From Tenacibaculum pacificus (GTDB lineage Bacteria; Bacteroidota; Bacteroidia; Flavobacteriales; Flavobacteriaceae), in NCBI RefSeq assembly GCF_027941775.1, contig NZ_CP115917.1:1-64000 (forward strand): a stretch of DNA of 64,000 bases, written 5' to 3'. Below are positions 1 through 64,000 of the stretch, in pieces. The stretch's first letter is position 1; the number at the start of each line of letters is the position of its first letter. The translations under genes and the position numbers were made by a program. Below the pieces are notes generated by a model. That model did no database searches and was not told where the DNA came from. It saw nothing but the letters and a program-made list of their open reading frames with translations.

Positions 1-959
1 AATTTGTTGATTTTAATTTAGTTGTCTGTTACAAAAATACAGTTATTCAGGGTTATCAACAGTAATTAACAATGCTTTTTTAACGATTCTTAATAAAGTG
101 TTAAAAATCAATTAATTAACAATATTCATTAAATGTTAACAAATACTAGTATCTTTTTAAAACTTTTTTTGGTTATTAAATTATTTTTTACAATACTCGA
201 ATAGGTATTAAATATGCAACTTTTTTTATGATTTTATAATAAACATTTATCAACATAAAATTAACCTCTTGTTAACAATATAGGTCTCATTAGATATTAA
301 GAATTAACAGTTAATAACAGTTAATAAGTATTGTTAACAAGTAATATAAATATCTAATAATCAAACAAATGAACACCTAATAAAATGTTAACTATTTTTA
401 ATAAGTCATATAAACAAAAATTATACCTTTTATTTATTGTAGCTATTAACACACTATAATAACAATCATATTTATTTTTAAAATTTAAAGAAAAGATTTA
501 TATAATATAGTAAATGTTAATAACCTAAAACTTAATAGAAATTAAGAATTTATTTTATCAATAGAATCAATTATAAAAAAGGACAATAATTATATAAATT
601 GTTTTTATATATATTTGCAGTATAATTCTGTTAACTATATAACGTAATATTCCTTCTCCATTAACAGAAATTATATTTTACAACTTTATTAAATGAATTC
701 TATAAATTTCATTTAGCAATTATCAACAGTTGTAAAAAAAATAAAAAATTCGATATTTTTTGTAGATTAATTACTCAACTTCTTTTCAATTTTCAAATTA
801 TTTTTATTTGTATAAAGAAGATTGGTTATTAAAAAAAAGAATATATCATCAATAATAAAATTTCACCTAATTAAGAATAAATTGATAACAGTTATTTAAT
901 AATAAATACCGTTAATTTATTTGTAAATTGGTGATAATTAACAATAAGACGAAAGATTA
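1..959. other. Long AT-rich non-coding region, candidate replication origin (oriC)
   Basis: No credible coding sequence is present in 959 bases. The stretch has three exact copies of TTATCAACA, all on the plus strand (53-61, 247-255, 720-728), each one base from the DnaA-box consensus TTATCCACA. It also has three TGTTAACA palindromes (134-141, 270-277, 332-339) and many partial gttaac/ttaaca words. Long A/T tracts resemble a DNA-unwinding element. Clustered DnaA-like boxes in an AT-rich gene-free stretch are the usual look of a bacterial origin. The origin assignment is inference: dnaA is not in view, and the left part may continue outside the window. It could instead be an unusually long regulatory region for the following rnr gene. 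Confidence 0.4.
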
Positions 960-3176
960 ATGACTAGAAAGAAAAAAATATATAAAAAAAAGGGAAAAGT
1001 AATTAAAGACTTAACCTTAAAGATTTTCAAAATATTAAAAGAAGACACTTCAAAAACATATAATTACAAACAGATTGCAAGTAAAATGGATATTTCTGAT
1101 TCTGACGGAAAAAGCCAAGTACTTAAAAAATTAGTAGAACTACACGAAACAAAAAAAATTAAAGAAATTGATAGAGGTAAGTATCAAATTAATGAAGATC
1201 GTAAATATCATATCGGTACATTAGATTTAACATCAACAGGAAATGCATATTTTATGTCTGATGATTTTGAAAATGATATTTTTATTCCAGCAATAAATTT
1301 AGGTAAAGGATTACATCAAGATACCGTAAAAGTTTTTGTTTACAATAAAAGAAGATCTTCTAAATTAGAAGCTGAAGTTGTTGAAATAATTGAACGTAAA
1401 AAAACAGAATTTGTAGGTATTTTACAAATGAATAAAACTTTTGGCTTTGTAATTCCTGATAATCAAAAAATGCCTGTTGATTTATTTATATCTCAAAATA
1501 AATTAAATGGTGCACAAGACGGAGAAAAAGTAGTTGTACAAATGACCGATTGGCCAGAAAACTCTAAAAACCCGTTTGGAAAAATTACTCAAGTTTTAGG
1601 AAAACCTGGCGAACACGAAACTGAAATTCATTCTATTTTATTAGAATATGGCTTGCCTTACGAATTTCCTGAAGAAGTAGAAAAAGAAGCAGAAAATTTA
1701 CCTATTGAAATTACTGAAAACGAAATTTCAAAAAGAAGAGATATGCGTAAAGATTTAACCTTTACCATTGACCCAAAAGATGCTAAAGATTTTGATGATG
1801 CATTATCATTTACAAAATTAGAAAATGGAAATTATGAAATAGGAGTTCATATTGCCGATGTTTCGCATTATTTACAACCAAAAACTATTTTAGATGATGA
1901 AGCTTATGAAAGAGCAACATCGGTTTATTTAGTTGATAGAGTAGTGCCAATGTTACCAGAAATGTTAAGTAACGGGGTTTGTTCATTACGTCCGCATGAA
2001 GAAAAATTAACTTTTTCGGCAGTTTTTGAAATGAATGAAAAAACAGAAATTGTAAATAAATGGTTTGGTAGAACGGTAACTTATTCCGATCAGCGTTTTG
2101 CTTATGAAGAAGCGCAATCAATTATTGAGAACTGTAAATTATCAGAAAATATTGAAGCCTACGAAATGCCTGTAGATATTTCAATTACTGATGAAAGTTA
2201 TCAAGTTACTCCAGAAATAGTTGAAGCTACTTTAAAACTAGATGAATTAGCCAAGAAATTACGTAAAAAACGTATGAAAGCAGGCGCAATTTCATTTGAT
2301 AGAGTAGAAGTAAAATTCGATTTAGATGAAAAAGCAAATCCTGTAGGAGTTTTCTTTAAAGAATCGAAAGATGCTAATAAACTTATTGAAGAATTTATGT
2401 TATTAGCCAATAGAAAAGTAGCCGAATTTATTGGTTTTTCTAAAGGAAAAGAAACAAAAAACACGTTTATATATCGTACACACGATGAACCAAATATTGA
2501 TAAATTAGCTTCTTTACAGAATATTATCAACAAGTTTGGGTACAAAATAGATACTGAAACAAAAGAAAAAACATCACAATCGTTAAATAAATTATTAGCT
2601 GATGTTCAAGGTAAAGGAGAAGCCAATATGGTAGAAACTTTAGCAATTCGTTCTATGAGTAAAGCAGCTTATACGACTCAAAATATTGGTCATTATGGTT
2701 TAGCTTTTGATTATTATTCGCACTTTACATCGCCAATTCGTCGTTATCCAGATGTGATGACACACCGTTTATTACAACATTATTTAGATGGCGGAACTTC
2801 TCCTAAATCAGATGAATACGAAGTAAAATGTAAGCACTCTTCACAAATGGAAGAATTAGCTGCAAAAGCAGAGCGTTCTAGCATAAAATATATGCAAATA
2901 AAGTACATGAAAGATCATCAAGATGAAGAATTTGAAGGTGTTATTTCAGGAGTTACTGAATGGGGAATTTACGTAGAAATTACTTCAAATAAATGTGAAG
3001 GAATGGTTAGAATCAGAGATATAAAAGATGATTATTATACTTTTGATGAGAAACAGTATGCTATTGTAGGACAGTCATCGAACAATGTTATTCAATTAGG
3101 AGATAAAGTTGTTGTAAGAGTTAAAAATACTGATTTAGAGCGTAAACATTTAGATTTTCATTTAGTTTCACATTAA
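960..3176 (+). CDS. rnr: Ribonuclease R (3'-5' exoribonuclease)
   Basis: This 738-residue protein has the family's usual size and domain order. An N-terminal winged-helix-like region (about 10-80) is followed by cold-shock OB domains (about 80-240). The RNB catalytic domain contains the acidic motif DPKDAKDFDDA at residues 271-281, whose aspartates bind the two metal ions. A C-terminal S1 domain (about 655-738) carries the motif EGVISGVTEWGIYVE. RNase R degrades structured RNA processively from the 3' end and acts in the cytoplasm in mRNA decay and rRNA quality control. The first ATG follows the long non-coding region, and the Lys-rich start is typical of the family. A weak -7-like element (TTTATTTG, 916-923) lies 36 nt upstream. 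No neighbour shares its operon convincingly. Confidence 0.95.
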   Translation: MTRKKKIYKKKGKVIKDLTLKIFKILKEDTSKTYNYKQIASKMDISDSDGKSQVLKKLVELHETKKIKEIDRGKYQINEDRKYHIGTLDLTSTGNAYFMSDDFENDIFIPAINLGKGLHQDTVKVFVYNKRRSSKLEAEVVEIIERKKTEFVGILQMNKTFGFVIPDNQKMPVDLFISQNKLNGAQDGEKVVVQMTDWPENSKNPFGKITQVLGKPGEHETEIHSILLEYGLPYEFPEEVEKEAENLPIEITENEISKRRDMRKDLTFTIDPKDAKDFDDALSFTKLENGNYEIGVHIADVSHYLQPKTILDDEAYERATSVYLVDRVVPMLPEMLSNGVCSLRPHEEKLTFSAVFEMNEKTEIVNKWFGRTVTYSDQRFAYEEAQSIIENCKLSENIEAYEMPVDISITDESYQVTPEIVEATLKLDELAKKLRKKRMKAGAISFDRVEVKFDLDEKANPVGVFFKESKDANKLIEEFMLLANRKVAEFIGFSKGKETKNTFIYRTHDEPNIDKLASLQNIINKFGYKIDTETKEKTSQSLNKLLADVQGKGEANMVETLAIRSMSKAAYTTQNIGHYGLAFDYYSHFTSPIRRYPDVMTHRLLQHYLDGGTSPKSDEYEVKCKHSSQMEELAAKAERSSIKYMQIKYMKDHQDEEFEGVISGVTEWGIYVEITSNKCEGMVRIRDIKDDYYTFDEKQYAIVGQSSNNVIQLGDKVVVRVKNTDLERKHLDFHLVSH

Positions 3177-3263
3177 TTTATAGCAATTGTCACAATAAAA
3201 TATAGTATTTGTCTTTATAGTATTGGTATAATTATTCAACGTATCAAGTAACTAACAACAATT

Positions 3264-3944
3264 ATGATTAAAAAAATAATATTTTTAAGTTTGATTTTGA
3301 TGCCATTTTTATCAACTGCTCAAACAACAGTAACAAAAAAACTAGGAGAATTTTCTATAGTGAAAGTGTTTAATGGTATTGATGTCGTATTAGTAAAATC
3401 GACAGAAAATAAAATTATTATTACAGGAGAAAAAGCAGAAAAGGTAACTGTAAAAAGTAAAAATAATACCTTAAAAATATCTTTAAAATTTCCTGAAACT
3501 ATAGCTGATAATAAGGTTAAAATAACACTTTATTATGAATCAATATTACAAATAATTGACGCTAATGAAGGTGCTGTTGTTACTGGGAAAGATATTGAAC
3601 AACCAACAATTGAAATAAAAGCACAAGAAGGTGCTTTTATAAACATGGTTGTTAAGGTGAAACATTTAAAGGTAAAAAGTTCATCAGGTGCTGTTGTAAA
3701 GCTCTCAGGTTCTGCTAAAAATCAAAATGTGGAGGCTAATTTAGGAGGCATGTATCACGGATATAATTTATCTATTACCGATTTAAACTATATTCGTGCA
3801 GGTTCAGGCTCTAAAGTAGAAGTACAATCTGGTGAAACATTAGATGCTAAAGTTTCTTTTGGAGGTTCTATTTTTTATAAAGGAACTCCCGAAATTTTAA
3901 AAGAGAAAAAAGTAATTGGAGGAGTAATTGAACACAGAATTTAA
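3264..3944 (+). CDS. Secreted GIN-domain (DUF2807) protein
   Basis: This 226-residue protein starts with a signal peptide (IIFLSLILMPFLSTAQ, cleavage near residue 20). The rest is a repetitive beta-rich chain with alternating short strands and Ser/Gly/Val-rich turns, such as VKVKHLKVKSSSGAVVKLSG, as in the head GIN domain (DUF2807) found in many Bacteroidetes exported proteins. This fold is a right-handed beta-helix annotated as a putative autotransporter adhesin, but no biochemical role is established. It is predicted to be periplasmic or surface exposed. The gene lies 87 nt after rnr and 33 nt before tatA, which has its own promoter, so it is probably a separate unit. Family assignment is by pattern recognition. 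Confidence 0.75.
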   Translation: MIKKIIFLSLILMPFLSTAQTTVTKKLGEFSIVKVFNGIDVVLVKSTENKIIITGEKAEKVTVKSKNNTLKISLKFPETIADNKVKITLYYESILQIIDANEGAVVTGKDIEQPTIEIKAQEGAFINMVVKVKHLKVKSSSGAVVKLSGSAKNQNVEANLGGMYHGYNLSITDLNYIRAGSGSKVEVQSGETLDAKVSFGGSIFYKGTPEILKEKKVIGGVIEHRI

Positions 3945-3957
3945 TTTAGTATATTTG
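3928..3957 (+). promoter_or_regulatory. Bacteroidetes-type promoter for tatA
   Basis: A TTG at 3928-3930 is separated by 19 nt from TATATTTG at 3950-3957, which matches the Bacteroidetes sigma-ABfr consensus (TTTG, about 19-21 nt, TAnnTTTG). The tatA start codon lies 20 nt downstream. The element overlaps the last codons of the preceding gene. Confidence 0.6.
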
Positions 3958-3977
3958 TACTGTAAAATTTAATTAAA

Positions 3978-4178
3978 ATGATTTCACTTACTATAGTTTT
4001 AGGAATGATTGGACCATGGCAAATAGCCATTGTAGTTGCATTAGTTTTATTAATGTTTGGAGGTAAAAAAATTCCAGAATTAATGAAAGGTTTAGGTACA
4101 GGTATCAAAGAATTTAAAGATGCTACCAAAATCGAAGAAGATGAAGAGACAAAAGAAAATACTGAAAATAAAAAATAA
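3978..4178 (+). CDS. tatA: Sec-independent protein translocase subunit TatA/TatE
   Basis: This 66-residue protein has the TatA layout. A short periplasmic N-terminus and one transmembrane helix (about 10-27, GPWQIAIVVALVLLMFGGKK) are followed by the FGGKKIPEL hinge. An amphipathic helix (GLGTGIKEFKDA) and an acidic Glu/Lys-rich tail complete it. TatA oligomers form the pore that passes folded twin-arginine substrates through the inner membrane, recruited by TatC. No tatC is in the window. A clear promoter stands just upstream and a strong terminator follows at 4201-4229, so it appears monocistronic. Confidence 0.93.
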   Translation: MISLTIVLGMIGPWQIAIVVALVLLMFGGKKIPELMKGLGTGIKEFKDATKIEEDEETKENTENKK

Positions 4179-4200
4179 GTATTTTTAATTATATATAAAA

Positions 4201-4229
4201 AACCGAAACTATTAAGTTTCGGTTTTTTT
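4201..4229. terminator. Bidirectional intrinsic terminator
   Basis: A perfect 10-bp stem (AACCGAAACT, loop ATTA, AGTTTCGGTT) is followed by a T run on the plus strand and preceded by an A run. It can stop both tatA and the convergent ybjQ unit. Confidence 0.85.
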
Positions 4230-4246
4230 ATGTTTAATTTTTAGAG

Positions 4247-4564
4247 TTAAAATTTAATTGCCGTTCCCGAGGCTGTTACCATTAGCATTCCGCCATTTGG
4301 TCCTACGGTTTCATAATCTAAATCGACACCAACAATAGCGTCTGCACCTAAAGATTTAGCTCTTTCTTGCATTTCTTGTAAAGATGTATCTTTTGCTTCT
4401 CGCAATACTTTTTCATATGAACTAGAACGTCCACCAACAATATCTCTAATTCCTGCAAAAAAATCTTTAATAAAATTTGCTCCAATAATTGTTTCACCAG
4501 TAACAATTCCTAAATACTCTTTAGCTGGTTTATTTTCGATGTTAGGTGTTGTAGTTATAATCAT
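4247..4564 (-). CDS. YbjQ/UPF0145 family protein
   Basis: This 105-residue protein is the full length of the UPF0145 (YbjQ) family. It shows the recognisable segments [28 protein letters not shown], and [17 protein letters not shown] followed by a glycine-rich strand. The family forms small pentameric dodecin-like rings. It is sometimes called heavy-metal-binding, but the function is not established. It is the second gene after the SPFH protein, with only 4 nt between them, so the two are almost surely co-transcribed. A role together with the membrane-scaffold protein is plausible but only inferred. Confidence 0.85.
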
Positions 4565-4568
4565 AATA

Positions 4569-5495
4569 TTATGCGTCTTTTTTAAGATTCTTACTTTCCT
4601 TCATGCTTTCGCCTATTTGATTTGTAGCTGCAAAACTAGCTACCATATCATTTAACATAGAACTTGCTGCATTCGGGTTATTTGGAAGTAAAATTAGGTT
4701 ACTATTTGTATCAGCCCCAATAGATTGTAAGGTATCGTAATGTTGTGTAATTACAATTAATGCCGATGCTTCTTGTGAGTTTATACCTGCTCTGTTTAAA
4801 ACTTCTACTGATTCTTCTAAACCACGAGCAATTTCTCTACGCTGATCGGCAATACCTTTTCCTTGTAAACGTTTACTTTCTGCTTCTGCTTTGGCTCTTT
4901 CAACAATTAAAATACGTTGTGCATCACCTTCATATTGAGCAGCTGTTTTTTCTCTATCAGCAGCATTAATACGGTTCATAGCTTCTTTTACCTGTGCATC
5001 AGGATCAATATCGGTAACTAATGTTTTAATGATATCATATCCATAAGTCATCATTGCTTCATTTAATTCTGATTTTACAGCAATTGCAATATCATCTTTT
5101 TTCAAGAAAACATCATCTAATATCATTTTAGGAACTTCCGCACGAACTACATCAAAAACATACGAAGTAATTTGATCGTGAGGATAATCTAACTTATAAA
5201 ATGAATCATATACTTTTTCTTTAATAACCTTATATTGAACAGATACTTTTAGTTTTACAAAAACATTATCCAATGTTTTTGTTTCAATAATTACATCTAA
5301 TTGCTGAATTTTTAAACTTAATTTTCCTGAAATTTTATCGACTAACGGAATTTTTAAATGTAAACCTGATTGACGAATACTATGGAATTTACCAAAACGT
5401 TCTAGAATAGCCGCAGATTGTTGTTTAACTGTAAAAAATGATTTGAAGAAAATAAATAATCCAATAAGTATTATTGGATACAAATAATTAAACAT
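4569..5495 (-). CDS. SPFH/Band 7 (stomatin/prohibitin-like) membrane protein
   Basis: This 308-residue protein has one N-terminal membrane helix ([18 protein letters not shown]). A Band 7 domain follows, with typical segments [20 protein letters not shown] and SVQYKVI. Then comes a helical region rich in Ala, Glu and Arg ([40 protein letters not shown]). Proteins of this type assemble into membrane-associated rings or microdomains that scaffold proteases and other membrane proteins. The length and helical tail match the stomatin-like group rather than HflC. It is followed within 4 nt by the YbjQ gene. Confidence 0.88.
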
Positions 5496-5600
5496 AGTTT
5501 TAATTTTTTTAGTTAGTAATTTTTTTATAAAGATACAGAAAGAAGTAGCTAACTACAAGACGCTTTTTTTTTAAAATGTTACATTTTTTTCTTTTAAAGG

Positions 5601-5608
5601 TATATTTG
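5601..5608 (+). promoter_or_regulatory. Promoter -7 element for the DoxX-like gene
   Basis: TATATTTG matches TAnnTTTG exactly and lies 15 nt before the ATG at 5624. It shows that the upstream in-frame ATG at 5576 is not the start. Confidence 0.5.
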
Positions 5609-5623
5609 CTTAAAATCAATTTT

Positions 5624-6022
5624 ATGGAAATTATTAAACAACACGGAGCAGAAATTTTAATTTTACTTTTTTTAATTGTAACTTTTTTACAGTCGGGTGT
5701 AGATAAAGTTTCCGATTGGAATGGTAATGTTTCTTTTATTAAAGATCATTTTAAAAATACGCCTTTAAAAAATTTAGTCCCACTTTTATTAATGATAATT
5801 GTAGTGATGGAATTAATTGCTGGAGCTTTTATGTTTATCGGAATTTTTAATTTAATTACTATGGGAGATGGTGATTTAGCTTTACTAGGAGTTCAAATAG
5901 CAGCACTTTGTTTAATTTTTCTTTTGATAGGTCAAAGACTTGCAAAAGATTATCAAGGAGCAATGTCATTAGGAGTTTATTTTATAGTAACAATTTTAGG
6001 AATGCATTTGTTAAGTAACTAA
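5624..6022 (+). CDS. DoxX-like integral membrane protein
   Basis: This 132-residue protein has four predicted membrane helices: AEILILLFLIVTFLQSGVDK, the VPLLLMIIVVMELIAGAFMF region, a segment around LLGVQIAALCLIFLLIG, and a C-terminal helix near YFIVTILGMHLL. The phrase FLQSGVDKVSDW after helix 1 is typical of DoxX/DoxD-like proteins, a broad family of small membrane proteins of uncertain function, sometimes linked to redox or quinone chemistry. The start is set at 5624 because an exact -7 promoter element sits between it and the more distal ATG at 5576. It is a single-gene unit ending at a terminator. Confidence 0.7.
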   Translation: MEIIKQHGAEILILLFLIVTFLQSGVDKVSDWNGNVSFIKDHFKNTPLKNLVPLLLMIIVVMELIAGAFMFIGIFNLITMGDGDLALLGVQIAALCLIFLLIGQRLAKDYQGAMSLGVYFIVTILGMHLLSN

Positions 6023-6062
6023 AATCTATAGTAAAATAATTATCAATAAATTTTAATTATAT

Positions 6063-6100
6063 AAAAAACCTCTTAAAACAGCTGTTTAAGAGGTTTTTTA
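6063..6100. terminator. Bidirectional intrinsic terminator
   Basis: An A run leads into a near-perfect inverted repeat (AACCTCTTAAAACAG / CTGTTTAAGAGGTT, one bulged A) followed by a T run. It lies between the DoxX-like gene and the convergent methyltransferase gene. Confidence 0.8.
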
Positions 6101-6163
6101 TTTTTAATAATGCAAATGTGTATTTAATTATTTTAAATACATAAAAATATATTTAAAATAATT

Positions 6164-7021
6164 TTAATTGTTTTTTATCAAAAAAATTAAAGAAGAATAC
6201 TCTCCATTTTTATTTGCTTTTATATTTGATGTTAATCCTGTAAAAAAAGCACTAATTGGTTTTGATGTATTATTTTTATATTTTTCTGATAATAAAGAAA
6301 CATAAAAAGCATCAAATTTCATTGGAAGTATTTTTATTACTTTCATATCAATATCAGCAAATAATTTACAAATTGAAATTTTAGAAAAATGCCATAAATG
6401 TCTTGGAACATCATAAGCAGCCCAAAATTCTTTATATTTTTTCGCATCGTAACTTTTATAATTTGGTACTGCAATAATTAAAACACCATTTGGTTTTAAT
6501 AATTTTTTTAATTGATTTATATATTCAATTAAATTAGGAATATGCTCTAAAACATGCCAAAGAGAAATAACATCAAATTGTTCTCCTTTATAGTCTGAAA
6601 TATCTTCTTGAAGCTCAATATTTTTTTTTGAAGCAAAGTTTCTAGCTTTTTCCGATGGTTCAACTCCTGATACTTTCCAATTATTTTCTTTACAAACTTT
6701 TAAAAAATCACCCGTACCAGCACCTACATCTAAAATTGTTTTTTCTTCGGATTTAAAAGAATTTATCAATTTTAATTTTTGTTTTAAAGTATGATTTTTT
6801 ACTACTTGGTAAACTTTATCAAAAACACTTTTTTTACTATCAGTATGCGAAATATACGCATCACTTACATAGTAATTTTCTAAATTTTGAGGAACAGGCG
6901 AAGTAACAAGCATATCATATTTTTTGTTATACATTACCTCATAACTTTCATCAGAAACTGTATGATCGATACAATTTAGTAATGGTGTAAGATTTTTGTA
7001 AAGCTCTTTTGTTGTTTCCAA
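6164..7021 (-). CDS. Class I SAM-dependent methyltransferase
   Basis: This 285-residue protein carries a Rossmann-type methyltransferase core at about residues 90-200. Motif I reads ILDVGAGTGDFLKVC, motif II is VSGVEPSEKA, and the motif IV region is FDVISLWHVLEHIPN, with NGVLIIAVPNY later. This matches the Methyltransf_23/UbiG-like group. The substrate cannot be deduced. The N-terminal 90 residues, including VTSPVPQNLENYYVSD and YISHTDSK, are shared with methyltransferases often seen in surface-polysaccharide contexts, but no such genes are nearby. A terminator separates it from mnmG upstream, so it is likely transcribed on its own. Confidence 0.82.
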   Translation of the reverse strand: METTKELYKNLTPLLNCIDHTVSDESYEVMYNKKYDMLVTSPVPQNLENYYVSDAYISHTDSKKSVFDKVYQVVKNHTLKQKLKLINSFKSEEKTILDVGAGTGDFLKVCKENNWKVSGVEPSEKARNFASKKNIELQEDISDYKGEQFDVISLWHVLEHIPNLIEYINQLKKLLKPNGVLIIAVPNYKSYDAKKYKEFWAAYDVPRHLWHFSKISICKLFADIDMKVIKILPMKFDAFYVSLLSEKYKNNTSKPISAFFTGLTSNIKANKNGEYSSLIFLIKNN

Positions 7022-7087
7022 TTTTTTATTTTTTATGATGTTCTAAGCTAAATATTGATGCTTTATTATTGCAATAATACGTAAAAA

Positions 7088-7114
7088 AAAACGCTCCATA
7101 TGGAACGTTTTTTT
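7088..7114 (-). terminator. Intrinsic terminator downstream of mnmG
   Basis: The palindrome around AACGCTCCATATGGAACGTT (one mismatch) is flanked by an A run and a T run. It lies between the mnmG stop and the methyltransferase gene, in the direction of mnmG transcription. Confidence 0.65.
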
Positions 7115-7135
7115 ATCAAAATAATTTTTATTTTA

Positions 7136-9013
7136 TTACCTTCCCATGTAAACTAATAAAACAGAAATATCACTTGGTGATACACCACTTATTCTACTAG
7201 CTTGTGATATTGAAGTTGGTTGAATTTTCGTTAATTTCTCTCTAGCTTCACGTGATAATGAATGTACTTTACTAAAATCAAATTTAGCAGGAATTTTAAC
7301 ATTTTCTAATCGGTTTAATTTATCGGCATTATTTTTTTCTTTTTCAATATAACCAGAATATTTTAAGTGAATTTCAACTTGTTCAATTATTTCTTGATCC
7401 ATATCATTTTCTTGAAGATAATTTTCTAGTTTTTCAATAACTCTAAAATCATTAAATGATAATTGTGGTCTTGTGGCTATTTTAAATAATTTAACTGATT
7501 GATTAATTAAACTAAGTCCTTTGCTTTCTAAAATAGGATTTATCTCTTCTTGTTTAACACTTAAATTTTCAACAAATTTAACAAGAGCGGCTGTTTTAAT
7601 TCTCTTATTTGTTACTCTGTCTAATCTTTCTTTAGATGCTAAACCAAGATTATAAGCTATTTCTGTTAAACGTAAATCAGCGTTATCTTGTCTTAATAAA
7701 GTTCTATATTCAGCACGAGAAGTAAACATTCTGTAAGGTTCTTCTGTTCCTTTTGTAATTAAATCATCAATTAAAACTCCAATATAAGCCTCACTTCTTT
7801 TTAAGATAAAAGGCCCTTTATTTTGAGTTTTTAAAGCCGCATTTACACCCGCCATTAAACCTTGTGCAGCAGCTTCTTCGTAACCAGTGGTTCCGTTAAT
7901 TTGTCCTGCGAAAAATAAATTTTCAATTAACTTAGTTTCTAAGTTGTGTTTTAATTGTGTTGGCTGAAAGAAATCATATTCAATAGCATATCCAAAACGT
8001 AAGAATTTTACATTTTCAAAACCTGCAATATGTCGAATTGCTTTGTCTTGAATATCTTCAGGTAATGATGTAGAAAATCCGTTTACATAAATTTCTACCG
8101 TATTCCATCCTTCAGGTTCTACAAAAACTTGATGACGATCTTTATCAGCAAAACGATCAATTTTATCTTCTACAGATGGGCAATATCTTGGTCCTGTCGA
8201 TTTAATTCTACCGTTAAACATTGGCGAACGATCAAAACCTTCACGAAGAATATCGTGTACTTTTTGATTTGTATATGTTAAATAACAAGAACGTTGTGTG
8301 GTTAATTTTTCAGTAATTGGCAAGTAAGAAAATTTCTCAGGATTTTCATCACCAGGTTGTTCTGTCATTTTAGAAAAATCTAAAGACCTTGCATCAACTC
8401 TTGGCGGAGTTCCTGTTTTCATTCTTCCAGATTCAAAACCTTTTTCAACTAAATCTTCGGTAATACCAGTTGAAGCACCTTCACCAGCTCTACCACCGCC
8501 GAATGTTTTTTCACCAATATGGATTAATCCATTTAAAAAAGTACCTGCAGTAATAATTACTGTTTTGGCTTTTATTTCTAAACCTAAGGCTGTTTTTACG
8601 CCAATAATTTTATTTTCATCAAAAATTAATCCGTTAACGGCATCTTGATAAAAATCTAAATTATCGGTTTTTTCAAGCATATTTCTCCAACATTCTGCAA
8701 ATTGCATTCTGTCAGATTGCGCTCTAGGACTCCACATTGCAGGTCCTTTCGATTTGTTAAGCATCTTAAATTGAATAGCTGTTTTATCGGTTACAATTCC
8801 ACTGTAACCTCCTAACGCATCAATTTCTCTTACTATTTGTCCTTTCGCAATACCACCCATGGCTGGGTTACAGCTCATTTGAGCAATATTTTGAAGATTC
8901 ATTGTTATTAGTAATGTATGTGCCCCCATATTGGCACTTGCTGCGGCAGCTTCACTACCAGCATGTCCACCACCTACTACAATTACATCGTATGTTGTAT
9001 TAAATAAACTCAT
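7136..9013 (-). CDS. mnmG: tRNA uridine-5-carboxymethylaminomethyl(34) synthesis enzyme MnmG
   Basis: This 625-residue protein is full length. The N-terminal FAD-binding fingerprint VIVVGGGHAGSEAAAASA is followed by CNPAMGGIAKGQIVREIDAL, a MnmG signature. GTFLNGLIHIGEK, the FAGQINGTTGYEEAAAQG FAD motif and a C-terminal helical domain ending in SGVSPSDISVLLVYMGR complete it. With MnmE it installs the cmnm5 group on U34 of several tRNAs in the cytoplasm. It follows ybeY by 29 nt in the same direction. The gap holds a small hairpin (9023-9040) without a clear T run in this direction, so read-through from ybeY is likely. Confidence 0.97.
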   Translation of the reverse strand: MSLFNTTYDVIVVGGGHAGSEAAAASANMGAHTLLITMNLQNIAQMSCNPAMGGIAKGQIVREIDALGGYSGIVTDKTAIQFKMLNKSKGPAMWSPRAQSDRMQFAECWRNMLEKTDNLDFYQDAVNGLIFDENKIIGVKTALGLEIKAKTVIITAGTFLNGLIHIGEKTFGGGRAGEGASTGITEDLVEKGFESGRMKTGTPPRVDARSLDFSKMTEQPGDENPEKFSYLPITEKLTTQRSCYLTYTNQKVHDILREGFDRSPMFNGRIKSTGPRYCPSVEDKIDRFADKDRHQVFVEPEGWNTVEIYVNGFSTSLPEDIQDKAIRHIAGFENVKFLRFGYAIEYDFFQPTQLKHNLETKLIENLFFAGQINGTTGYEEAAAQGLMAGVNAALKTQNKGPFILKRSEAYIGVLIDDLITKGTEEPYRMFTSRAEYRTLLRQDNADLRLTEIAYNLGLASKERLDRVTNKRIKTAALVKFVENLSVKQEEINPILESKGLSLINQSVKLFKIATRPQLSFNDFRVIEKLENYLQENDMDQEIIEQVEIHLKYSGYIEKEKNNADKLNRLENVKIPAKFDFSKVHSLSREAREKLTKIQPTSISQASRISGVSPSDISVLLVYMGR

Positions 9014-9042
9014 TTTTTAATGCTGTTCCATTAGGAACGGTT

Positions 9043-9459
9043 TTAGTTTAAATTTAAAAGTTTTAAAGAATCATTTTCTTTAGTACGCATTATTTGTTTT
9101 TCTTGATCCGTTTTATCTTTGTATTTCATGTAGTGCAATACGCCATGAATAATAACTCGGTGCAATTCATTTTCAAATAATACATCAAACTCTTTTGCAT
9201 TTTCTTTTACTCTTTCAATCGAAATAAAAATATCTCCACCAACTAATTTTCCTAAGGTATAATCGAAACTGATAATATCTGTTAAGGTATCATGTTGTAA
9301 AAACTCCACATTCATTTTATGTAAATAGGTATCATCACAAAAAACATAGTTTATTTCTCCTAATTCAAAACCTTCTTTTTCGATACAATTTAAAATCCAT
9401 TGTGCCGTTTTTTCTTCATTTTTTAGTTGAAAATCGGTTTCGTAATTAAATTCAATCAC
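9043..9459 (-). CDS. ybeY: Endoribonuclease YbeY (16S rRNA maturation)
   Basis: This 138-residue protein has the compact UPF0054 fold. The family's conserved elements are visible: NVEFLQHDTLTDIISFDY and the zinc motif region around HRVIIHGVLHYMKYKDKT. The consensus is HGxLHLxGYDH. Here the two helix histidines are kept, but the third ligand position reads Asp and the usual Gly is Lys. Bacteroidetes members commonly carry the KDK version, so the gene is probably active (family knowledge). YbeY acts in ribosome quality control and 16S 3' maturation. It lies between the DUF4175 gene (36 nt upstream) and mnmG (29 nt downstream) in a likely operon. Confidence 0.9.
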   Translation of the reverse strand: MIEFNYETDFQLKNEEKTAQWILNCIEKEGFELGEINYVFCDDTYLHKMNVEFLQHDTLTDIISFDYTLGKLVGGDIFISIERVKENAKEFDVLFENELHRVIIHGVLHYMKYKDKTDQEKQIMRTKENDSLKLLNLN

Positions 9460-9495
9460 GTTATTTTAGTTGTTTAAAAATAATATTTTTAAGTA

Positions 9496-12400
9496 TTATT
9501 TGTTGCTTTTAGGAAGGCTAAAATACTCTTGAACCTTCTTTTTATAATCAGGTTGCAAAGGTAATGATTGTCTATTTAATATTTCTGTTTGGTTATAAAA
9601 CAACTTTTTAAACTTTAATTCTTTAGCACTTTTGTTGTCAAACTCTTTTAAATTAGCATCAGATTTTCGTTGTTTGTCTTTATTTTGTTCAAAAGTAGCT
9701 TTATCTAATTTCAGTAATTGATAATTTAATTGTTGCATTCTGTTAATGCTTTGTTGGGTAAAACCTTTTTCTAAAATGTCGTTTTCTAATTGTTCCATTT
9801 TTTTTACCGCTTTTTTAGCATTTCCGTTTCCACCTTTTCCTTGTTTTAAAGCTTCTTCTAATTGCTGTCTTAATTGCGATTGTTCTTTATAAATTTGATA
9901 CAATTCTCCATTTAATTTTTCACTTTGTCCTTCGCCTTCACCATTTTTTTGACCTTTCTTTTTACCTCCTTTACCATCTTTAGGTTTCCCGCCTTTTTTC
10001 TTTTTCATTCCATCTTGCATCTTTTTCATTAATTCACCTTGTTTTTTAATGATGTCGGGCAAGCTAAAAGATTTCCCTTTTCCCTTTCCTTTTCCGCTAC
10101 CAGGTTTCGGGTTTTTCATGGTGTCAAGCGTACTACTTAACATATCGGCTAAGGCATTTGCGGCGGTCATTATATATCGCTGATTTGAAATTCCATTTTG
10201 AAATTTATTATCGGCAAAATTTTCTAAAGATTCATCTAAATTATAATGAGCCAAAGAAAGTTGATCTTGAATTTTTGAAGATATTTTAGGATTTTTCATT
10301 GATAAAACAAATAAACTATCATCAATATGTTCAAAATAAGTTTTAAGTTGAAATTGTTTTTGCAAGTTTTTTCCAAAGTTCGGATGCGAAGAATTACTTT
10401 CCGAAAATACATTCATTAAATCTTCTTGATCAAAAGAAAAAGTAATTAAATTTTCTAAAACCTGACGCAAACCTTCCATGTTTTCTTCTTCAGATTCTGC
10501 GCTCATTTGTTGCATTGATTTTTGCATTTTCTGAGCCATCTCTTCCATTTTTTCGGAAGCTTTTTTCTGATTTTTTTTCGATTCAGGTTCGTTTTTCTTT
10601 TCTAAATTTTCTTTTGCTTTGTTTAATTCTTCTTGCGTTTTTTTCGCTAAATCTTCCATTTTTGGAATTTCCATTGGAGATTTTAAATTTTTATTATCTT
10701 TTTTAAGTTCGTTTAGCTCTTTTTTAACTTGCTGAAAATCTTTGTTTATTTTTTGTTGTTCTTCTTTTATTTTTTCAATATTATTTTTTTCGGAAGCTTT
10801 TTTATTAGCTTCTTTAGATGTTTCTTTTTTACTTAAATCTTTTTGTTTTTTTGATAAATCTTTTAAGTTATCAGCTATTTTTTGCATTTTTTGTTCCATA
10901 TAAAAACGCTTGGTCATTTCTAAAATACGCTCTAAACTTTTTTCTTGTTGTTTGTTTTGTTCGGCTAATTCTTTAGTTTTTTTAAGTAAATCTTCTCTAT
11001 TTAATTTTTCAGCTAACTTTTCAAGTTCGTCTAGTAATTTTTGTTGTTTATCTAATTTTTTAAGCTCTTCAATTCGTTTTTTTAAGTCTTCTTTCTTTTC
11101 TTGTAAGGCTTCATTTTTCTCTTTTTTCTCCGAAAAATTTTCTTTTAAATTATCAGTTTGTCGTTGCATCATTTTTTTATATTGATTTTGACGCTTAATT
11201 AAACTTTCAATTTTTTTCTGATTATTCCAGTTTACATTTTTCTTATTTTGAAGCTCAAATTGAATTTTTTCTAATGATTTTTTATCTTCTTTTTGCTTAC
11301 TTAAAGACTTTTCTAAATTTTCAATATGATTACGTTGTTCTTGTAAAAGTTCCGTTTCAATTTGATTTTTTGTTTTTTGTTGATACGAAAATTTCTGACT
11401 TTTAGTCTTTTTACTACCGTTGATAATATCGTTATCAAACACTTGAAAATACATTTCGTAGTTAATTCCTTTTTGTAAATTCAAGTTATCAGGAAATTCA
11501 AAAAAGAACGTTTGCAAGGTGTTTTTAGTAAGTTCTATTCTTTTAATTTTTTGATTTTGTTGACTATTATTTTTATCATAATAAACTAATTCTAATTTTT
11601 TGAAACCATAATCATCAGCAATTTGTCCTACAAACTGTGCATTTCCTCGTGATATGCTATCAATATTAGATTTTACATTAATTGTCGGATGTTCATCTTT
11701 AATAACTCCAATCGAAAATTGTAATTTTTCGTAATCTTTTAAATTTTTATTGGTCGTTGTAATTTGATAATTGAGTGCTTTTTTTACTTGTTTTTTAAAT
11801 TGAAATTTATTTTTTTTATCCTTTAAAAAAGGAAATCGTTTGTTATTTGAAAGTAAATGAACACTATCAGTTTCAGAAGTTTTAACTGCCCATTTTACAA
11901 TTGTTCCTTGGGGAATAATTATATTTCCTGTGTTTTTAATGATTTCATTTTTCTTTTTGATATAGTTCGGATACGTTAAATGCAATGAAATATTTTGAAT
12001 CGAAGGCGTATTTATTACCGCTATTTTAAAAATATCCGAAGTAATGCCATTTGCACTTGCATAAAAATCAACAGGCTTTTGTACTTGTGTAAAAGTGTAA
12101 GAAAACAAACCATTTCCTTCATTTTTGAAGAAATATTGTTGTTTATTAAAATGAATTTTTACTTCTTCAGGAACAGTTTTTCCTGTTATTTGTACGTACA
12201 CAGTAATGTCTTTACCTTTAATAACAGTTAAATTTTTTGAGGTGATATTAAAGTAAAAAGGTACAGGAGCTTTATAAGCTACCGAATGATTTACAACTCG
12301 ATTAAAACTTTCAGATAATTGCTTAGAAGTACCTGTTAAAAAAAATAATCCCCAAATAATTAGCGGAATTAATGCATATTTTAAATAGCGAATATTACTT

Positions 12401-12840
12401 TTAAAATCGATTGCTTTGTTAAAAGTAATTGGTTGTATTTCTTCTGATTTTTGATTAATACTAGCTATTAATAAATCAGATTTAGTGTTATTTTGTTTTA
12501 ATTGAAGCAGATTTAAAAGTTTATCTTGTACTTCAGGAAAATGATTTCCGATTATTTTTGATGCTTCTTCAAAAGAAATTCCTTGTTTTAATCCTATAAT
12601 TTTAAATATCGGAAAACAGATAAAACGTATCAATAAAAATAATTGTACAATTATAAATAACCAAAATAATAAAGTTCTGGCATTGGGTTTAAGCCATAAA
12701 AAATGCTCTATAAATAAAGTAAATAAAAGGTATATTAAACCTAATGAGATAAATAAAATGCTTCCTTTTATTAATTCGCTTGTATAGTATTTTTTACTAA
12801 ACAGCTGTAATTTTTGTTCTATTTTGCTAAAATTCTCCAT
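9496..12840 (-). CDS. DUF4175 family large membrane-anchored coiled-coil protein
   Basis: This 1114-residue protein has three membrane segments in the first 170 residues (SILFISLGLIYLLFTLFIE, TLLFWLFIIVQLFLLIRFIC, LIPLIIWGLFFLTG). An extracytoplasmic beta-rich region follows (about 200-480). A very long Lys/Glu/Gln-rich coiled coil (about 490-770) comes next, then a helical domain. A Gly/Lys-rich linker (about 905-960) precedes the final helices. This layout and the position before ybeY-mnmG match the DUF4175 family of Bacteroidetes, whose function is unknown; some members are labelled ATPase, but no Walker motif is visible here. The long coiled coil suggests a scaffold spanning the periplasm. 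It is the first gene of the DUF4175-ybeY-mnmG unit. Confidence 0.75.
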   Translation of the reverse strand: MENFSKIEQKLQLFSKKYYTSELIKGSILFISLGLIYLLFTLFIEHFLWLKPNARTLLFWLFIIVQLFLLIRFICFPIFKIIGLKQGISFEEASKIIGNHFPEVQDKLLNLLQLKQNNTKSDLLIASINQKSEEIQPITFNKAIDFKSNIRYLKYALIPLIIWGLFFLTGTSKQLSESFNRVVNHSVAYKAPVPFYFNITSKNLTVIKGKDITVYVQITGKTVPEEVKIHFNKQQYFFKNEGNGLFSYTFTQVQKPVDFYASANGITSDIFKIAVINTPSIQNISLHLTYPNYIKKKNEIIKNTGNIIIPQGTIVKWAVKTSETDSVHLLSNNKRFPFLKDKKNKFQFKKQVKKALNYQITTTNKNLKDYEKLQFSIGVIKDEHPTINVKSNIDSISRGNAQFVGQIADDYGFKKLELVYYDKNNSQQNQKIKRIELTKNTLQTFFFEFPDNLNLQKGINYEMYFQVFDNDIINGSKKTKSQKFSYQQKTKNQIETELLQEQRNHIENLEKSLSKQKEDKKSLEKIQFELQNKKNVNWNNQKKIESLIKRQNQYKKMMQRQTDNLKENFSEKKEKNEALQEKKEDLKKRIEELKKLDKQQKLLDELEKLAEKLNREDLLKKTKELAEQNKQQEKSLERILEMTKRFYMEQKMQKIADNLKDLSKKQKDLSKKETSKEANKKASEKNNIEKIKEEQQKINKDFQQVKKELNELKKDNKNLKSPMEIPKMEDLAKKTQEELNKAKENLEKKNEPESKKNQKKASEKMEEMAQKMQKSMQQMSAESEEENMEGLRQVLENLITFSFDQEDLMNVFSESNSSHPNFGKNLQKQFQLKTYFEHIDDSLFVLSMKNPKISSKIQDQLSLAHYNLDESLENFADNKFQNGISNQRYIMTAANALADMLSSTLDTMKNPKPGSGKGKGKGKSFSLPDIIKKQGELMKKMQDGMKKKKGGKPKDGKGGKKKGQKNGEGEGQSEKLNGELYQIYKEQSQLRQQLEEALKQGKGGNGNAKKAVKKMEQLENDILEKGFTQQSINRMQQLNYQLLKLDKATFEQNKDKQRKSDANLKEFDNKSAKELKFKKLFYNQTEILNRQSLPLQPDYKKKVQEYFSLPKSNK

Positions 12841-12973
12841 ATCAGTTTATAAAAGTACTATTTTTAAAAGGAAAATTTACTTAAATATTCTTGTAAAATT
12901 TTTTAGTTCTTGACTATAAAATAATCAAACAATCTTTTATTTTATTCTCTTTCTTATTCTGTTAACATAAAAC

Positions 12974-12981
12974 TATATTTG
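12974..12981 (+). promoter_or_regulatory. Promoter -7 element for gltX
   Basis: TATATTTG is an exact TAnnTTTG match 20 nt upstream of the gltX ATG. No good -33 TTTG is visible at the usual distance. Confidence 0.5.
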
Positions 12982-13001
12982 TAGCTTCAAATCAACATAA
13001 A

Positions 13002-14519
13002 ATGACTGATAACGTAAGAGTACGCTTTGCTCCTAGCCCAACAGGACCTTTACATATTGGTGGTGTAAGAACTGCTTTATTTAACTATTTATTCGCTAAA
13101 AAATATAACGGAACTTTTGTGTTACGTATTGAAGATACTGACCAAACTCGTTATGTTAAAAATGCCGAACAATATATAGTTGATGCTTTAAAATGGTGTA
13201 ATATTCCTTTTGATGAAGGACCAAATAATAATGAAAAATTTGGACCTTATCGTCAGTCAGAACGTAAAGAATTATATAAAGAATATGCCAATATTTTATT
13301 AGAAAAAGGATGGGCATATTATGCTTTTGATACTGCTGAAGAGTTAGATGCTCATCGTAAAAATCATGAAGAAAACGGAAAAACGTTTACTTATAATTGG
13401 CATAATCGTCAAAAATTAAACAGTTCATTAGCACTTTCATCAGAAGAAGTTGAAGCTAAATTAAAGGCTGGAGATAAATACGTTGTTCGTTTTAAAACGC
13501 CACAAGATGAAATCTTAATACTTGAGGATGAAATCCGTGGAAAAATTAAAATTGACACCAATGTTTTAGATGATAAGGTATTATTTAAATCGGACGGAAT
13601 GCCAACTTATCATTTAGCAAATATTGTTGATGACCATTTAATGGAAATTTCGCACGTTATTCGTGGTGAAGAATGGTTACCATCAATGGCATTACATATT
13701 TTATTATATCGTGCTTTTGATTGGAAAGCGCCAAAATTTGCACATTTACCGTTAATCTTAAAACCTGTAGGAAAAGGAAAATTAAGTAAACGTGATGGTG
13801 ATAAATTAGGATTTCCTGTATTTCCATTAGAGTATACCAATGAACAAACTGGTGATATTTCAAGAGGATATAAAGAAGATGGTTATTTTAACGATGCTTT
13901 TATAAATATGTTAGCTTTATTAGGATGGAATCCTGGTACGGAGCAAGAAATTTTTTCATTAGAAGAATTAGTTGAAGCTTTTGATTTAAGTAGAGTTAGT
14001 AAATCAGGAGCTAAATTTAGCCCAGACAAAACAAAGTGGTTTAATCAGCAATATTTACAGACAAAATCAAATGAAGAATTAACCGCTTTATATATTCCTA
14101 TTCTTGAAGAAAAAGGAATTACTGCAGATGAAAATTTCACTCAAAAAATAGTGTCATTAATAAAAGAACGTGCTACGTTTGTTGCTGATTTTTGGGAATT
14201 ATCAAGTTTTTTCTTTCAAAACCCATCAGAATATGATGAAAAAGCAGCTAAAAAACAATGGAAAGAAACTACTGGCGAATTAATGCAAGGGTTAATTACG
14301 ATAATTTCTAACATTGAAGATTTTACAATAGAAAATGCTCAAACCGAAATTAAAGGATGGATAACATCAAAAGAAATTGGTTTTGGAAAAGTAATGCAAC
14401 CGCTTCGTTTAAGTTTAGTAGGTAAATTAGCAGGTCCTGATTTATTTGATATTATGACAATGATAGGTAAAGAAAATACTTTACAGCGAATTAAAAATGC
14501 AGTAGAAAAATTGTCTTAA
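13002..14519 (+). CDS. gltX: Glutamate--tRNA ligase
   Basis: This 505-residue class I aminoacyl-tRNA synthetase shows the HIGH-type motif (FAPSPTGPLHIGG, HIGG at residues 18-21) and the KMSKS-type motif KLSKR at 260-264. Between them lies the GluRS segment GMPTYHLANIVDDHLM and HVIRGEEWLPS. The C-terminal third is the helical anticodon-binding domain. The enzyme charges tRNA-Glu in the cytoplasm. Bacteroidetes normally have a separate GlnRS, and nothing here suggests a non-discriminating role. The gene is monocistronic, with its own promoter and a strong terminator. Confidence 0.97.
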   Translation: MTDNVRVRFAPSPTGPLHIGGVRTALFNYLFAKKYNGTFVLRIEDTDQTRYVKNAEQYIVDALKWCNIPFDEGPNNNEKFGPYRQSERKELYKEYANILLEKGWAYYAFDTAEELDAHRKNHEENGKTFTYNWHNRQKLNSSLALSSEEVEAKLKAGDKYVVRFKTPQDEILILEDEIRGKIKIDTNVLDDKVLFKSDGMPTYHLANIVDDHLMEISHVIRGEEWLPSMALHILLYRAFDWKAPKFAHLPLILKPVGKGKLSKRDGDKLGFPVFPLEYTNEQTGDISRGYKEDGYFNDAFINMLALLGWNPGTEQEIFSLEELVEAFDLSRVSKSGAKFSPDKTKWFNQQYLQTKSNEELTALYIPILEEKGITADENFTQKIVSLIKERATFVADFWELSSFFFQNPSEYDEKAAKKQWKETTGELMQGLITIISNIEDFTIENAQTEIKGWITSKEIGFGKVMQPLRLSLVGKLAGPDLFDIMTMIGKENTLQRIKNAVEKLS

Positions 14520-14548
14520 AAAAGACATTGAAATAATAATATAAAAAA

Positions 14549-14577
14549 ATGCCACTTTATAACAAAGTGGCATTTTT
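14549..14577. terminator. Bidirectional intrinsic terminator after gltX
   Basis: The stem AATGCCACTTT / AAAGTGGCATT with loop ATAAC is preceded by an A run and followed by a T run. It lies between the convergent gltX and outer-membrane protein genes. Confidence 0.85.
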
Positions 14578-14596
14578 TTATATTTAGAAAATCTTT

Positions 14597-15187
14597 TTAA
14601 TATTTATTGTAATAACAGTCAGGTCTTGATTTTGAACCATTACGAGTATTACTACCATTCGATTTTAGTTTAAATACTAAAGATAGAGTAGCTTGAATAT
14701 GAGAATGCATACTTTCAAAGCTATCTGCCGAATATTTATAATAAACTTGTGGGTTAAGCCCAATTGTATTGGTAAACCAATAAATTCCACCAGTACCAAT
14801 GTTTAAAGTAGGTGTTGATCTTAACTCAGAATCAACGACACTTCCTCCTACAAAAATATACGGGCTAAATTTATTTAAGATAGCATTAAAATTATAACGT
14901 AACGAAGCATCTATAGAAAAATAATTAACAGAATTTTCCATAATACCAATATTATCAATAACACTTAAAGACATTGCACTATTAACTGATAAATGCTTAC
15001 TAACAGGTACTGTTAAACTAAGTACAGGTACTTGAAACATATTGGTATCACCAATAACATCACCATCACTTTCACTAAACTTTGTAATTCCTATACCAGC
15101 ACCTATTTGCCATGAATCATTTAAATTTTGTGAACATAAATTGATTGAAAAACAAAAAAGTGTAATAAGTAAAATTCTATTTATCAT
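14597..15187 (-). CDS. Outer-membrane beta-barrel protein
   Basis: This 196-residue protein has a signal peptide (ILLITLFCFSINLCSQ, cleavage near residue 19). Alternating hydrophobic/polar strands of the small-barrel type follow (WQIGAGIGITKF, ASLRYNFNAIL, PYIFVGGSVV, IQATLSLVFKLK). It resembles the eight-stranded outer-membrane protein class of Bacteroidetes; no specific function can be given. The final Asn/Arg/Ser-rich tail after the last strand is unusual for a barrel. Seven cytosines (minus strand, 15200-15194) lie 6 nt before the start codon, a feature shared with other exported-protein genes in this window. Confidence 0.65.
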   Translation of the reverse strand: MINRILLITLFCFSINLCSQNLNDSWQIGAGIGITKFSESDGDVIGDTNMFQVPVLSLTVPVSKHLSVNSAMSLSVIDNIGIMENSVNYFSIDASLRYNFNAILNKFSPYIFVGGSVVDSELRSTPTLNIGTGGIYWFTNTIGLNPQVYYKYSADSFESMHSHIQATLSLVFKLKSNGSNTRNGSKSRPDCYYNKY

Positions 15188-15238
15188 TAAAAAGGGGGGG
15201 TATAATTATATTATTAATTAATATTTAATGAAATAAGA

Positions 15239-15673
15239 TTAAATCGCATTTACTTTTTTGATAGCTGCAGTAAAATCATCTAAATCATTATCATTATTTA
15301 CTAAATGGATTGCTTCATTACAAACTTTTTCAACATTATCTGTAGGAAACTGTAAAGCAACAGCAATTTTTTGCATAAGCGATACTTCTTTCTGATCTAT
15401 TTGTCCGTCTGCAAAAACCATTTTAGTTAAACGATATAAACGCTCAATACGCTCATCATAACTTGCAGGAGGATTTACAGGGTATTTTTCAGGATTTTTT
15501 AAAACATTAGTATATTCTGTTTCATCAATGTTTAATCTACTAGCTGTTCTATCTAATAACTTTTGTTCTCCTTCTGAAATAATTCCATCAGTTTTTGCAA
15601 TTTTTACAACACTTGCAAAGTGTCCTAGTTCTTGTTTGTGTTTTCCAGTAGAATATAAATCTGATATTGACAT
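15239..15673 (-). CDS. TerB-like protein
   Basis: This 144-residue all-helical protein contains two TerB-type acidic turns, AKTDGIISEGEQKLLDR near residue 28 and MVFADGQIDQKEVSLMQK near residue 93. In TerB-family proteins these sit in a paired helical repeat that binds metal ions. TerB domains occur in tellurite-resistance clusters and also alone. No other ter gene is nearby, so a tellurite role should not be assumed. It lies 51 nt upstream of the outer-membrane protein gene on the same strand and could be co-transcribed with it. Confidence 0.75.
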   Translation of the reverse strand: MSISDLYSTGKHKQELGHFASVVKIAKTDGIISEGEQKLLDRTASRLNIDETEYTNVLKNPEKYPVNPPASYDERIERLYRLTKMVFADGQIDQKEVSLMQKIAVALQFPTDNVEKVCNEAIHLVNNDNDLDDFTAAIKKVNAI

Positions 15674-15905
15674 TTTTTTATAATTTAATAATTAAAATTA
15701 GTTGTTTATTATTCAATGTGCAAAGATGAAAAAAAGACATGAATAACCTTTTATGAAAGTTAAGAAATATAGTAATAATTTACTATTATTTTTTCAATGA
15801 AATTTTTGTCAAAATTAATAAATATTATTGATTAAAAAAGATATTGATATAACGTATTTTTACCTATTTACAAGATAAAAAATATAGTAGTTAAACACTA
15901 ATAAA

Positions 15906-17108
15906 ATGAAAATACTTCACACTGCCGATTGGCATTTAGGACATCGATTACACGAACAATCGCAACTAGCAGAACAAACTTTATTTTTAAATTGGATAGA
16001 AAATTATATCATCAATGAAAAAATAGATTTGCTTTTAATTTCAGGTGATATTTTTGATAACGGTTCGCCGTCTAATCAAAGTTTAGCGATGTATTATAAT
16101 TTTTTGATAAAACTAAAATTTACCACTTGTAGCCAAATTATTATTACAGGAGGAAATCACGATTCGCCAGGAACTTTAAACGCTCCCAAAGAATTATTAA
16201 ATGCTTTATCAATAAAAGTAGTTGGTAAAGCCACCGAAAATATAGCCGATGAAGTTTTTGAAATTGATATAAATGATGAAAAAATTATCATAGCGGCTGT
16301 TCCTTATTTGCGTGATGGCGATATTAGGCGTGCCGTAGCTGGTGAATCTTTTGATGATTTAACCGATAAATATAAAAGAGCTTTAATTAATCATTATGAA
16401 TCGGCAGCAAATCAATCTGAAAAAATAAATACCAGTAATGCGCCCGTTATTGCTATGGGACATTTATTTGCTACGGGCGGTTCGGTTTCTGATAGCGAAC
16501 AAAATATTTATGTAGGAACTTTAGGGCATATCGGAGCTCAAGATTTTCCAATTTATTTTGATTATGTGGCTTTAGGACATTTACACAGACCACAAATAGT
16601 TGGAGAAAATGATAAAATTAGATATTCAGGTTCTCCAAATATTTTAAGTTTCAGTGAAATTAATTATGATAAAAAAATCATTGTTTTAGAAGTATCAGCA
16701 AATAAAATTACGAATATTGAAGATGTTATAATTCCTAATTTTAGAGAATTTTACAAACTAAAAGGAAGTATGGAAGACTGTATTTCTAAATTTCCGAGTA
16801 TTATTTCGAATTCGTATCAATTAAAACCTTGGATAGAAATTGTTTTAGATGAAGATAATACAATACAAACCGATGAATTAAAAATAAGTGCTGAAACGTA
16901 TGATTTTGAAATATTAAAAATTACCTTAAAAAATCAACGAAAAATAAAAGGAATTGAAGAATTATTAGCAGATGCTACATCAATAAAAGAATTAGTTCCT
17001 ACCGAAGTTTTTAAATTAAAATGCGAAGAGATGGATTTTGATTTAGAAGAAAATCAGCAAGTTTGGGATGCTTTTAATGAAGTTTTACAAGCAGTTAAAA
17101 ATCAATAA
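15906..17108 (+). CDS. sbcD: Exonuclease SbcCD subunit D (Mre11-type nuclease)
   Basis: This 400-residue protein has the calcineurin-like phosphoesterase motifs in order: HTADWHLGHRLHEQSQ (D8, H10), LLLISGDIFDNGSPSN, the GNHDSP motif (TGGNHDSPGTL), MGHLFATGG and VALGHLHRPQ. The ligands for two Mn ions are all present. With SbcC it forms the Mre11-Rad50-like complex that cleaves DNA hairpins and blocked double-strand ends in the cytoplasm. It precedes sbcC by 22 nt in one operon. Length and start are typical. Confidence 0.96.
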   Translation: MKILHTADWHLGHRLHEQSQLAEQTLFLNWIENYIINEKIDLLLISGDIFDNGSPSNQSLAMYYNFLIKLKFTTCSQIIITGGNHDSPGTLNAPKELLNALSIKVVGKATENIADEVFEIDINDEKIIIAAVPYLRDGDIRRAVAGESFDDLTDKYKRALINHYESAANQSEKINTSNAPVIAMGHLFATGGSVSDSEQNIYVGTLGHIGAQDFPIYFDYVALGHLHRPQIVGENDKIRYSGSPNILSFSEINYDKKIIVLEVSANKITNIEDVIIPNFREFYKLKGSMEDCISKFPSIISNSYQLKPWIEIVLDEDNTIQTDELKISAETYDFEILKITLKNQRKIKGIEELLADATSIKELVPTEVFKLKCEEMDFDLEENQQVWDAFNEVLQAVKNQ

Positions 17109-17130
17109 AAATTAATATTCTTTATTTGTT

Positions 17131-20100
17131 ATGAAAATTTTAAAGATAGTATTACAAAATATAAATTCATTAAAATCAGAAACTCCAATTGTTATCGATT
17201 TTGAAAATCAGCAATTTAAAGACGTTGGTTTATATGCTATAACAGGAGTTACAGGAGCAGGAAAAACGACCATTTTAGATGCTATTACAATTGCTTTGTA
17301 TCATAATATTCCTCGTTTTAAAGGTACAAAAGGAACTTTAATTGATGTTGTTAGTCATGGTGCAAATGATGCTTTTAGTTGTGTTACCTTCGAAAATAAT
17401 AATTTTATTTATGAAGGATATTGGGGCATACGATTAGCAAATAAAGCAGGAGTTATTTTAAAAAATCCTATTGAAACAGTTAGTTTAAAAAACTTATCGA
17501 CTGAGAAAATAATAGCAACTCAAAAAAGAAAATATATTGAAGAAGTTGAAAACGTAACGCAATTAGATTACAATCAATTTTTACGTTCTGTAATGTTGGC
17601 ACAAGGTGAATTTGCATCTTTTTTATCAGCAAAAGGTCCTGAAAAAGGAAAATTATTAGAGCAAATTACAGGCGAACAAATCTATAAAAAAATTGGCGAA
17701 GAAATTTTAAATAGAAAATCATCCGAAGAAAAAAAATTAGCAATAATTAAAGCAAAAATTAATGCTGATGATATTTTATCTAAAGAAGAAAAAGAAGAGT
17801 TATCAGAAAAATCAGCAGTTTTAATAACCGATATTGCTAAAAATGAACAAGAAATAGCAAAAATTACAGCTGTTATTAATTGGTATATAAATTATCAAAA
17901 ATTACTTGATAAAGATGTAGTTCTTGAAAAAGAAACTGAAAAACTTTCTCTTTTTATTGATGATTATAAACAAGAATTAAGTTTATTATCTTTAGATGAA
18001 AAAGCATCTCCTTTTAAAGAATTGATTCAAAATTTTAAAAGAAATGAGAAAAATATTTTTGATAAAAAGAATGAAGCTGAAAAAATAGAAAAGGAATTAA
18101 AAGAGCTTATACCTAAAATTGAAATTTTAAAAAATCAAGTTAAAAACGAAACAACAGCTTTAGAAAATACAGATAAAGAATTTAAAATTTGGTTGCCGAA
18201 ATTTGATGAAATTACAAAATTAGATGCTCAATTAAGAAATGAAATTGATATTACTTTTCAATCATCTGAAAAATTAAATGAGTTAAAAGAAGAAATTACA
18301 AATTTTGAAACTAAAAAAAATAAGCTAAAATCTGATTTAGAAAAATTAAAAGTAAACATTAAAATTGATGAAAAAAATCTAACTGAAAATAAATTTTTAT
18401 TAGAAGTTAAAAATCATATTTCTAGTTGGAATTCAGATTTAATTACTTTAAAATCATATGAAAAAACTTTAAAAGAAAATGCTTTTTTTATTGATGGAAA
18501 AAATGAAGAAGTAAAAAAAACAAAGACATCTTTAAAAGAAAAAACTGATTTTTTATCTAAAGAAAATATCGAAATTGAAAAGCTTGAAAAAGAAATTTTA
18601 GATGTAAACTCGAAATTATCAAAAAATAATATTACTGATTTATTAGCAAATCAAAATATACTTTCATCATCAGAAAATAAATGGAAAGAATTTAAAAGTT
18701 TATCCGAAGAAATTCTGAAAAATGAGAAAGAAAAAATTGAAAAAACAACTCAAAAAACTACTTTTTCAACGGAATTAATCAATTGTAAATTAGAAATTGA
18801 AAAGTTTGAAAATAATATTTCAAAACAAGAAATATCAGTTAAAGATGCCGAGAAAATTCTGAATTTAGAAAAAAGTATTGCTAATTACGAGGCCGACCGT
18901 AAAAAATTAAAAAAAGGCGAACCTTGTGGTTTATGTGGTTCAGAAGAACATCCGTTTACAGAAAATTTGGAAGTTATTGGGATTTCAGAATCTGAAAAAA
19001 TACTTATCGAAAGAAAAAATATTTTAAGAAATTTAGAAAAATCAAAAGTAGCTTTAAAGATAAAAGAAACACAATTAAATACAAATATTGAAGCTCTACA
19101 AACTCAACTAAATTCAATTTTAGAGGTTGTAAAAACCTTAAAATTAAAAGCAACAAGTTTAAATATTGATTGTGATTTAACAAATATTTCTAAAATTGAT
19201 TTTGAATTAAATTCAATATCAGAAAAAATAAAAGTACTTACTCAAAATTTAAAAGTAGCACAAGAATTACAAATTGAGAAAGATAGTTTATCTAAAAAAA
19301 TTGAATTTAAGAAAAACGAAGTAAATACACTTAAAACAGAAGTTGCAACACTCACAGAAAAAAATAAAAATGCAACAGCAGAAATAACATCCAAAGGTAA
19401 AATAACGACTGAATTAACGATTACTTGCAATAAGTTAGAAAACACTTTAAAAACTAATTTAGCCCAATTTAAGTACGAATTACCAGCTATAAATCAGGCG
19501 GATTTGTTTATCGAAAATATTGAAAAATCTGTTACTCAATACTTAAAAATTCAACAAAATTTAGAGGCTTTAAAATCCGAAGAAAAAGTAAATAATCTTG
19601 ATTTAGAAAATACTAAAAAACAAGTAGAAAATTATACAAAAACGCAAAATGAGTTTCTTCAAAAAAAATCAGCATCTGAAAATAATACGAAGCTTTTAAA
19701 AGAACAACGAAATAGTATTTTACCATCTGAAATTACTGTGGAAAAAAAGCGTGAAAATTTACAATTAAGATGTAAAGAAGCTTCAAGAAAATTGGAAGAA
19801 AGTAAAAAAGATGTTCAAAAAATATTAGAAGAAAAATCGGTAAAAGAAGCGTTAAAAGTTAAAAATAATCAAGATTTAAAAGTTTTATCGGAAGAAATAG
19901 AAAACTTAAATGTTGAATTTAATAAGCAACTTAAAAATAGTGATTTTGAATCGAAAGAAGCGATTGAAAAGGCTTTGTTATCGAAAGAAGATATTTTAAA
20001 ATTTAGCGAGAATAAAGAGAAAATCAACAAAAAACAAGTTGAATTAAAAACACTAAAAGAAGAGAATATAAAAGCAAAAGAATCTTTAAATAACTTTAAG

Positions 20101-20784
20101 AATTTTGAAATTTCAGAGGAAGATAGCAAACTAAAATTAGCCGATTTTGAACAAGAAAATAAAGATAATTTAACTGAAAAAGGTAAAATATCAGAGGCTT
20201 TTAGAAAAGACAAAGAAATAGAAGATAGAAATAAAGAAGTGTATCAAAAAATAGATGCGCAAACTAAAATTTGTAACGTTTGGAAAGAGTTATTTAAAAT
20301 TATCGGGAACTCAAAAGATGCGTTTAATGTGTATGTGCAACGTTTAACTTTAAAGCATTTATTAGACCTCGCCAATGCGCATTTGCGTAAATTGAACAAG
20401 CGTTATTCGTTAAAAATGGAAGATTTATACAAGCCAAAAGAAGAGCTTAATTTTAATTTAATTGACCATTATCAAACTGACCAATCTCGTTTGGTAGATA
20501 CTTCGAGTGGTGGCGAAAAGTTTATTATTAGTTTGGCTTTGGCGTTAGGATTATCGGATTTGGCGAGTAAAAATGTGAAAATTGATTCGCTTTTTATTGA
20601 TGAGGGTTTCGGAACTTTAGACAGCAACACGCTTGAAACGGTAATATCAACCTTAGAAACTTTACAAGCACAAGGAAAAATGATTGGGATTATATCGCAT
20701 GTTGAAAACCTGAAAGAACGTATTCCGACACAAATACAAATTACCAAAAAAAGTAATGGGGTGAGTGTTTTGGGGGTTGTGTAA
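17131..20784 (+). CDS. sbcC: Exonuclease SbcCD subunit C (Rad50-type ATPase)
   Basis: This 1217-residue protein has a Walker A (GVTGAGKTT, residues 39-47) at the N-terminus and long antiparallel coiled coils. A zinc hook of the form CGLC (C599, C602) sits in the middle. The C-terminal ABC half carries the signature SSGGEKFIISLALALGLSDL and Walker B SLFIDEGFG. It is the DNA-end-tethering ATPase partner of SbcD. Its last codons contain GGG-rich words unlike the body of the gene. The 174 nt after its stop separate it from the conflict-system island; no terminator is evident there. Confidence 0.96.
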   Translation: MKILKIVLQNINSLKSETPIVIDFENQQFKDVGLYAITGVTGAGKTTILDAITIALYHNIPRFKGTKGTLIDVVSHGANDAFSCVTFENNNFIYEGYWGIRLANKAGVILKNPIETVSLKNLSTEKIIATQKRKYIEEVENVTQLDYNQFLRSVMLAQGEFASFLSAKGPEKGKLLEQITGEQIYKKIGEEILNRKSSEEKKLAIIKAKINADDILSKEEKEELSEKSAVLITDIAKNEQEIAKITAVINWYINYQKLLDKDVVLEKETEKLSLFIDDYKQELSLLSLDEKASPFKELIQNFKRNEKNIFDKKNEAEKIEKELKELIPKIEILKNQVKNETTALENTDKEFKIWLPKFDEITKLDAQLRNEIDITFQSSEKLNELKEEITNFETKKNKLKSDLEKLKVNIKIDEKNLTENKFLLEVKNHISSWNSDLITLKSYEKTLKENAFFIDGKNEEVKKTKTSLKEKTDFLSKENIEIEKLEKEILDVNSKLSKNNITDLLANQNILSSSENKWKEFKSLSEEILKNEKEKIEKTTQKTTFSTELINCKLEIEKFENNISKQEISVKDAEKILNLEKSIANYEADRKKLKKGEPCGLCGSEEHPFTENLEVIGISESEKILIERKNILRNLEKSKVALKIKETQLNTNIEALQTQLNSILEVVKTLKLKATSLNIDCDLTNISKIDFELNSISEKIKVLTQNLKVAQELQIEKDSLSKKIEFKKNEVNTLKTEVATLTEKNKNATAEITSKGKITTELTITCNKLENTLKTNLAQFKYELPAINQADLFIENIEKSVTQYLKIQQNLEALKSEEKVNNLDLENTKKQVENYTKTQNEFLQKKSASENNTKLLKEQRNSILPSEITVEKKRENLQLRCKEASRKLEESKKDVQKILEEKSVKEALKVKNNQDLKVLSEEIENLNVEFNKQLKNSDFESKEAIEKALLSKEDILKFSENKEKINKKQVELKTLKEENIKAKESLNNFKNFEISEEDSKLKLADFEQENKDNLTEKGKISEAFRKDKEIEDRNKEVYQKIDAQTKICNVWKELFKIIGNSKDAFNVYVQRLTLKHLLDLANAHLRKLNKRYSLKMEDLYKPKEELNFNLIDHYQTDQSRLVDTSSGGEKFIISLALALGLSDLASKNVKIDSLFIDEGFGTLDSNTLETVISTLETLQAQGKMIGIISHVENLKERIPTQIQITKKSNGVSVLGVV

Positions 20785-20958
20785 TGTGGTTGGTGGTTTA
20801 TCTAAATAATTGTGTAGTTTTATAGGTGAAAAATTGAAGAAGGAAAAACTCTTCATTTACGATGTGTTTTGCATTGTTTAATGGTGGAGATGTATAGTTA
20901 AAAAATAGATATACTCTTAATAAATTATATAATAGTATGTTTTTATAAAAAAATTAGA

Positions 20959-22008
20959 ATGAAAAGAAAAATCACAGAATTCTCAGTTTTAAAAGCATAT
21001 AACGGAGATTGTATTTTAATCAAAACGTATACTTCTGATAACAATGAGTTTATTATTTTGTTAGATGGAGGAACGTCTTCTACATTTAAATATTTTTTAA
21101 AACAAGAATTAAAAAGTATTACTAAAATTGATTTATTAATCCTGACTCATATTGATTCTGACCATATAGGTGGTTTAATAAAATTATTCAAAAATTCTAT
21201 TATTGATAAAATAGAAATAGAAGAAATATGGGTAAATCATCCAGAACTTTTTGATATAAATGCAGGTGAATTAATTAGTTTTAAACAAGGGAGTGATTTA
21301 AAGAAACTCATTTTAGAGAAAAAACCAAAAGTTAGAGTTAGAAATATAACAAATGAGGATAAAGAAATTAATTTGCAGGGAATAAAATTCAAAATTCTAT
21401 CTCCTACAAAAGAAATATTAAGTTCACTATATGATAAATGGGAGCAGTTAAAACCTAATAATCAACAACAAAAAGAAAATATATCATCTAAAAATATTAC
21501 AGACTCTTATAATATTTGCTTAGAAGAGTTGAGTAAAACAAGTTTTAAACCTAATAGTCCTATAAAAAGTGATATTGTAAATGCTTCTTCAATTTCTTTC
21601 ATTTTAGATTGTTTAGATAAAAAAATATTATTCCTTGCTGATTCAAGAGCTGAAATAATTGAAGAAGAATTAAAGGCGTTAAATTACACAGTCACTAATA
21701 AACTAAATTGTGATTATGTAAAAATATCTCATCATGGTAGTAAAAACAATACTTCTAGTAGTTTATTAGAATTAATTAATTGTCCAAATTTTATTATATC
21801 TACTAATGGTGGTTCGAGTAATCATAAACATCCATCAAGAGAAACAATTGCTAGAATTGTTTATAATTCAGCTAGAAATTTTGATAATGAAGTTTCTATT
21901 TTTACAAACTATTCTTTAGAAGATATTAAAAATAAAATAGGTGATTTTATAACAGAAGTCGATTTAGAAAAAGGCAATTGGAAAATTGAATATAAAAATA
22001 AATTCTAA
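20959..22008 (+). CDS. ComEC-like metallo-beta-lactamase-fold protein (conflict island gene 1)
   Basis: This 349-residue MBL-fold protein has no signal peptide or membrane segment. The motifs resemble the hydrolase domain of ComEC: LLDGGTSS (D36), LTHIDSDHIGG (H64, D66, D68, H69), FLADSRAE (D228), SHHGS (257-261) and a late NHKHPSRETIARI. The canonical HxHxDH reads HxDxDH, so the second histidine ligand is Asp. It probably acts in the cytoplasm as a nuclease or phosphoesterase; the substrate is unknown. It starts a tight four-gene run (5, 2 and 6 nt gaps) with a protease, a small protein and an ABC ATPase. That context suggests an effector or processing enzyme of the system. A weak -7-like TATGTTTT lies at 20936-20943. 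Confidence 0.85.
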   Translation: MKRKITEFSVLKAYNGDCILIKTYTSDNNEFIILLDGGTSSTFKYFLKQELKSITKIDLLILTHIDSDHIGGLIKLFKNSIIDKIEIEEIWVNHPELFDINAGELISFKQGSDLKKLILEKKPKVRVRNITNEDKEINLQGIKFKILSPTKEILSSLYDKWEQLKPNNQQQKENISSKNITDSYNICLEELSKTSFKPNSPIKSDIVNASSISFILDCLDKKILFLADSRAEIIEEELKALNYTVTNKLNCDYVKISHHGSKNNTSSSLLELINCPNFIISTNGGSSNHKHPSRETIARIVYNSARNFDNEVSIFTNYSLEDIKNKIGDFITEVDLEKGNWKIEYKNKF

Positions 22009-22013
22009 AAAAT

Positions 22014-23129
22014 ATGATAACTGATATTTTAGAAAAATCGTGTGTTAGAATAACTATAAAAAAAGAAGGTAAAAATATAAATCAAGGAAGTGGTGTAATT
22101 ATAGTTAATGACAATAATTATTATGTACTAACCGCATTTCATTGTCTTGGTGATTCTTTACCGAATATAAAGGACATTTATATTGAAACTCAAGATGGTT
22201 ATAATTCTGAATTTAAAAATATTGATGTTCTTTCAATAGTAGATAATAGTCCTAAAAAGTATAAGGATTGGGCTCTATTAGAAATTGATTTTATTGAAGA
22301 AGTAAATAATTTAAAAGCAGTCAAATTAGGCTATGGTTTTATTAAAAAAGAAAATATTATTTTTTATGGTTATCAAGGGGTTTATAAAAATCAATTTAGA
22401 CCATTTGAAGGAAAGATTTTACAAATATCAAATGATAAATTAAATTTTCAAATTAATATTGATGGCACATTTGATCAAGGGGGTAATGAGGGTCAGTTTG
22501 TTGCTCAAGGACTTTCGGGTAGTGGAGTGTATATAATAAAAAACAAGGAACTTTTTCTAATAGGAATACTAAATGCTGTTAATACAGAAACAGCTTGGAA
22601 TGATGATATTAATTGTTGTTCGATAAAAAACTTATCTAAGGTATTTAAACATTTTCATAATATGTCTGATATAGATTTTTTAAAACAATGGGAAGAAAAC
22701 TTAGAAAAGGAAAAGACAATAAAAGATTTAGAAAATTATAAATTATTGAATAATGGTAATTTTGAGAATTTAGAAAGAAAAAACAAAGTAATTTATGATA
22801 CAGAAGAAATAGCAAATAAAAACACACAAAAACAACTTATAAAACATCTTTCTTTACAAGAAAATATTTATGATTTAGATGCTAAAAGCCCTGAATTACA
22901 TAAGAGTTTTAAAAATATTGTAAATAAATTTCAGGATGATGTTGAAGAGGAATATTCCTCTAAATTTGTAAAGGATAATAATGAAGCAAGAAAAACGAAA
23001 AGAGAATTAAAGAATCAACTAAAATATGAACTTGAAAAAGTTATTCCTAATGACATAAAATTAGATTTAGCAGATTTCCAAATAATTGAATGGTTATTAG
23101 ATTGTTCTTTAAATTTTGAAAATAGATAA
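22014..23129 (+). CDS. Trypsin-like serine protease with C-terminal helical domain (conflict island gene 2)
   Basis: This 371-residue protein has no signal peptide. Residues 1 to about 215 are a chymotrypsin-fold protease with an apparently complete triad: His43 in YVLTAFHCLGD, Asp85 in YKDWALLEI, and Ser168 (GxSG register) in QGLSGSGVYII. The C-terminal 150 residues are helical and charged, ending in FQIIEWLLDCSLNFE. That ending resembles the C-terminal domains attached to effectors of predicted ABC three-component systems. Cytoplasmic trypsin-like effectors are known in such systems by genome analysis. It sits 5 nt after the MBL gene and 2 nt before the next gene. Most likely it is the toxic or signalling effector, held inactive until the ATPase senses its trigger (inference). 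Confidence 0.85.
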   Translation: MITDILEKSCVRITIKKEGKNINQGSGVIIVNDNNYYVLTAFHCLGDSLPNIKDIYIETQDGYNSEFKNIDVLSIVDNSPKKYKDWALLEIDFIEEVNNLKAVKLGYGFIKKENIIFYGYQGVYKNQFRPFEGKILQISNDKLNFQINIDGTFDQGGNEGQFVAQGLSGSGVYIIKNKELFLIGILNAVNTETAWNDDINCCSIKNLSKVFKHFHNMSDIDFLKQWEENLEKEKTIKDLENYKLLNNGNFENLERKNKVIYDTEEIANKNTQKQLIKHLSLQENIYDLDAKSPELHKSFKNIVNKFQDDVEEEYSSKFVKDNNEARKTKRELKNQLKYELEKVIPNDIKLDLADFQIIEWLLDCSLNFENR

Positions 23130-23131
23130 TA

Positions 23132-23602
23132 ATGATTGATATTAAATTAACTTCAAAAGCTATTTCTGAACCAATAAGACATAATGCTTATTATAAATTA
23201 ATAATATTACTCGCAATAGTTAAGTATTGTTCCAATAGAAAAAAAGCATCAATACAATTAATTCATTTAGTTTTTTGGGGATTAAGAACAGAATCAAACT
23301 ATCAAGTTTTATATGATTTTTCTAAAAAAAGAAGACAAACTATTACACCTTGGTCTTTTGAAATTGGAATTGATAAAATATTAGCACTTTGTTATATAAA
23401 TAATTTTTGTGAAAAATCAATTATAATGAAAGGTAAATACTCCGATAGTTTAGAAATAAATATAACGAATGAAGGAGAGGATATTTTAAAAAAAATAGAT
23501 GATTTTAATTTATTTACAAAAGATATAATAAAAATTAAAGAATTAGGTACAATTCCTAAAAGTAGAATTATTAATGCAAATAAAAAATGGACACTTATTT
23601 AA
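23132..23602 (+). CDS. Small middle-component protein of ABC three-component type (conflict island gene 3)
   Basis: This 156-residue protein, seen directly, has a helical N-terminal half (AYYKLIILLAIVKYCSNRKK). An aromatic/basic centre (WGLRTESNYQVLYDFSKKRR) follows, then a winged-helix-like C-terminal part (LEINITNEGEDILKKID) and a basic tail. Nothing catalytic is visible. Size, position between effector and ABC ATPase, and the winged-helix hint fit the middle component of ABC-3C systems. Those proteins are thought to couple the ATPase to the effector. It is linked by 2 nt and 6 nt gaps, so it is translated with its neighbours. Family assignment is mainly from context. Confidence 0.65.
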   Translation: MIDIKLTSKAISEPIRHNAYYKLIILLAIVKYCSNRKKASIQLIHLVFWGLRTESNYQVLYDFSKKRRQTITPWSFEIGIDKILALCYINNFCEKSIIMKGKYSDSLEINITNEGEDILKKIDDFNLFTKDIIKIKELGTIPKSRIINANKKWTLI

Positions 23603-23608
23603 CTAAAT

Positions 23609-25693
23609 ATGATAAAAATAAATAGATTAAGAGCTGAAATTTTATCTAATGAAAAAAGTTCTCCCAAAGAAATTTATGGGTTTGATTATAAATTTAATAT
23701 AGGGTTAAATATAGTTGCTGGGCATAATTCAAAAGGAAAAACCACAATAAATTCTTGTATTTATTATGCTTTAGGAATGGAAGAGTTATTATTAGGTCAT
23801 AATGAAAAAGCTTTAGATAAAGCTCTCAAAGATGAATTTACAATTAAATCAGAAAAAGGCGAAGATATAAATCATAAAATAATTCGTTCTAGAGTTATTT
23901 TAGAAATTGAGAACAATGGAGTAATTGCAATTTTAACTCGAAATATTAAGGCTGGTAAAGAAAAGTTAAAACCTAATTTAATTAATGTTAAAATATCAGA
24001 GGAATCTACTATTTCTGAGGACTATTTTGTTAATGGTACAGGTAACAATGAAAGTGAAAATGGATTTTATGTCTGGTTAGCTAATTTTTGTAATATTAAT
24101 AGACCAACTGTAAGCAATACATCAAAGGTGAATGATTATAGTCCTCTTTATTTACAGATTATTTTTTCTACAATGTTTATTGAACAAACAAAAGGCTGGT
24201 CTGATTTTTTTGCAACAATGCCTTTTTTTGGTATACCAAGTGCTAAACAAAAAAATGTTGAGTTTTTATTAAACCTTAATGAATTAGAGCTTTCAACTAA
24301 AAAAGATGTTTTATCAAAAGAAGAGAAACAACTATCAGAAAAATGGATTAAAACGATTAAATCTTTCGATATTATATCTAAACAATTTAATGGATCGTTT
24401 AATGAATTGCCAAATAATTTGACGGTAGATAGGTCTAAAATTGATGATATACATATTTTATTTTCAGTTTCAGAAACTGAAAAAATTTCACTAGATAAAT
24501 ATTTAAAATCTCAAAAAAACACATTTAATACTTTAAAAAATAAACCGATATCTAAAATTGGAAAGAATAAAAAAGAACTACTTGTAAAGTATCAAGAAAA
24601 AGAGAAAGAATATTTTAAATTAAAAGAATACATTAAGGATTTTGCAGGCAAATTGGCTGTTGAAAATATTCAGTTAAGTAATTTAAAGAAACAGTTTGAA
24701 AGAATAACTAAAGAAATTCTAGATCAAAATAATTTAAAAAAAGTATTTAGTAAAAATATTCTAAATAAAAAAGGAAATCATTGTCCAACATGTTCTCAAA
24801 CTGTATCAACAGATTTACTTTCAAATACAGATATTGAGATACCGATATTAAGTATTGAAGAAAATATAGCTTTCTTAAAAGGGCAAAAAAAAATGATTGA
24901 AACGTCTTCAAAGTCATTAGAGGTTTCGACATCAGAAAAAAAATTACTATTACAGTATTTTAAAGAAAATTTAAGACAAAAAGAATCTTTAATAAAATCA
25001 CTATCAAGAGATTTAATTGCAGATGATAGAACATTTTCAGAAGCTGAAATTTTAAAAAAATTACAACTAGAAAAAGAAATTGAAAATCTTTTATTTTTAG
25101 AACTAAAGATTACAGAATTAAAAAATGAATTAATTGATTTATTAAATAAATATATAAATAATAAAAATGCGTATGAAAATTTAAATGATTCTGAAATTGA
25201 AGATGAAAATAAATTAATTAATTTTGAGAAAAAATATAAAAACTTGCTTTATAAATTTGGTTACGACAGTAATTCTGATAAATGGAAAATATCTATAAAT
25301 AGAAAAGAACCATTTAAATACTTTCCTGTTTATAGAGCTTATAAATCAGAAATACCTCAATCAATTAGGATAAATTCTTCTGCTTCTGATTTTGTAAGGA
25401 ATATTTGGGCTTATACCTTATCATTACTTGAAGTAGGAAGTAATCATCCTGGTTTAGTTATTTTTGATGAACCTGGTCAGCATAGAACTAATATTAGTAG
25501 TTTGAAATCTTTATTTAAAGAGTCTTCAGAGATAAAAAATAAACAAATAATTATTTTCACTTCAATAGATAAAGAAATTAATGATAAAGAAAAATTAGAA
25601 ATTAAAATATTGACAGAAGATTTAAATAGTGAGAATTATCATTTAATTGAATTAGATAAAACAAATAAAGTAATACAAAAACTTACAAAATAG
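23609..25693 (+). CDS. Rad50/SMC-like ABC ATPase (conflict island gene 4)
   Basis: This 694-residue protein has an N-terminal Walker A, GHNSKGKTT (residues 38-46). About 200 residues of ATPase head follow, then a coiled-coil arm that reverses at a zinc-hook-like CPTC (C392, C395). The second half carries a degenerate signature (SSASDFVRNIWAYTLSLLE, about 588-606) and Walker B GLVIFDEPG (615-623). The arms are much shorter than in SbcC. It is expected to sense or bind DNA or a phage-related structure and license the effector. The DEP Walker B and the missing canonical SGGE signature fit the conflict-system ABC clade rather than true SbcC. It is the last gene of the island; mfd follows with its own promoter. 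Confidence 0.85.
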   Translation: MIKINRLRAEILSNEKSSPKEIYGFDYKFNIGLNIVAGHNSKGKTTINSCIYYALGMEELLLGHNEKALDKALKDEFTIKSEKGEDINHKIIRSRVILEIENNGVIAILTRNIKAGKEKLKPNLINVKISEESTISEDYFVNGTGNNESENGFYVWLANFCNINRPTVSNTSKVNDYSPLYLQIIFSTMFIEQTKGWSDFFATMPFFGIPSAKQKNVEFLLNLNELELSTKKDVLSKEEKQLSEKWIKTIKSFDIISKQFNGSFNELPNNLTVDRSKIDDIHILFSVSETEKISLDKYLKSQKNTFNTLKNKPISKIGKNKKELLVKYQEKEKEYFKLKEYIKDFAGKLAVENIQLSNLKKQFERITKEILDQNNLKKVFSKNILNKKGNHCPTCSQTVSTDLLSNTDIEIPILSIEENIAFLKGQKKMIETSSKSLEVSTSEKKLLLQYFKENLRQKESLIKSLSRDLIADDRTFSEAEILKKLQLEKEIENLLFLELKITELKNELIDLLNKYINNKNAYENLNDSEIEDENKLINFEKKYKNLLYKFGYDSNSDKWKISINRKEPFKYFPVYRAYKSEIPQSIRINSSASDFVRNIWAYTLSLLEVGSNHPGLVIFDEPGQHRTNISSLKSLFKESSEIKNKQIIIFTSIDKEINDKEKLEIKILTEDLNSENYHLIELDKTNKVIQKLTK

Positions 25694-25762
25694 TAAATAA
25701 AGCAATTCATCGAATGTAGGTCTATGTTTTAAAATGAGTTTCACTCAAAAAAATAAACCACG

Positions 25763-25770
25763 TATATTTG
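25763..25770 (+). promoter_or_regulatory. Promoter -7 element for mfd
   Basis: TATATTTG matches the TAnnTTTG consensus exactly, 17 nt before the TTG start codon of mfd. It makes mfd independent of the island upstream and implies a very short leader. Confidence 0.5.
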
Positions 25771-25787
25771 TATAAAATACTTGTACG

Positions 25788-28700
25788 TTGAGCAAACAAT
25801 TGATTGTAAACCATTACCAACAATCTGATACTATCAAACAGATTGTTAAAGAGCTTCAACAAGAACAAAACCACTTTCAAATATCGAATTTGGTTGGTTC
25901 TTCGTTGTCTTTTGTTATTTCTGAAACTTTTAAAAAAGCCGAAAAACCCTATTTATTAATTTTTAATGATAAGGAAGAAGCAGCTTATTATTTAAACGAT
26001 TTAGAGCAATTATTAGGGGATAAAAATGTGTTGTTTTATCCAGGTTCGTATCGCCGACCTTATCAGATTGAAGAAACCGATAATGCCAATGTTTTGTTGC
26101 GTTCAGAGGTTTTAAATCGAATTAATTCAAGAAGAAAACCCGCTGTTATTGTAACATATCCAACAGCGTTGTTTGAAAAAGTAGTCACCAAAAAAGAACT
26201 CGATAAAAATACTTTAAAAATTAAAGTTGGCGAAAATGTATCTCCCGATTTTGTAAACGAAGTATTGTTTGAATATCATTTTAATCGAGTAGATTTTGTT
26301 ACTGAACCTGGTGATTTTTCAGTTCGTGGTGGAATTATTGACATTTTTTCATTTTCGAATGATGAACCTTATCGAATGGAGTTTTTTGGCGATGAAGTAG
26401 AAAGCATCCGAACTTTTGATGTGGAAACGCAATTATCAAAAGAAAAACATCAAAAAATAAGTATTATGCCCAATGTAGAAAACAAAGGGCTACAAGAAAA
26501 TAGAGAAAGTTTTTTAAAATATATATCGGCTAAAACAGCAATTTTTGTAAAAGATATAACCACAATCAAAACAAATTTAGATACGTTTTTTAAAAAAGCT
26601 GAACTTTCATTTGATGAATTATCAAAAGAAATAAAACGTTCGAAACCATCCGAATTATTTTGTGATGGTGCTTTAATTCAACAAGAATTACAACAATTTA
26701 CTACGGTAAATATGAGTAAATCTAGTATCAAAAATGTAACAAATATTACTTTTGATACAACTGCACAGCCATCTTTTAATAAAAAATTCGATTTGTTAAT
26801 TCAGAATTTTAATGAATTTTCAGCAAAAGGATTTACCAATTATATTTTTTGTTCTAACGATAAACAGGCACAACGTTTTCATGATATTTTTGATGATAAT
26901 GATGCCGAAGTATCTTATGAAACCATTGTTTTTCCTTTGTATCAGGGATTTGTTGATAATCAAAATAAAATTGTTTGTTATACTGACCATCAAATATTTG
27001 AGCGTTATTATAAATTTCGCTTAAAAAATGGCTATGAAAAAAAGCAATCCATCACTTTACAAGAACTTACCAGATTAGAAATTGGCGATTATGTAACACA
27101 TATCGATCATGGAATTGGAAAATTTGGCGGGCTTCAAAAAATTGATGTAGAAGGAAAAAAACAAGAAGCAATTAAGTTAATTTATGGCGATAGAGATATT
27201 TTATATGTAAGTATTCACTCGTTACATAAAATTTCAAAGTTTAACGGAAAAGATGGAAAACCACCTAAAATATATAAATTAGGTTCGGGTGCTTGGAAGA
27301 AAGTAAAGCAAAAAACAAAGGCTCGAGTTAAACATATTGCGTTTAATTTAATTCAATTATACGCTAAAAGAAAATTACAAAAAGGCTACGCTTTTGCTCC
27401 TGATACGCATATGCAACATGAGTTGGAAGCAAGTTTTATTTATGAAGATACGCCTGATCAATTTACATCAACTCAAGATGTGAAAAATGATATGGAAAAA
27501 CCGCAACCCATGGATAGATTGGTTTGTGGTGATGTTGGTTTTGGAAAAACAGAAGTAGCAATTCGTGCAGCTTTTAAAGCTGTCGATAACGGAAAACAAG
27601 TAGCTGTTTTAGTGCCTACAACTATTTTAGCGTTTCAACATTTTAAAACTTTTACCGAGCGTTTAAAAGATTTTCCTGTTACGGTTGATTATTTAAATCG
27701 ATTTAGAACGGTAAAACAACGAAATACTGTTTTAGAAGGTGTTGCAAATGGAAGTGTAGATATTGTAATCGGAACGCATCAATTAACTAATAAAAAACTG
27801 CAATTCAAAAATTTAGGATTGTTAGTTATTGATGAAGAACAAAAGTTTGGAGTTGCCGTAAAAGACAAGTTAAAAACCATCAAAGAAAATGTAGATACGC
27901 TTACTTTAACAGCCACGCCAATACCAAGAACCCTACAATTTAGTTTGATGGCAGCCAGAGATTTATCAGTAATAAAAACAGCACCACCAAATCGTCATCC
28001 TATTGAAACCAATGTCATCCGCTTTAGCGAAGAAACTATTCGAGATGCTATTTCTTATGAAATTTCTCGTGGAGGACAAGTGTTTTTTATCCATAATAGA
28101 ATCGAAAATATTAAGGAAGTAGCAGGTTTATTACAACGTTTAGTTCCGAATGCTAAAATTGGTATCGGTCATGGACAAATGGAAGGTAAAAAGTTAGAAG
28201 AATTGATGCTCGGTTTTATGAATAATGAGTTTGATGTATTGGTATCAACCACCATTATTGAAAGCGGATTGGACGTGCCAAATGCCAATACTATTTTTAT
28301 CAACAATGCGAATAACTTCGGTTTGTCAGATTTACACCAAATGCGTGGTCGTGTAGGTCGTTCGAACAAAAAAGCGTTCTGTTATTTTATTACGCCAGCT
28401 TATCATATGATGACTACTGATGCGAGAAAACGTATCGAGGCTTTAGAATTATTTTCAGAATTAGGAAGCGGTTTAAATATCGCCATGAAAGATTTAGAAA
28501 TTCGTGGAGCTGGAGATTTATTAGGAGGTGAACAAAGCGGATTTATTAATGATATTGGGTTTGAAACTTATCAGAAAATACTACAAGAAGCTATTGAAGA
28601 ATTGAAAGAAAATGAGTTTAAAGAATTATATGTTACGGATGAAAATACACCGAAAGAATATGTAAAAGATGTACAAATTGAAACAGATTTTGAAATTCTT

Positions 28701-29120
28701 ATTCCTGATGCTTACGTAAATTCGGTAACTGAAAGATTAAGTTTATATAATGATTTAGGAAACTTAACAAAAGAAGAAGAGTTATTAACATTTGAAAGTC
28801 AAATTGTTGATAGGTTTGGCGAATATCCGCCAGAAGTACAAGATTTATTAGACAGCGTTCGCATAAAATGGTTGGCGAAAGAGTTAGGACTTGAAAAAAT
28901 CATATTAAAACAAAAACGCTTATTAGGATATTTTATATCTGATCAACAAAGTTCATTTTATGAAACCGAAGCGTTTACAAAGACGTTACAATATGTACAA
29001 CAAAATCCGAAAAGTTGTGTAATGAAAGAGAAAGATACTAAAAATGGAAAAAGATTATTAGTTACTTTTATTCGAATTGATTCGGTAAAAACAGCTTTAA
29101 ATTTATTACAAAAAATATAA
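25788..29120 (+). CDS. mfd: Transcription-repair coupling factor Mfd
   Basis: This 1110-residue protein has the full Mfd order. A UvrB-homology region (about 1-350) is followed by the RNA polymerase interaction domain (IGDYVTHIDHGIGKFGGLQK). The translocase comes next, with Walker A GDVGFGKTE (from residue 581) and the DEEQ box (682-685, LLVIDEEQKFG). The TATPIPRTL motif, DVLVSTTIIESGLDVPNANT, QMRGRVGRSN and a C-terminal inhibitory domain complete it. It displaces RNA polymerase stalled at lesions and recruits UvrA. The start codon is TTG, chosen because it follows the -7 element and gives the N-terminus MSKQLIVNHY. It is probably co-transcribed with the broken hydrolase gene 1 nt downstream. 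Confidence 0.97.
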   Translation: MSKQLIVNHYQQSDTIKQIVKELQQEQNHFQISNLVGSSLSFVISETFKKAEKPYLLIFNDKEEAAYYLNDLEQLLGDKNVLFYPGSYRRPYQIEETDNANVLLRSEVLNRINSRRKPAVIVTYPTALFEKVVTKKELDKNTLKIKVGENVSPDFVNEVLFEYHFNRVDFVTEPGDFSVRGGIIDIFSFSNDEPYRMEFFGDEVESIRTFDVETQLSKEKHQKISIMPNVENKGLQENRESFLKYISAKTAIFVKDITTIKTNLDTFFKKAELSFDELSKEIKRSKPSELFCDGALIQQELQQFTTVNMSKSSIKNVTNITFDTTAQPSFNKKFDLLIQNFNEFSAKGFTNYIFCSNDKQAQRFHDIFDDNDAEVSYETIVFPLYQGFVDNQNKIVCYTDHQIFERYYKFRLKNGYEKKQSITLQELTRLEIGDYVTHIDHGIGKFGGLQKIDVEGKKQEAIKLIYGDRDILYVSIHSLHKISKFNGKDGKPPKIYKLGSGAWKKVKQKTKARVKHIAFNLIQLYAKRKLQKGYAFAPDTHMQHELEASFIYEDTPDQFTSTQDVKNDMEKPQPMDRLVCGDVGFGKTEVAIRAAFKAVDNGKQVAVLVPTTILAFQHFKTFTERLKDFPVTVDYLNRFRTVKQRNTVLEGVANGSVDIVIGTHQLTNKKLQFKNLGLLVIDEEQKFGVAVKDKLKTIKENVDTLTLTATPIPRTLQFSLMAARDLSVIKTAPPNRHPIETNVIRFSEETIRDAISYEISRGGQVFFIHNRIENIKEVAGLLQRLVPNAKIGIGHGQMEGKKLEELMLGFMNNEFDVLVSTTIIESGLDVPNANTIFINNANNFGLSDLHQMRGRVGRSNKKAFCYFITPAYHMMTTDARKRIEALELFSELGSGLNIAMKDLEIRGAGDLLGGEQSGFINDIGFETYQKILQEAIEELKENEFKELYVTDENTPKEYVKDVQIETDFEILIPDAYVNSVTERLSLYNDLGNLTKEEELLTFESQIVDRFGEYPPEVQDLLDSVRIKWLAKELGLEKIILKQKRLLGYFISDQQSSFYETEAFTKTLQYVQQNPKSCVMKEKDTKNGKRLLVTFIRIDSVKTALNLLQKI

Positions 29121-29121
29121 T

Positions 29122-29683
29122 ATGGCATCAATATTTGGTCATGCAATTGCTGCTTTAGCACTTGGAAAAGGGTTTTCGAAAACAATAGTAAATTGGAAGT
29201 TTCTTTTACTTGGCGTTATTTGTTCGGTATTACCAGATGCTGATGTAATCGGTTTTAGCTTTGGAATTAAATATGAAAGTTTTTGGGGACATCGAGGATT
29301 TTCGCATTCGTTACTTTTTGCTTTAATTATTGGGGTTTTAATTACAACTATTTTTTACAGAAAAGATTTAGTGTCTAAAAAAGGAATAACTTTTATATTT
29401 TTTTACAATATGTACAGCATCTCATGCTGTTTTAGATGCTTTAACAACAGGAGGTTTAGGAGTTGCATTTTTTTCTCCTTTTGATACGACACGTTATTTT
29501 TTTCCGTGGCGACCTATAAAAGTTTCCCCCATTGGTGTGGAACGTTTTTTTGGTGAAAGAGGTATTAAAGTATTAAAAAGTGAGTTCCTTTGGATAGGAA
29601 TTCCGAGTGTTTTATATGTATTAATTATTCAATATTTTAAAAGAATAAAATCAACAAAATTAAAAATAAACAATGGAGAATAA
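29122..29683 (+). pseudogene. Membrane-bound metal-dependent hydrolase (YdjM type), frameshifted
   Basis: The first frame runs from ATG 29122 and encodes the family's N-terminus: IFGHAIAALALGKG, then CSVLPDADVIGF, then WGHRGFSHSLLFALIIG. It leaves register in a run of seven T at 29398-29404. After loss of one T the other frame continues the same protein (TICTASHAVLDALTTGGLG, SPFDTTRYFFPWRPIKVSP) to a TAA at 29681-29683, overlapping the next gene by 11 nt. The repaired product would be about 186 residues. The HGxxHS, DxD and HAxxDxxT metal motifs of the YdjM/DUF457 family are all present across the two frames. Hence a recent lesion, a sequencing error, or slippage. Confidence 0.8.
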
Positions 29684-30530
29684 TCATACTAAAAATTTAG
29701 CTGGTTTATTATTAGCAACTTTATTTATAAGTACATCAGGTGTTTTAGGAAGATATATAGCGATGCCTTCTGAAGTAATTATTTGGTTTCGCTCAGTTTT
29801 TGCGATGCTAATTTTATTTGCTTTTTGTAAGTTTAAAAAAATTGATTTAACTATAAAATCAAGCAAACATATTTTTCCGTTTATTATTAGCGGAATTTTT
29901 ATGGCTGCTCATTGGATTACTTATTTTTATGCCTTAAAATTATCGAGTGTTGCTATTGGAATGCTCTCTTTATACACTTTTCCTGTGATGGTTGCTTTTT
30001 TAGAACCCTTGTTTTTAAAAGTGAAATTTAATCCGATTTATCTTGTTTTGGGCTGTATGGTTTTGCTAGGCGTTTATATTTTAGCTCCTGAATTTAATTT
30101 AGAAAGTTCCAATGTTCAAGGGATTTTATTCGGATTACTTTCGGCATTGTTTTATGCTATCAGAATTTTGATGTTAAAGCAATATGTAATTCAATATAAC
30201 GGAACAATGTTGATGTTTTATCAAACTTTAATTATTACGATTTGTTTGTTACCAGTATTGTTTTTTATGGATGTTTCAGGTTTTACAAATCAATATCCAT
30301 ATGTGTTATTATTGGCACTTTTAACCACGGCAATAGGGCATAGTTTAATGGTACATTCTTTACAGTTTTTTACAGTTTCAACATCTAGTATTATTAGTAG
30401 TGTACAACCTATTTTCGGAATTATTTTGGCATTTATCTTTTTAAATGAAATACCAACATGGAATACTTTTATAGGAGGTTCATTAATATTAGCAACGGTA
30501 GTTATTGAAAGTATCCGAAGTAAAAATTAA
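29673..30530 (+). CDS. DMT-superfamily (EamA) transporter
   Basis: This 285-residue protein has ten predicted membrane helices arranged as two EamA repeats. Typical phrases are LFISTSGVLGRYIAMPSEVI, AAHWITYFYALKLSSVAIGM, and in the second repeat LQFFTVSTSSIISSVQPIFG. Such carriers export amino acids, metabolites or drugs across the inner membrane; the substrate cannot be read from sequence. The ATG overlaps the end of the frameshifted hydrolase by 11 nt, suggesting translational coupling in the mfd-hydrolase-EamA run. Its stop overlaps the stop of the opposite-strand gene by 4 bp, with no terminator visible. Confidence 0.88.
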   Translation: MENNHTKNLAGLLLATLFISTSGVLGRYIAMPSEVIIWFRSVFAMLILFAFCKFKKIDLTIKSSKHIFPFIISGIFMAAHWITYFYALKLSSVAIGMLSLYTFPVMVAFLEPLFLKVKFNPIYLVLGCMVLLGVYILAPEFNLESSNVQGILFGLLSALFYAIRILMLKQYVIQYNGTMLMFYQTLIITICLLPVLFFMDVSGFTNQYPYVLLLALLTTAIGHSLMVHSLQFFTVSTSSIISSVQPIFGIILAFIFLNEIPTWNTFIGGSLILATVVIESIRSKN

Positions 30531-31612
30531 TACGGTTTTTGTTGTTGTTCTATAATACTTTTAAGCGTTACATCTTCATAATTTCTACGAACAAAAGTTA
30601 GTGCATTTTCTAATATTTGTCCCATACCATCACTATCTCTAAAATTTATGTCACCTGTAAAATCAAAAATTTCGGTTTTTAGTTTTTCTATATTTTTAGG
30701 GATAGAAATGGTATCTGATTTCATTGCAGTAACTAATCTGCTTAAACGAGAACGAGAACCTAAAATTCGTTTTGCTACAATTGAACGTTCTTCTAGTTGA
30801 TATTGTTCAATAGAATCGGATGTTAATTTTTGGGCTACTAATTGCACCATTTTTAAATTTTCTTTAAAAAACTGCGGGTAATAGACTTTAAATTTACCTT
30901 CATAACATTGTTGATCAAAATCGATAGGTCTAATTTTATATACCACATTTTCAAAATCATGTGTAGGAACAACCACGTAATTATACGAACGCATATCGCC
31001 TAACAAACGAATCATACAACGTTCGTTAAACTTTACAAACTCTTTGGCTATTTGCGCTTTTTCAATTTCTAAACAATCATCTAAATAATTTTTGATAAAA
31101 ACATCCCCTGGAATTCCTGAAATATGTTCTTCAATTAAGGTGTCTTTATAAACTAAAAAGTTCAAATTATAAGGTGATAAAATATCTTCTAATTCTAATC
31201 CATAAATACGAGAAGCATCTGTTTTTTTAACGTAAAAGTAAGTGTAATTATCATTTAAAATATTACGAACCTTTACTCTAAATGGCTGAGAGTTTCCAAA
31301 AGTACAGAAATCTACAGCATCAATATTTAAATGTTTTATACTTGCATCTGAACCGTTTGAATGTAAAATATTATATATTTTTTTTAAACTGAAATCTATT
31401 TCTTCACGTTCAAATTCATTGTAATAAACACGTACCCATAAAGTATCATTATCATATTTATCATAGACTGTTATAGCACCCTGATAACGTAATAAATCAT
31501 CATAAAAAATAGGTATTTGAATGGTTCTATTATGTCTTTTTAAATAAAGTCCTAATTTTTTATTAACAGGATATGCAGGTTTTCTTTGAGATATTAATCT
31601 TTCTTCAGCCAT
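30527..31612 (-). CDS. Uncharacterised protein with a kinase-like catalytic core
   Basis: I do not recognise a named family for this 361-residue protein. The central part reads like a divergent protein-kinase/aminoglycoside-phosphotransferase core. A strand with lysines (YTYFYVKKTDASRI) is followed by a catalytic-loop-like LLGDMRSYNYVVVP, in which D206 and N211 keep the DxxxxN spacing. A metal-aspartate-like segment IRPIDFDQQ (D231) follows. The N-terminal 110 residues are beta-rich and the C-terminal 100 are helical. There is no signal peptide or membrane segment. It is next to dprA (12 nt after its stop) and likely co-transcribed. The kinase reading is inference from spacing alone. Confidence 0.5.
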   Translation of the reverse strand: MAEERLISQRKPAYPVNKKLGLYLKRHNRTIQIPIFYDDLLRYQGAITVYDKYDNDTLWVRVYYNEFEREEIDFSLKKIYNILHSNGSDASIKHLNIDAVDFCTFGNSQPFRVKVRNILNDNYTYFYVKKTDASRIYGLELEDILSPYNLNFLVYKDTLIEEHISGIPGDVFIKNYLDDCLEIEKAQIAKEFVKFNERCMIRLLGDMRSYNYVVVPTHDFENVVYKIRPIDFDQQCYEGKFKVYYPQFFKENLKMVQLVAQKLTSDSIEQYQLEERSIVAKRILGSRSRLSRLVTAMKSDTISIPKNIEKLKTEIFDFTGDINFRDSDGMGQILENALTFVRRNYEDVTLKSIIEQQQKPY

Positions 31613-31624
31613 GTTTCAAAGATA

Positions 31625-32728
31625 CTAAACCTCAAACAGTTTACCAGGTAAAGGCTTAATAACTCCTTTAAGTTCCATTTCGAGTACTAAAGATGATAAT
31701 TTATAAACAGGAATTTCACATTTATAGGCAATTACATCAAATAATTGTTTGCCATTTTTTGATAAATAATCGTGTATTTTTTGTTCAGAATCGTTTAAGG
31801 TAACAAATAATTGGTTTTGTATAGTAGCTATATTTTTTGATAAAGTAACATCCCAATTAAGCATTTTTATAATATCATCAGCACTATTTAATAAATGTGC
31901 TTGGTTGTTTTTGATAAGGTTATTACAGCCTTTACTGTAAGTATCATAAGTTCTACCTGGCACTGCAAAAACATCTCTATTATAAGAGTTTGCAATATCG
32001 GCAGTAACTAGTGAGCCTCCTTTTCCTGCGGATTCGATTACGATAGTAGCTTTTGATAGTCCAGCAACAATTCTATTTCTTTTTAAAAAATTATCACGTA
32101 GTGGTTGTTCTTCATGCCAAAAATCAGTAATAAATCCACCATTTTTAGTTACTTCTGTACAGTATTTTTTATGTGTATTCGGATATATCATTTCTAATCC
32201 ATGGGCTAAAACTCCAACTGTTTGTAAATCATTTTCAATGGCTACTTTGTGTGCACAAATATCAACACCATATGCAAAACCACTTATAATTATTGGGTTA
32301 TGTACTGCTAAATCAGTTATAAGTTGATTACAAAAATCACGTCCATAAGTGGTGATTTTTCGAGTACCAACAATTGAAATTATCTTTTGACTATTCAAAT
32401 TGATATTTCCATCTTTAAAAAATAGAATAGGAGCATCAATACAGTTTTTTAAGTTTTGAGGATAATCGGCATCTAAAAAATAAGAATATTGAATGTTATT
32501 TTTGATGATATAATCAAACTCTTTTTCAGCTTTTTTTAAGTTTTCAGTATTTAATAATTGTTGTATAATATGATTTCCTATTCCGTTTATTTTATATAGA
32601 GTGCTTGCTTTTTCTTTGAATATTTGCTCAACATTACCTGTAGCTGTAATTAATTTTTTAGCTAAAATATCACCTACATTTTTGGTTGCTTGTAGACGTA
32701 AAATAGCTAATAACTTCTCAGAATTCAT
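31625..32728 (-). CDS. dprA: DNA-processing protein DprA
   Basis: This 367-residue protein has a helix-hairpin-helix-like N-terminus (LYKINGIGNHIIQQLL). The Rossmann-type DprA domain follows: ISIVGTRKITTYGRDFC, ISGFAYGVDICAHKVAI, VGVLAHGLEMIYPNTHK, IVESAGKGGSLVTADIAN and RDVFAVPG. A C-terminal winged-helix domain is at about 300-367. DprA binds incoming single-stranded DNA and loads RecA during natural transformation. No other competence gene is close, although the MBL protein at 20959 is ComEC-like only in fold. It is the first gene of the pair with the kinase-like protein. Confidence 0.95.
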   Translation of the reverse strand: MNSEKLLAILRLQATKNVGDILAKKLITATGNVEQIFKEKASTLYKINGIGNHIIQQLLNTENLKKAEKEFDYIIKNNIQYSYFLDADYPQNLKNCIDAPILFFKDGNINLNSQKIISIVGTRKITTYGRDFCNQLITDLAVHNPIIISGFAYGVDICAHKVAIENDLQTVGVLAHGLEMIYPNTHKKYCTEVTKNGGFITDFWHEEQPLRDNFLKRNRIVAGLSKATIVIESAGKGGSLVTADIANSYNRDVFAVPGRTYDTYSKGCNNLIKNNQAHLLNSADDIIKMLNWDVTLSKNIATIQNQLFVTLNDSEQKIHDYLSKNGKQLFDVIAYKCEIPVYKLSSLVLEMELKGVIKPLPGKLFEV

Positions 32729-32842
32729 GTGGTAATGTTTTGATTATCAATGTGTGAAAATACTATTAATAAGATTAAATAACAAACAGAAACAACTACT
32801 TTTAAGGAGGTATAACCTTAAAAAATAAAGTTGATTTAACTC

Positions 32843-32875
32843 TTGTATTATTTATTAGCTTTATATATATCTTTG
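32843..32875 (+). promoter_or_regulatory. Promoter for the thioesterase gene
   Basis: TTG at 32843-32845 and TATCTTTG (TAnnTTTG) at 32868-32875 are 22 nt apart. The start codon lies 16 nt downstream. Confidence 0.5.
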
Positions 32876-32891
32876 CATTAAAATTTAACTG

Positions 32892-33410
32892 ATGACAGCT
32901 AAAACACCTATAGAATCATTAACAGTACTTACTGACCTTGTTTTACCAGGAGAAACAAATTATTTAGATAATCTTTTTGGAGGAGAATTATTAGCACGTA
33001 TGGATAGAGCTTGTAGTATTGCTGCCCGCCGTCATTCAAGAAGAATTGTGGTTACTGCATCAGTTAATCATGTTGCTTTTACAAAATCAGTTCCTGTAGG
33101 AAGTGTTGTTACATTGGAAGCAAAGGTTTCAAGAGCATTTAGATCATCAATGGAAGTATATGTTGATGTTTGGACTGAAGACCGTCAATCAGGAGAAAGA
33201 ACAAAGGTTAATGAAGGTATTTATACATTTGTTGCTGTAAATGAAACAGGAAAACCTGTACCTGTTCCTTCAATTACACCAGAAACAGAGTTAGAAAAGA
33301 AACGTTTCGATGGTGCTTTACGTAGAAAACAATTAAGTTTAGTTTTGGCTGGTAAATTAGATCCGAAAGAAGCAACCGAATTAAAAGCATTATTTTTAGG
33401 AGAAGAATAA
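32892..33410 (+). CDS. Acyl-CoA thioesterase (hotdog fold)
   Basis: This 172-residue protein belongs to the hotdog thioesterase class with YciA/BACH-like elements: LVLPGETNYLDNLFGGELLA, MDRACSIAARRHSRR and VVTASVNHVAFTKSVPVGSV, followed by a strand-rich second half. The Asn/Asp and Gly residues around the first helix match acyl-CoA-binding positions of the family. It hydrolyses acyl-CoA to free acid and CoA in the cytoplasm; chain-length preference is unknown. It is monocistronic, with its own promoter and a terminator at 33460-33491. Confidence 0.87.
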   Translation: MTAKTPIESLTVLTDLVLPGETNYLDNLFGGELLARMDRACSIAARRHSRRIVVTASVNHVAFTKSVPVGSVVTLEAKVSRAFRSSMEVYVDVWTEDRQSGERTKVNEGIYTFVAVNETGKPVPVPSITPETELEKKRFDGALRRKQLSLVLAGKLDPKEATELKALFLGEE

Positions 33411-33459
33411 TATTACTGAAAATCTTAATAAATTTTTTATAATTCCTCAAATACCTTGA

Positions 33460-33494
33460 AAACTTTAGTCTTATTTAAAAGACTAAAGTTTTTA
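33460..33494. terminator. Bidirectional intrinsic terminator
   Basis: A 13-bp stem (AAACTTTAGTCTT / AAGACTAAAGTTT, loop of 6) is followed by a T run. It lies between the convergent thioesterase and AI-2E permease genes and abuts the permease stop codon. Confidence 0.8.
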
Positions 33495-34526
33495 TATTTC
33501 ATCTATTTCGCCATTTTCAGATAAAAAAATTGCCATTGTTTTTGTTTTTTCAAATTGAGAAAACACAATAATCATAATTACGGTAATTGGTACACTTAAA
33601 ATCATTCCTGTAACGCCCCAAATTTTACCCCAAATAGCTAACGATAATATCGTTACTAGTGGGCTTAAATTTAGCGATTTCCCAAATAATTTAGGTTCAA
33701 TAATATTACCAACAATTATTTGAATAGACCCAACAGCGGCAAGTACAATTAAAAAAGGTGGAAATTCACCAAATTGTATAAGGCTAAAAATAGCAGGAAA
33801 AACAGTTCCTATTAAAGAACCAATAGTTGGTATATAGTTTAATAAAAAAATTAAAAAAGCCCAAAATGGCGCACTGTCTACGCCTACTAATAGTAAAACG
33901 ATATAACTTAAAATACCTGTAAGTAAGCTTACGTAGGTTTTTAGTCTAAGATAATTTGAAACAGAAAATTCTATTTTAGCAATCATAGATTGCATGTTGG
34001 TAAACTTATTTCCTTTTGCTTCAAATACTTTAATTAGTTTCTTTTTAAAGCTACTTTCTTCTAAAAATATAAATAAAGCATAAATAATAATCATAAAAGT
34101 ATCTCCTAACAAACTACTAATTCCGTTTGCAATATCTCCTAAAACCGATCCATAATTAAAATCACCTATAAAAGATTTTACTAATTTGATAATATCAATA
34201 TTAAAATAGGCATCTAATTTTTTTATAATAGCACCAATATTAGGTTCATATTTTGAATAAGATGTTGATAAATTAGTAATACTATTAGTTATTATTTCTG
34301 ACATAAAACTAAAGCTCAAAATAATAAAAGTAAACACAAAAATATTACTCAACCAAATAGGAATAAATTTAGTTGCGAAAGGTATTTTATAAATAGTTTT
34401 TCGTATTTCTCGTGTTAAAAACCAAAAAATTAAGGCAAAAATAAACGGAATTAATATCCCTTTACCGATAACCAATGCAGCTATGATAACAACAATAATA
34501 ATGCTGAAATTTGCGGAATTTTTCAA
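33492..34526 (-). CDS. AI-2E family transporter (PerM-like permease)
   Basis: This 344-residue protein has about eight membrane helices. The AI-2E/UPF0118 hallmarks are present: a paired N-terminal hairpin (IIIVVIIAALVIGKGILIPF), the long extracytoplasmic segment around NLSTSYSKYEPNIGAIIKKL, and the late FLLNYIPTIGSLIGTVFPAI and IIVGNIIEPKLFGKSLNLSP. Members move autoinducer-2, peptides or ions; the substrate is unknown here. The start codon is TTG (34526), 14 nt after the stop of the EnvC-like gene, with no in-frame ATG before the first helix. The gene ends the envelope operon. Confidence 0.85.
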   Translation of the reverse strand: MKNSANFSIIIVVIIAALVIGKGILIPFIFALIFWFLTREIRKTIYKIPFATKFIPIWLSNIFVFTFIILSFSFMSEIITNSITNLSTSYSKYEPNIGAIIKKLDAYFNIDIIKLVKSFIGDFNYGSVLGDIANGISSLLGDTFMIIIYALFIFLEESSFKKKLIKVFEAKGNKFTNMQSMIAKIEFSVSNYLRLKTYVSLLTGILSYIVLLLVGVDSAPFWAFLIFLLNYIPTIGSLIGTVFPAIFSLIQFGEFPPFLIVLAAVGSIQIIVGNIIEPKLFGKSLNLSPLVTILSLAIWGKIWGVTGMILSVPITVIMIIVFSQFEKTKTMAIFLSENGEIDEI

Positions 34527-34540
34527 TGTGGTATTATTAT

Positions 34541-35965
34541 TTAGTATTTATCCATTTTGCAGGATTTAATTTTTCGGTATTTTTAAATAATACAAAAAGT
34601 AACTTGGTTTTTCCTGATACTTTATCGGTAAAAACTTTTCCAACTTTTTCTCCAGTTTTTATGATATCTCCTTTTTTTACGTAAACTTTTTCAAGATTAT
34701 TATAAGCCGATATATAATTACCATGTTGTATTAATACAGATTTTTTACCTCCTGATTGTGATTGTAAAGCAAGAACTTTACCGTTAAAGATACTTTTAGC
34801 ATCGGTATTTTCTTTGGTAACAATATGTAATCCTGGACTATTAATATTAATTCCTGAAAATGTTGGATGTGGTTGTACTCCATATTTTCGTGTAATAATT
34901 CCTTTAACAGGCCAAGGTAAGTTACCTTTATTTTGTTCAAAATTTAGTAATAATTCTTTTTCATCATCATCTAAAACAAAAGTATTTGTTGTTTTTTTGC
35001 TTTCTTTTTTTATTTCGAGCTCTTTTTCCTTTTCTTTTTTCTTTGCAATTTCTAACTCTTTTGTTCTTTCTTCAGCAAGTTCTTTTGCTTTTTTTAGCGC
35101 AATATCTCTTTCTTTTTTATCAGCAAGTTCATTTGCTAATTTTCTAGCTTTTGCTAGTGCTAATTTTCTGGCTTTTTCTAAAGCTTTTGCTTTTGCTAGT
35201 GCTCTTGCTTTTGCAATTGCTCTTTTTCTTTCATTGGCTTTAGCAATTTCATATAAAATTAATTTATCGATACGAGCGGTAATTTGTTTTTCTTCTTTTA
35301 TTTTAGTTTGTAAATCTTGTTTGTATTTTTTTTCTTCTCCTTTTATTTTAGTAACTAAAGTTTCTTGTGCTTTTTTATCCGTTTCAATTTCTGATTTTTG
35401 TGATTTTTCATCAGAAATTAATAGTTCTTTCTTTTTTTCTTTTGGATTAAGGCATTATTAACTTTCTTAATTTCATCTGATTTTATAATGATTGCTTCTC
35501 CTTGTTTTTTGCGATAATCATTATATTGTTCCATATATTTTAAACGCTTATATGCCTGATGAAAACTTTCAGAAGATAGTAAAAACATGGCTTTACTTTG
35601 TTGAGATTTGCTTTTGTAGGTTTTCACAACCATATCAGCATACTCTTTTTTTAAGCTTTTAAGTTGCTTATTATAAGTTTTTAATTGCTTCTGATTTGCA
35701 CTTATTTCTTTTGATATTTTTTTAGATTCTAACTCAATAACTTTAATTAAACGTTCTCTTGTATCAATTTTTTGAGTTAAATCTTTTAAATCATCTAAGG
35801 CATTTCCTTTTTCTTTTTTGGTTTCAAACAATAAATTATTAATCTGCTTAATTTCATTTTTTAGCTTTTTATGTTTTTTTCAAGGCTTTTCCTTTCTTGA
35901 CTAAAAGAAGAAAAGCTAACCAAAACAAAGCATAAAAATGAGATATATAAAACAGTTTTTTTCAT
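34541..35965 (-). pseudogene. EnvC-like murein hydrolase activator with two compensating frameshifts
   Basis: Three segments make one protein of about 474 residues: a signal peptide (VLYISFLCFVLVSFSSFSQE), a coiled coil (QKIDTRERLIKVIELESKK onward), an Ala/Lys/Glu-rich helix, and a C-terminal LytM/M23 domain (PWPVKGIITRKYGVQPHPTF to the stop). The frame is lost in a 7-T run at 35874-35880 (eight expected) and regained at another 7-T run at 35432-35438 (six expected), so start and end are in register. The LytM domain lacks the HxxxD metal pair at SGININSPGLHIV, as in EnvC activators, which stimulate amidases rather than cut peptidoglycan. Position after the TPR and DUF4292 genes matches the conserved Bacteroidetes envelope operon. 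As read, only fragments would be made. Confidence 0.8.
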
Positions 35966-36735
35966 TATAATTTAATTTCTTTATAGCCGTTTGGCATTCT
36001 AAAATCAATATTTAATTTGGTGTTAAAATCAACCGAACGAGTTGTAATATCAATAGCAGTAACTTGTTTATGTTGTTTTGCGTTTATCTTTATTTTTTCA
36101 GGAAATAAGATGTTATTTTTATTTGAATAGCTAGGATATCTAATATCTAAACGCTGTTTTTTTGCTGAATTTACAATCGATTGTTTGTTCAGTTTATAAT
36201 GTATCGGATTTATAAGAAAGAATATATCAAATAACTCAGATTGTTTTTTAGGCGAAAGTTGATATGCTTTTTCAGTAATAACAACTTCTTGTCTTTTTGA
36301 TTTTACATTTAATAACGATTGCCCTAAAAGCATATTTTGTAATTGTTCAAAATTGATATCTGTTCCTAATAATTTTTTAAGCATAGAAAAATCTCCATCA
36401 AAATAATTTTTATAAAATGGCGAATAAAACTGCACTCTTGTAGGTGTAATTTTGGCTTTAAAAACGGTAATAAATTTAACACCTTTCAGCCAAATAACTT
36501 CTCCTTTTTTTATTTTCATTCTAACAGAAAAACCTACTTTTTCTTTAGTTGTGCTATAATTTACTTTTAAACGGGCATCAATATTTTTTTCATCAAAATT
36601 AGCTGCAACGTGTTTTTTTGCGACTCTTCTTGCAGATATTTCTTTAATTGTTGTCGAATTACCTGTTAAATTTTTACTTGATTTACAAGATGTAAAACTT
36701 AAAAATAAGATACTTAATATTACAAAATACTTCAT
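35965..36735 (-). CDS. DUF4292 family lipoprotein
   Basis: This 256-residue protein has a lipoprotein signal (ILSILFLSFTSCKSSKN, lipobox cysteine near residue 17). A mostly beta domain follows, containing RVAKKHVAANFDEKNIDARL, VRMKIKKGEVIWLKGVKF and TRVQFYSPFYKNYFDGDFSM. It resembles the LolA/LolB-like fold assigned to DUF4292, a Bacteroidetes family of unknown function. Its TAA shares one base with the ATG of the EnvC-like gene, and it follows the TPR gene by 24 nt, so these form one operon. A role in moving lipoproteins or lipids to the outer membrane is a reasonable guess, not shown. Confidence 0.8.
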   Translation of the reverse strand: MKYFVILSILFLSFTSCKSSKNLTGNSTTIKEISARRVAKKHVAANFDEKNIDARLKVNYSTTKEKVGFSVRMKIKKGEVIWLKGVKFITVFKAKITPTRVQFYSPFYKNYFDGDFSMLKKLLGTDINFEQLQNMLLGQSLLNVKSKRQEVVITEKAYQLSPKKQSELFDIFFLINPIHYKLNKQSIVNSAKKQRLDIRYPSYSNKNNILFPEKIKINAKQHKQVTAIDITTRSVDFNTKLNIDFRMPNGYKEIKL

Positions 36736-36759
36736 AAATGTTATAGTGGTGAAGAAAAA

Positions 36760-37746
36760 TTATTTTAAAATTTTAGCTGCTTTGTTTTTAAAAGTGTTTG
36801 CTTTTTTAACATTGTGTAAGCTTTTATAAGCACTTGCCATTTCTAAATAAAATTTTGCTTCAATTTTAGGATTATCAATTACAAAATCAATACCATTTTG
36901 TAAACTTTGTAATGCTTTTTTGTGTTGCTTATTATTATTAAGAGCCTTAGCATTCATTAAATAAACAAAAGGTTGAGCAGGGAACAAAGCTAAGCCTTGC
37001 GAACTATATTTTAATAAATCAGGATGCTTATTTACAGCTAATTTTATCAATAAAGGTTTTAAACTGGTAAATGATTTTTCTTTTTCAAAAATAGCATGTA
37101 AATCAGTATTTACTAGTTTTTTTGGTTGTTTTTTAACGTTAACAGCGTTATTATTTATTTTTTTTAGAATTCTTCGAAGTGTTGGATTTAATAATTTAGC
37201 TTCTTTTAATTCTGATAAAACCTTTTTTGCTGTAACAATATCTTTGTTTTGTAAATGAAGATAGACTAATTCTTGTTTTTTCTTCGGATGTGTTTTTGCA
37301 ATTTTTTCTTGTACTTTAATTGCTTCTTTAAAATCAGGAATTCTTTTTAAAATAGTAATTTTATGTTCTAGCATCCATAAATTATCGGGTGCTATATTTA
37401 AAGCTAACTCAATATATTCTAAAGCTTCAATACTTCTTGCTAGTTTTAAATTGTTTTTAGAAAGTTCAAAAAATACAGCTTCGTTATTTGGGCGTAATTG
37501 ATTGCAGTTTTCTAAATATTCAATTGCTTTTTTATGATTAAAAAGTGCTTTTTGAGAAAGTGCTTTAAAAAAATCGTTTTGAAATGCAATATTATCTTTT
37601 TCACTGATAGCCATTGTAGGAACAACACTATTTTGAGCATTCAAAATAAATGAAAATAACAACAAGAAGAAAGGCAATAGTACGTGTTGTACTATTGTCT
37701 TTCCTTTTTTTGGGTGGTTCTTTTTATGTAAGATCTGTATAATCAC
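36760..37746 (-). CDS. Exported tetratricopeptide-repeat protein
   Basis: This protein of up to 328 residues has a hydrophobic export signal (VQHVLLPFFLLLFSFILNAQ). Helical repeats follow, at least three of them clear TPRs (KKAIEYLENCNQLRPNNEAV, RSIEALEYIELALNIAPDNL, KKALQSLQNGIDFVIDNPKI). It is likely a periplasmic scaffold. The open frame starts at GTG 37746, overlapping the upstream nucleotidyltransferase by 23 nt. No in-frame ATG precedes the signal peptide, so GTG or an internal TTG must be used. It sits in the nucleotidyltransferase-TPR-DUF4292-EnvC order conserved in Bacteroidetes (recalled from family context). Confidence 0.75.
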   Translation of the reverse strand: MIIQILHKKNHPKKGKTIVQHVLLPFFLLLFSFILNAQNSVVPTMAISEKDNIAFQNDFFKALSQKALFNHKKAIEYLENCNQLRPNNEAVFFELSKNNLKLARSIEALEYIELALNIAPDNLWMLEHKITILKRIPDFKEAIKVQEKIAKTHPKKKQELVYLHLQNKDIVTAKKVLSELKEAKLLNPTLRRILKKINNNAVNVKKQPKKLVNTDLHAIFEKEKSFTSLKPLLIKLAVNKHPDLLKYSSQGLALFPAQPFVYLMNAKALNNNKQHKKALQSLQNGIDFVIDNPKIEAKFYLEMASAYKSLHNVKKANTFKNKAAKILK

Positions 37747-38740
37747 CTATACTTACTGATGTATAATTAGCATTATATTTGGCATGATTACCAATCATTG
37801 CATTATCTAAGGTTGCATTAGAAATACGAACATTTGTTTGAATTAATGAATTTACAATCGTTGAATTTTCAACAATACTATTTTCACCAATAGAAACATA
37901 AGGTCCTATTTTAGTGTTTTTTAAAATTACATTTTTTCCAACATAACATGGTTGAATAATTTCTGAATTTTCTAAAACAACATCATCAGAAACTAAATTG
38001 TTACCATCGGCTTGTTCAAAACCTAAAACTTGTTTGTTAGTATCAACCGTTGGATCTTTTTTACCGCAATCCATCCAAGCATCTACTTTTCCAGGGATAA
38101 ATTTAGCACCTTGTTGTTTTAAAGATTCTAAAACTTCTGTTAATTGAAATTCACCAGAAGGTCTGATATCATTATCAATTAAATGTTTAATTTCTTCGCG
38201 AAGTTTATCACCATCTTTAAAATAATAAATTCCGATAATTGCTAAATCAGAAACAAATTCTTTTGGTTTTTCAACAAAATCAGTAATAAAACCATCTTTT
38301 AATTTTACCACACCAAAAGCGCTTGGGTCTTCTACTTGTTTTACCCAAATAGCACCATCAGCGTTAGCATCTAAAGTAAAATCAGCTTTAAATAAAGTAT
38401 CAGCAAAAGCCACTACACAAGATCCGTTTAAGGCTTCTTTAGCACAATAAATAGCGTGCGCAGTTCCTAAAGCTTCTTCTTGAATAAATACAGAACCTTT
38501 AGCACCTAAGCTTTCAGCAATTGCTATTAATTTATCTTTTGTATCCGCAGGAAATCCTTTGGCAGCTGTACCGATAATAAAAGCAATTTCATCAATAGGT
38601 TGATTTACTACCGCAGTAATATCTTCAACTAAACGTTGTACAATTGGTTTACCAGCTATAACTGTTAATGGTTTTGGAGTAGTTAAACTATGAGGTCTTA
38701 AACGAGACCCGATTCCTGCCATTGGAACTATAATTTTCAT
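37724..38740 (-). CDS. Sugar nucleotidyltransferase (glucose-1-phosphate thymidylyl/uridylyltransferase-like)
   Basis: This 338-residue protein opens with the nucleotidyltransferase signature MAGIGSRLRPHSLTTPKPL and has GTAHAIYCAKEALNG and VKQVEDPSAFGVVKL, with the central acidic site at FADTLF. Its C-terminal 90 residues form hexapeptide repeats of a left-handed beta-helix (VGKNVILKNTKIGPYVSIGE, NSIVENSTIVNSLIQ). The enzyme makes an NDP-sugar for envelope polysaccharide from NTP and a sugar 1-phosphate. The exact sugar is unclear. It is the first gene of the envelope operon, overlapping the TPR gene. Confidence 0.85.
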   Translation of the reverse strand: MKIIVPMAGIGSRLRPHSLTTPKPLTVIAGKPIVQRLVEDITAVVNQPIDEIAFIIGTAAKGFPADTKDKLIAIAESLGAKGSVFIQEEALGTAHAIYCAKEALNGSCVVAFADTLFKADFTLDANADGAIWVKQVEDPSAFGVVKLKDGFITDFVEKPKEFVSDLAIIGIYYFKDGDKLREEIKHLIDNDIRPSGEFQLTEVLESLKQQGAKFIPGKVDAWMDCGKKDPTVDTNKQVLGFEQADGNNLVSDDVVLENSEIIQPCYVGKNVILKNTKIGPYVSIGENSIVENSTIVNSLIQTNVRISNATLDNAMIGNHAKYNANYTSVSIGDYTDLT

Positions 38741-38792
38741 ATTTTTTTGGTTTTAACGCTGCAATATACTATTAATATGGTATTGAAAAAAG

Positions 38793-40454
38793 TTACAAAC
38801 CTTTTGGTATTGCAGCTATCAATGTTTTTGTGTAGGTTGTTTTCGGATTGTTGTAAATTTCATCGGCATCGGCAATTTCTTCTATTTTACCTTTATTCAT
38901 AACAACTAATTGATCAGACATATATTTTACTACTGATAAATCATGAGAAATAAATATGTATGTGAAATTAAATTCAGCTTTTAATTGGTTTAATAAGTTT
39001 AAAACTTGTGCTTGTACTGATACATCTAAAGCCGAAACCGATTCATCACAAATAATTAATTTAGGTTGTAAAGTAATGGTTCTGGCAATTCCGATTCGTT
39101 GTCGTTGTCCGCCAGAAAACTCACGTGGATATCTGTAAAAATGCGCTTTTTCTAAGCCTACTTTTTCTAATAAATTGAATACATATTCTTTTCGTTCTTT
39201 TAATGAATTTAAAATATTGTGAACTTTCATCGGCTCAATAATGGCATTTCCTACCGTAATTCTTGGGTTTAAGGATGAAAAAGGGTCTTGAAATATAATT
39301 TGAATTTCTTTACGTAATTTTTTAAATGATTTTTTTGAAAGCTTCGTAATATCTTCTCCTTTATATATTACTTGCCCTGAAGTAGCATTTTCTAGCTGTA
39401 AAATGGTTCTACCGAGTGTTGTTTTTCCGCAACCACTTTCGCCGACTAAACCTATTGTTTCGCCTTCATAAATTTTAAAAGATACGTTGTTTACTGCTTT
39501 TACAGAACTCGATTTAGAAAACCAAGAAGCTTTTGATATAAATTCTTTATGCAGGTTTTTAATTTCTAAAAGAGGTGCTTTTACATATATTTTTTGATGA
39601 AATTCGTTACGTTCTTCATCTGTATACAATTCTGTTTTTACAGTGTTTTGGATAAAATCAATAACAGTAGGCAATATTTTAAAACGTTTTTTTACTGTTG
39701 GTTTTGAGTTTATTAATGCTTTGGTGTAGTTTTCCTTCGGATGTAAAAAAAGTTCTTTTGTTATACCTTTTTCAACTATTTTTCCTTTGTGCATTACAAC
39801 AACAGTATCTGCTATTTCTGATACCAAACCTAAATCATGAGAAATAAAAATAATTCCCATTTTATATTCTTTCTGTAGTTTTTTTAAAAGTAAAATTATT
39901 TCTTTCTGAACCGTAACATCTAAAGCGGTTGTAGGTTCATCAGCAATTAAAAGTTTTGGTTTACAAGCAATTGCCATTGCAATCATAACACGTTGTTTTT
40001 GTCCGCCACTTATTTGATGCGGATACGAGTTAAAAATAGCACTTGGTCTTGGAAGCTGTACTTTTTCAAATAGAGATATAACGGCTTCTTTTATTTCTTC
40101 TTTTGATAAATTTGTGTGTTGTTGTAAAACTTCTGAAACTTGAAATCCACAGGTTAATGTTGGATTTAAAGAACTCATCGGTTCTTGAAAAATCATGGCT
40201 ATTTCACTTCCTCTAATTTTTTGAAATTCTGTATTATTTAAAGCGACTAAATTTTGATTGTTAAATAAAATTTCACCTTTTATAGTTGCCGATTTAGGAA
40301 GTAACCTTAAAATAGCTAATGAAGTAACCGATTTTCCACTACCACTTTCTCCTACAATACCAGTCACCGTAGTTTTTTCTACGTTAAAAGATACATTTTG
40401 AATAATGGACGGTGCATTTTTAAAACTTATTTCTAAATTTTTAATTTGTAGCAT
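38793..40454 (-). CDS. Tandem-NBD ABC transporter ATP-binding protein (oligopeptide/dipeptide type)
   Basis: This 553-residue protein has two complete ATPase domains. The first (1 to about 250) has Walker A GIVGESGSGKS, signature ISGGQKQRV and Walker B KLLIADEPTTALD. The second (about 295-553) has Walker A GLVGESGCGKTT, signature FSGGQRQRI and Walker B KLIICDESVSALD, with Ser in place of the usual Pro-Thr pair. The arrangement matches fused DppD-DppF or YejF/GsiA-type subunits that power peptide import. No permease or binding protein lies nearby, so partners are elsewhere. It is monocistronic as far as can be seen. Confidence 0.88.
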   Translation of the reverse strand: MLQIKNLEISFKNAPSIIQNVSFNVEKTTVTGIVGESGSGKSVTSLAILRLLPKSATIKGEILFNNQNLVALNNTEFQKIRGSEIAMIFQEPMSSLNPTLTCGFQVSEVLQQHTNLSKEEIKEAVISLFEKVQLPRPSAIFNSYPHQISGGQKQRVMIAMAIACKPKLLIADEPTTALDVTVQKEIILLLKKLQKEYKMGIIFISHDLGLVSEIADTVVVMHKGKIVEKGITKELFLHPKENYTKALINSKPTVKKRFKILPTVIDFIQNTVKTELYTDEERNEFHQKIYVKAPLLEIKNLHKEFISKASWFSKSSSVKAVNNVSFKIYEGETIGLVGESGCGKTTLGRTILQLENATSGQVIYKGEDITKLSKKSFKKLRKEIQIIFQDPFSSLNPRITVGNAIIEPMKVHNILNSLKERKEYVFNLLEKVGLEKAHFYRYPREFSGGQRQRIGIARTITLQPKLIICDESVSALDVSVQAQVLNLLNQLKAEFNFTYIFISHDLSVVKYMSDQLVVMNKGKIEEIADADEIYNNPKTTYTKTLIAAIPKGL

Positions 40455-40868
40455 CTGTGTAAATTTTAATAAAAATACAATTAATATTTTTCAATTCTTT
40501 TAAAAACGAATGTCAATTGTAATTGGTTAATATTAATGATTAATGAGCTAAATTTTTATCAAGTTATAAAATAATATGATTTTTCATATGAATAAGTTAT
40601 TTAACTGAAAATCATTGAGTTATAACACCCTCTGTTTAGTATAGATAAAAAATAATAAAAAAAATGAGTGCGATTAAAATTAACTAAAAAAGACTGTATT
40701 TACTGATTTTTCATAATGATAAACTAGATGTTTAAAGTCTAGTTGGTTGTAAATGAGTATTTAGCGTGTTATTTTTTCGTTATATTTGAGAGATACATAA
40801 ACATAAAAAAAGATTTTGATGATAACATAAATATAAACATAATAATTAATTTCATACCCCCTGAAAAA
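40455..40868. other. Intergenic region upstream of the first subtilase
   Basis: 414 non-coding bases, strongly AT-rich, hold the divergent upstream regions of the ABC ATPase and subtilase genes. An element at 40621-40651 (taacaccctctgttt) resembles one at 44321-44350 upstream of the second subtilase. A run of five C lies at 40857-40861. Nothing else is recognisable. Confidence 0.5.
40781..40788 (+). promoter_or_regulatory. Promoter -7 element for the first subtilase
   Basis: TATATTTG matches TAnnTTTG exactly, 80 nt upstream of the ATG at 40869. It lies downstream of the in-frame TTG at 40743, arguing that the shorter start is correct. Confidence 0.5.
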
Positions 40869-43800
40869 ATGAAATACGTTTACTTAAAAAGTCTTGCATT
40901 AGCAAGTATTGTTTTTGGATTAAATATTCAATCTCAAGCTCAGAACAAAAGAGAAGTTGCAAAAATTCGTAGTACATACAATTTAACAAAGCTTCAAGAA
41001 ATAAAAGATAACTTTCAAAAAACTGCAATCGCAGAAAAAAAACAAGCATTACAAATAGCAAAAGAACAAGGTTGGAAAACGAAGTTTACAACTAAAAAAG
41101 GTGATTTTGTTGAATTACAAAAAATAGTAAATGGAAAACCTATTTATTATACCACTCTTAATACTAATGCAGCAAAATCTACAAGAACAAACCATTTAAA
41201 TACTGATGGATCATTAGGATTAAACCTAATGGGACAAGGTATGACTGCACATGTTTGGGATGCTGGAGTGGCAAGAATAACACATCAAGAATACGATGGT
41301 TCAGGAGGAAGTAATCGTTTTTCTGTAGGAGATGGTACTACTACTAAAAATTATCATTCTGGTCATGTAACAGGTACTATTATGGCATCGGGTTTTGTAG
41401 CCAAGGCAAAAGGAATGGCACCGCACGCAAAAGTTGTTGGCTATGATTGGAATAATGATACATCGGAAGCTATAACAGCTGCTTCAGAAGGTATGTTAGT
41501 TTCAAATCATTCTTATGGGTATATTCTTAGAAGTCAGCAAGGAAATGTACAATTACCTCAGTTTTATTTAGGAGGATATATTAATACCTCTAGGTCATGG
41601 GATATTATTGCATTTAATGCTCCAAATTACTTAATGGTTGTTTCTGCAGGAAATGATGGCTATGATAATTCAGCAAATGACAATCCAACAGGAGGTTATG
41701 GCTATGATAAATTATCAGGTATAACAACTTCTAAAAATAATTTAGTAGTTGCAAATGCACAAGATGCAATAGTAGATGCTGACGGAAATTTAATAACTGT
41801 TTCTATTTCGGGAAGTAGTAGCCAAGGACCTACGGATGATTTTCGAATTAAACCAGATATTACAGGTAATGGTTCGTCAGTTTATTCTACTTACACAAGT
41901 GGTGATACAGCTTATGGGTCATTGTCAGGAACTTCTATGGCGGCTCCAAATGTTTCAGGTTCTCTAATTTTATTACAAGAACATTATAAAAACTTAAATA
42001 ATGGAAATTTTATGAAAGCGGCTACTCTAAAAGGATTAGCTCTTCATACAGCTGATGACGCAGGGTTTTCTGGACCAGATGCTATTTTTGGTTGGGGATT
42101 GTTAAATGCTAAAAAAGCTACGGAAGCAATTACTAATAATGGAACTAATTCTAAAATTGAAGAATTAACATTAAATTCGGGGGAAACATACACTGTTGTT
42201 GTTGATTCTGATGGAGAGAGTCCTTTATTAGCATCTATTTCTTGGACAGATAGACCTGGTTCGGTAAGTGGAATGATAAATTCTACAACTCCTATTTTAA
42301 TAAATGATTTAGATATAAGAGTATCTCATTCAGAAAAAACATATTTACCTTATAAATTAACAGGAGCAACTACTAGTAGTAAACAAGATAATAATGTAGA
42401 TCCTTTTGAAAGAATTGATCTTAGTAGAGCTAAAGGAAGATACACAATAACGGTAACTCATAAAGGAACTTTAACAGGAGGAAGCCAAAATTTTTCATTA
42501 ATAGTAACAGGTATTAAAAGTTTACCAACTATTTGTAATATAACAGTTCCAACAAAAATTTCTACTAATGAATTTTCTGAGACAGCAGTACTTGTAAATT
42601 GGGAAAAAGTTATTGGTGCAACATATGATTTTAGATATAAAGCGGTTTTAGCTTCTTCTTGGATCATAAAGCCTGCTTATCAAAATTCTATTGGATTAAG
42701 TAGTTTATCAGAATCAGTTTTATATGAAATTCAAATACGTAGTATTTGCCCTTTAGGAAAATCGAGTTACAGTCCTTCAGTTTATTTTACAACTTCAGGT
42801 AGAGAGTTAAATTATTGTACATCAAAAGGAGCTAATATAAATAACGAGTATATCCAAAAAGTAACATTAGGAGCAATTAATAATCTATCAACAGGAGGAA
42901 ATGGATATTCAGATTATACATCTATTTCAACTAATTTAATAAAAGGAAAATCAAATACTATTACTATTACTCCAAAATGGTCAGGTAATTCTTATAATGA
43001 AGGTTATGGTGTTTGGATTGATTACAATAAAGATGGTGATTTTTCTGATTCAGGTGAAAAAGTATGGGCTAAATTTAAAGGAAAAGAAACTCCAGTAAGT
43101 GGAACTTTTACAGTGCCTTATTTTGCTAAAAAAGGTGCAACAAGAATGCGTATAATATTAAAAAATAATGAAATACCAACAGCATGTGAAAGATCTATTG
43201 ACTATGGAGAAGTAGAAGATTATTTAGTTGTAATTACTGAAGAAGAAGATACTGTATTAAGTGCTCCATCAAACTTGCTAGTTTCAAAAAATGGACAAAA
43301 CAGTTTAACTTTAAATTGGTCTGCACCTGTTGGTAATTTAGCTATAACAAGTTATGATATATATGAAGGAACTACTAAATTAGAAACTGTAAAAACTACA
43401 GCTACAACAATTACAGGGCTAAATGCTGAAACGCTATATTCTTTTTTTATAAAAGCAAAAGATGTGGGAGGAAATATATCAGAAGCAAGTAATGTAGTTA
43501 GTATAAAAACTTTACCTAATAATATTAAGTATTGTTCATCAAAAGGAATAACAAGTAATTATGAGTGGATTGATTATGTTGCTTTCGGAGGAATGATGAA
43601 TACTACAGGAGCAAATGATGGGTATGGTAATTTTACATCAAAAGTAGCAACAGTATCATTAGGTAGTACTAATCAGTTGATATTAAGTGCAGGGTTTTTA
43701 GAAACAGCATATAATGAACATTTTACTGTATGGATAGATTATAACGGAGATGGAGACTTTTTAGATGCTGGTGAAACAGTTACAAAAGGAAACTCTTCAA

Positions 43801-44243
43801 GTGGAACTAATAGGGTTGCTAATATTGTAATACCAACAAATGCAAAATTAGGGAAGACAAGAATGCGTGTTTCAATGAAATATGGCGTATTACCAAATTC
43901 TTGTGAAAATTTTGGTGATGGAGAAGTAGAAGATTATACAGTTAATATAATTTCTGAATCGCTAAATAGAGATTCTTCTGATTTTTTGGAAGAAAATATT
44001 CGAGTTCAAGATGAACCAATTCTGTCTGTATATCCAAATCCTGCAGTAAATTTTGTAAAGGTTAAATTAGTATCAGAAGCAAGTAATATTACTTATAAAA
44101 TTGTAAGTGTGCAGGGAAGTGTTGTACAAATTGGTCGTTTAAATAATTCTAAATTAAATATTACAAATCTTACTTCAGGAATGTATATTTTAGAAATTAA
44201 CGATGGTCAAAAAAACCTTACAGTAAAGTTATTAAAAAAATAA
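40869..44243 (+). CDS. T9SS-exported subtilisin-like serine protease (copy 1)
   Basis: The product is 1124 residues from ATG 40869; an in-frame TTG at 40743 would place 42 implausible residues before the signal peptide (YLKSLALASIVFGLNIQSQA). A propeptide of about 100 residues precedes an S8 domain with D131 (HVWDAGV), H163 (YHSGHVTGT), an oxyanion Asn (VVSAGNDG) and S356 (SGTSMAAPN). Beyond it lie a beta-sandwich, fibronectin type III-like domains and two GEVEDY domains (DYGEVEDYLV, FGDGEVEDYTV). A C-terminal sorting domain (VYPNPAVNFVKVKL to VKLLKK) ends the protein. It is secreted through the type IX system, probably as a surface or extracellular peptidase. A close paralogue follows in tandem. 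Confidence 0.93.
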   Translation: MKYVYLKSLALASIVFGLNIQSQAQNKREVAKIRSTYNLTKLQEIKDNFQKTAIAEKKQALQIAKEQGWKTKFTTKKGDFVELQKIVNGKPIYYTTLNTNAAKSTRTNHLNTDGSLGLNLMGQGMTAHVWDAGVARITHQEYDGSGGSNRFSVGDGTTTKNYHSGHVTGTIMASGFVAKAKGMAPHAKVVGYDWNNDTSEAITAASEGMLVSNHSYGYILRSQQGNVQLPQFYLGGYINTSRSWDIIAFNAPNYLMVVSAGNDGYDNSANDNPTGGYGYDKLSGITTSKNNLVVANAQDAIVDADGNLITVSISGSSSQGPTDDFRIKPDITGNGSSVYSTYTSGDTAYGSLSGTSMAAPNVSGSLILLQEHYKNLNNGNFMKAATLKGLALHTADDAGFSGPDAIFGWGLLNAKKATEAITNNGTNSKIEELTLNSGETYTVVVDSDGESPLLASISWTDRPGSVSGMINSTTPILINDLDIRVSHSEKTYLPYKLTGATTSSKQDNNVDPFERIDLSRAKGRYTITVTHKGTLTGGSQNFSLIVTGIKSLPTICNITVPTKISTNEFSETAVLVNWEKVIGATYDFRYKAVLASSWIIKPAYQNSIGLSSLSESVLYEIQIRSICPLGKSSYSPSVYFTTSGRELNYCTSKGANINNEYIQKVTLGAINNLSTGGNGYSDYTSISTNLIKGKSNTITITPKWSGNSYNEGYGVWIDYNKDGDFSDSGEKVWAKFKGKETPVSGTFTVPYFAKKGATRMRIILKNNEIPTACERSIDYGEVEDYLVVITEEEDTVLSAPSNLLVSKNGQNSLTLNWSAPVGNLAITSYDIYEGTTKLETVKTTATTITGLNAETLYSFFIKAKDVGGNISEASNVVSIKTLPNNIKYCSSKGITSNYEWIDYVAFGGMMNTTGANDGYGNFTSKVATVSLGSTNQLILSAGFLETAYNEHFTVWIDYNGDGDFLDAGETVTKGNSSSGTNRVANIVIPTNAKLGKTRMRVSMKYGVLPNSCENFGDGEVEDYTVNIISESLNRDSSDFLEENIRVQDEPILSVYPNPAVNFVKVKLVSEASNITYKIVSVQGSVVQIGRLNNSKLNITNLTSGMYILEINDGQKNLTVKLLKK

Positions 44244-44586
44244 TAAGAGTTTTTTTGTATGTAAATTATTTCTTTTAAAGAATAGCAGTAGACTATAAAG
44301 GTTTATAAAAAAATGCTATTTGATAACACCTCTTTTGGAATTAATAAAAACTATAAAAACAATTTTTTTGTTTGAAAGATTACTGATTAAATTTTAATTT
44401 ATATAGAATTAACAACTTCTATATAAAGTTAGAATAAGTAAATATCTTTTTTTAACTGTTTTTAACAAATTATCATCATTTTAGTGTCTTTTTTTTGTAG
44501 ATATGATAATAACTATCTATACTTGTAATCTGTTAACATATTAGGTACTAATGTGTTCTAATAATTAATTTTTAAGTTCATTTAAA
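44244..44586. other. Intergenic region between the two subtilase genes
   Basis: 343 AT-rich bases without a gene or a clear terminator. They include a candidate promoter (44494-44525) and an element at 44321-44350 (ataacacctcttttgg) similar to the one upstream of copy 1, about 265 nt before the start codon. Confidence 0.5.
44494..44525 (+). promoter_or_regulatory. Promoter for the second subtilase
   Basis: TTTG at 44494-44497, a 20-nt spacer and TATACTTG at 44518-44525 (one mismatch to TAnnTTTG) lie 61 nt before the ATG. Confidence 0.5.
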
Positions 44587-47500
44587 ATGAAAAACAAGTA
44601 TATTAAAGGTTTTGTATTTGTTAGTTTAGTCCTTGGACTAAATTTTCATATTCAGGCTCAAAGTAAGAAAGAAGTAACACAAATTCGTAGTAAATACAAT
44701 TTAACCAAACTTCAACAATTAGAAAAAAGCTTTCAGGAAGTAGCAAAAACCGAGAAAGAACATGCTATACGAGTAGCAAAACAAAAAGGTTGGAAGACTA
44801 AATTTACCAAAAAAGATGGGGCTCTACTTGAATTACAAAGAATTGTAAATGGTAAACCAATTTATTATACTACTTTTAATGTTTCAGCATCAAAATCAAC
44901 AAGAGCAAATCATTTAAATATTGGAGGTTCATTAGGCTTAAATTTAATGGGACAAGGAATTACAGCTCGTGTATGGGACGGGGGTATTGCAAGAGCTTCT
45001 CATCAAGAATATCATGGAGCAGGAGGAGCGAATAGGTTTTCAGCTGGAGATTATGGTTCTTTAAATTCTCATGCTGCTCACGTAACAGGTACTATTATGT
45101 CTTCAGGTGTTGTTGCAAACGCAAAAGGTATGGCACCATATTCAAAAGTAAAAGGATTTGATTGGAATAGTGATAAATCTGAAGCTATAACAGAAGCTTC
45201 AAATGGTATGTTAATATCTAATCACTCTTATGGTTATGCAGCAAGAGATCAACAGGGACAAGTACAATTACCTCAATATTATTTTGGTGGTTATATTGAT
45301 GAGTCTAGAGATTGGGATGAAATACTTTTTAATGCGCCAAATTATTTAATGGTAGTTGCTGCAGGTAATGATGGATATGATAATTCAGCAAATACAAACC
45401 CAACGGGAGGTTATGGTTTTGATAAACTAACAGGACGTACAACATCAAAAAATAATTTAGTAGTTGCAAATGCTAATGATGCAACTATTAATTCAAACGG
45501 AGAGTTAGTTTCTGTTTATATTAATAATTCAAGTAGTGAAGGACCTACAGATGATTTTAGAATTAAACCAGATATTACAGGAAATGGTACTGGAGTATAT
45601 TCTACTTATCAAAGTAGTGATTCTGATTATCAGTCTATTACAGGTACATCAATGGCGTCACCAAATGTAACAGGTTCTTTACTTTTATTACAAGAGCATT
45701 ATAAAAATTTAAGTAATGGTGATTTTATGAAAGCTGCTACTTTAAAAGGTTTAGCACTTCATACTGCTGATGATGCTGGAGTTTCTGGACCTGATGCTGT
45801 TTTTGGTTGGGGGTTATTACACACTAAAAAAGCAGCAGAAGTAATTACTAATAAAGGAAATAAATCAAAAATAGAAGAGTTAACATTAACATCTGGAAAT
45901 ACTTATACAATTACAGTTGAATCTGATGGAATTAATCCATTATTAGCTTCTATTTCTTGGACAGATAGACCTGGTGTAGCTACTACTACACTTAATTCTA
46001 CTACACCTGTTTTAGTAAATGATTTAGATATAAGAGTTTCTAAAGATGGAGAAACTTATTTTCCATATGAATTGACAGGAGCAACAACAAGTACAAAAAG
46101 AGATAATAATGTAGACCCTTATGAAAGAGTTGATGTAGATAATGCTTCAGGAACTTACACTATTACAGTAACAAATAAAGGTTCTTTAGTTGGTGGTAGT
46201 CAAAATTATAGTTTAATTCTAACAGGTTTAACAAGTACACCAGTAGTGTGTAATGCAACTACACCTGTAGAACTTTCTGTTACAGAAGTTACAGCAAAAA
46301 AAGCAGTTGTAAATTGGGAAATGGTACCAGGAGCAACATACGATTTAAGATATAGAGCTGTTTCTACTTCATCTTGGGAAACAAAAGAAGTATCAGTAAA
46401 TAAAAATACATTAAATGATTTGTTAGAATTAACAGAATATGAAGTACAAGTACGTAGTAGATGTTCTTCAGATAATTCTAATTATAGTAGTTCAGTAAAT
46501 TTTACAACTACAGATGTACCTTTAAATTACTGTATTTCTGAATCAAATAGTGCAAGTGATGAATATATTCAAAATGTAGTATTAGGTACTATAAATAATG
46601 CATCAACAGGAGAGAATGGGTATTCAAATTATACTTCAATTTCTACAAAATTAATAAAAGGATCATCTAATACAATAACAATTACTCCAAATTGGACTAG
46701 TACTATTTATAATGAAGGATGTGGTGTTTGGATTGATTATAATAAAGATGGTGATTTTTCTGATGAAGGAGAAGCTGTTTTTATAAACAATCCATCAAAA
46801 GATACTCCTGTTGCTGGTACTTTTACAGTGCCTTTATCTGCAGTAAATGGAGCAACAAGAATGCGTATCGTATTAAAGTATAATGAAGTACCAACAGCTT
46901 GTGAATCTTCATTTTCTTATGGTGAGGTTGAAGATTATACTGTTGTAATTGAAGAAGATCAAACTGATACTACTGCTCCAAGTGCTCCTGCTAATTTATC
47001 TGTATCAAATATTGATAAAACAGCTTTAACTTTAGATTGGTCTGAAGCTACAGATAATGTAGGAGTAACAGGTTATGAGGTATATCAAGATGGAATAAAA
47101 TTAATTAATACCGCTAATACAACACTACAAGTTACAGGTTTAACAGAAGCAACAACATATGTTTTTTCTGTAAAAGCTATTGATGCTGAAGGAAATGTTT
47201 CAGTTTCAAGTAATGAAGTTAATGCAACAACATTATTAAATGATATAACTTACTGTACTTCAAAAGGAGCTAGAGTTAATTACGAATGGATAGATTATGT
47301 ATCATTTGGAGGAATGACTAATACAACAGGTCGTGATGGAGGTTATGGTGATTTTACATCAAAAATAGCAACAGTAGCCTTAGGAAGTACAAATCAATTA
47401 GTTTTAAGCGCTGGTTTTGCAAGTAGATCTTATAATGAGCACTTTACAGTTTGGATTGATTATAATAGAGATGGTGATTTTACTGATGCAGGTGAGCAAA

Positions 47501-47979
47501 TAGTAACAGGTAACTCTGTAAGTAAATTAAATAGAATTACAAATATTACGATACCATCAAATGCTAAATTAGGTAGAACAAGAATGCGTGTTTCAATGAA
47601 GTTTGAATTAGCATCAACTCCATGTGAAAATTTTGGAGATGGAGAAGTAGAAGATTATACAGTTAATATTACTACAGCTACATCTACATCATTTATAAAT
47701 ACATTAACAACAATGAGTGTTTCAGGAGAAGATATTAAAACTCAAGAAACATCAAACTTATTGATATATCCAAATCCATCAGTAGATTTTGTACATGTTT
47801 ATTTAGCTTCAAAAGCAACAAATATTACTTATAGAATTGTAAATACAATAGGTAGTATTGTACAAAAAGGTGATTTAAATAACTCTAAATTAGATGTTAC
47901 AAATCTTCTTTCTGGAATTTATATTTTAGAAATTAACGATGGTCAAAAAACATTTACAAGAAAATTATTGAAGAAATAA
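44587..47979 (+). CDS. T9SS-exported subtilisin-like serine protease (copy 2)
   Basis: This 1130-residue paralogue of the preceding protease shares the same domain order. A signal peptide (FVFVSLVLGLNFHIQAQ) and propeptide are followed by the S8 domain with D131 (RVWDGGI), H162 (SHAAHVTGT) and S355 (TGTSMASPN). Fibronectin type III domains (one TAPSAPANLSVSNIDKTALT), two GEVEDY domains and the C-terminal sorting domain (IYPNPSVDFVHVYL to RKLLKK) complete it. The two proteins align over their whole length with frequent identical blocks, so this is a tandem duplication that has since diverged. It ends at a strong terminator. Confidence 0.93.
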   Translation: MKNKYIKGFVFVSLVLGLNFHIQAQSKKEVTQIRSKYNLTKLQQLEKSFQEVAKTEKEHAIRVAKQKGWKTKFTKKDGALLELQRIVNGKPIYYTTFNVSASKSTRANHLNIGGSLGLNLMGQGITARVWDGGIARASHQEYHGAGGANRFSAGDYGSLNSHAAHVTGTIMSSGVVANAKGMAPYSKVKGFDWNSDKSEAITEASNGMLISNHSYGYAARDQQGQVQLPQYYFGGYIDESRDWDEILFNAPNYLMVVAAGNDGYDNSANTNPTGGYGFDKLTGRTTSKNNLVVANANDATINSNGELVSVYINNSSSEGPTDDFRIKPDITGNGTGVYSTYQSSDSDYQSITGTSMASPNVTGSLLLLQEHYKNLSNGDFMKAATLKGLALHTADDAGVSGPDAVFGWGLLHTKKAAEVITNKGNKSKIEELTLTSGNTYTITVESDGINPLLASISWTDRPGVATTTLNSTTPVLVNDLDIRVSKDGETYFPYELTGATTSTKRDNNVDPYERVDVDNASGTYTITVTNKGSLVGGSQNYSLILTGLTSTPVVCNATTPVELSVTEVTAKKAVVNWEMVPGATYDLRYRAVSTSSWETKEVSVNKNTLNDLLELTEYEVQVRSRCSSDNSNYSSSVNFTTTDVPLNYCISESNSASDEYIQNVVLGTINNASTGENGYSNYTSISTKLIKGSSNTITITPNWTSTIYNEGCGVWIDYNKDGDFSDEGEAVFINNPSKDTPVAGTFTVPLSAVNGATRMRIVLKYNEVPTACESSFSYGEVEDYTVVIEEDQTDTTAPSAPANLSVSNIDKTALTLDWSEATDNVGVTGYEVYQDGIKLINTANTTLQVTGLTEATTYVFSVKAIDAEGNVSVSSNEVNATTLLNDITYCTSKGARVNYEWIDYVSFGGMTNTTGRDGGYGDFTSKIATVALGSTNQLVLSAGFASRSYNEHFTVWIDYNRDGDFTDAGEQIVTGNSVSKLNRITNITIPSNAKLGRTRMRVSMKFELASTPCENFGDGEVEDYTVNITTATSTSFINTLTTMSVSGEDIKTQETSNLLIYPNPSVDFVHVYLASKATNITYRIVNTIGSIVQKGDLNNSKLDVTNLLSGIYILEINDGQKTFTRKLLKK

Positions 47980-48004
47980 TACAACTTTCTTATTAAATAA
48001 AGAA

Positions 48005-48030
48005 AACCCGAGCATTTGCTCGGGTTTTTT
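48005..48030 (+). terminator. Intrinsic terminator after the second subtilase
   Basis: A GC-rich stem (AACCCGAGC, loop ATTT, GCTCGGGTT) is followed by six T. It separates the protease from the ABC-F gene. Confidence 0.88.
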
Positions 48031-48054
48031 GTTTCTTTGCATAAAATATAGAAT

Positions 48055-49929
48055 ATGAATTACCTATCAGTTGAAGGCATTGCAAAAGCTTATGGAGAAA
48101 AAGTGTTATTTGAAGACATTTCTTTCGGAATTAATAAAGATCAAAAAATAGCTTTTGTTGCTAAAAATGGTAGCGGTAAAACGTCTATTTTAAATATCGT
48201 AGCAGGAGTTGATACCGCTGATTCAGGGCAGGTTGTTAGTAGAAAAGATATTGACATTGCCTATTTATCGCAAGCGGATAATTTAAATCCTGATTTAACG
48301 ATTGAAGAAACTATTTTTTCTACGGATAATAAAGTTTTATCAGTAATTAAACAATACGAAAAAGCAGTAGAAAATCCTGATAATGCAGATGCTTTTCAAG
48401 AAGCTTTTGAATTAATGGAGCAATACAATGCGTGGGATTTTGAAACGCAATACACGCAAATTTTATCTAAATTAAAATTAGATAATTTACAATTAAAAGT
48501 AAATAAACTTTCTGGAGGACAAAAGAAACGTTTAGCATTGGCAATTGTACTTATTAAAAAACCTGATTTATTAATTTTAGATGAACCTACCAATCATTTA
48601 GATTTAGAAATGATTGAATGGTTAGAGGCTTTTTTCGCTAAAGAAAAAATCACCTTATTTATGGTTACTCACGACCGTTATTTTTTAGAGCGTGTGTGTA
48701 ATGAAATTATCGAATTAGATAACGGACAATTATATAAATACAAAGGAAATTATTCTTATTATTTACAAAATAAAGAGGAACGTTTAGCTCTTGAAGCAAC
48801 CAATTTAGGAAAAGCAAAAAGTTTATTCAAAAAAGAATTAGATTGGATGCGTCGTCAACCAAAGGCACGTACTACAAAATCGAAATCTCGTACCGATGAT
48901 TTTTATGAAATCAAAGAAAAAGCTCATAAACGACGTAACGAACACGAGGTTCAGTTAGAAATTAACATGGAGCGTTTAGGAAGTAAAATTTTAGAGCTTC
49001 ATAAAATGCACAAATCGTTTGATGATAAAGTAATTTTAAACGGTTTCGATTATGTTTTTAAACGTGGAGAACGTATCGGTATTATTGGTAAAAATGGTAC
49101 AGGTAAATCTTCTTTTTTAAATATGCTTACTGGAGGTATCGAATTAGATAGCGGAAAAGTGACTATTGGTGAAACAGTGAAGTTTGGATATTATACTCAA
49201 AATGGAATTGTTATAAAACCAGGTCAAAAAGTAATTGAAGTTGTTAAAGAATTTGGAGAATATATTCCGTTATCAAAAGGACGAAAAATATCTGCAAGTC
49301 AATTATTAGAACGCTTTTTATTCGATAGAAAAAAACAATACGATTTTGTTGAAAAATTAAGTGGTGGAGAACAAAAACGATTGTATTTATGTGCAATTTT
49401 AATTCAAAACCCAAATTTTTTAATTTTAGATGAACCTACTAACGATTTAGATGTAGTAACATTAAATGTATTAGAAAATTTCTTATTAGATTATCCTGGT
49501 AACTTAATGGTCGTTTCTCACGATCGTTATTTTATGGATAAAATTGTTGATAACTTATTTGTTTTTAGAGGCGAAGGTGTTATTGATAATTTTCCTGGTA
49601 ATTATTCTGATTTTAGAGCTTATGAAGACTCTAAAGTAAAAGAAGCAAGAGAGGTAAAAAATGAAGCTAAAAAAGCAGTTGCTACTCCCGTTAAAACAAA
49701 TAAAAAAGTAGCATTAAGTTTTGATGAAAAACGAGAATGGGGCTTGCTAGAAAAAGATATTGAAAAACTTCAAAAGAAAAAACAAATTATTGAAGGTAAA
49801 TTTATGAATGTTGAATTTTCTCCTGAAGAAATTAACGATAAATCAAAAGAACTTCAAGAAATAATTGAGGCTTTAGAAACTAAAGAAGAACGTTGGTTTG
49901 AGCTTTCAATGAAAATAGAAGGTGAATAA
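48055..49929 (+). CDS. ABC-F family ATPase (Uup/EttA-like ribosome-associated protein)
   Basis: This 624-residue soluble protein has two ATPase domains. The first has VAKNGSGKTS, signature LSGGQKKRL and LLILDEPTNHLD. The second has GKNGTGKSS, signature LSGGEQKRL and FLILDEPTNDLD. They are joined by the basic, Arg-rich linker (LDWMRRQPKARTTKSKSR) typical of ABC-F. A C-terminal coiled coil (about 560-620) suggests the Uup type, which binds DNA or ribosomes. These proteins act on stalled or initiating ribosomes and have no membrane part. It is monocistronic between two terminators. Confidence 0.9.
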   Translation: MNYLSVEGIAKAYGEKVLFEDISFGINKDQKIAFVAKNGSGKTSILNIVAGVDTADSGQVVSRKDIDIAYLSQADNLNPDLTIEETIFSTDNKVLSVIKQYEKAVENPDNADAFQEAFELMEQYNAWDFETQYTQILSKLKLDNLQLKVNKLSGGQKKRLALAIVLIKKPDLLILDEPTNHLDLEMIEWLEAFFAKEKITLFMVTHDRYFLERVCNEIIELDNGQLYKYKGNYSYYLQNKEERLALEATNLGKAKSLFKKELDWMRRQPKARTTKSKSRTDDFYEIKEKAHKRRNEHEVQLEINMERLGSKILELHKMHKSFDDKVILNGFDYVFKRGERIGIIGKNGTGKSSFLNMLTGGIELDSGKVTIGETVKFGYYTQNGIVIKPGQKVIEVVKEFGEYIPLSKGRKISASQLLERFLFDRKKQYDFVEKLSGGEQKRLYLCAILIQNPNFLILDEPTNDLDVVTLNVLENFLLDYPGNLMVVSHDRYFMDKIVDNLFVFRGEGVIDNFPGNYSDFRAYEDSKVKEAREVKNEAKKAVATPVKTNKKVALSFDEKREWGLLEKDIEKLQKKKQIIEGKFMNVEFSPEEINDKSKELQEIIEALETKEERWFELSMKIEGE

Positions 49930-50343
49930 TTTTATGTTTTAATTACCTTAAAAAACGTAACCTAAGTTTTATATATCATAACCGTGTTAATTACTATTTA
50001 ATAGTAATCAACACGGTTTTTTTATGTTACATATTAAAAATTTACTACCCTTTTCTTATAGGAAAAACCCTTTTTTTATTTAATAGAATCTTGTTTTTAT
50101 TTCAGGTTATGTATTTAAAATGATTCGTTTATTTGAATTTGTAATATTAATAAATACATTCTTTAATTACCTGATTACAAGTGTTTTATTGTTTGTTTTC
50201 GAACTAATTATTAATAGGGTGTTTTTATCAATTCATTTTATGTTGCTTTTTTATCGATATAAATATTCCGAAGTTTATATAAAATTAAACTAAAAAACAG
50301 TTTTTCTGTTATTTATATAATTGAAAACAAAAGCTATATTATA
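49930..50343. other. Intergenic region downstream of the ABC-F gene
   Basis: 414 AT-rich bases. The first part carries a long inverted repeat that acts as a terminator (49980-50028). A 57-codon open frame (50120-50293) encodes a hydrophobic chain with no recognisable family and is probably fortuitous. No clear promoter was found before the gene at 50344. Confidence 0.45.
49980..50028 (+). terminator. Intrinsic terminator after the ABC-F gene
   Basis: Long stem AACCGTGTT-AATTACTATT pairing with AATAGTAAT-CAACACGGTT (one A/C mismatch), followed by a T run. Confidence 0.8.
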
Positions 50344-50655
50344 ATGAAAAAAAGAAACAGAATTTTAGCTATTTTACTTTTAGTAATCATTCATTTTACA
50401 AATGCACAACAAAAGTGTGAACATTCAAACGAAATTATAAATGATTTAAATAGTATTACAAAATGTACTATAGAGAAAAAACCATCAGTTTTTAGAAAAA
50501 AAATAGCTGATTCTTTAACGAATAAATCAGTATCAAGACGTAGTTTAATTAGGCGAAAAAGATTAAAAAAGATAGGAATATATAGCAATTCTAAGAAATT
50601 TAGAAACTTAAAAAAAGAAAATAAATTTACTAAAAGAATCATATTGAATAATTAA
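50344..50655 (+). CDS. Short secreted basic protein, truncated paralogue of the TonB-like protein
   Basis: This 103-residue protein has a signal peptide (ILAILLLVIIHFTNAQQ). It shares with the gene at 50903 the phrases KKR at the start, DLNSITKC near residue 40 and SVSRRSLIRRKRLKK near residue 75. It then ends in a basic tail without the TonB C-terminal domain that the longer gene carries. It therefore looks like a duplicated N-terminal half. Whether it is a functional small protein or a degenerate remnant cannot be decided; the reading frame is intact. It lies 248 nt upstream of the longer gene on the same strand. Confidence 0.55.
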   Translation: MKKRNRILAILLLVIIHFTNAQQKCEHSNEIINDLNSITKCTIEKKPSVFRKKIADSLTNKSVSRRSLIRRKRLKKIGIYSNSKKFRNLKKENKFTKRIILNN

Positions 50656-50902
50656 AATCTGTATTTCTATATTGATTACATTTATCTATAATTGTAAGAA
50701 TAAGTGTAATTAAAATTTTAAATTATTGACACTGATAGTTCAGTTAAAGTTAAATGAAAATTATTGATTTTTTCACTATTTTTTTTAAAGAATAAATAAA
50801 TAAATTTTTTTTAATAGATTTTTTTTCTGATATTTAACAATGAAAGTACTTGTAATTTAGTCTTTTATCTTTTTTAATTTTAAAATAACCCCCCTAATTA
50901 TT

Positions 50903-51628
50903 ATGAAAAAAAGAAAAATAATTTTCGTTTTTTGTATTTTTATTATTATCAGTTTTGGAAATGCTCAAGAAAAATGTGTATCACCAGAAGAAAATATTGA
51001 AGATTTAAATAGTATTACAAAATGTAGTGTTAAAAAACTAGATAATACTACTGATAAAAATTTAAAACAAATATCAGTATAAGTATCAGTTTCTAGAAGA
51101 AGTTTAATAAAACGAAAAAGATTAAAAAAATCGGCAAGAGCTGTTAAAGGTATAAATACTGTAGGTGTTCAAAATACAAATACAAAAGAAGTAATTTCAA
51201 CCCCCATTTTTTTAAATACAAAAGTAGCAAATCTTATCAGTAAATTATCATCAGAACAAGCAAGAAGTGCTGCTGCTTTTGAAGATGTTGATAAAATTCC
51301 TGTTTTTAATTCTTGTAAATCAGAAAATAATTCTAAAAATTTAGATTGTTTTAATGAACAGATGATGTTGCATATTCAAAAACACTTTAGATATCCTAAC
51401 GATGCAGTCATTTCAAAAACCCAAGGAGAAGTTTGGATTCGTTTTATAATAGATGAAAACGGAACTGTTACTAATATTAAAACTTTAGGACCTGAAAATG
51501 GTGAGGTATTAATTGATGAAGCAATAAGAGTTGTTTCTAATTTACCAAAATTTACTCCAGCAATGAAAAAAGGAAAAAAAGTACATTCTAAGTTTGGCTT
51601 TCCTATTAACTTTTCATTAGAAGAATAA
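50903..51628 (+). pseudogene. TonB-like energy transducer with in-frame stop
   Basis: From ATG 50903 the frame encodes a signal-type N-terminus (IIFVFCIFIIISFGNAQEK), the DLNSITKC motif and, after residue 59, a TAA at 51080-51082. The same frame resumes with VSVSRRSLIKRKRLKK and runs to a TonB C-terminal domain (HIQKHFRYPNDAVISKTQGE, VWIRFIIDENG, KFGFPINFSLEE). Without the stop it would be about 241 residues. An internal ATG at 51362 gives only the last 88 residues. The gene precedes a TonB-dependent receptor by 45 nt, as partner genes do. Six cytosines lie 8 nt before the start. A nonsense mutation is the simplest reading. Confidence 0.8.
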
Positions 51629-51673
51629 AAATAATTTCCCCCAAATAGTATTATAATCAACAACCATTCAACT

Positions 51674-54564
51674 ATGATTAGATTATTAATAACAGGAGTA
51701 GTATTTTTTTATGCTACTCTATTAACAGCACAAGTTACAGTTAAAGGAAAGGTATTCGATATTTACTTAGAGCCTATATCTATTGTAAATGTAACATCTT
51801 TACCAGTAAAAACAACCACAGATATTAATGGTAGTTTTACATTAAAAGTAAATAAAAAATTACCTTTTTCAATATTAATAACAGGTGTTGGCTACCAAAC
51901 ACAAACGGTACAAATAACTAAAGAAAATCAAAAAATTAATGTAGTATTAAAAGTAAAAACAAGACTTCAGGAAGTTATTGTTTCCGCTTCGCGTATACCT
52001 GAAAGAATATTAGAATCACCTGTAACAATAGAAAGAGTAGGTGCTAGAGATATTAAAAATAATACTTCGCTAAATTTTTATGATGATTTGGTAAATTTAA
52101 AAGATGTAGATATACATACAATTGGTTTTAATGTAAAAATGATTAATACAAGAGGTTTTGCATCTTTAGAAAATGTTCGTTTTGTACAGTTAGTAGATGG
52201 TACTGATACAGCGAGTCCTTCGGGTAACTTTTCTTTTGGAAATGTAACTGGCTTAAATGAATTAGATGTTATGAATGTAGAGATATTACCAGGAGCAGCA
52301 TCTGCCTTGTATGGAGCAAATGCTTTTAATGGTATTTTATTAATGCGTAGTAAAAATCCATTTGAGTATGGAGGAATAAGTGCTTATTCTAAATTAGGAA
52401 TAAGTGAACAGAATCAAAATACAGCAGAAATAAATGCTTTTAATGATACAGGAGTTCGAATGGCTTATGCTTTTAATGATAATTTTGCCGCTAAAGTTAA
52501 TTTTAGTCAAACAATTGCTGAAGAATGGAATGCTGTTGATACTAGAAATATCGATTTAGATGGAAATATAGGGCTTGGAAATAGAGATAATACTACAGCT
52601 TATAACGGAGTAAATGTATATGGTGATGATTCGAACGTTGATCTTAAAAGTATTTTATTATTTTTAGAAGAAGGTGGTGTTATTACACCAGGGATAACTA
52701 AAAAAGTACCAAACTCTAGAGTTTCAAGAACAGGAATTGATAATAATAGCTTAGTAAATAATCATATGAAATCTGTATTTTTTGATGGTTCTTTATATTT
52801 TAGACCTACGGGGAAAAAAATCTTGAACTTATATGGAACTCAAAATATTCTTATGGTGATAATACCTTACAAGGAGATACTCGTTATGTTCAAGAAGGTG
52901 CTTTATTTCAGCAACATAAATTAGAGCTAAAATCGAAGTATGTAACTGCAAGAGGATATTATGTGAATTTTAATCAAGGAGATAAATCGTTTAATACCGT
53001 TTTATTGGCCGAAGGTATTAATAATTCTTATTCAATAGATGATATCTGGTATCAAGATTACGGAGCAGTTTATGGGAATACATTTGAAACGGCAATACAA
53101 ACTAATAGTGTAGAACAGGCAGATATCATGGCACATGAACAAGCTAGAATTTATGCTGAACGACATAAAAATGGTACTATTGATGCCATTTCTAATACCT
53201 TAAAAAATAAAAATATAAGTGATGGAGGTGCTAAAACTACAGATAATTCTAGCTATATAAATGGTGATATTGATTTTAACTTGACTGATGTTGTTACGTT
53301 TGCAGACATTCAAATGGGAGCAACTTATAGACAACATAAATTAAATTCAAAAGGTCAGTTATTTACAGATTTAAATGATCCAATTATTTATGATTCTTAT
53401 GGTATTTACACACAGGTAATTAAAAAATTAGTTGATGATCGTTTAAGGTTAACAGGTTCTATTCGTTATGATAAATCAACAAATTTTAAAGGGAATTATT
53501 CTCCTCGAATTTCAGCTACTTATGCATCAGGTGTAAATAGAAATCATAATTTTAGAGGATCTTATCAAACAGCCTTTAGAAACCCAACATCTGCAGATCA
53601 ATATGCAGATCAAAATTTAGGAAGTCGTATTTTTGAAGTTGGTAATGTGTCTGGAAATTTAGAGCGTTATGTATCTAGAACAATAGCCTTAAGACCTGGT
53701 AGTCCAGGGATTCCTGTAGTTGGAACATCAGTAAGTTTAACAGGGAAACAGATAGTAGAAAATTCATATACTTTAAATTCACAACAATCATTTAGTAACG
53801 CAGTTATTGAAAGTATAGATAATAATATTAGTCCACTATTAGCAATTCAGAATAATGTAGGACTTTTAGAAAAGGCTACAATTAATCCATTAAGAACAGA
53901 AAAAGTAAAAACATTTGAAACAGGGTATCGAAGTTCTTTTGATTTATTTGGTAGTTTATTTGAGATTGATGTAAATGGATACTATAGTATTGTAGAAGAT
54001 TTTATTGTAACTAAAATAGTAAGTACTCCCTTATTTGGAGATATAAATCAAGGAAGTACAGACCTTTTAGCACCTTTTGCAATTGGAAGATATGATTATG
54101 CTCAATTTGCTTTTAGAGTTAATAGTCCACAAAATCATGATTATTATGGAGGTGGTATTTCTTTAAGTACTGCTGTTTTAGACGGGCTAAATATTGGTGT
54201 GAATTATATGTATAATAAATTTAAAGAACATCAAAAAGGAGGTGATATTTATGAAACAGGAAGCTTTTTTAATACACCAGAACACAAGTTTCGAGCTTCT
54301 TTAGGAAAAGAAACTGTTTTTAAAAATGTAGGTTTTAATATAAATGCACGCTGGCAAGATAGTTTCCTATGGAGTTCAAATGCTGTAAATAGTGTTATAT
54401 CTGCTAGAACAGTATTAGATGCACAAATAAATTTGAGAGTTCCTACTATAAAATCTACTTTTAAAGTGGGGGGAACCAATTTATTTGGTACACCTTATTT
54501 AACAGCTCCTGGTATTGGTGAAATAGGATCTGTATATTATGTTTCTTGGAAAATAAATGATTAA
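51674..54564 (+). pseudogene. TonB-dependent outer-membrane receptor, frameshifted
   Basis: The 5' frame (51674-52924) has a signal peptide (LLITGVVFFYATLLTAQVT), a carboxypeptidase-D-like regulatory domain (about 20-100) and a plug (VTIERVGARDIKNNTSLNFY, EILPGAASALYGANAFNGIL). The frame is lost in a run of seven A at 52814-52820. With eight A the sequence continues as TGKKNLELIWNSKYSYGDNT and joins the second open frame (52963-54564). That part carries the barrel with strands such as NGYYSIVEDFIVTKIV and the end IGSVYYVSWKIND. Whole length would be about 963 residues. Such receptors import large nutrients using TonB energy; the substrate is unknown. The adjoining TonB-like gene is also damaged. 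Confidence 0.85.
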
Positions 54565-54590
54565 AAAATAGATATCTTTAATAGTACAAA

Positions 54591-54622
54591 AAACAGTTTT
54601 CTTTTTTAAGAAAACTGTTTTT
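54591..54622. terminator. Bidirectional intrinsic terminator
   Basis: A 13-bp stem (AAACAGTTTTCTT / AAGAAAACTGTTT, loop TTTT) is followed by a T run. It lies between the receptor gene and the convergent exonuclease gene. Confidence 0.8.
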
Positions 54623-54628
54623 TATAAG

Positions 54629-55345
54629 TTATACTTTAACTATTGATTCGTTACTAATTAATGGTTTGTTACTAAAACGTAATAATAATTGTGCTACAGC
54701 TATAGTATCTCGTTCACAATAACTCACAATTTTAGGTAAGTTTTTTTCTTTATAATAAACTTTAGCCACTTCACTTCCGTTAATATCTTGTTTTGGTGAA
54801 GGAATATCTAAAATAGCTGTTAATAAATTTAAGGAAGTATAGTGTTTATAATCGCCAAATTTCCATAATTCTAAGGTATCTAAATGTGGAACTTCCCAAG
54901 GTTTTTTTCCAAATAAATTTAGCTTTTTAGGTAATTCAATTCTGTTTATAATCACGCGACGAGCTATATATGGAAAATCAAATTCTTTACCATTATGAGC
55001 ACATAATAGTTGTTTTTCTTTATTAAAATGTGTGTCAAGTAATTTTTTAAAATCTATTAAAATACGCTCTTCATCATCACCAGAAAAAGAAGTAATTCGA
55101 AGCTGATTTTCAGATGATTTATTAACAAAATACCCAACAGAGATACATATTATTTTTCCAAATTCTGCCCATATACCAGCTTTGTGATAAAAATCTACTG
55201 CTTCAATATCTTCTTTTCGCTGATATTCAGTTTTTAAGGCATACAGTTTTTGTTTTTCTTCGGATAAATCAGAAAAAAACTCTTTTTCAGGAACAGTTTC
55301 AATATCTAAAAATAAAATATTTTCTAGTTCTATTTTATGTAGCAT
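54629..55345 (-). CDS. Predicted 3'-5' exonuclease related to the PolB exonuclease domain
   Basis: This 238-residue DnaQ-like protein shows the three exonuclease motifs: ILFLDIETVPE (D and E), LLCAHNGKEFDFPYIARR (Exo II, Asp), and SYCERDTIAVAQLLLRF (Exo III, YxxxD). This is the DEDDy pattern of the PolB-type exonuclease family (PF10108). It probably trims DNA 3' ends in the cytoplasm. There is no polymerase domain, so it is a stand-alone nuclease. It is transcribed alone, convergent with the receptor gene. No promoter with a clear TAnnTTTG was found. Confidence 0.82.
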   Translation of the reverse strand: MLHKIELENILFLDIETVPEKEFFSDLSEEKQKLYALKTEYQRKEDIEAVDFYHKAGIWAEFGKIICISVGYFVNKSSENQLRITSFSGDDEERILIDFKKLLDTHFNKEKQLLCAHNGKEFDFPYIARRVIINRIELPKKLNLFGKKPWEVPHLDTLELWKFGDYKHYTSLNLLTAILDIPSPKQDINGSEVAKVYYKEKNLPKIVSYCERDTIAVAQLLLRFSNKPLISNESIVKV

Positions 55346-55570
55346 TTTTTATTTTTTAAAATAATTAGATTGTCTTTAAATAGTAATTATACTTGTTTAT
55401 TTGAATAACAATAATTACTTAATTCTTTCTGGTTTTTTGATGAAAAATCAATTTTTATAAAGATACAAAAACCTTTATCACAATATGTGCCACTATTTAA
55501 GCAAAGGTTTATGAAAGATTAAATGAATGTTAAGTTAAAGAAGATGGTGTACAATTTATAATTTTATAGT

Positions 55571-55578
55571 TACTTTTG
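55571..55578 (+). promoter_or_regulatory. Promoter -7 element for the response-regulator gene
   Basis: TACTTTTG matches TAnnTTTG exactly, 23 nt before the start codon of the two-component operon. A -33 element is not evident. Confidence 0.45.
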
Positions 55579-55601
55579 GGTAACATAATATAAAATGACT
55601 T

Positions 55602-56300
55602 ATGAACACGAATGATGTTAAAATTTTACTAGTTGATGATGAGCCAGATATCTTAGAAATAGTAGGATATAACTTAAAATCAGAAGGGTATCAGGTTTTT
55701 ACAGCCAATAATGGTGCTGAAGCAGTAAAATTAGCAAAAAAAGTAACCCCGCATTTAATATTATTAGATATTATGATGCCTCAAATGGATGGTATTGAAG
55801 CCTGTGAGAAAATTAGAAATATCAAATCTTTAGAGAATGTAATTATTTCTTTTTTAACTGCTAGAGGTGAAGATTATTCACAAATGGCAGGTTTTGATGC
55901 TGGTGCTGACGATTATATTACTAAACCTGTAAAACCGAAAGTATTAGTAAGTAAAATAAAGTCTTTATTAAGACGTTTAAAAACAGAAGATAAAACAGCT
56001 GCAACAACAACATTAGGAGATATTGTTATTAATAGAGATGAATACATTGTATTAAAAGGTGATAAAAAAATTGCTTTACCTAGAAAAGAATTTGAATTGC
56101 TATCATTATTAACATCAAAACCAGGAAAGGTATTTAAAAGAGAAGTGATTTTAGATAGCGTTTGGGGTAATGAAGTTGTTGTTGGAGGAAGAACTATTGA
56201 TGTTCATATTCGTAAACTTCGAGAAAAAATAGGAGATGATTTTTTCAAAACTGTTAAAGGTGTTGGATATAAATTTGTTTTAGAAGGGGAAGACAAGTAA
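55602..56300 (+). CDS. OmpR/PhoB-family response regulator
   Basis: This 232-residue protein has a receiver domain with the acidic pair D12-D13, phosphoacceptor D56 (LLLDIMMPQMDG), switch Ser/Thr (SFLTARG) and Lys in ITKPVKP. A winged-helix DNA-binding domain follows (about 130-230, RKEFELLSLLTSKPG, GGRTIDVHIRKLREK). When phosphorylated by its kinase it binds DNA as a dimer to control transcription. Similarity is closest to PhoB/RprY regulators; the stimulus is unknown. It is followed by its sensor kinase after 55 nt that contain a terminator-like hairpin. Confidence 0.92.
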   Translation: MNTNDVKILLVDDEPDILEIVGYNLKSEGYQVFTANNGAEAVKLAKKVTPHLILLDIMMPQMDGIEACEKIRNIKSLENVIISFLTARGEDYSQMAGFDAGADDYITKPVKPKVLVSKIKSLLRRLKTEDKTAATTTLGDIVINRDEYIVLKGDKKIALPRKEFELLSLLTSKPGKVFKREVILDSVWGNEVVVGGRTIDVHIRKLREKIGDDFFKTVKGVGYKFVLEGEDK

Positions 56301-56322
56301 AAATAACTAAAAATAAATAGAT

Positions 56323-56352
56323 ATAGATTGCTGAAAAGCAATCTATTTTTTT
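56323..56352 (+). terminator. Terminator hairpin between response regulator and kinase genes
   Basis: A perfect 10-bp stem (ATAGATTGCT, tetraloop GAAA, AGCAATCTAT) is followed by six T (56347-56352), 3 nt before the kinase ATG. Its position suggests partial termination or translational control of the kinase rather than the end of the operon. Confidence 0.75.
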
Positions 56353-56355
56353 ATA

Positions 56356-57399
56356 ATGAAAAAAATTAAAAAAACATATCGTTACGCGCTTTGGTCAGCA
56401 TTTTACTCTACTTCAATTTCTGTAATAATTGCTTTATTATCGTACTTTATTTTAATTGATTTATTAGGTATATGGGCTGTTGTTATTTTTGGAATTTTAA
56501 TGTTTATTGTTTTATTTTTGATTATTCAATACAGAGCTGAACATTTTATTTATCAAAGAGTAAAAAAATTATATGAAGATATTTCTATTTTAGATGTTAA
56601 TGATTTAGAAAGAAAAGATGTTACAACAGATGTTGAGGCATTAACCAAAAGCCTACAAACATACGTAGAAGATAGAAGTAAAGAAATAGTAGTATTAACA
56701 CAAAGAGATTCTTTTAGAAGAGATTTTTTAGGAAACGTAGCACACGAGTTAAAAACGCCACTTTTTACAATACAAGGGTATATTTTAACTTTGATTGAAG
56801 GCGCAGCCGAAGACAAAGAAATCCGTACAAAATATTTAGGAAGAGCTAATAAAGGCGTAGAAAGATTGACTTCTATTATTAAAGATTTAGACACGCTTGC
56901 TAAATTGGAAACTGAAGGAATGAAAATGAATATTCAAACCTTTAATATTGTAGAGCTTATTCAAAATGTTTTTGATTTATTTGAAATGAAAGCTAAAAAA
57001 CGAAACATTACTTTGTTATTTGATACAATTTATGAGTTTCCTCGTTTTGTTAGAGGTGATGTTGAGCGTATTGAACAAGTTTTAATTAACCTAATAGTTA
57101 ACTCTATTAAATATGGTAAAGTAGGAGGTATTACTACAGCAAGTATTGAAAGTTACAGCCCTAATAAGTTTATTATTAAAATAACTGATAATGGAGAAGG
57201 TATTAAAGAAGATCATATATCACGTTTATTTGAACGTTTTTATCGAGTAGATCAAAGTCGTTCTCGTGAACAAGGAGGTTCTGGTTTAGGTTTATCAATT
57301 GTAAAACATATTATTGAAGCTCATAACGAAACCATTTTACTAAAAAGTGATTATGGTAAAGGATCAGAGTTTTCTTTTACTTTAGAAAAAGCAATGTAA
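56356..57399 (+). CDS. Sensor histidine kinase (PhoR-like)
   Basis: This 347-residue protein has two adjacent N-terminal membrane helices (SISVIIALLSYFILIDLLGI, AVVIFGILMFIVLFLIIQY) with almost no periplasmic loop. A HAMP-like linker, the phosphoacceptor H130 in NVAHELKTPL, and a HATPase domain (VEQVLINLIVNSIKY-like N box, ITDNGEGI, GGSGLGLSIVKH) follow. The lack of a periplasmic sensor suggests that it senses within the membrane or through a partner. It pairs with the response regulator upstream. The start codon sits just after a terminator hairpin. A second terminator (57404-57434) closes the operon. Confidence 0.9.
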   Translation: MKKIKKTYRYALWSAFYSTSISVIIALLSYFILIDLLGIWAVVIFGILMFIVLFLIIQYRAEHFIYQRVKKLYEDISILDVNDLERKDVTTDVEALTKSLQTYVEDRSKEIVVLTQRDSFRRDFLGNVAHELKTPLFTIQGYILTLIEGAAEDKEIRTKYLGRANKGVERLTSIIKDLDTLAKLETEGMKMNIQTFNIVELIQNVFDLFEMKAKKRNITLLFDTIYEFPRFVRGDVERIEQVLINLIVNSIKYGKVGGITTASIESYSPNKFIIKITDNGEGIKEDHISRLFERFYRVDQSRSREQGGSGLGLSIVKHIIEAHNETILLKSDYGKGSEFSFTLEKAM

Positions 57400-57403
57400 T
57401 AAA

Positions 57404-57434
57404 AAAGGAGTTGATTTAATCAACTCCTTTTTTT
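57404..57434. terminator. Bidirectional terminator between the kinase gene and purD
   Basis: Stem AAAGGAGTTGA / TCAACTCCTTT with loop TTTAA, A run before and T run after, between convergent genes. Confidence 0.85.
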
Positions 57435-57451
57435 ATGATTTTATTTACTAT

Positions 57452-58726
57452 TTATACTAAATCAAATCCAATATCTTTTCTGTAATTCATTCCTTCAAAA
57501 GAAATTTTGTCGATGCTTTTGTATGATTTATCAAGTGCTTCTTGAATAGAATCTCCAAAAGAAGTAACCGCCATAACTCTTCCTCCATTTGAAACTACTT
57601 TACCATCTTTTTCTGTTGTTCCTGCATGAAAAACAATAGAATCTTCAGCTAAATCGAAACCAGTAATTTCTTTACCTTTTTCATATGCTTCAGGATATCC
57701 ACCTGCAACTAACATTACTGTTGTTGCGGTTTGAGAAGTTACTTCGTATGATTTTTCATCTAAAGTTCTATTTGCAACACCTTCGAATAAATCAACTAAA
57801 TCAGATTCAATTCTTGGTAAAACAACTTCTGTTTCAGGATCTCCCATACGAACGTTATATTCTACAACAGATGGATTTCCGTTATCGTTCATTAATCCGA
57901 TAAAAATAAATCCACGGTAATCAATTCCATCTTTCTGTAAACCATCAATAGTTGGTTTAACTACTAAATCTTCTACTTTTTGTAAAAAATCATCTGTAGC
58001 AAAAGGAACAGGAGAAATAGCACCCATTCCACCAGTATTTAAACCAGCGTCTCCTTCACCGATACGTTTGTAATCTTTTGCAGAAGGTAAAATTTTATAA
58101 TTTTTTCCATCTGTTAAAACGAATACAGAAAGCTCAATTCCTTTTAAAAATTCTTCAATAACAACGGTTGCTGAAGCTGCTCCAAATTTTTCATTTGAAA
58201 GCATTTCTTTTAATTCAGCTTTTGCTTCATCTAAATCAGTTAAAATTAAAACACCTTTACCACCAGCTAATCCATCAGCTTTTAAAACATAAGGAGGAGT
58301 TAAAGTTTCTAAAAAAGCTTGTCCTTGTTGTAAAGTTTCAGCCGTAAATGATTCATACTTTGCAGTAGGAATATTGTGCTTAATCATAAACTGTTTAGAA
58401 AAATCTTTACTACCTTCTAATAAAGCTCCGTCTTTTTTAGGACCAATAATAGCAATATTTTTTAACTCGTTATCAGCTAAAAAGAAATCATGAATACCTT
58501 CTACTAAAGGAGCTTCAGGACCTACAACAACCATATTAATTTGGTGTTGTAAAACAACTTCTTTTACTTGATTAAAGTTTGTTGGATTGATTGCAATATT
58601 TGTTGCAACCTCACTAGTACCTGCATTACCAGGTGCTACAAAAAGTTTTTTTGTTTTATTACTTTCTGAAAGTTTTTTTGCAAAAGCATGTTCTCTACCT
58701 CCTGACCCTAAAATTAAAATATTCAT
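57452..58726 (-). CDS. purD: Phosphoribosylamine--glycine ligase
   Basis: The product is 424 residues from the ATG at 58726; a more distal in-frame ATG (58756) overlaps the promoter -7 element and is not used. Full ATP-grasp GAR synthetase signatures are present: MNILILGSGGREHAFAKKL, VVVGPEAPLVEGI, YVLKADGLAGGKGV, VFVLTDGKNYKILPSAKDYK and VEYNVRMGDPETEVVLPRIE. It catalyses the second step of de novo purine synthesis, joining phosphoribosylamine and glycine. It stands alone, between a terminator and a DUF6909-like gene on the same strand. Confidence 0.97.
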   Translation of the reverse strand: MNILILGSGGREHAFAKKLSESNKTKKLFVAPGNAGTSEVATNIAINPTNFNQVKEVVLQHQINMVVVGPEAPLVEGIHDFFLADNELKNIAIIGPKKDGALLEGSKDFSKQFMIKHNIPTAKYESFTAETLQQGQAFLETLTPPYVLKADGLAGGKGVLILTDLDEAKAELKEMLSNEKFGAASATVVIEEFLKGIELSVFVLTDGKNYKILPSAKDYKRIGEGDAGLNTGGMGAISPVPFATDDFLQKVEDLVVKPTIDGLQKDGIDYRGFIFIGLMNDNGNPSVVEYNVRMGDPETEVVLPRIESDLVDLFEGVANRTLDEKSYEVTSQTATTVMLVAGGYPEAYEKGKEITGFDLAEDSIVFHAGTTEKDGKVVSNGGRVMAVTSFGDSIQEALDKSYKSIDKISFEGMNYRKDIGFDLV

Positions 58727-58753
58727 TGTGTATGTGTTGTATTGTTGTAAATG

Positions 58754-58761
58754 CAAATATA
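58754..58761 (-). promoter_or_regulatory. Promoter -7 element for purD
   Basis: On the minus strand TATATTTG (complement of 58761-58754) lies 27 nt upstream of the ATG at 58726 and overlaps the spurious upstream ATG. Confidence 0.5.
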
Positions 58762-58771
58762 AAATAAGAAA

Positions 58772-58798
58772 AAAGGCTATTTTAAAAAATAGCCTTTA
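58772..58798 (-). terminator. Intrinsic terminator after the DUF6909-like gene
   Basis: In the minus direction an AAAGGCTATTTT / AAATAGCCTTT stem is followed by a T run, just before the purD promoter. Confidence 0.75.
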
Positions 58799-58814
58799 AT
58801 TGTTAAAATAATTA

Positions 58815-60494
58815 TTAAAATATTTGTTCTAGTATTTTTTGTGTAATTACATAAGTGGGTAACACTCCGCTCATACCTAAACCTCCAGAGGCAAGAGTAG
58901 CACCTGTTTCTAGTGGATTATCAGAGGCGTAATAGGCGTATCTTACTTTAATATCTTCTCTAACATTACCTCTAATTTTAGATGCAGATTGAATTGCTTT
59001 CTGATAATGTGCCCCTTCCATTTCTAAACCGATAACATTCCATGTTGAATCATGAAAAAACTTCAATAAATCTTTATTTTGTAAAGAAGTTCCAAGTACA
59101 CTAACCATAGCGCCATCAAAAACATTTACGCCAAAGCCTTCTAAATCTTCTTTTGATAATTCATTTTTAAACGGATAATTATCCGCAGTACCTTCAAAAA
59201 TGTGTGCCGAAGGAATCATAATATCACCTTTTCCACCTTCTAAAATTCCTGCTTTTCCCATTATAGAAACAGAATCAACATTTAAGTGAATCCTTTTTCC
59301 ATCGGTTTTATACGGTTTTAATAATTCATCCATAGTTTCAAAAGCTTGTTCACCAAAAGCATAATCCATTACTATAAGTACTGGTTTTTGTCCTTCGGAA
59401 TTTACTTTTTTAAAGGAAGTAGTATCAAAATTTATTTTTTCGGTATCAATAATTTGAACATTAATATTTGTTCCTGAAGTATCTTTCAAATAAATCAGTC
59501 CATTTTCTGAAGCATAATTTTTAACAGTTTCTTGTAAATTATGACTATCACTATTACTTAATACTTCAAAAAGTTCAAAGCCTTTATTATTTTTAGCTTC
59601 TTTAGGTAGGGCATTTTTTGCATAAATACTATTCATAACGCTGTGCATATTGGCACTAATAATATGAATAGGACGTTTTAATAAGTTATTATCAAGCAAC
59701 GATTTTTTAATAGTATTTGCCCAAATTTCACCATAAATATGATGTCCAATTTCTTCTATTAAAGCAGTACTAAATTTTATAGAACGTTTGTTGTCGTTTG
59801 TTGTTTCGTTAATTGCTAGTTTACCTAACCAATATATTAAGTGAAAAAATCTGTTAGGATTTTCTTCGGATGAAAAGGTATTGTAAGTTGTATATACCTC
59901 ATCATAAGTTCTTCCTAAAATGTTTCCAAGATGTACAACAATTACATCTTTTTCTTCATCCGTAAGTGTTTTATTATAAATTACAATATCTTCTAAAAGA
60001 AGCCATTCTCTAATAAAACCATCTTCGGTATCAGAAATAACACGGTCTTTTATTTTATGCGATTCAATAAATAAAAAAGTTATGTGAGTTAGAATATCAT
60101 AAATTTCAGAACGACCACGAGTAATTTCGATATTCATTTGATCTTTATCAATACGATAACAATTTCTTCGTCTTTTCGGAGGAACAATTGTTTTAAATTT
60201 TGAATTTCGATATCCTTCATCAGCAGTTAAGTTGATAAATTGACATTCTTCAATTCCTTCGGGTAATCGTTCAATAATATAAACTAAACCGTTTAATTCG
60301 ATTTTACTTTCAGCAATTGATCCGTAAATTTCAGGTCTTAATTGTAATAACGATTTACGTAATGTTTCACCAGAAATTCCCATAGGTTTATAAAATCCGC
60401 GACTAAATAAATGACGCATAGATATATATAGTTTTTCTATTGCATTGGTAGATTCTTGTGCTCTGGTACGTTCTTTATAATTGGGGTTTGGCAT
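58815..60494 (-). CDS. DUF6909-like protein with nucleoside-phosphorylase-like C-terminal half
   Basis: This 559-residue soluble protein has an N-terminal half (1 to about 330) that is helical and of no family I can name with certainty. The C-terminal 230 residues read like a purine nucleoside phosphorylase fold, with PVLIVMDYAFGEQAF, GGKGDIMIPSAHIFEG, GAMVSVLGTSLQNKD and NVIGLEMEGAHYQKAI. The last matches the MEG/MEA ribose-binding motif of phosphorylases and AMP nucleosidases. It is followed directly by purD, which supports a purine role (inference). DUF6909 is my recollection of the name for this Bacteroidetes family. Confidence 0.6.
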   Translation of the reverse strand: MPNPNYKERTRAQESTNAIEKLYISMRHLFSRGFYKPMGISGETLRKSLLQLRPEIYGSIAESKIELNGLVYIIERLPEGIEECQFINLTADEGYRNSKFKTIVPPKRRRNCYRIDKDQMNIEITRGRSEIYDILTHITFLFIESHKIKDRVISDTEDGFIREWLLLEDIVIYNKTLTDEEKDVIVVHLGNILGRTYDEVYTTYNTFSSEENPNRFFHLIYWLGKLAINETTNDNKRSIKFSTALIEEIGHHIYGEIWANTIKKSLLDNNLLKRPIHIISANMHSVMNSIYAKNALPKEAKNNKGFELFEVLSNSDSHNLQETVKNYASENGLIYLKDTSGTNINVQIIDTEKINFDTTSFKKVNSEGQKPVLIVMDYAFGEQAFETMDELLKPYKTDGKRIHLNVDSVSIMGKAGILEGGKGDIMIPSAHIFEGTADNYPFKNELSKEDLEGFGVNVFDGAMVSVLGTSLQNKDLLKFFHDSTWNVIGLEMEGAHYQKAIQSASKIRGNVREDIKVRYAYYASDNPLETGATLASGGLGMSGVLPTYVITQKILEQIF

Positions 60495-60533
60495 ATTTTT
60501 TTATACCAAATATACAAATTAACTTGTTGATTT

Positions 60534-62159
60534 TTATTTTGTTAAAATACTAGTATATTTTTTTTGATTATTAAGTAAACTCACAGCTTTGCTTATGGTT
60601 TCATCATTTTTAAGTTGATGCTTAAATAACCCTTCTTTATACACGTATCTTTTTATAATTTGATTTTGTATTTCTTTAGATAAAAAACTTTTGTTGATAA
60701 CAATTTGTGCTACTTTTTCTTTTTTCAATTTTTGAATAATAGCTTTATATTCTGTTGAAATATCATTGTTATTTTTTACTGAATGATATGCTTTTTTAAA
60801 TAATTTTTCTTCTTTGGAAACAAAAGATGTGTCTTTATAAAGTAAATAGTTTTTAAAGTCTGTAAAATTTTCAGTTTTAAAACTAAAATTATCTGTTATT
60901 AAGTTTTCATTTTTATTGGTAAAATCAGTTACAAAATTAAAGATAGCTTTCGATTTTAATAGTTTTTTTGTTTCTACTGATTTTTTAGAGAATCCTGTTT
61001 TTATATCAGGATTTACACCACCGCCATCATAAACCGTTCTTCCGTTTTTTGTTTTAAATTGATTAACTGTTCCTTCAGAAAACTTAGGAACTTGTCCTGT
61101 TTTAGCATCTCTATTAGTATAATCTAATTCTTGAATACAACGTCCGCTAGGAGTATAGTATTTCGAAATAGTAGCTTTCATTTGTGTTCCGTAATTTAGT
61201 TTAAAATAACGTTGCACTAAACCTTTTCCAAAAGAGCGTTCGCCCATAATTACGGCTCTATCATAATCTTGCAAAGCACCCGATACAATTTCAGAAGCCG
61301 AAGCAGAACGATCATTTATTAAAACAACAACAGGTATTTCAGTATCTAAAGGATCTCTTCTTGTTTTATAAATATTGCTATTTTTTTTAGTTTTACCACG
61401 AGTATCTACTACTTTTAAGCCTTTTGGAATAAATATATTTGTAATATTTACGGCATCAAATAAAGAACCTCCAGGATTGTTACGTAAATCAAAAACTAAC
61501 TTTTTCATTCCTTTTTCTTTCAATTCATTGAAAGCTTTGGCAACTTCTTGTGTTGCTTTTTGATTGGTAAATTTTGTTAAAATAATATAGCCAGTTTCGG
61601 CATCAATCATATTGTAAAAAGGAACAGGATTTAAAATAACTTTATCTAGTTTTAAATCAATATTTTTTAGTGTTCCATTTCTATCAATAATTAAAGAAAG
61701 TTCTTTATTAGGAGTTCCTTTAAGCATTTGTGAATATTGGTTTTTGGCTAGTTCAATTAACTTTTGACCGTTCACTGTTGTAATAATATCACCTGCTTTT
61801 AAGCCTGCTTTATCTGCTGAAAACCCTTTGTAAACTTCTAAAACACTAATTCCTTTTTTTGTATAAAAAACAGAAATTCCAATACCTCCATATTCTCCTT
61901 CACGTCTAATACGTGCATCTTCCACATCTTGTTCGTTGTAAAAATTGGTATAAGGGTCTAAATTTTTAAGCGTGTTTTTAATGGCTTTGTCTGTTAATTC
62001 TCCAGGATTAATTTCATCAATATAATTAATGTTTAATTCTTTGAATAAGTTGTTGTAAATTTCTATTTGTTTTGCAATTTCAAAAAACTTAGATTGAAAT
62101 GAAAAAAAAACAGAAATAACAATAAGTGAACCAAAAAAAAGCGCTTTTTTATTCTTCAT
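60534..62159 (-). CDS. S41-family C-terminal processing protease with PDZ domain
   Basis: The product is 541 residues from ATG 62159, which overlaps the end of rnpA by 11 nt; an in-frame TTG at 62180 is less likely. A membrane anchor or signal (ALFFGSLIVISVFFSFQ) is followed by an N-terminal helical region and a PDZ domain (about 90-170, GYGG-like EYGGIGISV, ADKAGLKAGDIITTVNG). The peptidase core has the catalytic Ser in NDRSASASEIVSG and the Lys in ERSFGKGLVQ. It acts in the periplasm on the C-termini of exported proteins. The C-terminal 150 residues are an additional Lys/Phe-rich helical region. Confidence 0.9.
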   Translation of the reverse strand: MKNKKALFFGSLIVISVFFSFQSKFFEIAKQIEIYNNLFKELNINYIDEINPGELTDKAIKNTLKNLDPYTNFYNEQDVEDARIRREGEYGGIGISVFYTKKGISVLEVYKGFSADKAGLKAGDIITTVNGQKLIELAKNQYSQMLKGTPNKELSLIIDRNGTLKNIDLKLDKVILNPVPFYNMIDAETGYIILTKFTNQKATQEVAKAFNELKEKGMKKLVFDLRNNPGGSLFDAVNITNIFIPKGLKVVDTRGKTKKNSNIYKTRRDPLDTEIPVVVLINDRSASASEIVSGALQDYDRAVIMGERSFGKGLVQRYFKLNYGTQMKATISKYYTPSGRCIQELDYTNRDAKTGQVPKFSEGTVNQFKTKNGRTVYDGGGVNPDIKTGFSKKSVETKKLLKSKAIFNFVTDFTNKNENLITDNFSFKTENFTDFKNYLLYKDTSFVSKEEKLFKKAYHSVKNNNDISTEYKAIIQKLKKEKVAQIVINKSFLSKEIQNQIIKRYVYKEGLFKHQLKNDETISKAVSLLNNQKKYTSILTK

Positions 62160-62532
62160 TTTTATTAATTTCAGTGACAAATAGCGTTAATAATTTCTTC
62201 ATTTTAACTTCTAAATCGGCATAAGTCCATTCGTCTCTTGCAATATAAGAAATCATAAAGACATGAGGTTTATTTACAGCATCATAGACTGTATATTTCT
62301 TTTTTCGATACGTTTCACGTAATAAACGTTTTATTCGGTTTCTGTCAACCGCACTTTTAAAATTTCTTTTTGGAACAGAAACTCCTACCTGAACAGGAAA
62401 TTTTGAAGTATGTTCTGTTTGTATATATACCATTCGAAGTGGAAAAACTTTTATAGATTTTCCTTCTTCATACAATTTGCCTATCAGCTTTTTGCTCTTT
62501 AATCGTTCTTGTTTTCCTAGTGTAAATTTCAT
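62149..62532 (-). CDS. rnpA: Ribonuclease P protein component
   Basis: This protein of about 127 residues carries the RnpA motif region VGVSVPKRNFKSAVDRNRIK and RLLRETYRKKK. It binds the catalytic RNA and helps cleave tRNA 5' leaders. The ATG at 62532 is preferred because KFTLGKQERLKSKK is the usual N-terminus; ATGs at 62547, 62538 and 62535 are in frame, and a promoter-like TATGTTTG (minus strand, 62548-62541) overlaps the first. rpmH, its usual neighbour, is absent here. The gene overlaps the S41 protease gene by 11 nt, implying coupling. Confidence 0.9.
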   Translation of the reverse strand: MKFTLGKQERLKSKKLIGKLYEEGKSIKVFPLRMVYIQTEHTSKFPVQVGVSVPKRNFKSAVDRNRIKRLLRETYRKKKYTVYDAVNKPHVFMISYIARDEWTYADLEVKMKKLLTLFVTEINKNEE

Positions 62533-62640
62533 CATCATTACAAACATACATAAACCGCTACAAATCTTTTATAAAAACCTATTATAAAAGCTTTTTTTAA
62601 GGATTTTTAAATTGATATCTTTAATTTTTTATCTTTATAA

Positions 62641-62734
62641 GATATCTCTAGCCCTGATTGAAGCAATTGTTTGAGCTCCTTTTTTGATTTTTTTCAAAAA
62701 AGAGCGAGTGCGGAAAGCAGGAAATAGCTTCAAA
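62641..62734 (+). ncRNA. Candidate structured non-coding RNA (Flavo-1-like?)
   Basis: The segment folds by eye. An outer helix joins AGC-CCTG (62650-62656) to CAGG-AAAT-AGCT (62718-62729). An inner helix pairs GCTCCTTTTTTGA (62675-62687, one bulge) with TCAAAAAAGAGC (62694-62705). The GC-rich paired parts stand out from AT-rich surroundings. The word pattern recalls a flavobacterial conserved RNA such as Rfam Flavo-1, but I cannot confirm the family. It lies between rnpA and an acyl-CoA dehydrogenase gene and might be a 5' leader element of the latter. Orientation is assumed. Confidence 0.4.
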
Positions 62735-62767
62735 AAAAAATCATTAAAACAATCTTAAAATAACTTT

Positions 62768-63946
62768 ATGAAATCTGATTTATTTCAAGCACCTGATTAT
62801 TATCAAACAGATGATTTATTAACATATGAACACAAACTTGTTCGTGAAACTGCTCGTGAATGGGTAAAAAAAAATGTGTCTCCAATTATTGAAGATGCCG
62901 CACAAAACGCAAAGTTTCCGACGGAATTAATTAGTGGTTTGGCAGAAGTTGGAGCTTTTGGTTCATATATTCCTGAAGAATATGGAGGTGCAGGTTTAGA
63001 CCAAATTTCTTATGGATTAATAATGCAAGAATTAGAACGTGGCGATAGTGGTATTCGTTCAACAGCTTCGGTACAATCGTCTTTAGTAATGTTGCCTATT
63101 TATAATTATGGAAATGAAGCACAACGCCAAAAATATTTACCAAAGTTAGCTTCAGGAGAATGGATTGGAAGTTTTGGATTGACAGAACCAAATCACGGAA
63201 GTAATCCATCAGGTATGGAAACCAAGTTTAAAGATATGGGTGATTATTACTTATTAAATGGTGCAAAAATGTGGATTTCGAATGCGCCAATTTGTGATGT
63301 TGCCGTAGTTTGGGCAAAAAATGAAGAAGGACGTATTCATGGTTTACTTGTTGAAAGAGGCATGGAAGGGTTTTCTACGCCAGAAACACACAATAAATGG
63401 TCGTTAAGAGCTTCAATTACTGGAGAGCTTATTTTTGATAATGTTAAAATTCCTAAAGAAAATATATTGCTTAATAAATCGGGATTAGGAGCGCCTTTGT
63501 TATGTTTGGATTCGGCTCGTTATGGAATTGCTTGGGGTGCTATTGGTGCTGCAATGGATTGTTATGATACCGCTTTGCGATACGCAAAAGAACGTACACA
63601 ATTTGGTAAACCGATTGGTCAATTTCAATTGCAACAAAAAAAGTTAGCCGAAATGATTACCGAAATTACCAAAGCTCAGTTATTAACTTGGCGATTAGGA
63701 GTGTTAAAAAATGAAAATCGTGCAAGTTCGGCTCAAATATCTATGGCAAAAAGAAATAATGTTGATATGGCGATAAATATAGCTAGAGAAGCACGACAAA
63801 TTTTAGGCGCTATGGGAATATCGGGGGATTATTCTATTATGAGGCACGCTATGAATTTAGAAAGTGTAATTACTTATGAAGGAACACACGATGTTCATTT
63901 GTTAATTACAGGCTTAGATATTACAGGATTAAATGCTTTTAAGTAA
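62768..63946 (+). CDS. gcdH: Acyl-CoA dehydrogenase, glutaryl-CoA dehydrogenase-like
   Basis: This 392-residue protein has the three-domain acyl-CoA dehydrogenase layout. Family sequences closest to glutaryl-CoA dehydrogenase are visible: RGDSGIRSTASVQSSLVM, FGLTEPNHGSNPSGMETK, WISNAPICDVAVVWAK, RTQFGKPIGQFQLQQKKLAE and the catalytic-base region ESVITYEGTHDVH, in which E371 is the expected base. It oxidises glutaryl-CoA to crotonyl-CoA with FAD in lysine/tryptophan catabolism. Substrate preference is inferred from similarity. A candidate structured RNA sits 34 nt upstream. Confidence 0.85.
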   Translation: MKSDLFQAPDYYQTDDLLTYEHKLVRETAREWVKKNVSPIIEDAAQNAKFPTELISGLAEVGAFGSYIPEEYGGAGLDQISYGLIMQELERGDSGIRSTASVQSSLVMLPIYNYGNEAQRQKYLPKLASGEWIGSFGLTEPNHGSNPSGMETKFKDMGDYYLLNGAKMWISNAPICDVAVVWAKNEEGRIHGLLVERGMEGFSTPETHNKWSLRASITGELIFDNVKIPKENILLNKSGLGAPLLCLDSARYGIAWGAIGAAMDCYDTALRYAKERTQFGKPIGQFQLQQKKLAEMITEITKAQLLTWRLGVLKNENRASSAQISMAKRNNVDMAINIAREARQILGAMGISGDYSIMRHAMNLESVITYEGTHDVHLLITGLDITGLNAFK

Positions 63947-64000
63947 AAGGAGGAAGAAATGCTCTAAACGCTAAACCACTAACATACAAACAGAGCATTT

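Follow-up and report, generated by a model that had tools for sequence, protein, structure and literature searches.

Four genes between sbcC and mfd

The window (the whole stretch of 64,000 nucleotides from Tenacibaculum pacificus that was analysed) carries four open reading frames on the forward strand, separated by gaps of 5, 2 and 6 nt in the ORF list; the coordinates and gaps given in an earlier note on this DNA, made from the letters alone, were all reproduced. The first gene (positions 20959..22008, 349 aa) encodes an MBL-fold protein, a predicted ComEC-like pro-nuclease with a ComEC fold match, which matched the PADLOC LmuA profile PDLC03854 (2.5e-92) and Pfam Lactamase_B (4.4e-14). The second (22014..23129, 371 aa) encodes LmuA, a trypsin-like protease (H43, D85, S170) followed by a C-terminal tether domain, with matches to PADLOC PDLC03855 (1.7e-37) and Pfam PF00089 (22.1 bits, cut-off 20.6), PF13365 staying below its cut-off (23.9 versus 27.6 bits). 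The small middle component LmuC (23132..23602, 156 aa; PDLC03871, 1.9e-5) and the short-armed Rad50/SMC-like ATPase LmuB (23609..25693, 694 aa; PDLC03863, 6.3e-77) complete the operon. The MBL fold, the trypsin-like protease and the Rad50-like ABC ATPase named in the earlier note thus all held.

The operon is flanked by sbcD/sbcC-like genes (15906-20784) and by mfd (25788-29120), the names being those of the earlier note; mfd was matched in 58 of the 59 genomes searched (own genome included), a tally that takes in helicase paralogues. The proposal that these neighbours have separate promoters gained no backing from a promoter and terminator scan of the window, which gave chance-level results only (41 promoter-like sites versus 41.4 in shuffles).

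Assignment to the Lamassu family

All four genes match PADLOC Lamassu profiles, and the operon is a Lamassu system of the hydrolase-protease kind, within the ABC-3C superfamily; the four genes and their order in that kind are those of the window. "Hydrolase-protease" is, we take it, the subtype name belonging to the PADLOC LmuA profiles PDLC03854 and PDLC03855. The earlier note had called the island an ABC-3C-type defence system, and had named the lack of an ABC-3C profile match in the small protein or the protease C-terminus as counting against this. Taken literally, that is what was found: the Pfam ABC-3C domains (MC and CTD) were absent from the four window proteins up to E 1, so that by the Pfam definition the operon differs from ABC-3C systems, and the profiles that did match were those for Lamassu in PADLOC. 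In outline the claim stood, since the operon shares a superfamily and a common plan with the ABC-3C systems, has a related ATPase, and resembles four plasmid MBL and protease operons with the identical four-gene plan that are annotated as ABC-three component. The label was close because ABC-3C, DdmABC and Lamassu are placed in one Lamassu superfamily in the pertinent section of a review (PMC10586767). That view agrees with profile matches at two loci: at L123 the partner proteins match Pfam CTD9 and MC5 and the ATPase matches the LmuB profile of the window (8.1e-47), and at L129, one of the plasmid operons annotated as ABC-three component (CTD4 and MComp1), all four genes match PADLOC Lamassu profiles.

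The plasmid relatives (CTD4/MC1) differ from the window in that their versions have no detectable match to its tether domain or LmuC, and the ATPase of L129 is 1059 aa long compared with 694 aa. Nuclease-type Lamassu (LmuA PDLC03852) has in common with the window the LmuB and LmuC families and the LmuA C-terminal domain, but its LmuA N-terminus resembles a PD-(D/E)XK nuclease (as read from the alignment) and no MBL gene adjoins it. In Hachiman and AVAST type 1 pairs, as they are described in parts of PMC12799240, an MBL gene lies directly upstream of a trypsin-like protease gene and the MBL protein has two disordered loops, both as in the window (the loops in the MBL model); the protease there is fused to HamA or a STAND NTPase, whereas that of the window is fused to a Lamassu tether. 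AVAST type 1 itself was rejected as an assignment, with scores far below the cut-offs (Avs1a 188.6 bits versus 420, Avs1b 14.2 versus 1500), no STAND domain, and a protease protein of just 371 aa.

A recent mobile insertion

The operon is a mobile insertion that was acquired recently. In G008, a close Tenacibaculum relative with 95% identity in the mfd protein, the insert is absent and 50 bp lie between the stop of sbcC and the start of mfd; relative to this empty site the inserted stretch covers approximately 20786..25746 on the forward strand, the edges being the ends of the blastn alignments. No clear target-site duplication was found at these edges, the best shared words having 6 bases. 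In T. finnmarkense (G018) the operon occupies the same sbcC-mfd site, and its genes are far more alike (MBL 99.8%, protease 99.9%, LmuC 100% and LmuB 98.4% nucleotide identity) than the flanks (sbcD 90.6%, sbcC 90.1%, mfd 92.7%). Identity is 92.0% in the intergenic gap on the left of the operon and 98.9% in that on its right, which places the beginning of the highly similar block near the MBL gene. The operon likewise lies between sbcC and mfd in T. finnmarkense TNO006 (L050).

Among 166 genomes of the genus, LmuB was matched in eight (own included), in two of them over just 34-36 residues, and the MBL protein in 11, six of these weakly (E 8e-20 or poorer). Nuclease and ATPase genes stand side by side in five: the own genome, G018, G464, G367 and G471. 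The wider set of LmuB loci used below overlaps with the genus genomes in three cases (L049 = G018, L059 = G367, L069 = G026). The comparison of relatives proposed in the earlier note thus came out in favour of its cargo position, the operon not being a core element of the genus. Of 30 mfd loci with 1.5 kb flanks, two carried LmuB (own and G018), one had sbcC directly alongside (G008) and 27 had neither, so the sbcC-mfd adjacency is itself restricted to close relatives.

LmuA as a natural chimera

The catalytic triad H43, D85 and S170 of LmuA is intact, both in the alignment and in chymotrypsin-fold matches of the structure model, and the best 50 matches listed in a fold search of that model were serine proteases or proteins containing such a domain; the Arcobacter relative L064 has no aligned catalytic Asp. 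The tether domain (22674..23126, forward strand, residues 221-371) is helical in the model, has its homologue in the C-terminal domain of nuclease-type LmuA, and ends in the C-terminal motif WLLDCSLNF (23091-23117, forward strand). LmuA and LmuC were recovered in 74 of 80 LmuB loci, the other six being left out of the motif count, and LmuA ended in W[ILVMFA]xxCxxx[FYLI], a pattern composed after sight of the sequences, in 68 of the 74. The six loci without this motif are L122-L127; L123, the one covered by a scan for CTD9/MC5, was shown to be of that type. An MBL gene lies beside LmuA in 16 loci, in all of which the protease is the motif-bearing protein and the order is MBL-protease-LmuC-LmuB, an arrangement beyond chance; at the 58 other recovered loci LmuA has no detected MBL neighbour. 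Judged by these sequence features, LmuA is the protease rather than the MBL protein.

In profile comparisons, the tethers of 15 protease-type and 52 nuclease-type LmuA proteins matched one another (99.43%, E 7.8e-22), whereas their N-termini are unrelated (0.11%). The reverse was seen against five plasmid CTD4-type proteins, where the protease domains matched (99.08%, E 1.2e-18) and the C-terminal domains did not (0.19%); the tether likewise had no profile match to the CTD4 or CTD9 sets, which are small (5 and 6 sequences). With a head that matches CTD4-type operons and a tether that matches nuclease-type Lamassu, LmuA of the window is, by these profile matches, a natural chimera of the protease head of other ABC-3C-type systems and a nuclease-type Lamassu tether. 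Sequence searches of LmuA, nuclease-type LmuA and LmuC against solved structures gave weak unrelated matches or none. For protease relatives, 72 pattern matches in viral contigs yielded none that was confirmed, and tblastn at 1e-5 found none in plasmids, although the profile search did find them there beside MBL matches.

LmuC and LmuB

PADLOC support for LmuC is modest (1.9e-5); in a profile comparison it matched LmuC of the nuclease-type loci (99.84%, E 4.1e-30), and the MC1 and MC5 sets gave no profile match (small sets of 5 and 6 sequences). The PADLOC LmuC profile that fits the MC1-type L129 at 3.8e-31 matches LmuC of the window at 0.014. LmuB contains, on the forward strand, Walker A (23720-23746), a CPTC hook (24782-24793) and Walker B (25457-25474) sequence motifs; the Walker A G/K, the CxxC hook and the Walker B D/E are invariant in four of four aligned LmuB proteins. 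A tree of LmuB with 71 rows puts all 17 MBL-protease systems together in a single group, with support 97, and none of 500 label shuffles came out as low. The tree was built by a quick method with long branches flagged (for example, L141 and L064), and is consistent with a single acquisition within the lineage.

The MBL protein and its candidate gate loops

The model of the MBL protein (mean pLDDT 83.4, pTM 0.87) has the ComEC MBL domain 9ic4 as its best fold match (E 6.7e-12, TM 0.53 on the model). All 15 aligned MBL proteins and all 14 plasmid relatives share residues H64, D66, D68, H69, D228, H258 and H259, and eight of these 14 relatives also keep the H291 column. Two segments of at least three residues, and no other, have pLDDT below 50: residues 99-107 (predicted gate loop 1; 21253..21279, forward strand), which include Ile106 (codon 21274-21276), and residues 166-183 (predicted gate loop 2; 21454..21507, forward strand), which include Ile175. 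According to the portions of PMC12799240 on Hachiman and AVAST, the homologous MBL protein is a protease-activated pro-nuclease with two disordered insertions, and the partner protease cuts at conserved isoleucines within them; homologues are described there as DNA-specific nucleases, and the extension of the model to Lamassu is a proposal of its authors. By analogy with these systems, and from the model loops, the role of terminal effector probably falls to the MBL protein, which would be a pro-nuclease opened by the protease; less probably it is the processor or independent second effector that the earlier note had suggested.

All 15 aligned MBL proteins have Ile106, with Ser or Thr after it. 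Loop 2 contains an I[ST] pair in 14 of the 15 proteins. The base rate of such pairs is 0.49, as 49% of equally long segments from other parts of these proteins have one, and in L055, one of the 14, the pair sits elsewhere in the loop 2 region, so the loop 2 pattern is no more than suggestive. Among 14 plasmid relatives the residue aligned in loop 1 is Ile in four and Thr, Met, Val, Phe or Leu in the others; an Ile cut site is therefore not general.

These relatives came from 67 plasmid records with MBL matches, of which 17 neighbourhoods (three without listed genes) were examined and 16 taken into the protease profile scan, L162 being left out. A trypsin-like domain was present in the gene adjoining the MBL relative at 10 of the 16 loci, fused to CTD4-type, STAND-like, HamA or other parts; none was found at the remaining six, which include L143 and L144, both without a Pfam scan. 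On a Bradyrhizobium plasmid (L138, 3287-9570) an MBL relative lies near caspase-family and S8 peptidase genes on the other strand, an arrangement that resembles published caspase-nuclease loci. On a Runella plasmid (L134, 1757-7035) three MBL-fold genes occur within 5.3 kb, the last adjoining a large serine protease gene.

Proposed mechanism and alternatives

The identity and order of the genes, their catalytic residues, the homology of the tether, the two loops of low confidence and the recent mobility were computed here. With a probability of roughly 0.8 in our estimate, they are best explained as a whole by a Lamassu anti-phage or anti-plasmid operon in which a sensor-released protease opens a ComEC-like MBL nuclease. 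The steps from sensing through release, oligomerisation and cleavage to DNA degradation are inferred from published relatives. LmuB and LmuC would keep the LmuA protease inactive through its C-terminal tether domain, in line with the docking of the LmuA C-terminus suggested in PMC10586767. On sensing of foreign or abnormal DNA, LmuA would be released and would oligomerise into an active protease; the liberation of LmuA and formation of a tetramer are reported in the addendum PMC12409362. LmuA would then cut the two disordered loops that presumably block the MBL active site, the likeliest positions being after Ile106 and close to Ile175. The opened nuclease would degrade DNA, ending in failure of the phage or plasmid and in arrest or death of the cell.

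If instead the protease released by LmuB and LmuC itself killed, by cutting host or phage proteins, the MBL protein would be an independent second effector or a regulator, a reading close to that of the earlier note. The intact triad positions of the window protease would suit this, as would other LmuA types that act directly as effectors according to PMC10586767; yet the protease is paired with an MBL gene in all 16 loci of the lineage, and the homologous protease of Hachiman cut its MBL partner and none of the other proteins tried in the experiments described in the relevant part of PMC12799240, and we regard such a role as unlikely. A further alternative gives the MBL protein a substrate other than DNA, such as a nucleotide signal, whose hydrolysis would limit the response or set its timing. 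The protein has similarity, weak and below the cut-off, to Apyc1 (Pfam 0.013; PDB 7u2r, 6.6e-4), but the ComEC domain matches its fold best, and its homologues are the DNA-specific nucleases mentioned above (PMC12799240), which makes this alternative very unlikely. Hardly any weight falls on the idea that the genes are ordinary housekeeping DNA repair genes linked to sbcCD and mfd: their position and the weak match of the SbcC-like neighbour to LmuB profiles (6e-12) are set against the presence of both genes in just five of 166 genus genomes, the empty G008 site, gene identity far above that of the flanks, and Lamassu profile matches for all four genes. A core repair function is ruled out by the empty site and the sparse distribution.

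For the preferred reading, a protease-opened nuclease, the gated mechanism has been shown in Hachiman and AVAST and modelled for Lamassu, as set out in sections of PMC12799240. The operon offers a compact test case for it, with named candidate cleavage positions. Among the titles listed in a search of open-licence PubMed Central, a scope outside which subscription papers and preprints fall, none announced a test of the Lamassu nuclease-protease pair; one paper mentions both Tenacibaculum and Lamassu.

Tether exchange between two strains

In the protease gene (window 22014-23126 compared with TNO006 L050:4409-5518), five codons differ up to residue 123 and none in residues 124-220, whereas the stretch from residue 221 onward has 59 differing codons, of which 22 are synonymous, 36 non-synonymous and one an insertion/deletion. 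LmuC has 13 differing codons, while 150-bp bins of the MBL and LmuB genes are 95-100% identical. The tether of TNO006 is a diverged allele in an operon that is almost the same elsewhere. The breakpoint coincides with the protease/tether boundary in the LmuA model (strand 199-203, helices from 220), and the many synonymous changes in the tether are better explained by recombination than by selection alone. That the LmuA tether and LmuC form an exchangeable allelic block is a tentative reading of this one strain pair, and we consider it unlikely; if true, recombination would tune docking or the trigger independently of the effectors, to counter phage inhibitors, for instance. An exchange of the tether between two Tenacibaculum strains that breaks at the domain boundary may be new.

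Other observations

Behind mfd, a 120-residue open reading frame (window 29122-29484) is similar to two relatives, L018 and L028, up to residue 95 and no further, suggesting a change of frame in the window at that point. In another genome of the genus (G028:C1:2507324-2510703) mfd is listed as two overlapping pieces with an in-frame TAG in each. A Flavo-1 RNA was located at 62646-62728 of the window, its score of 48.5 bits being above the Rfam gathering score.
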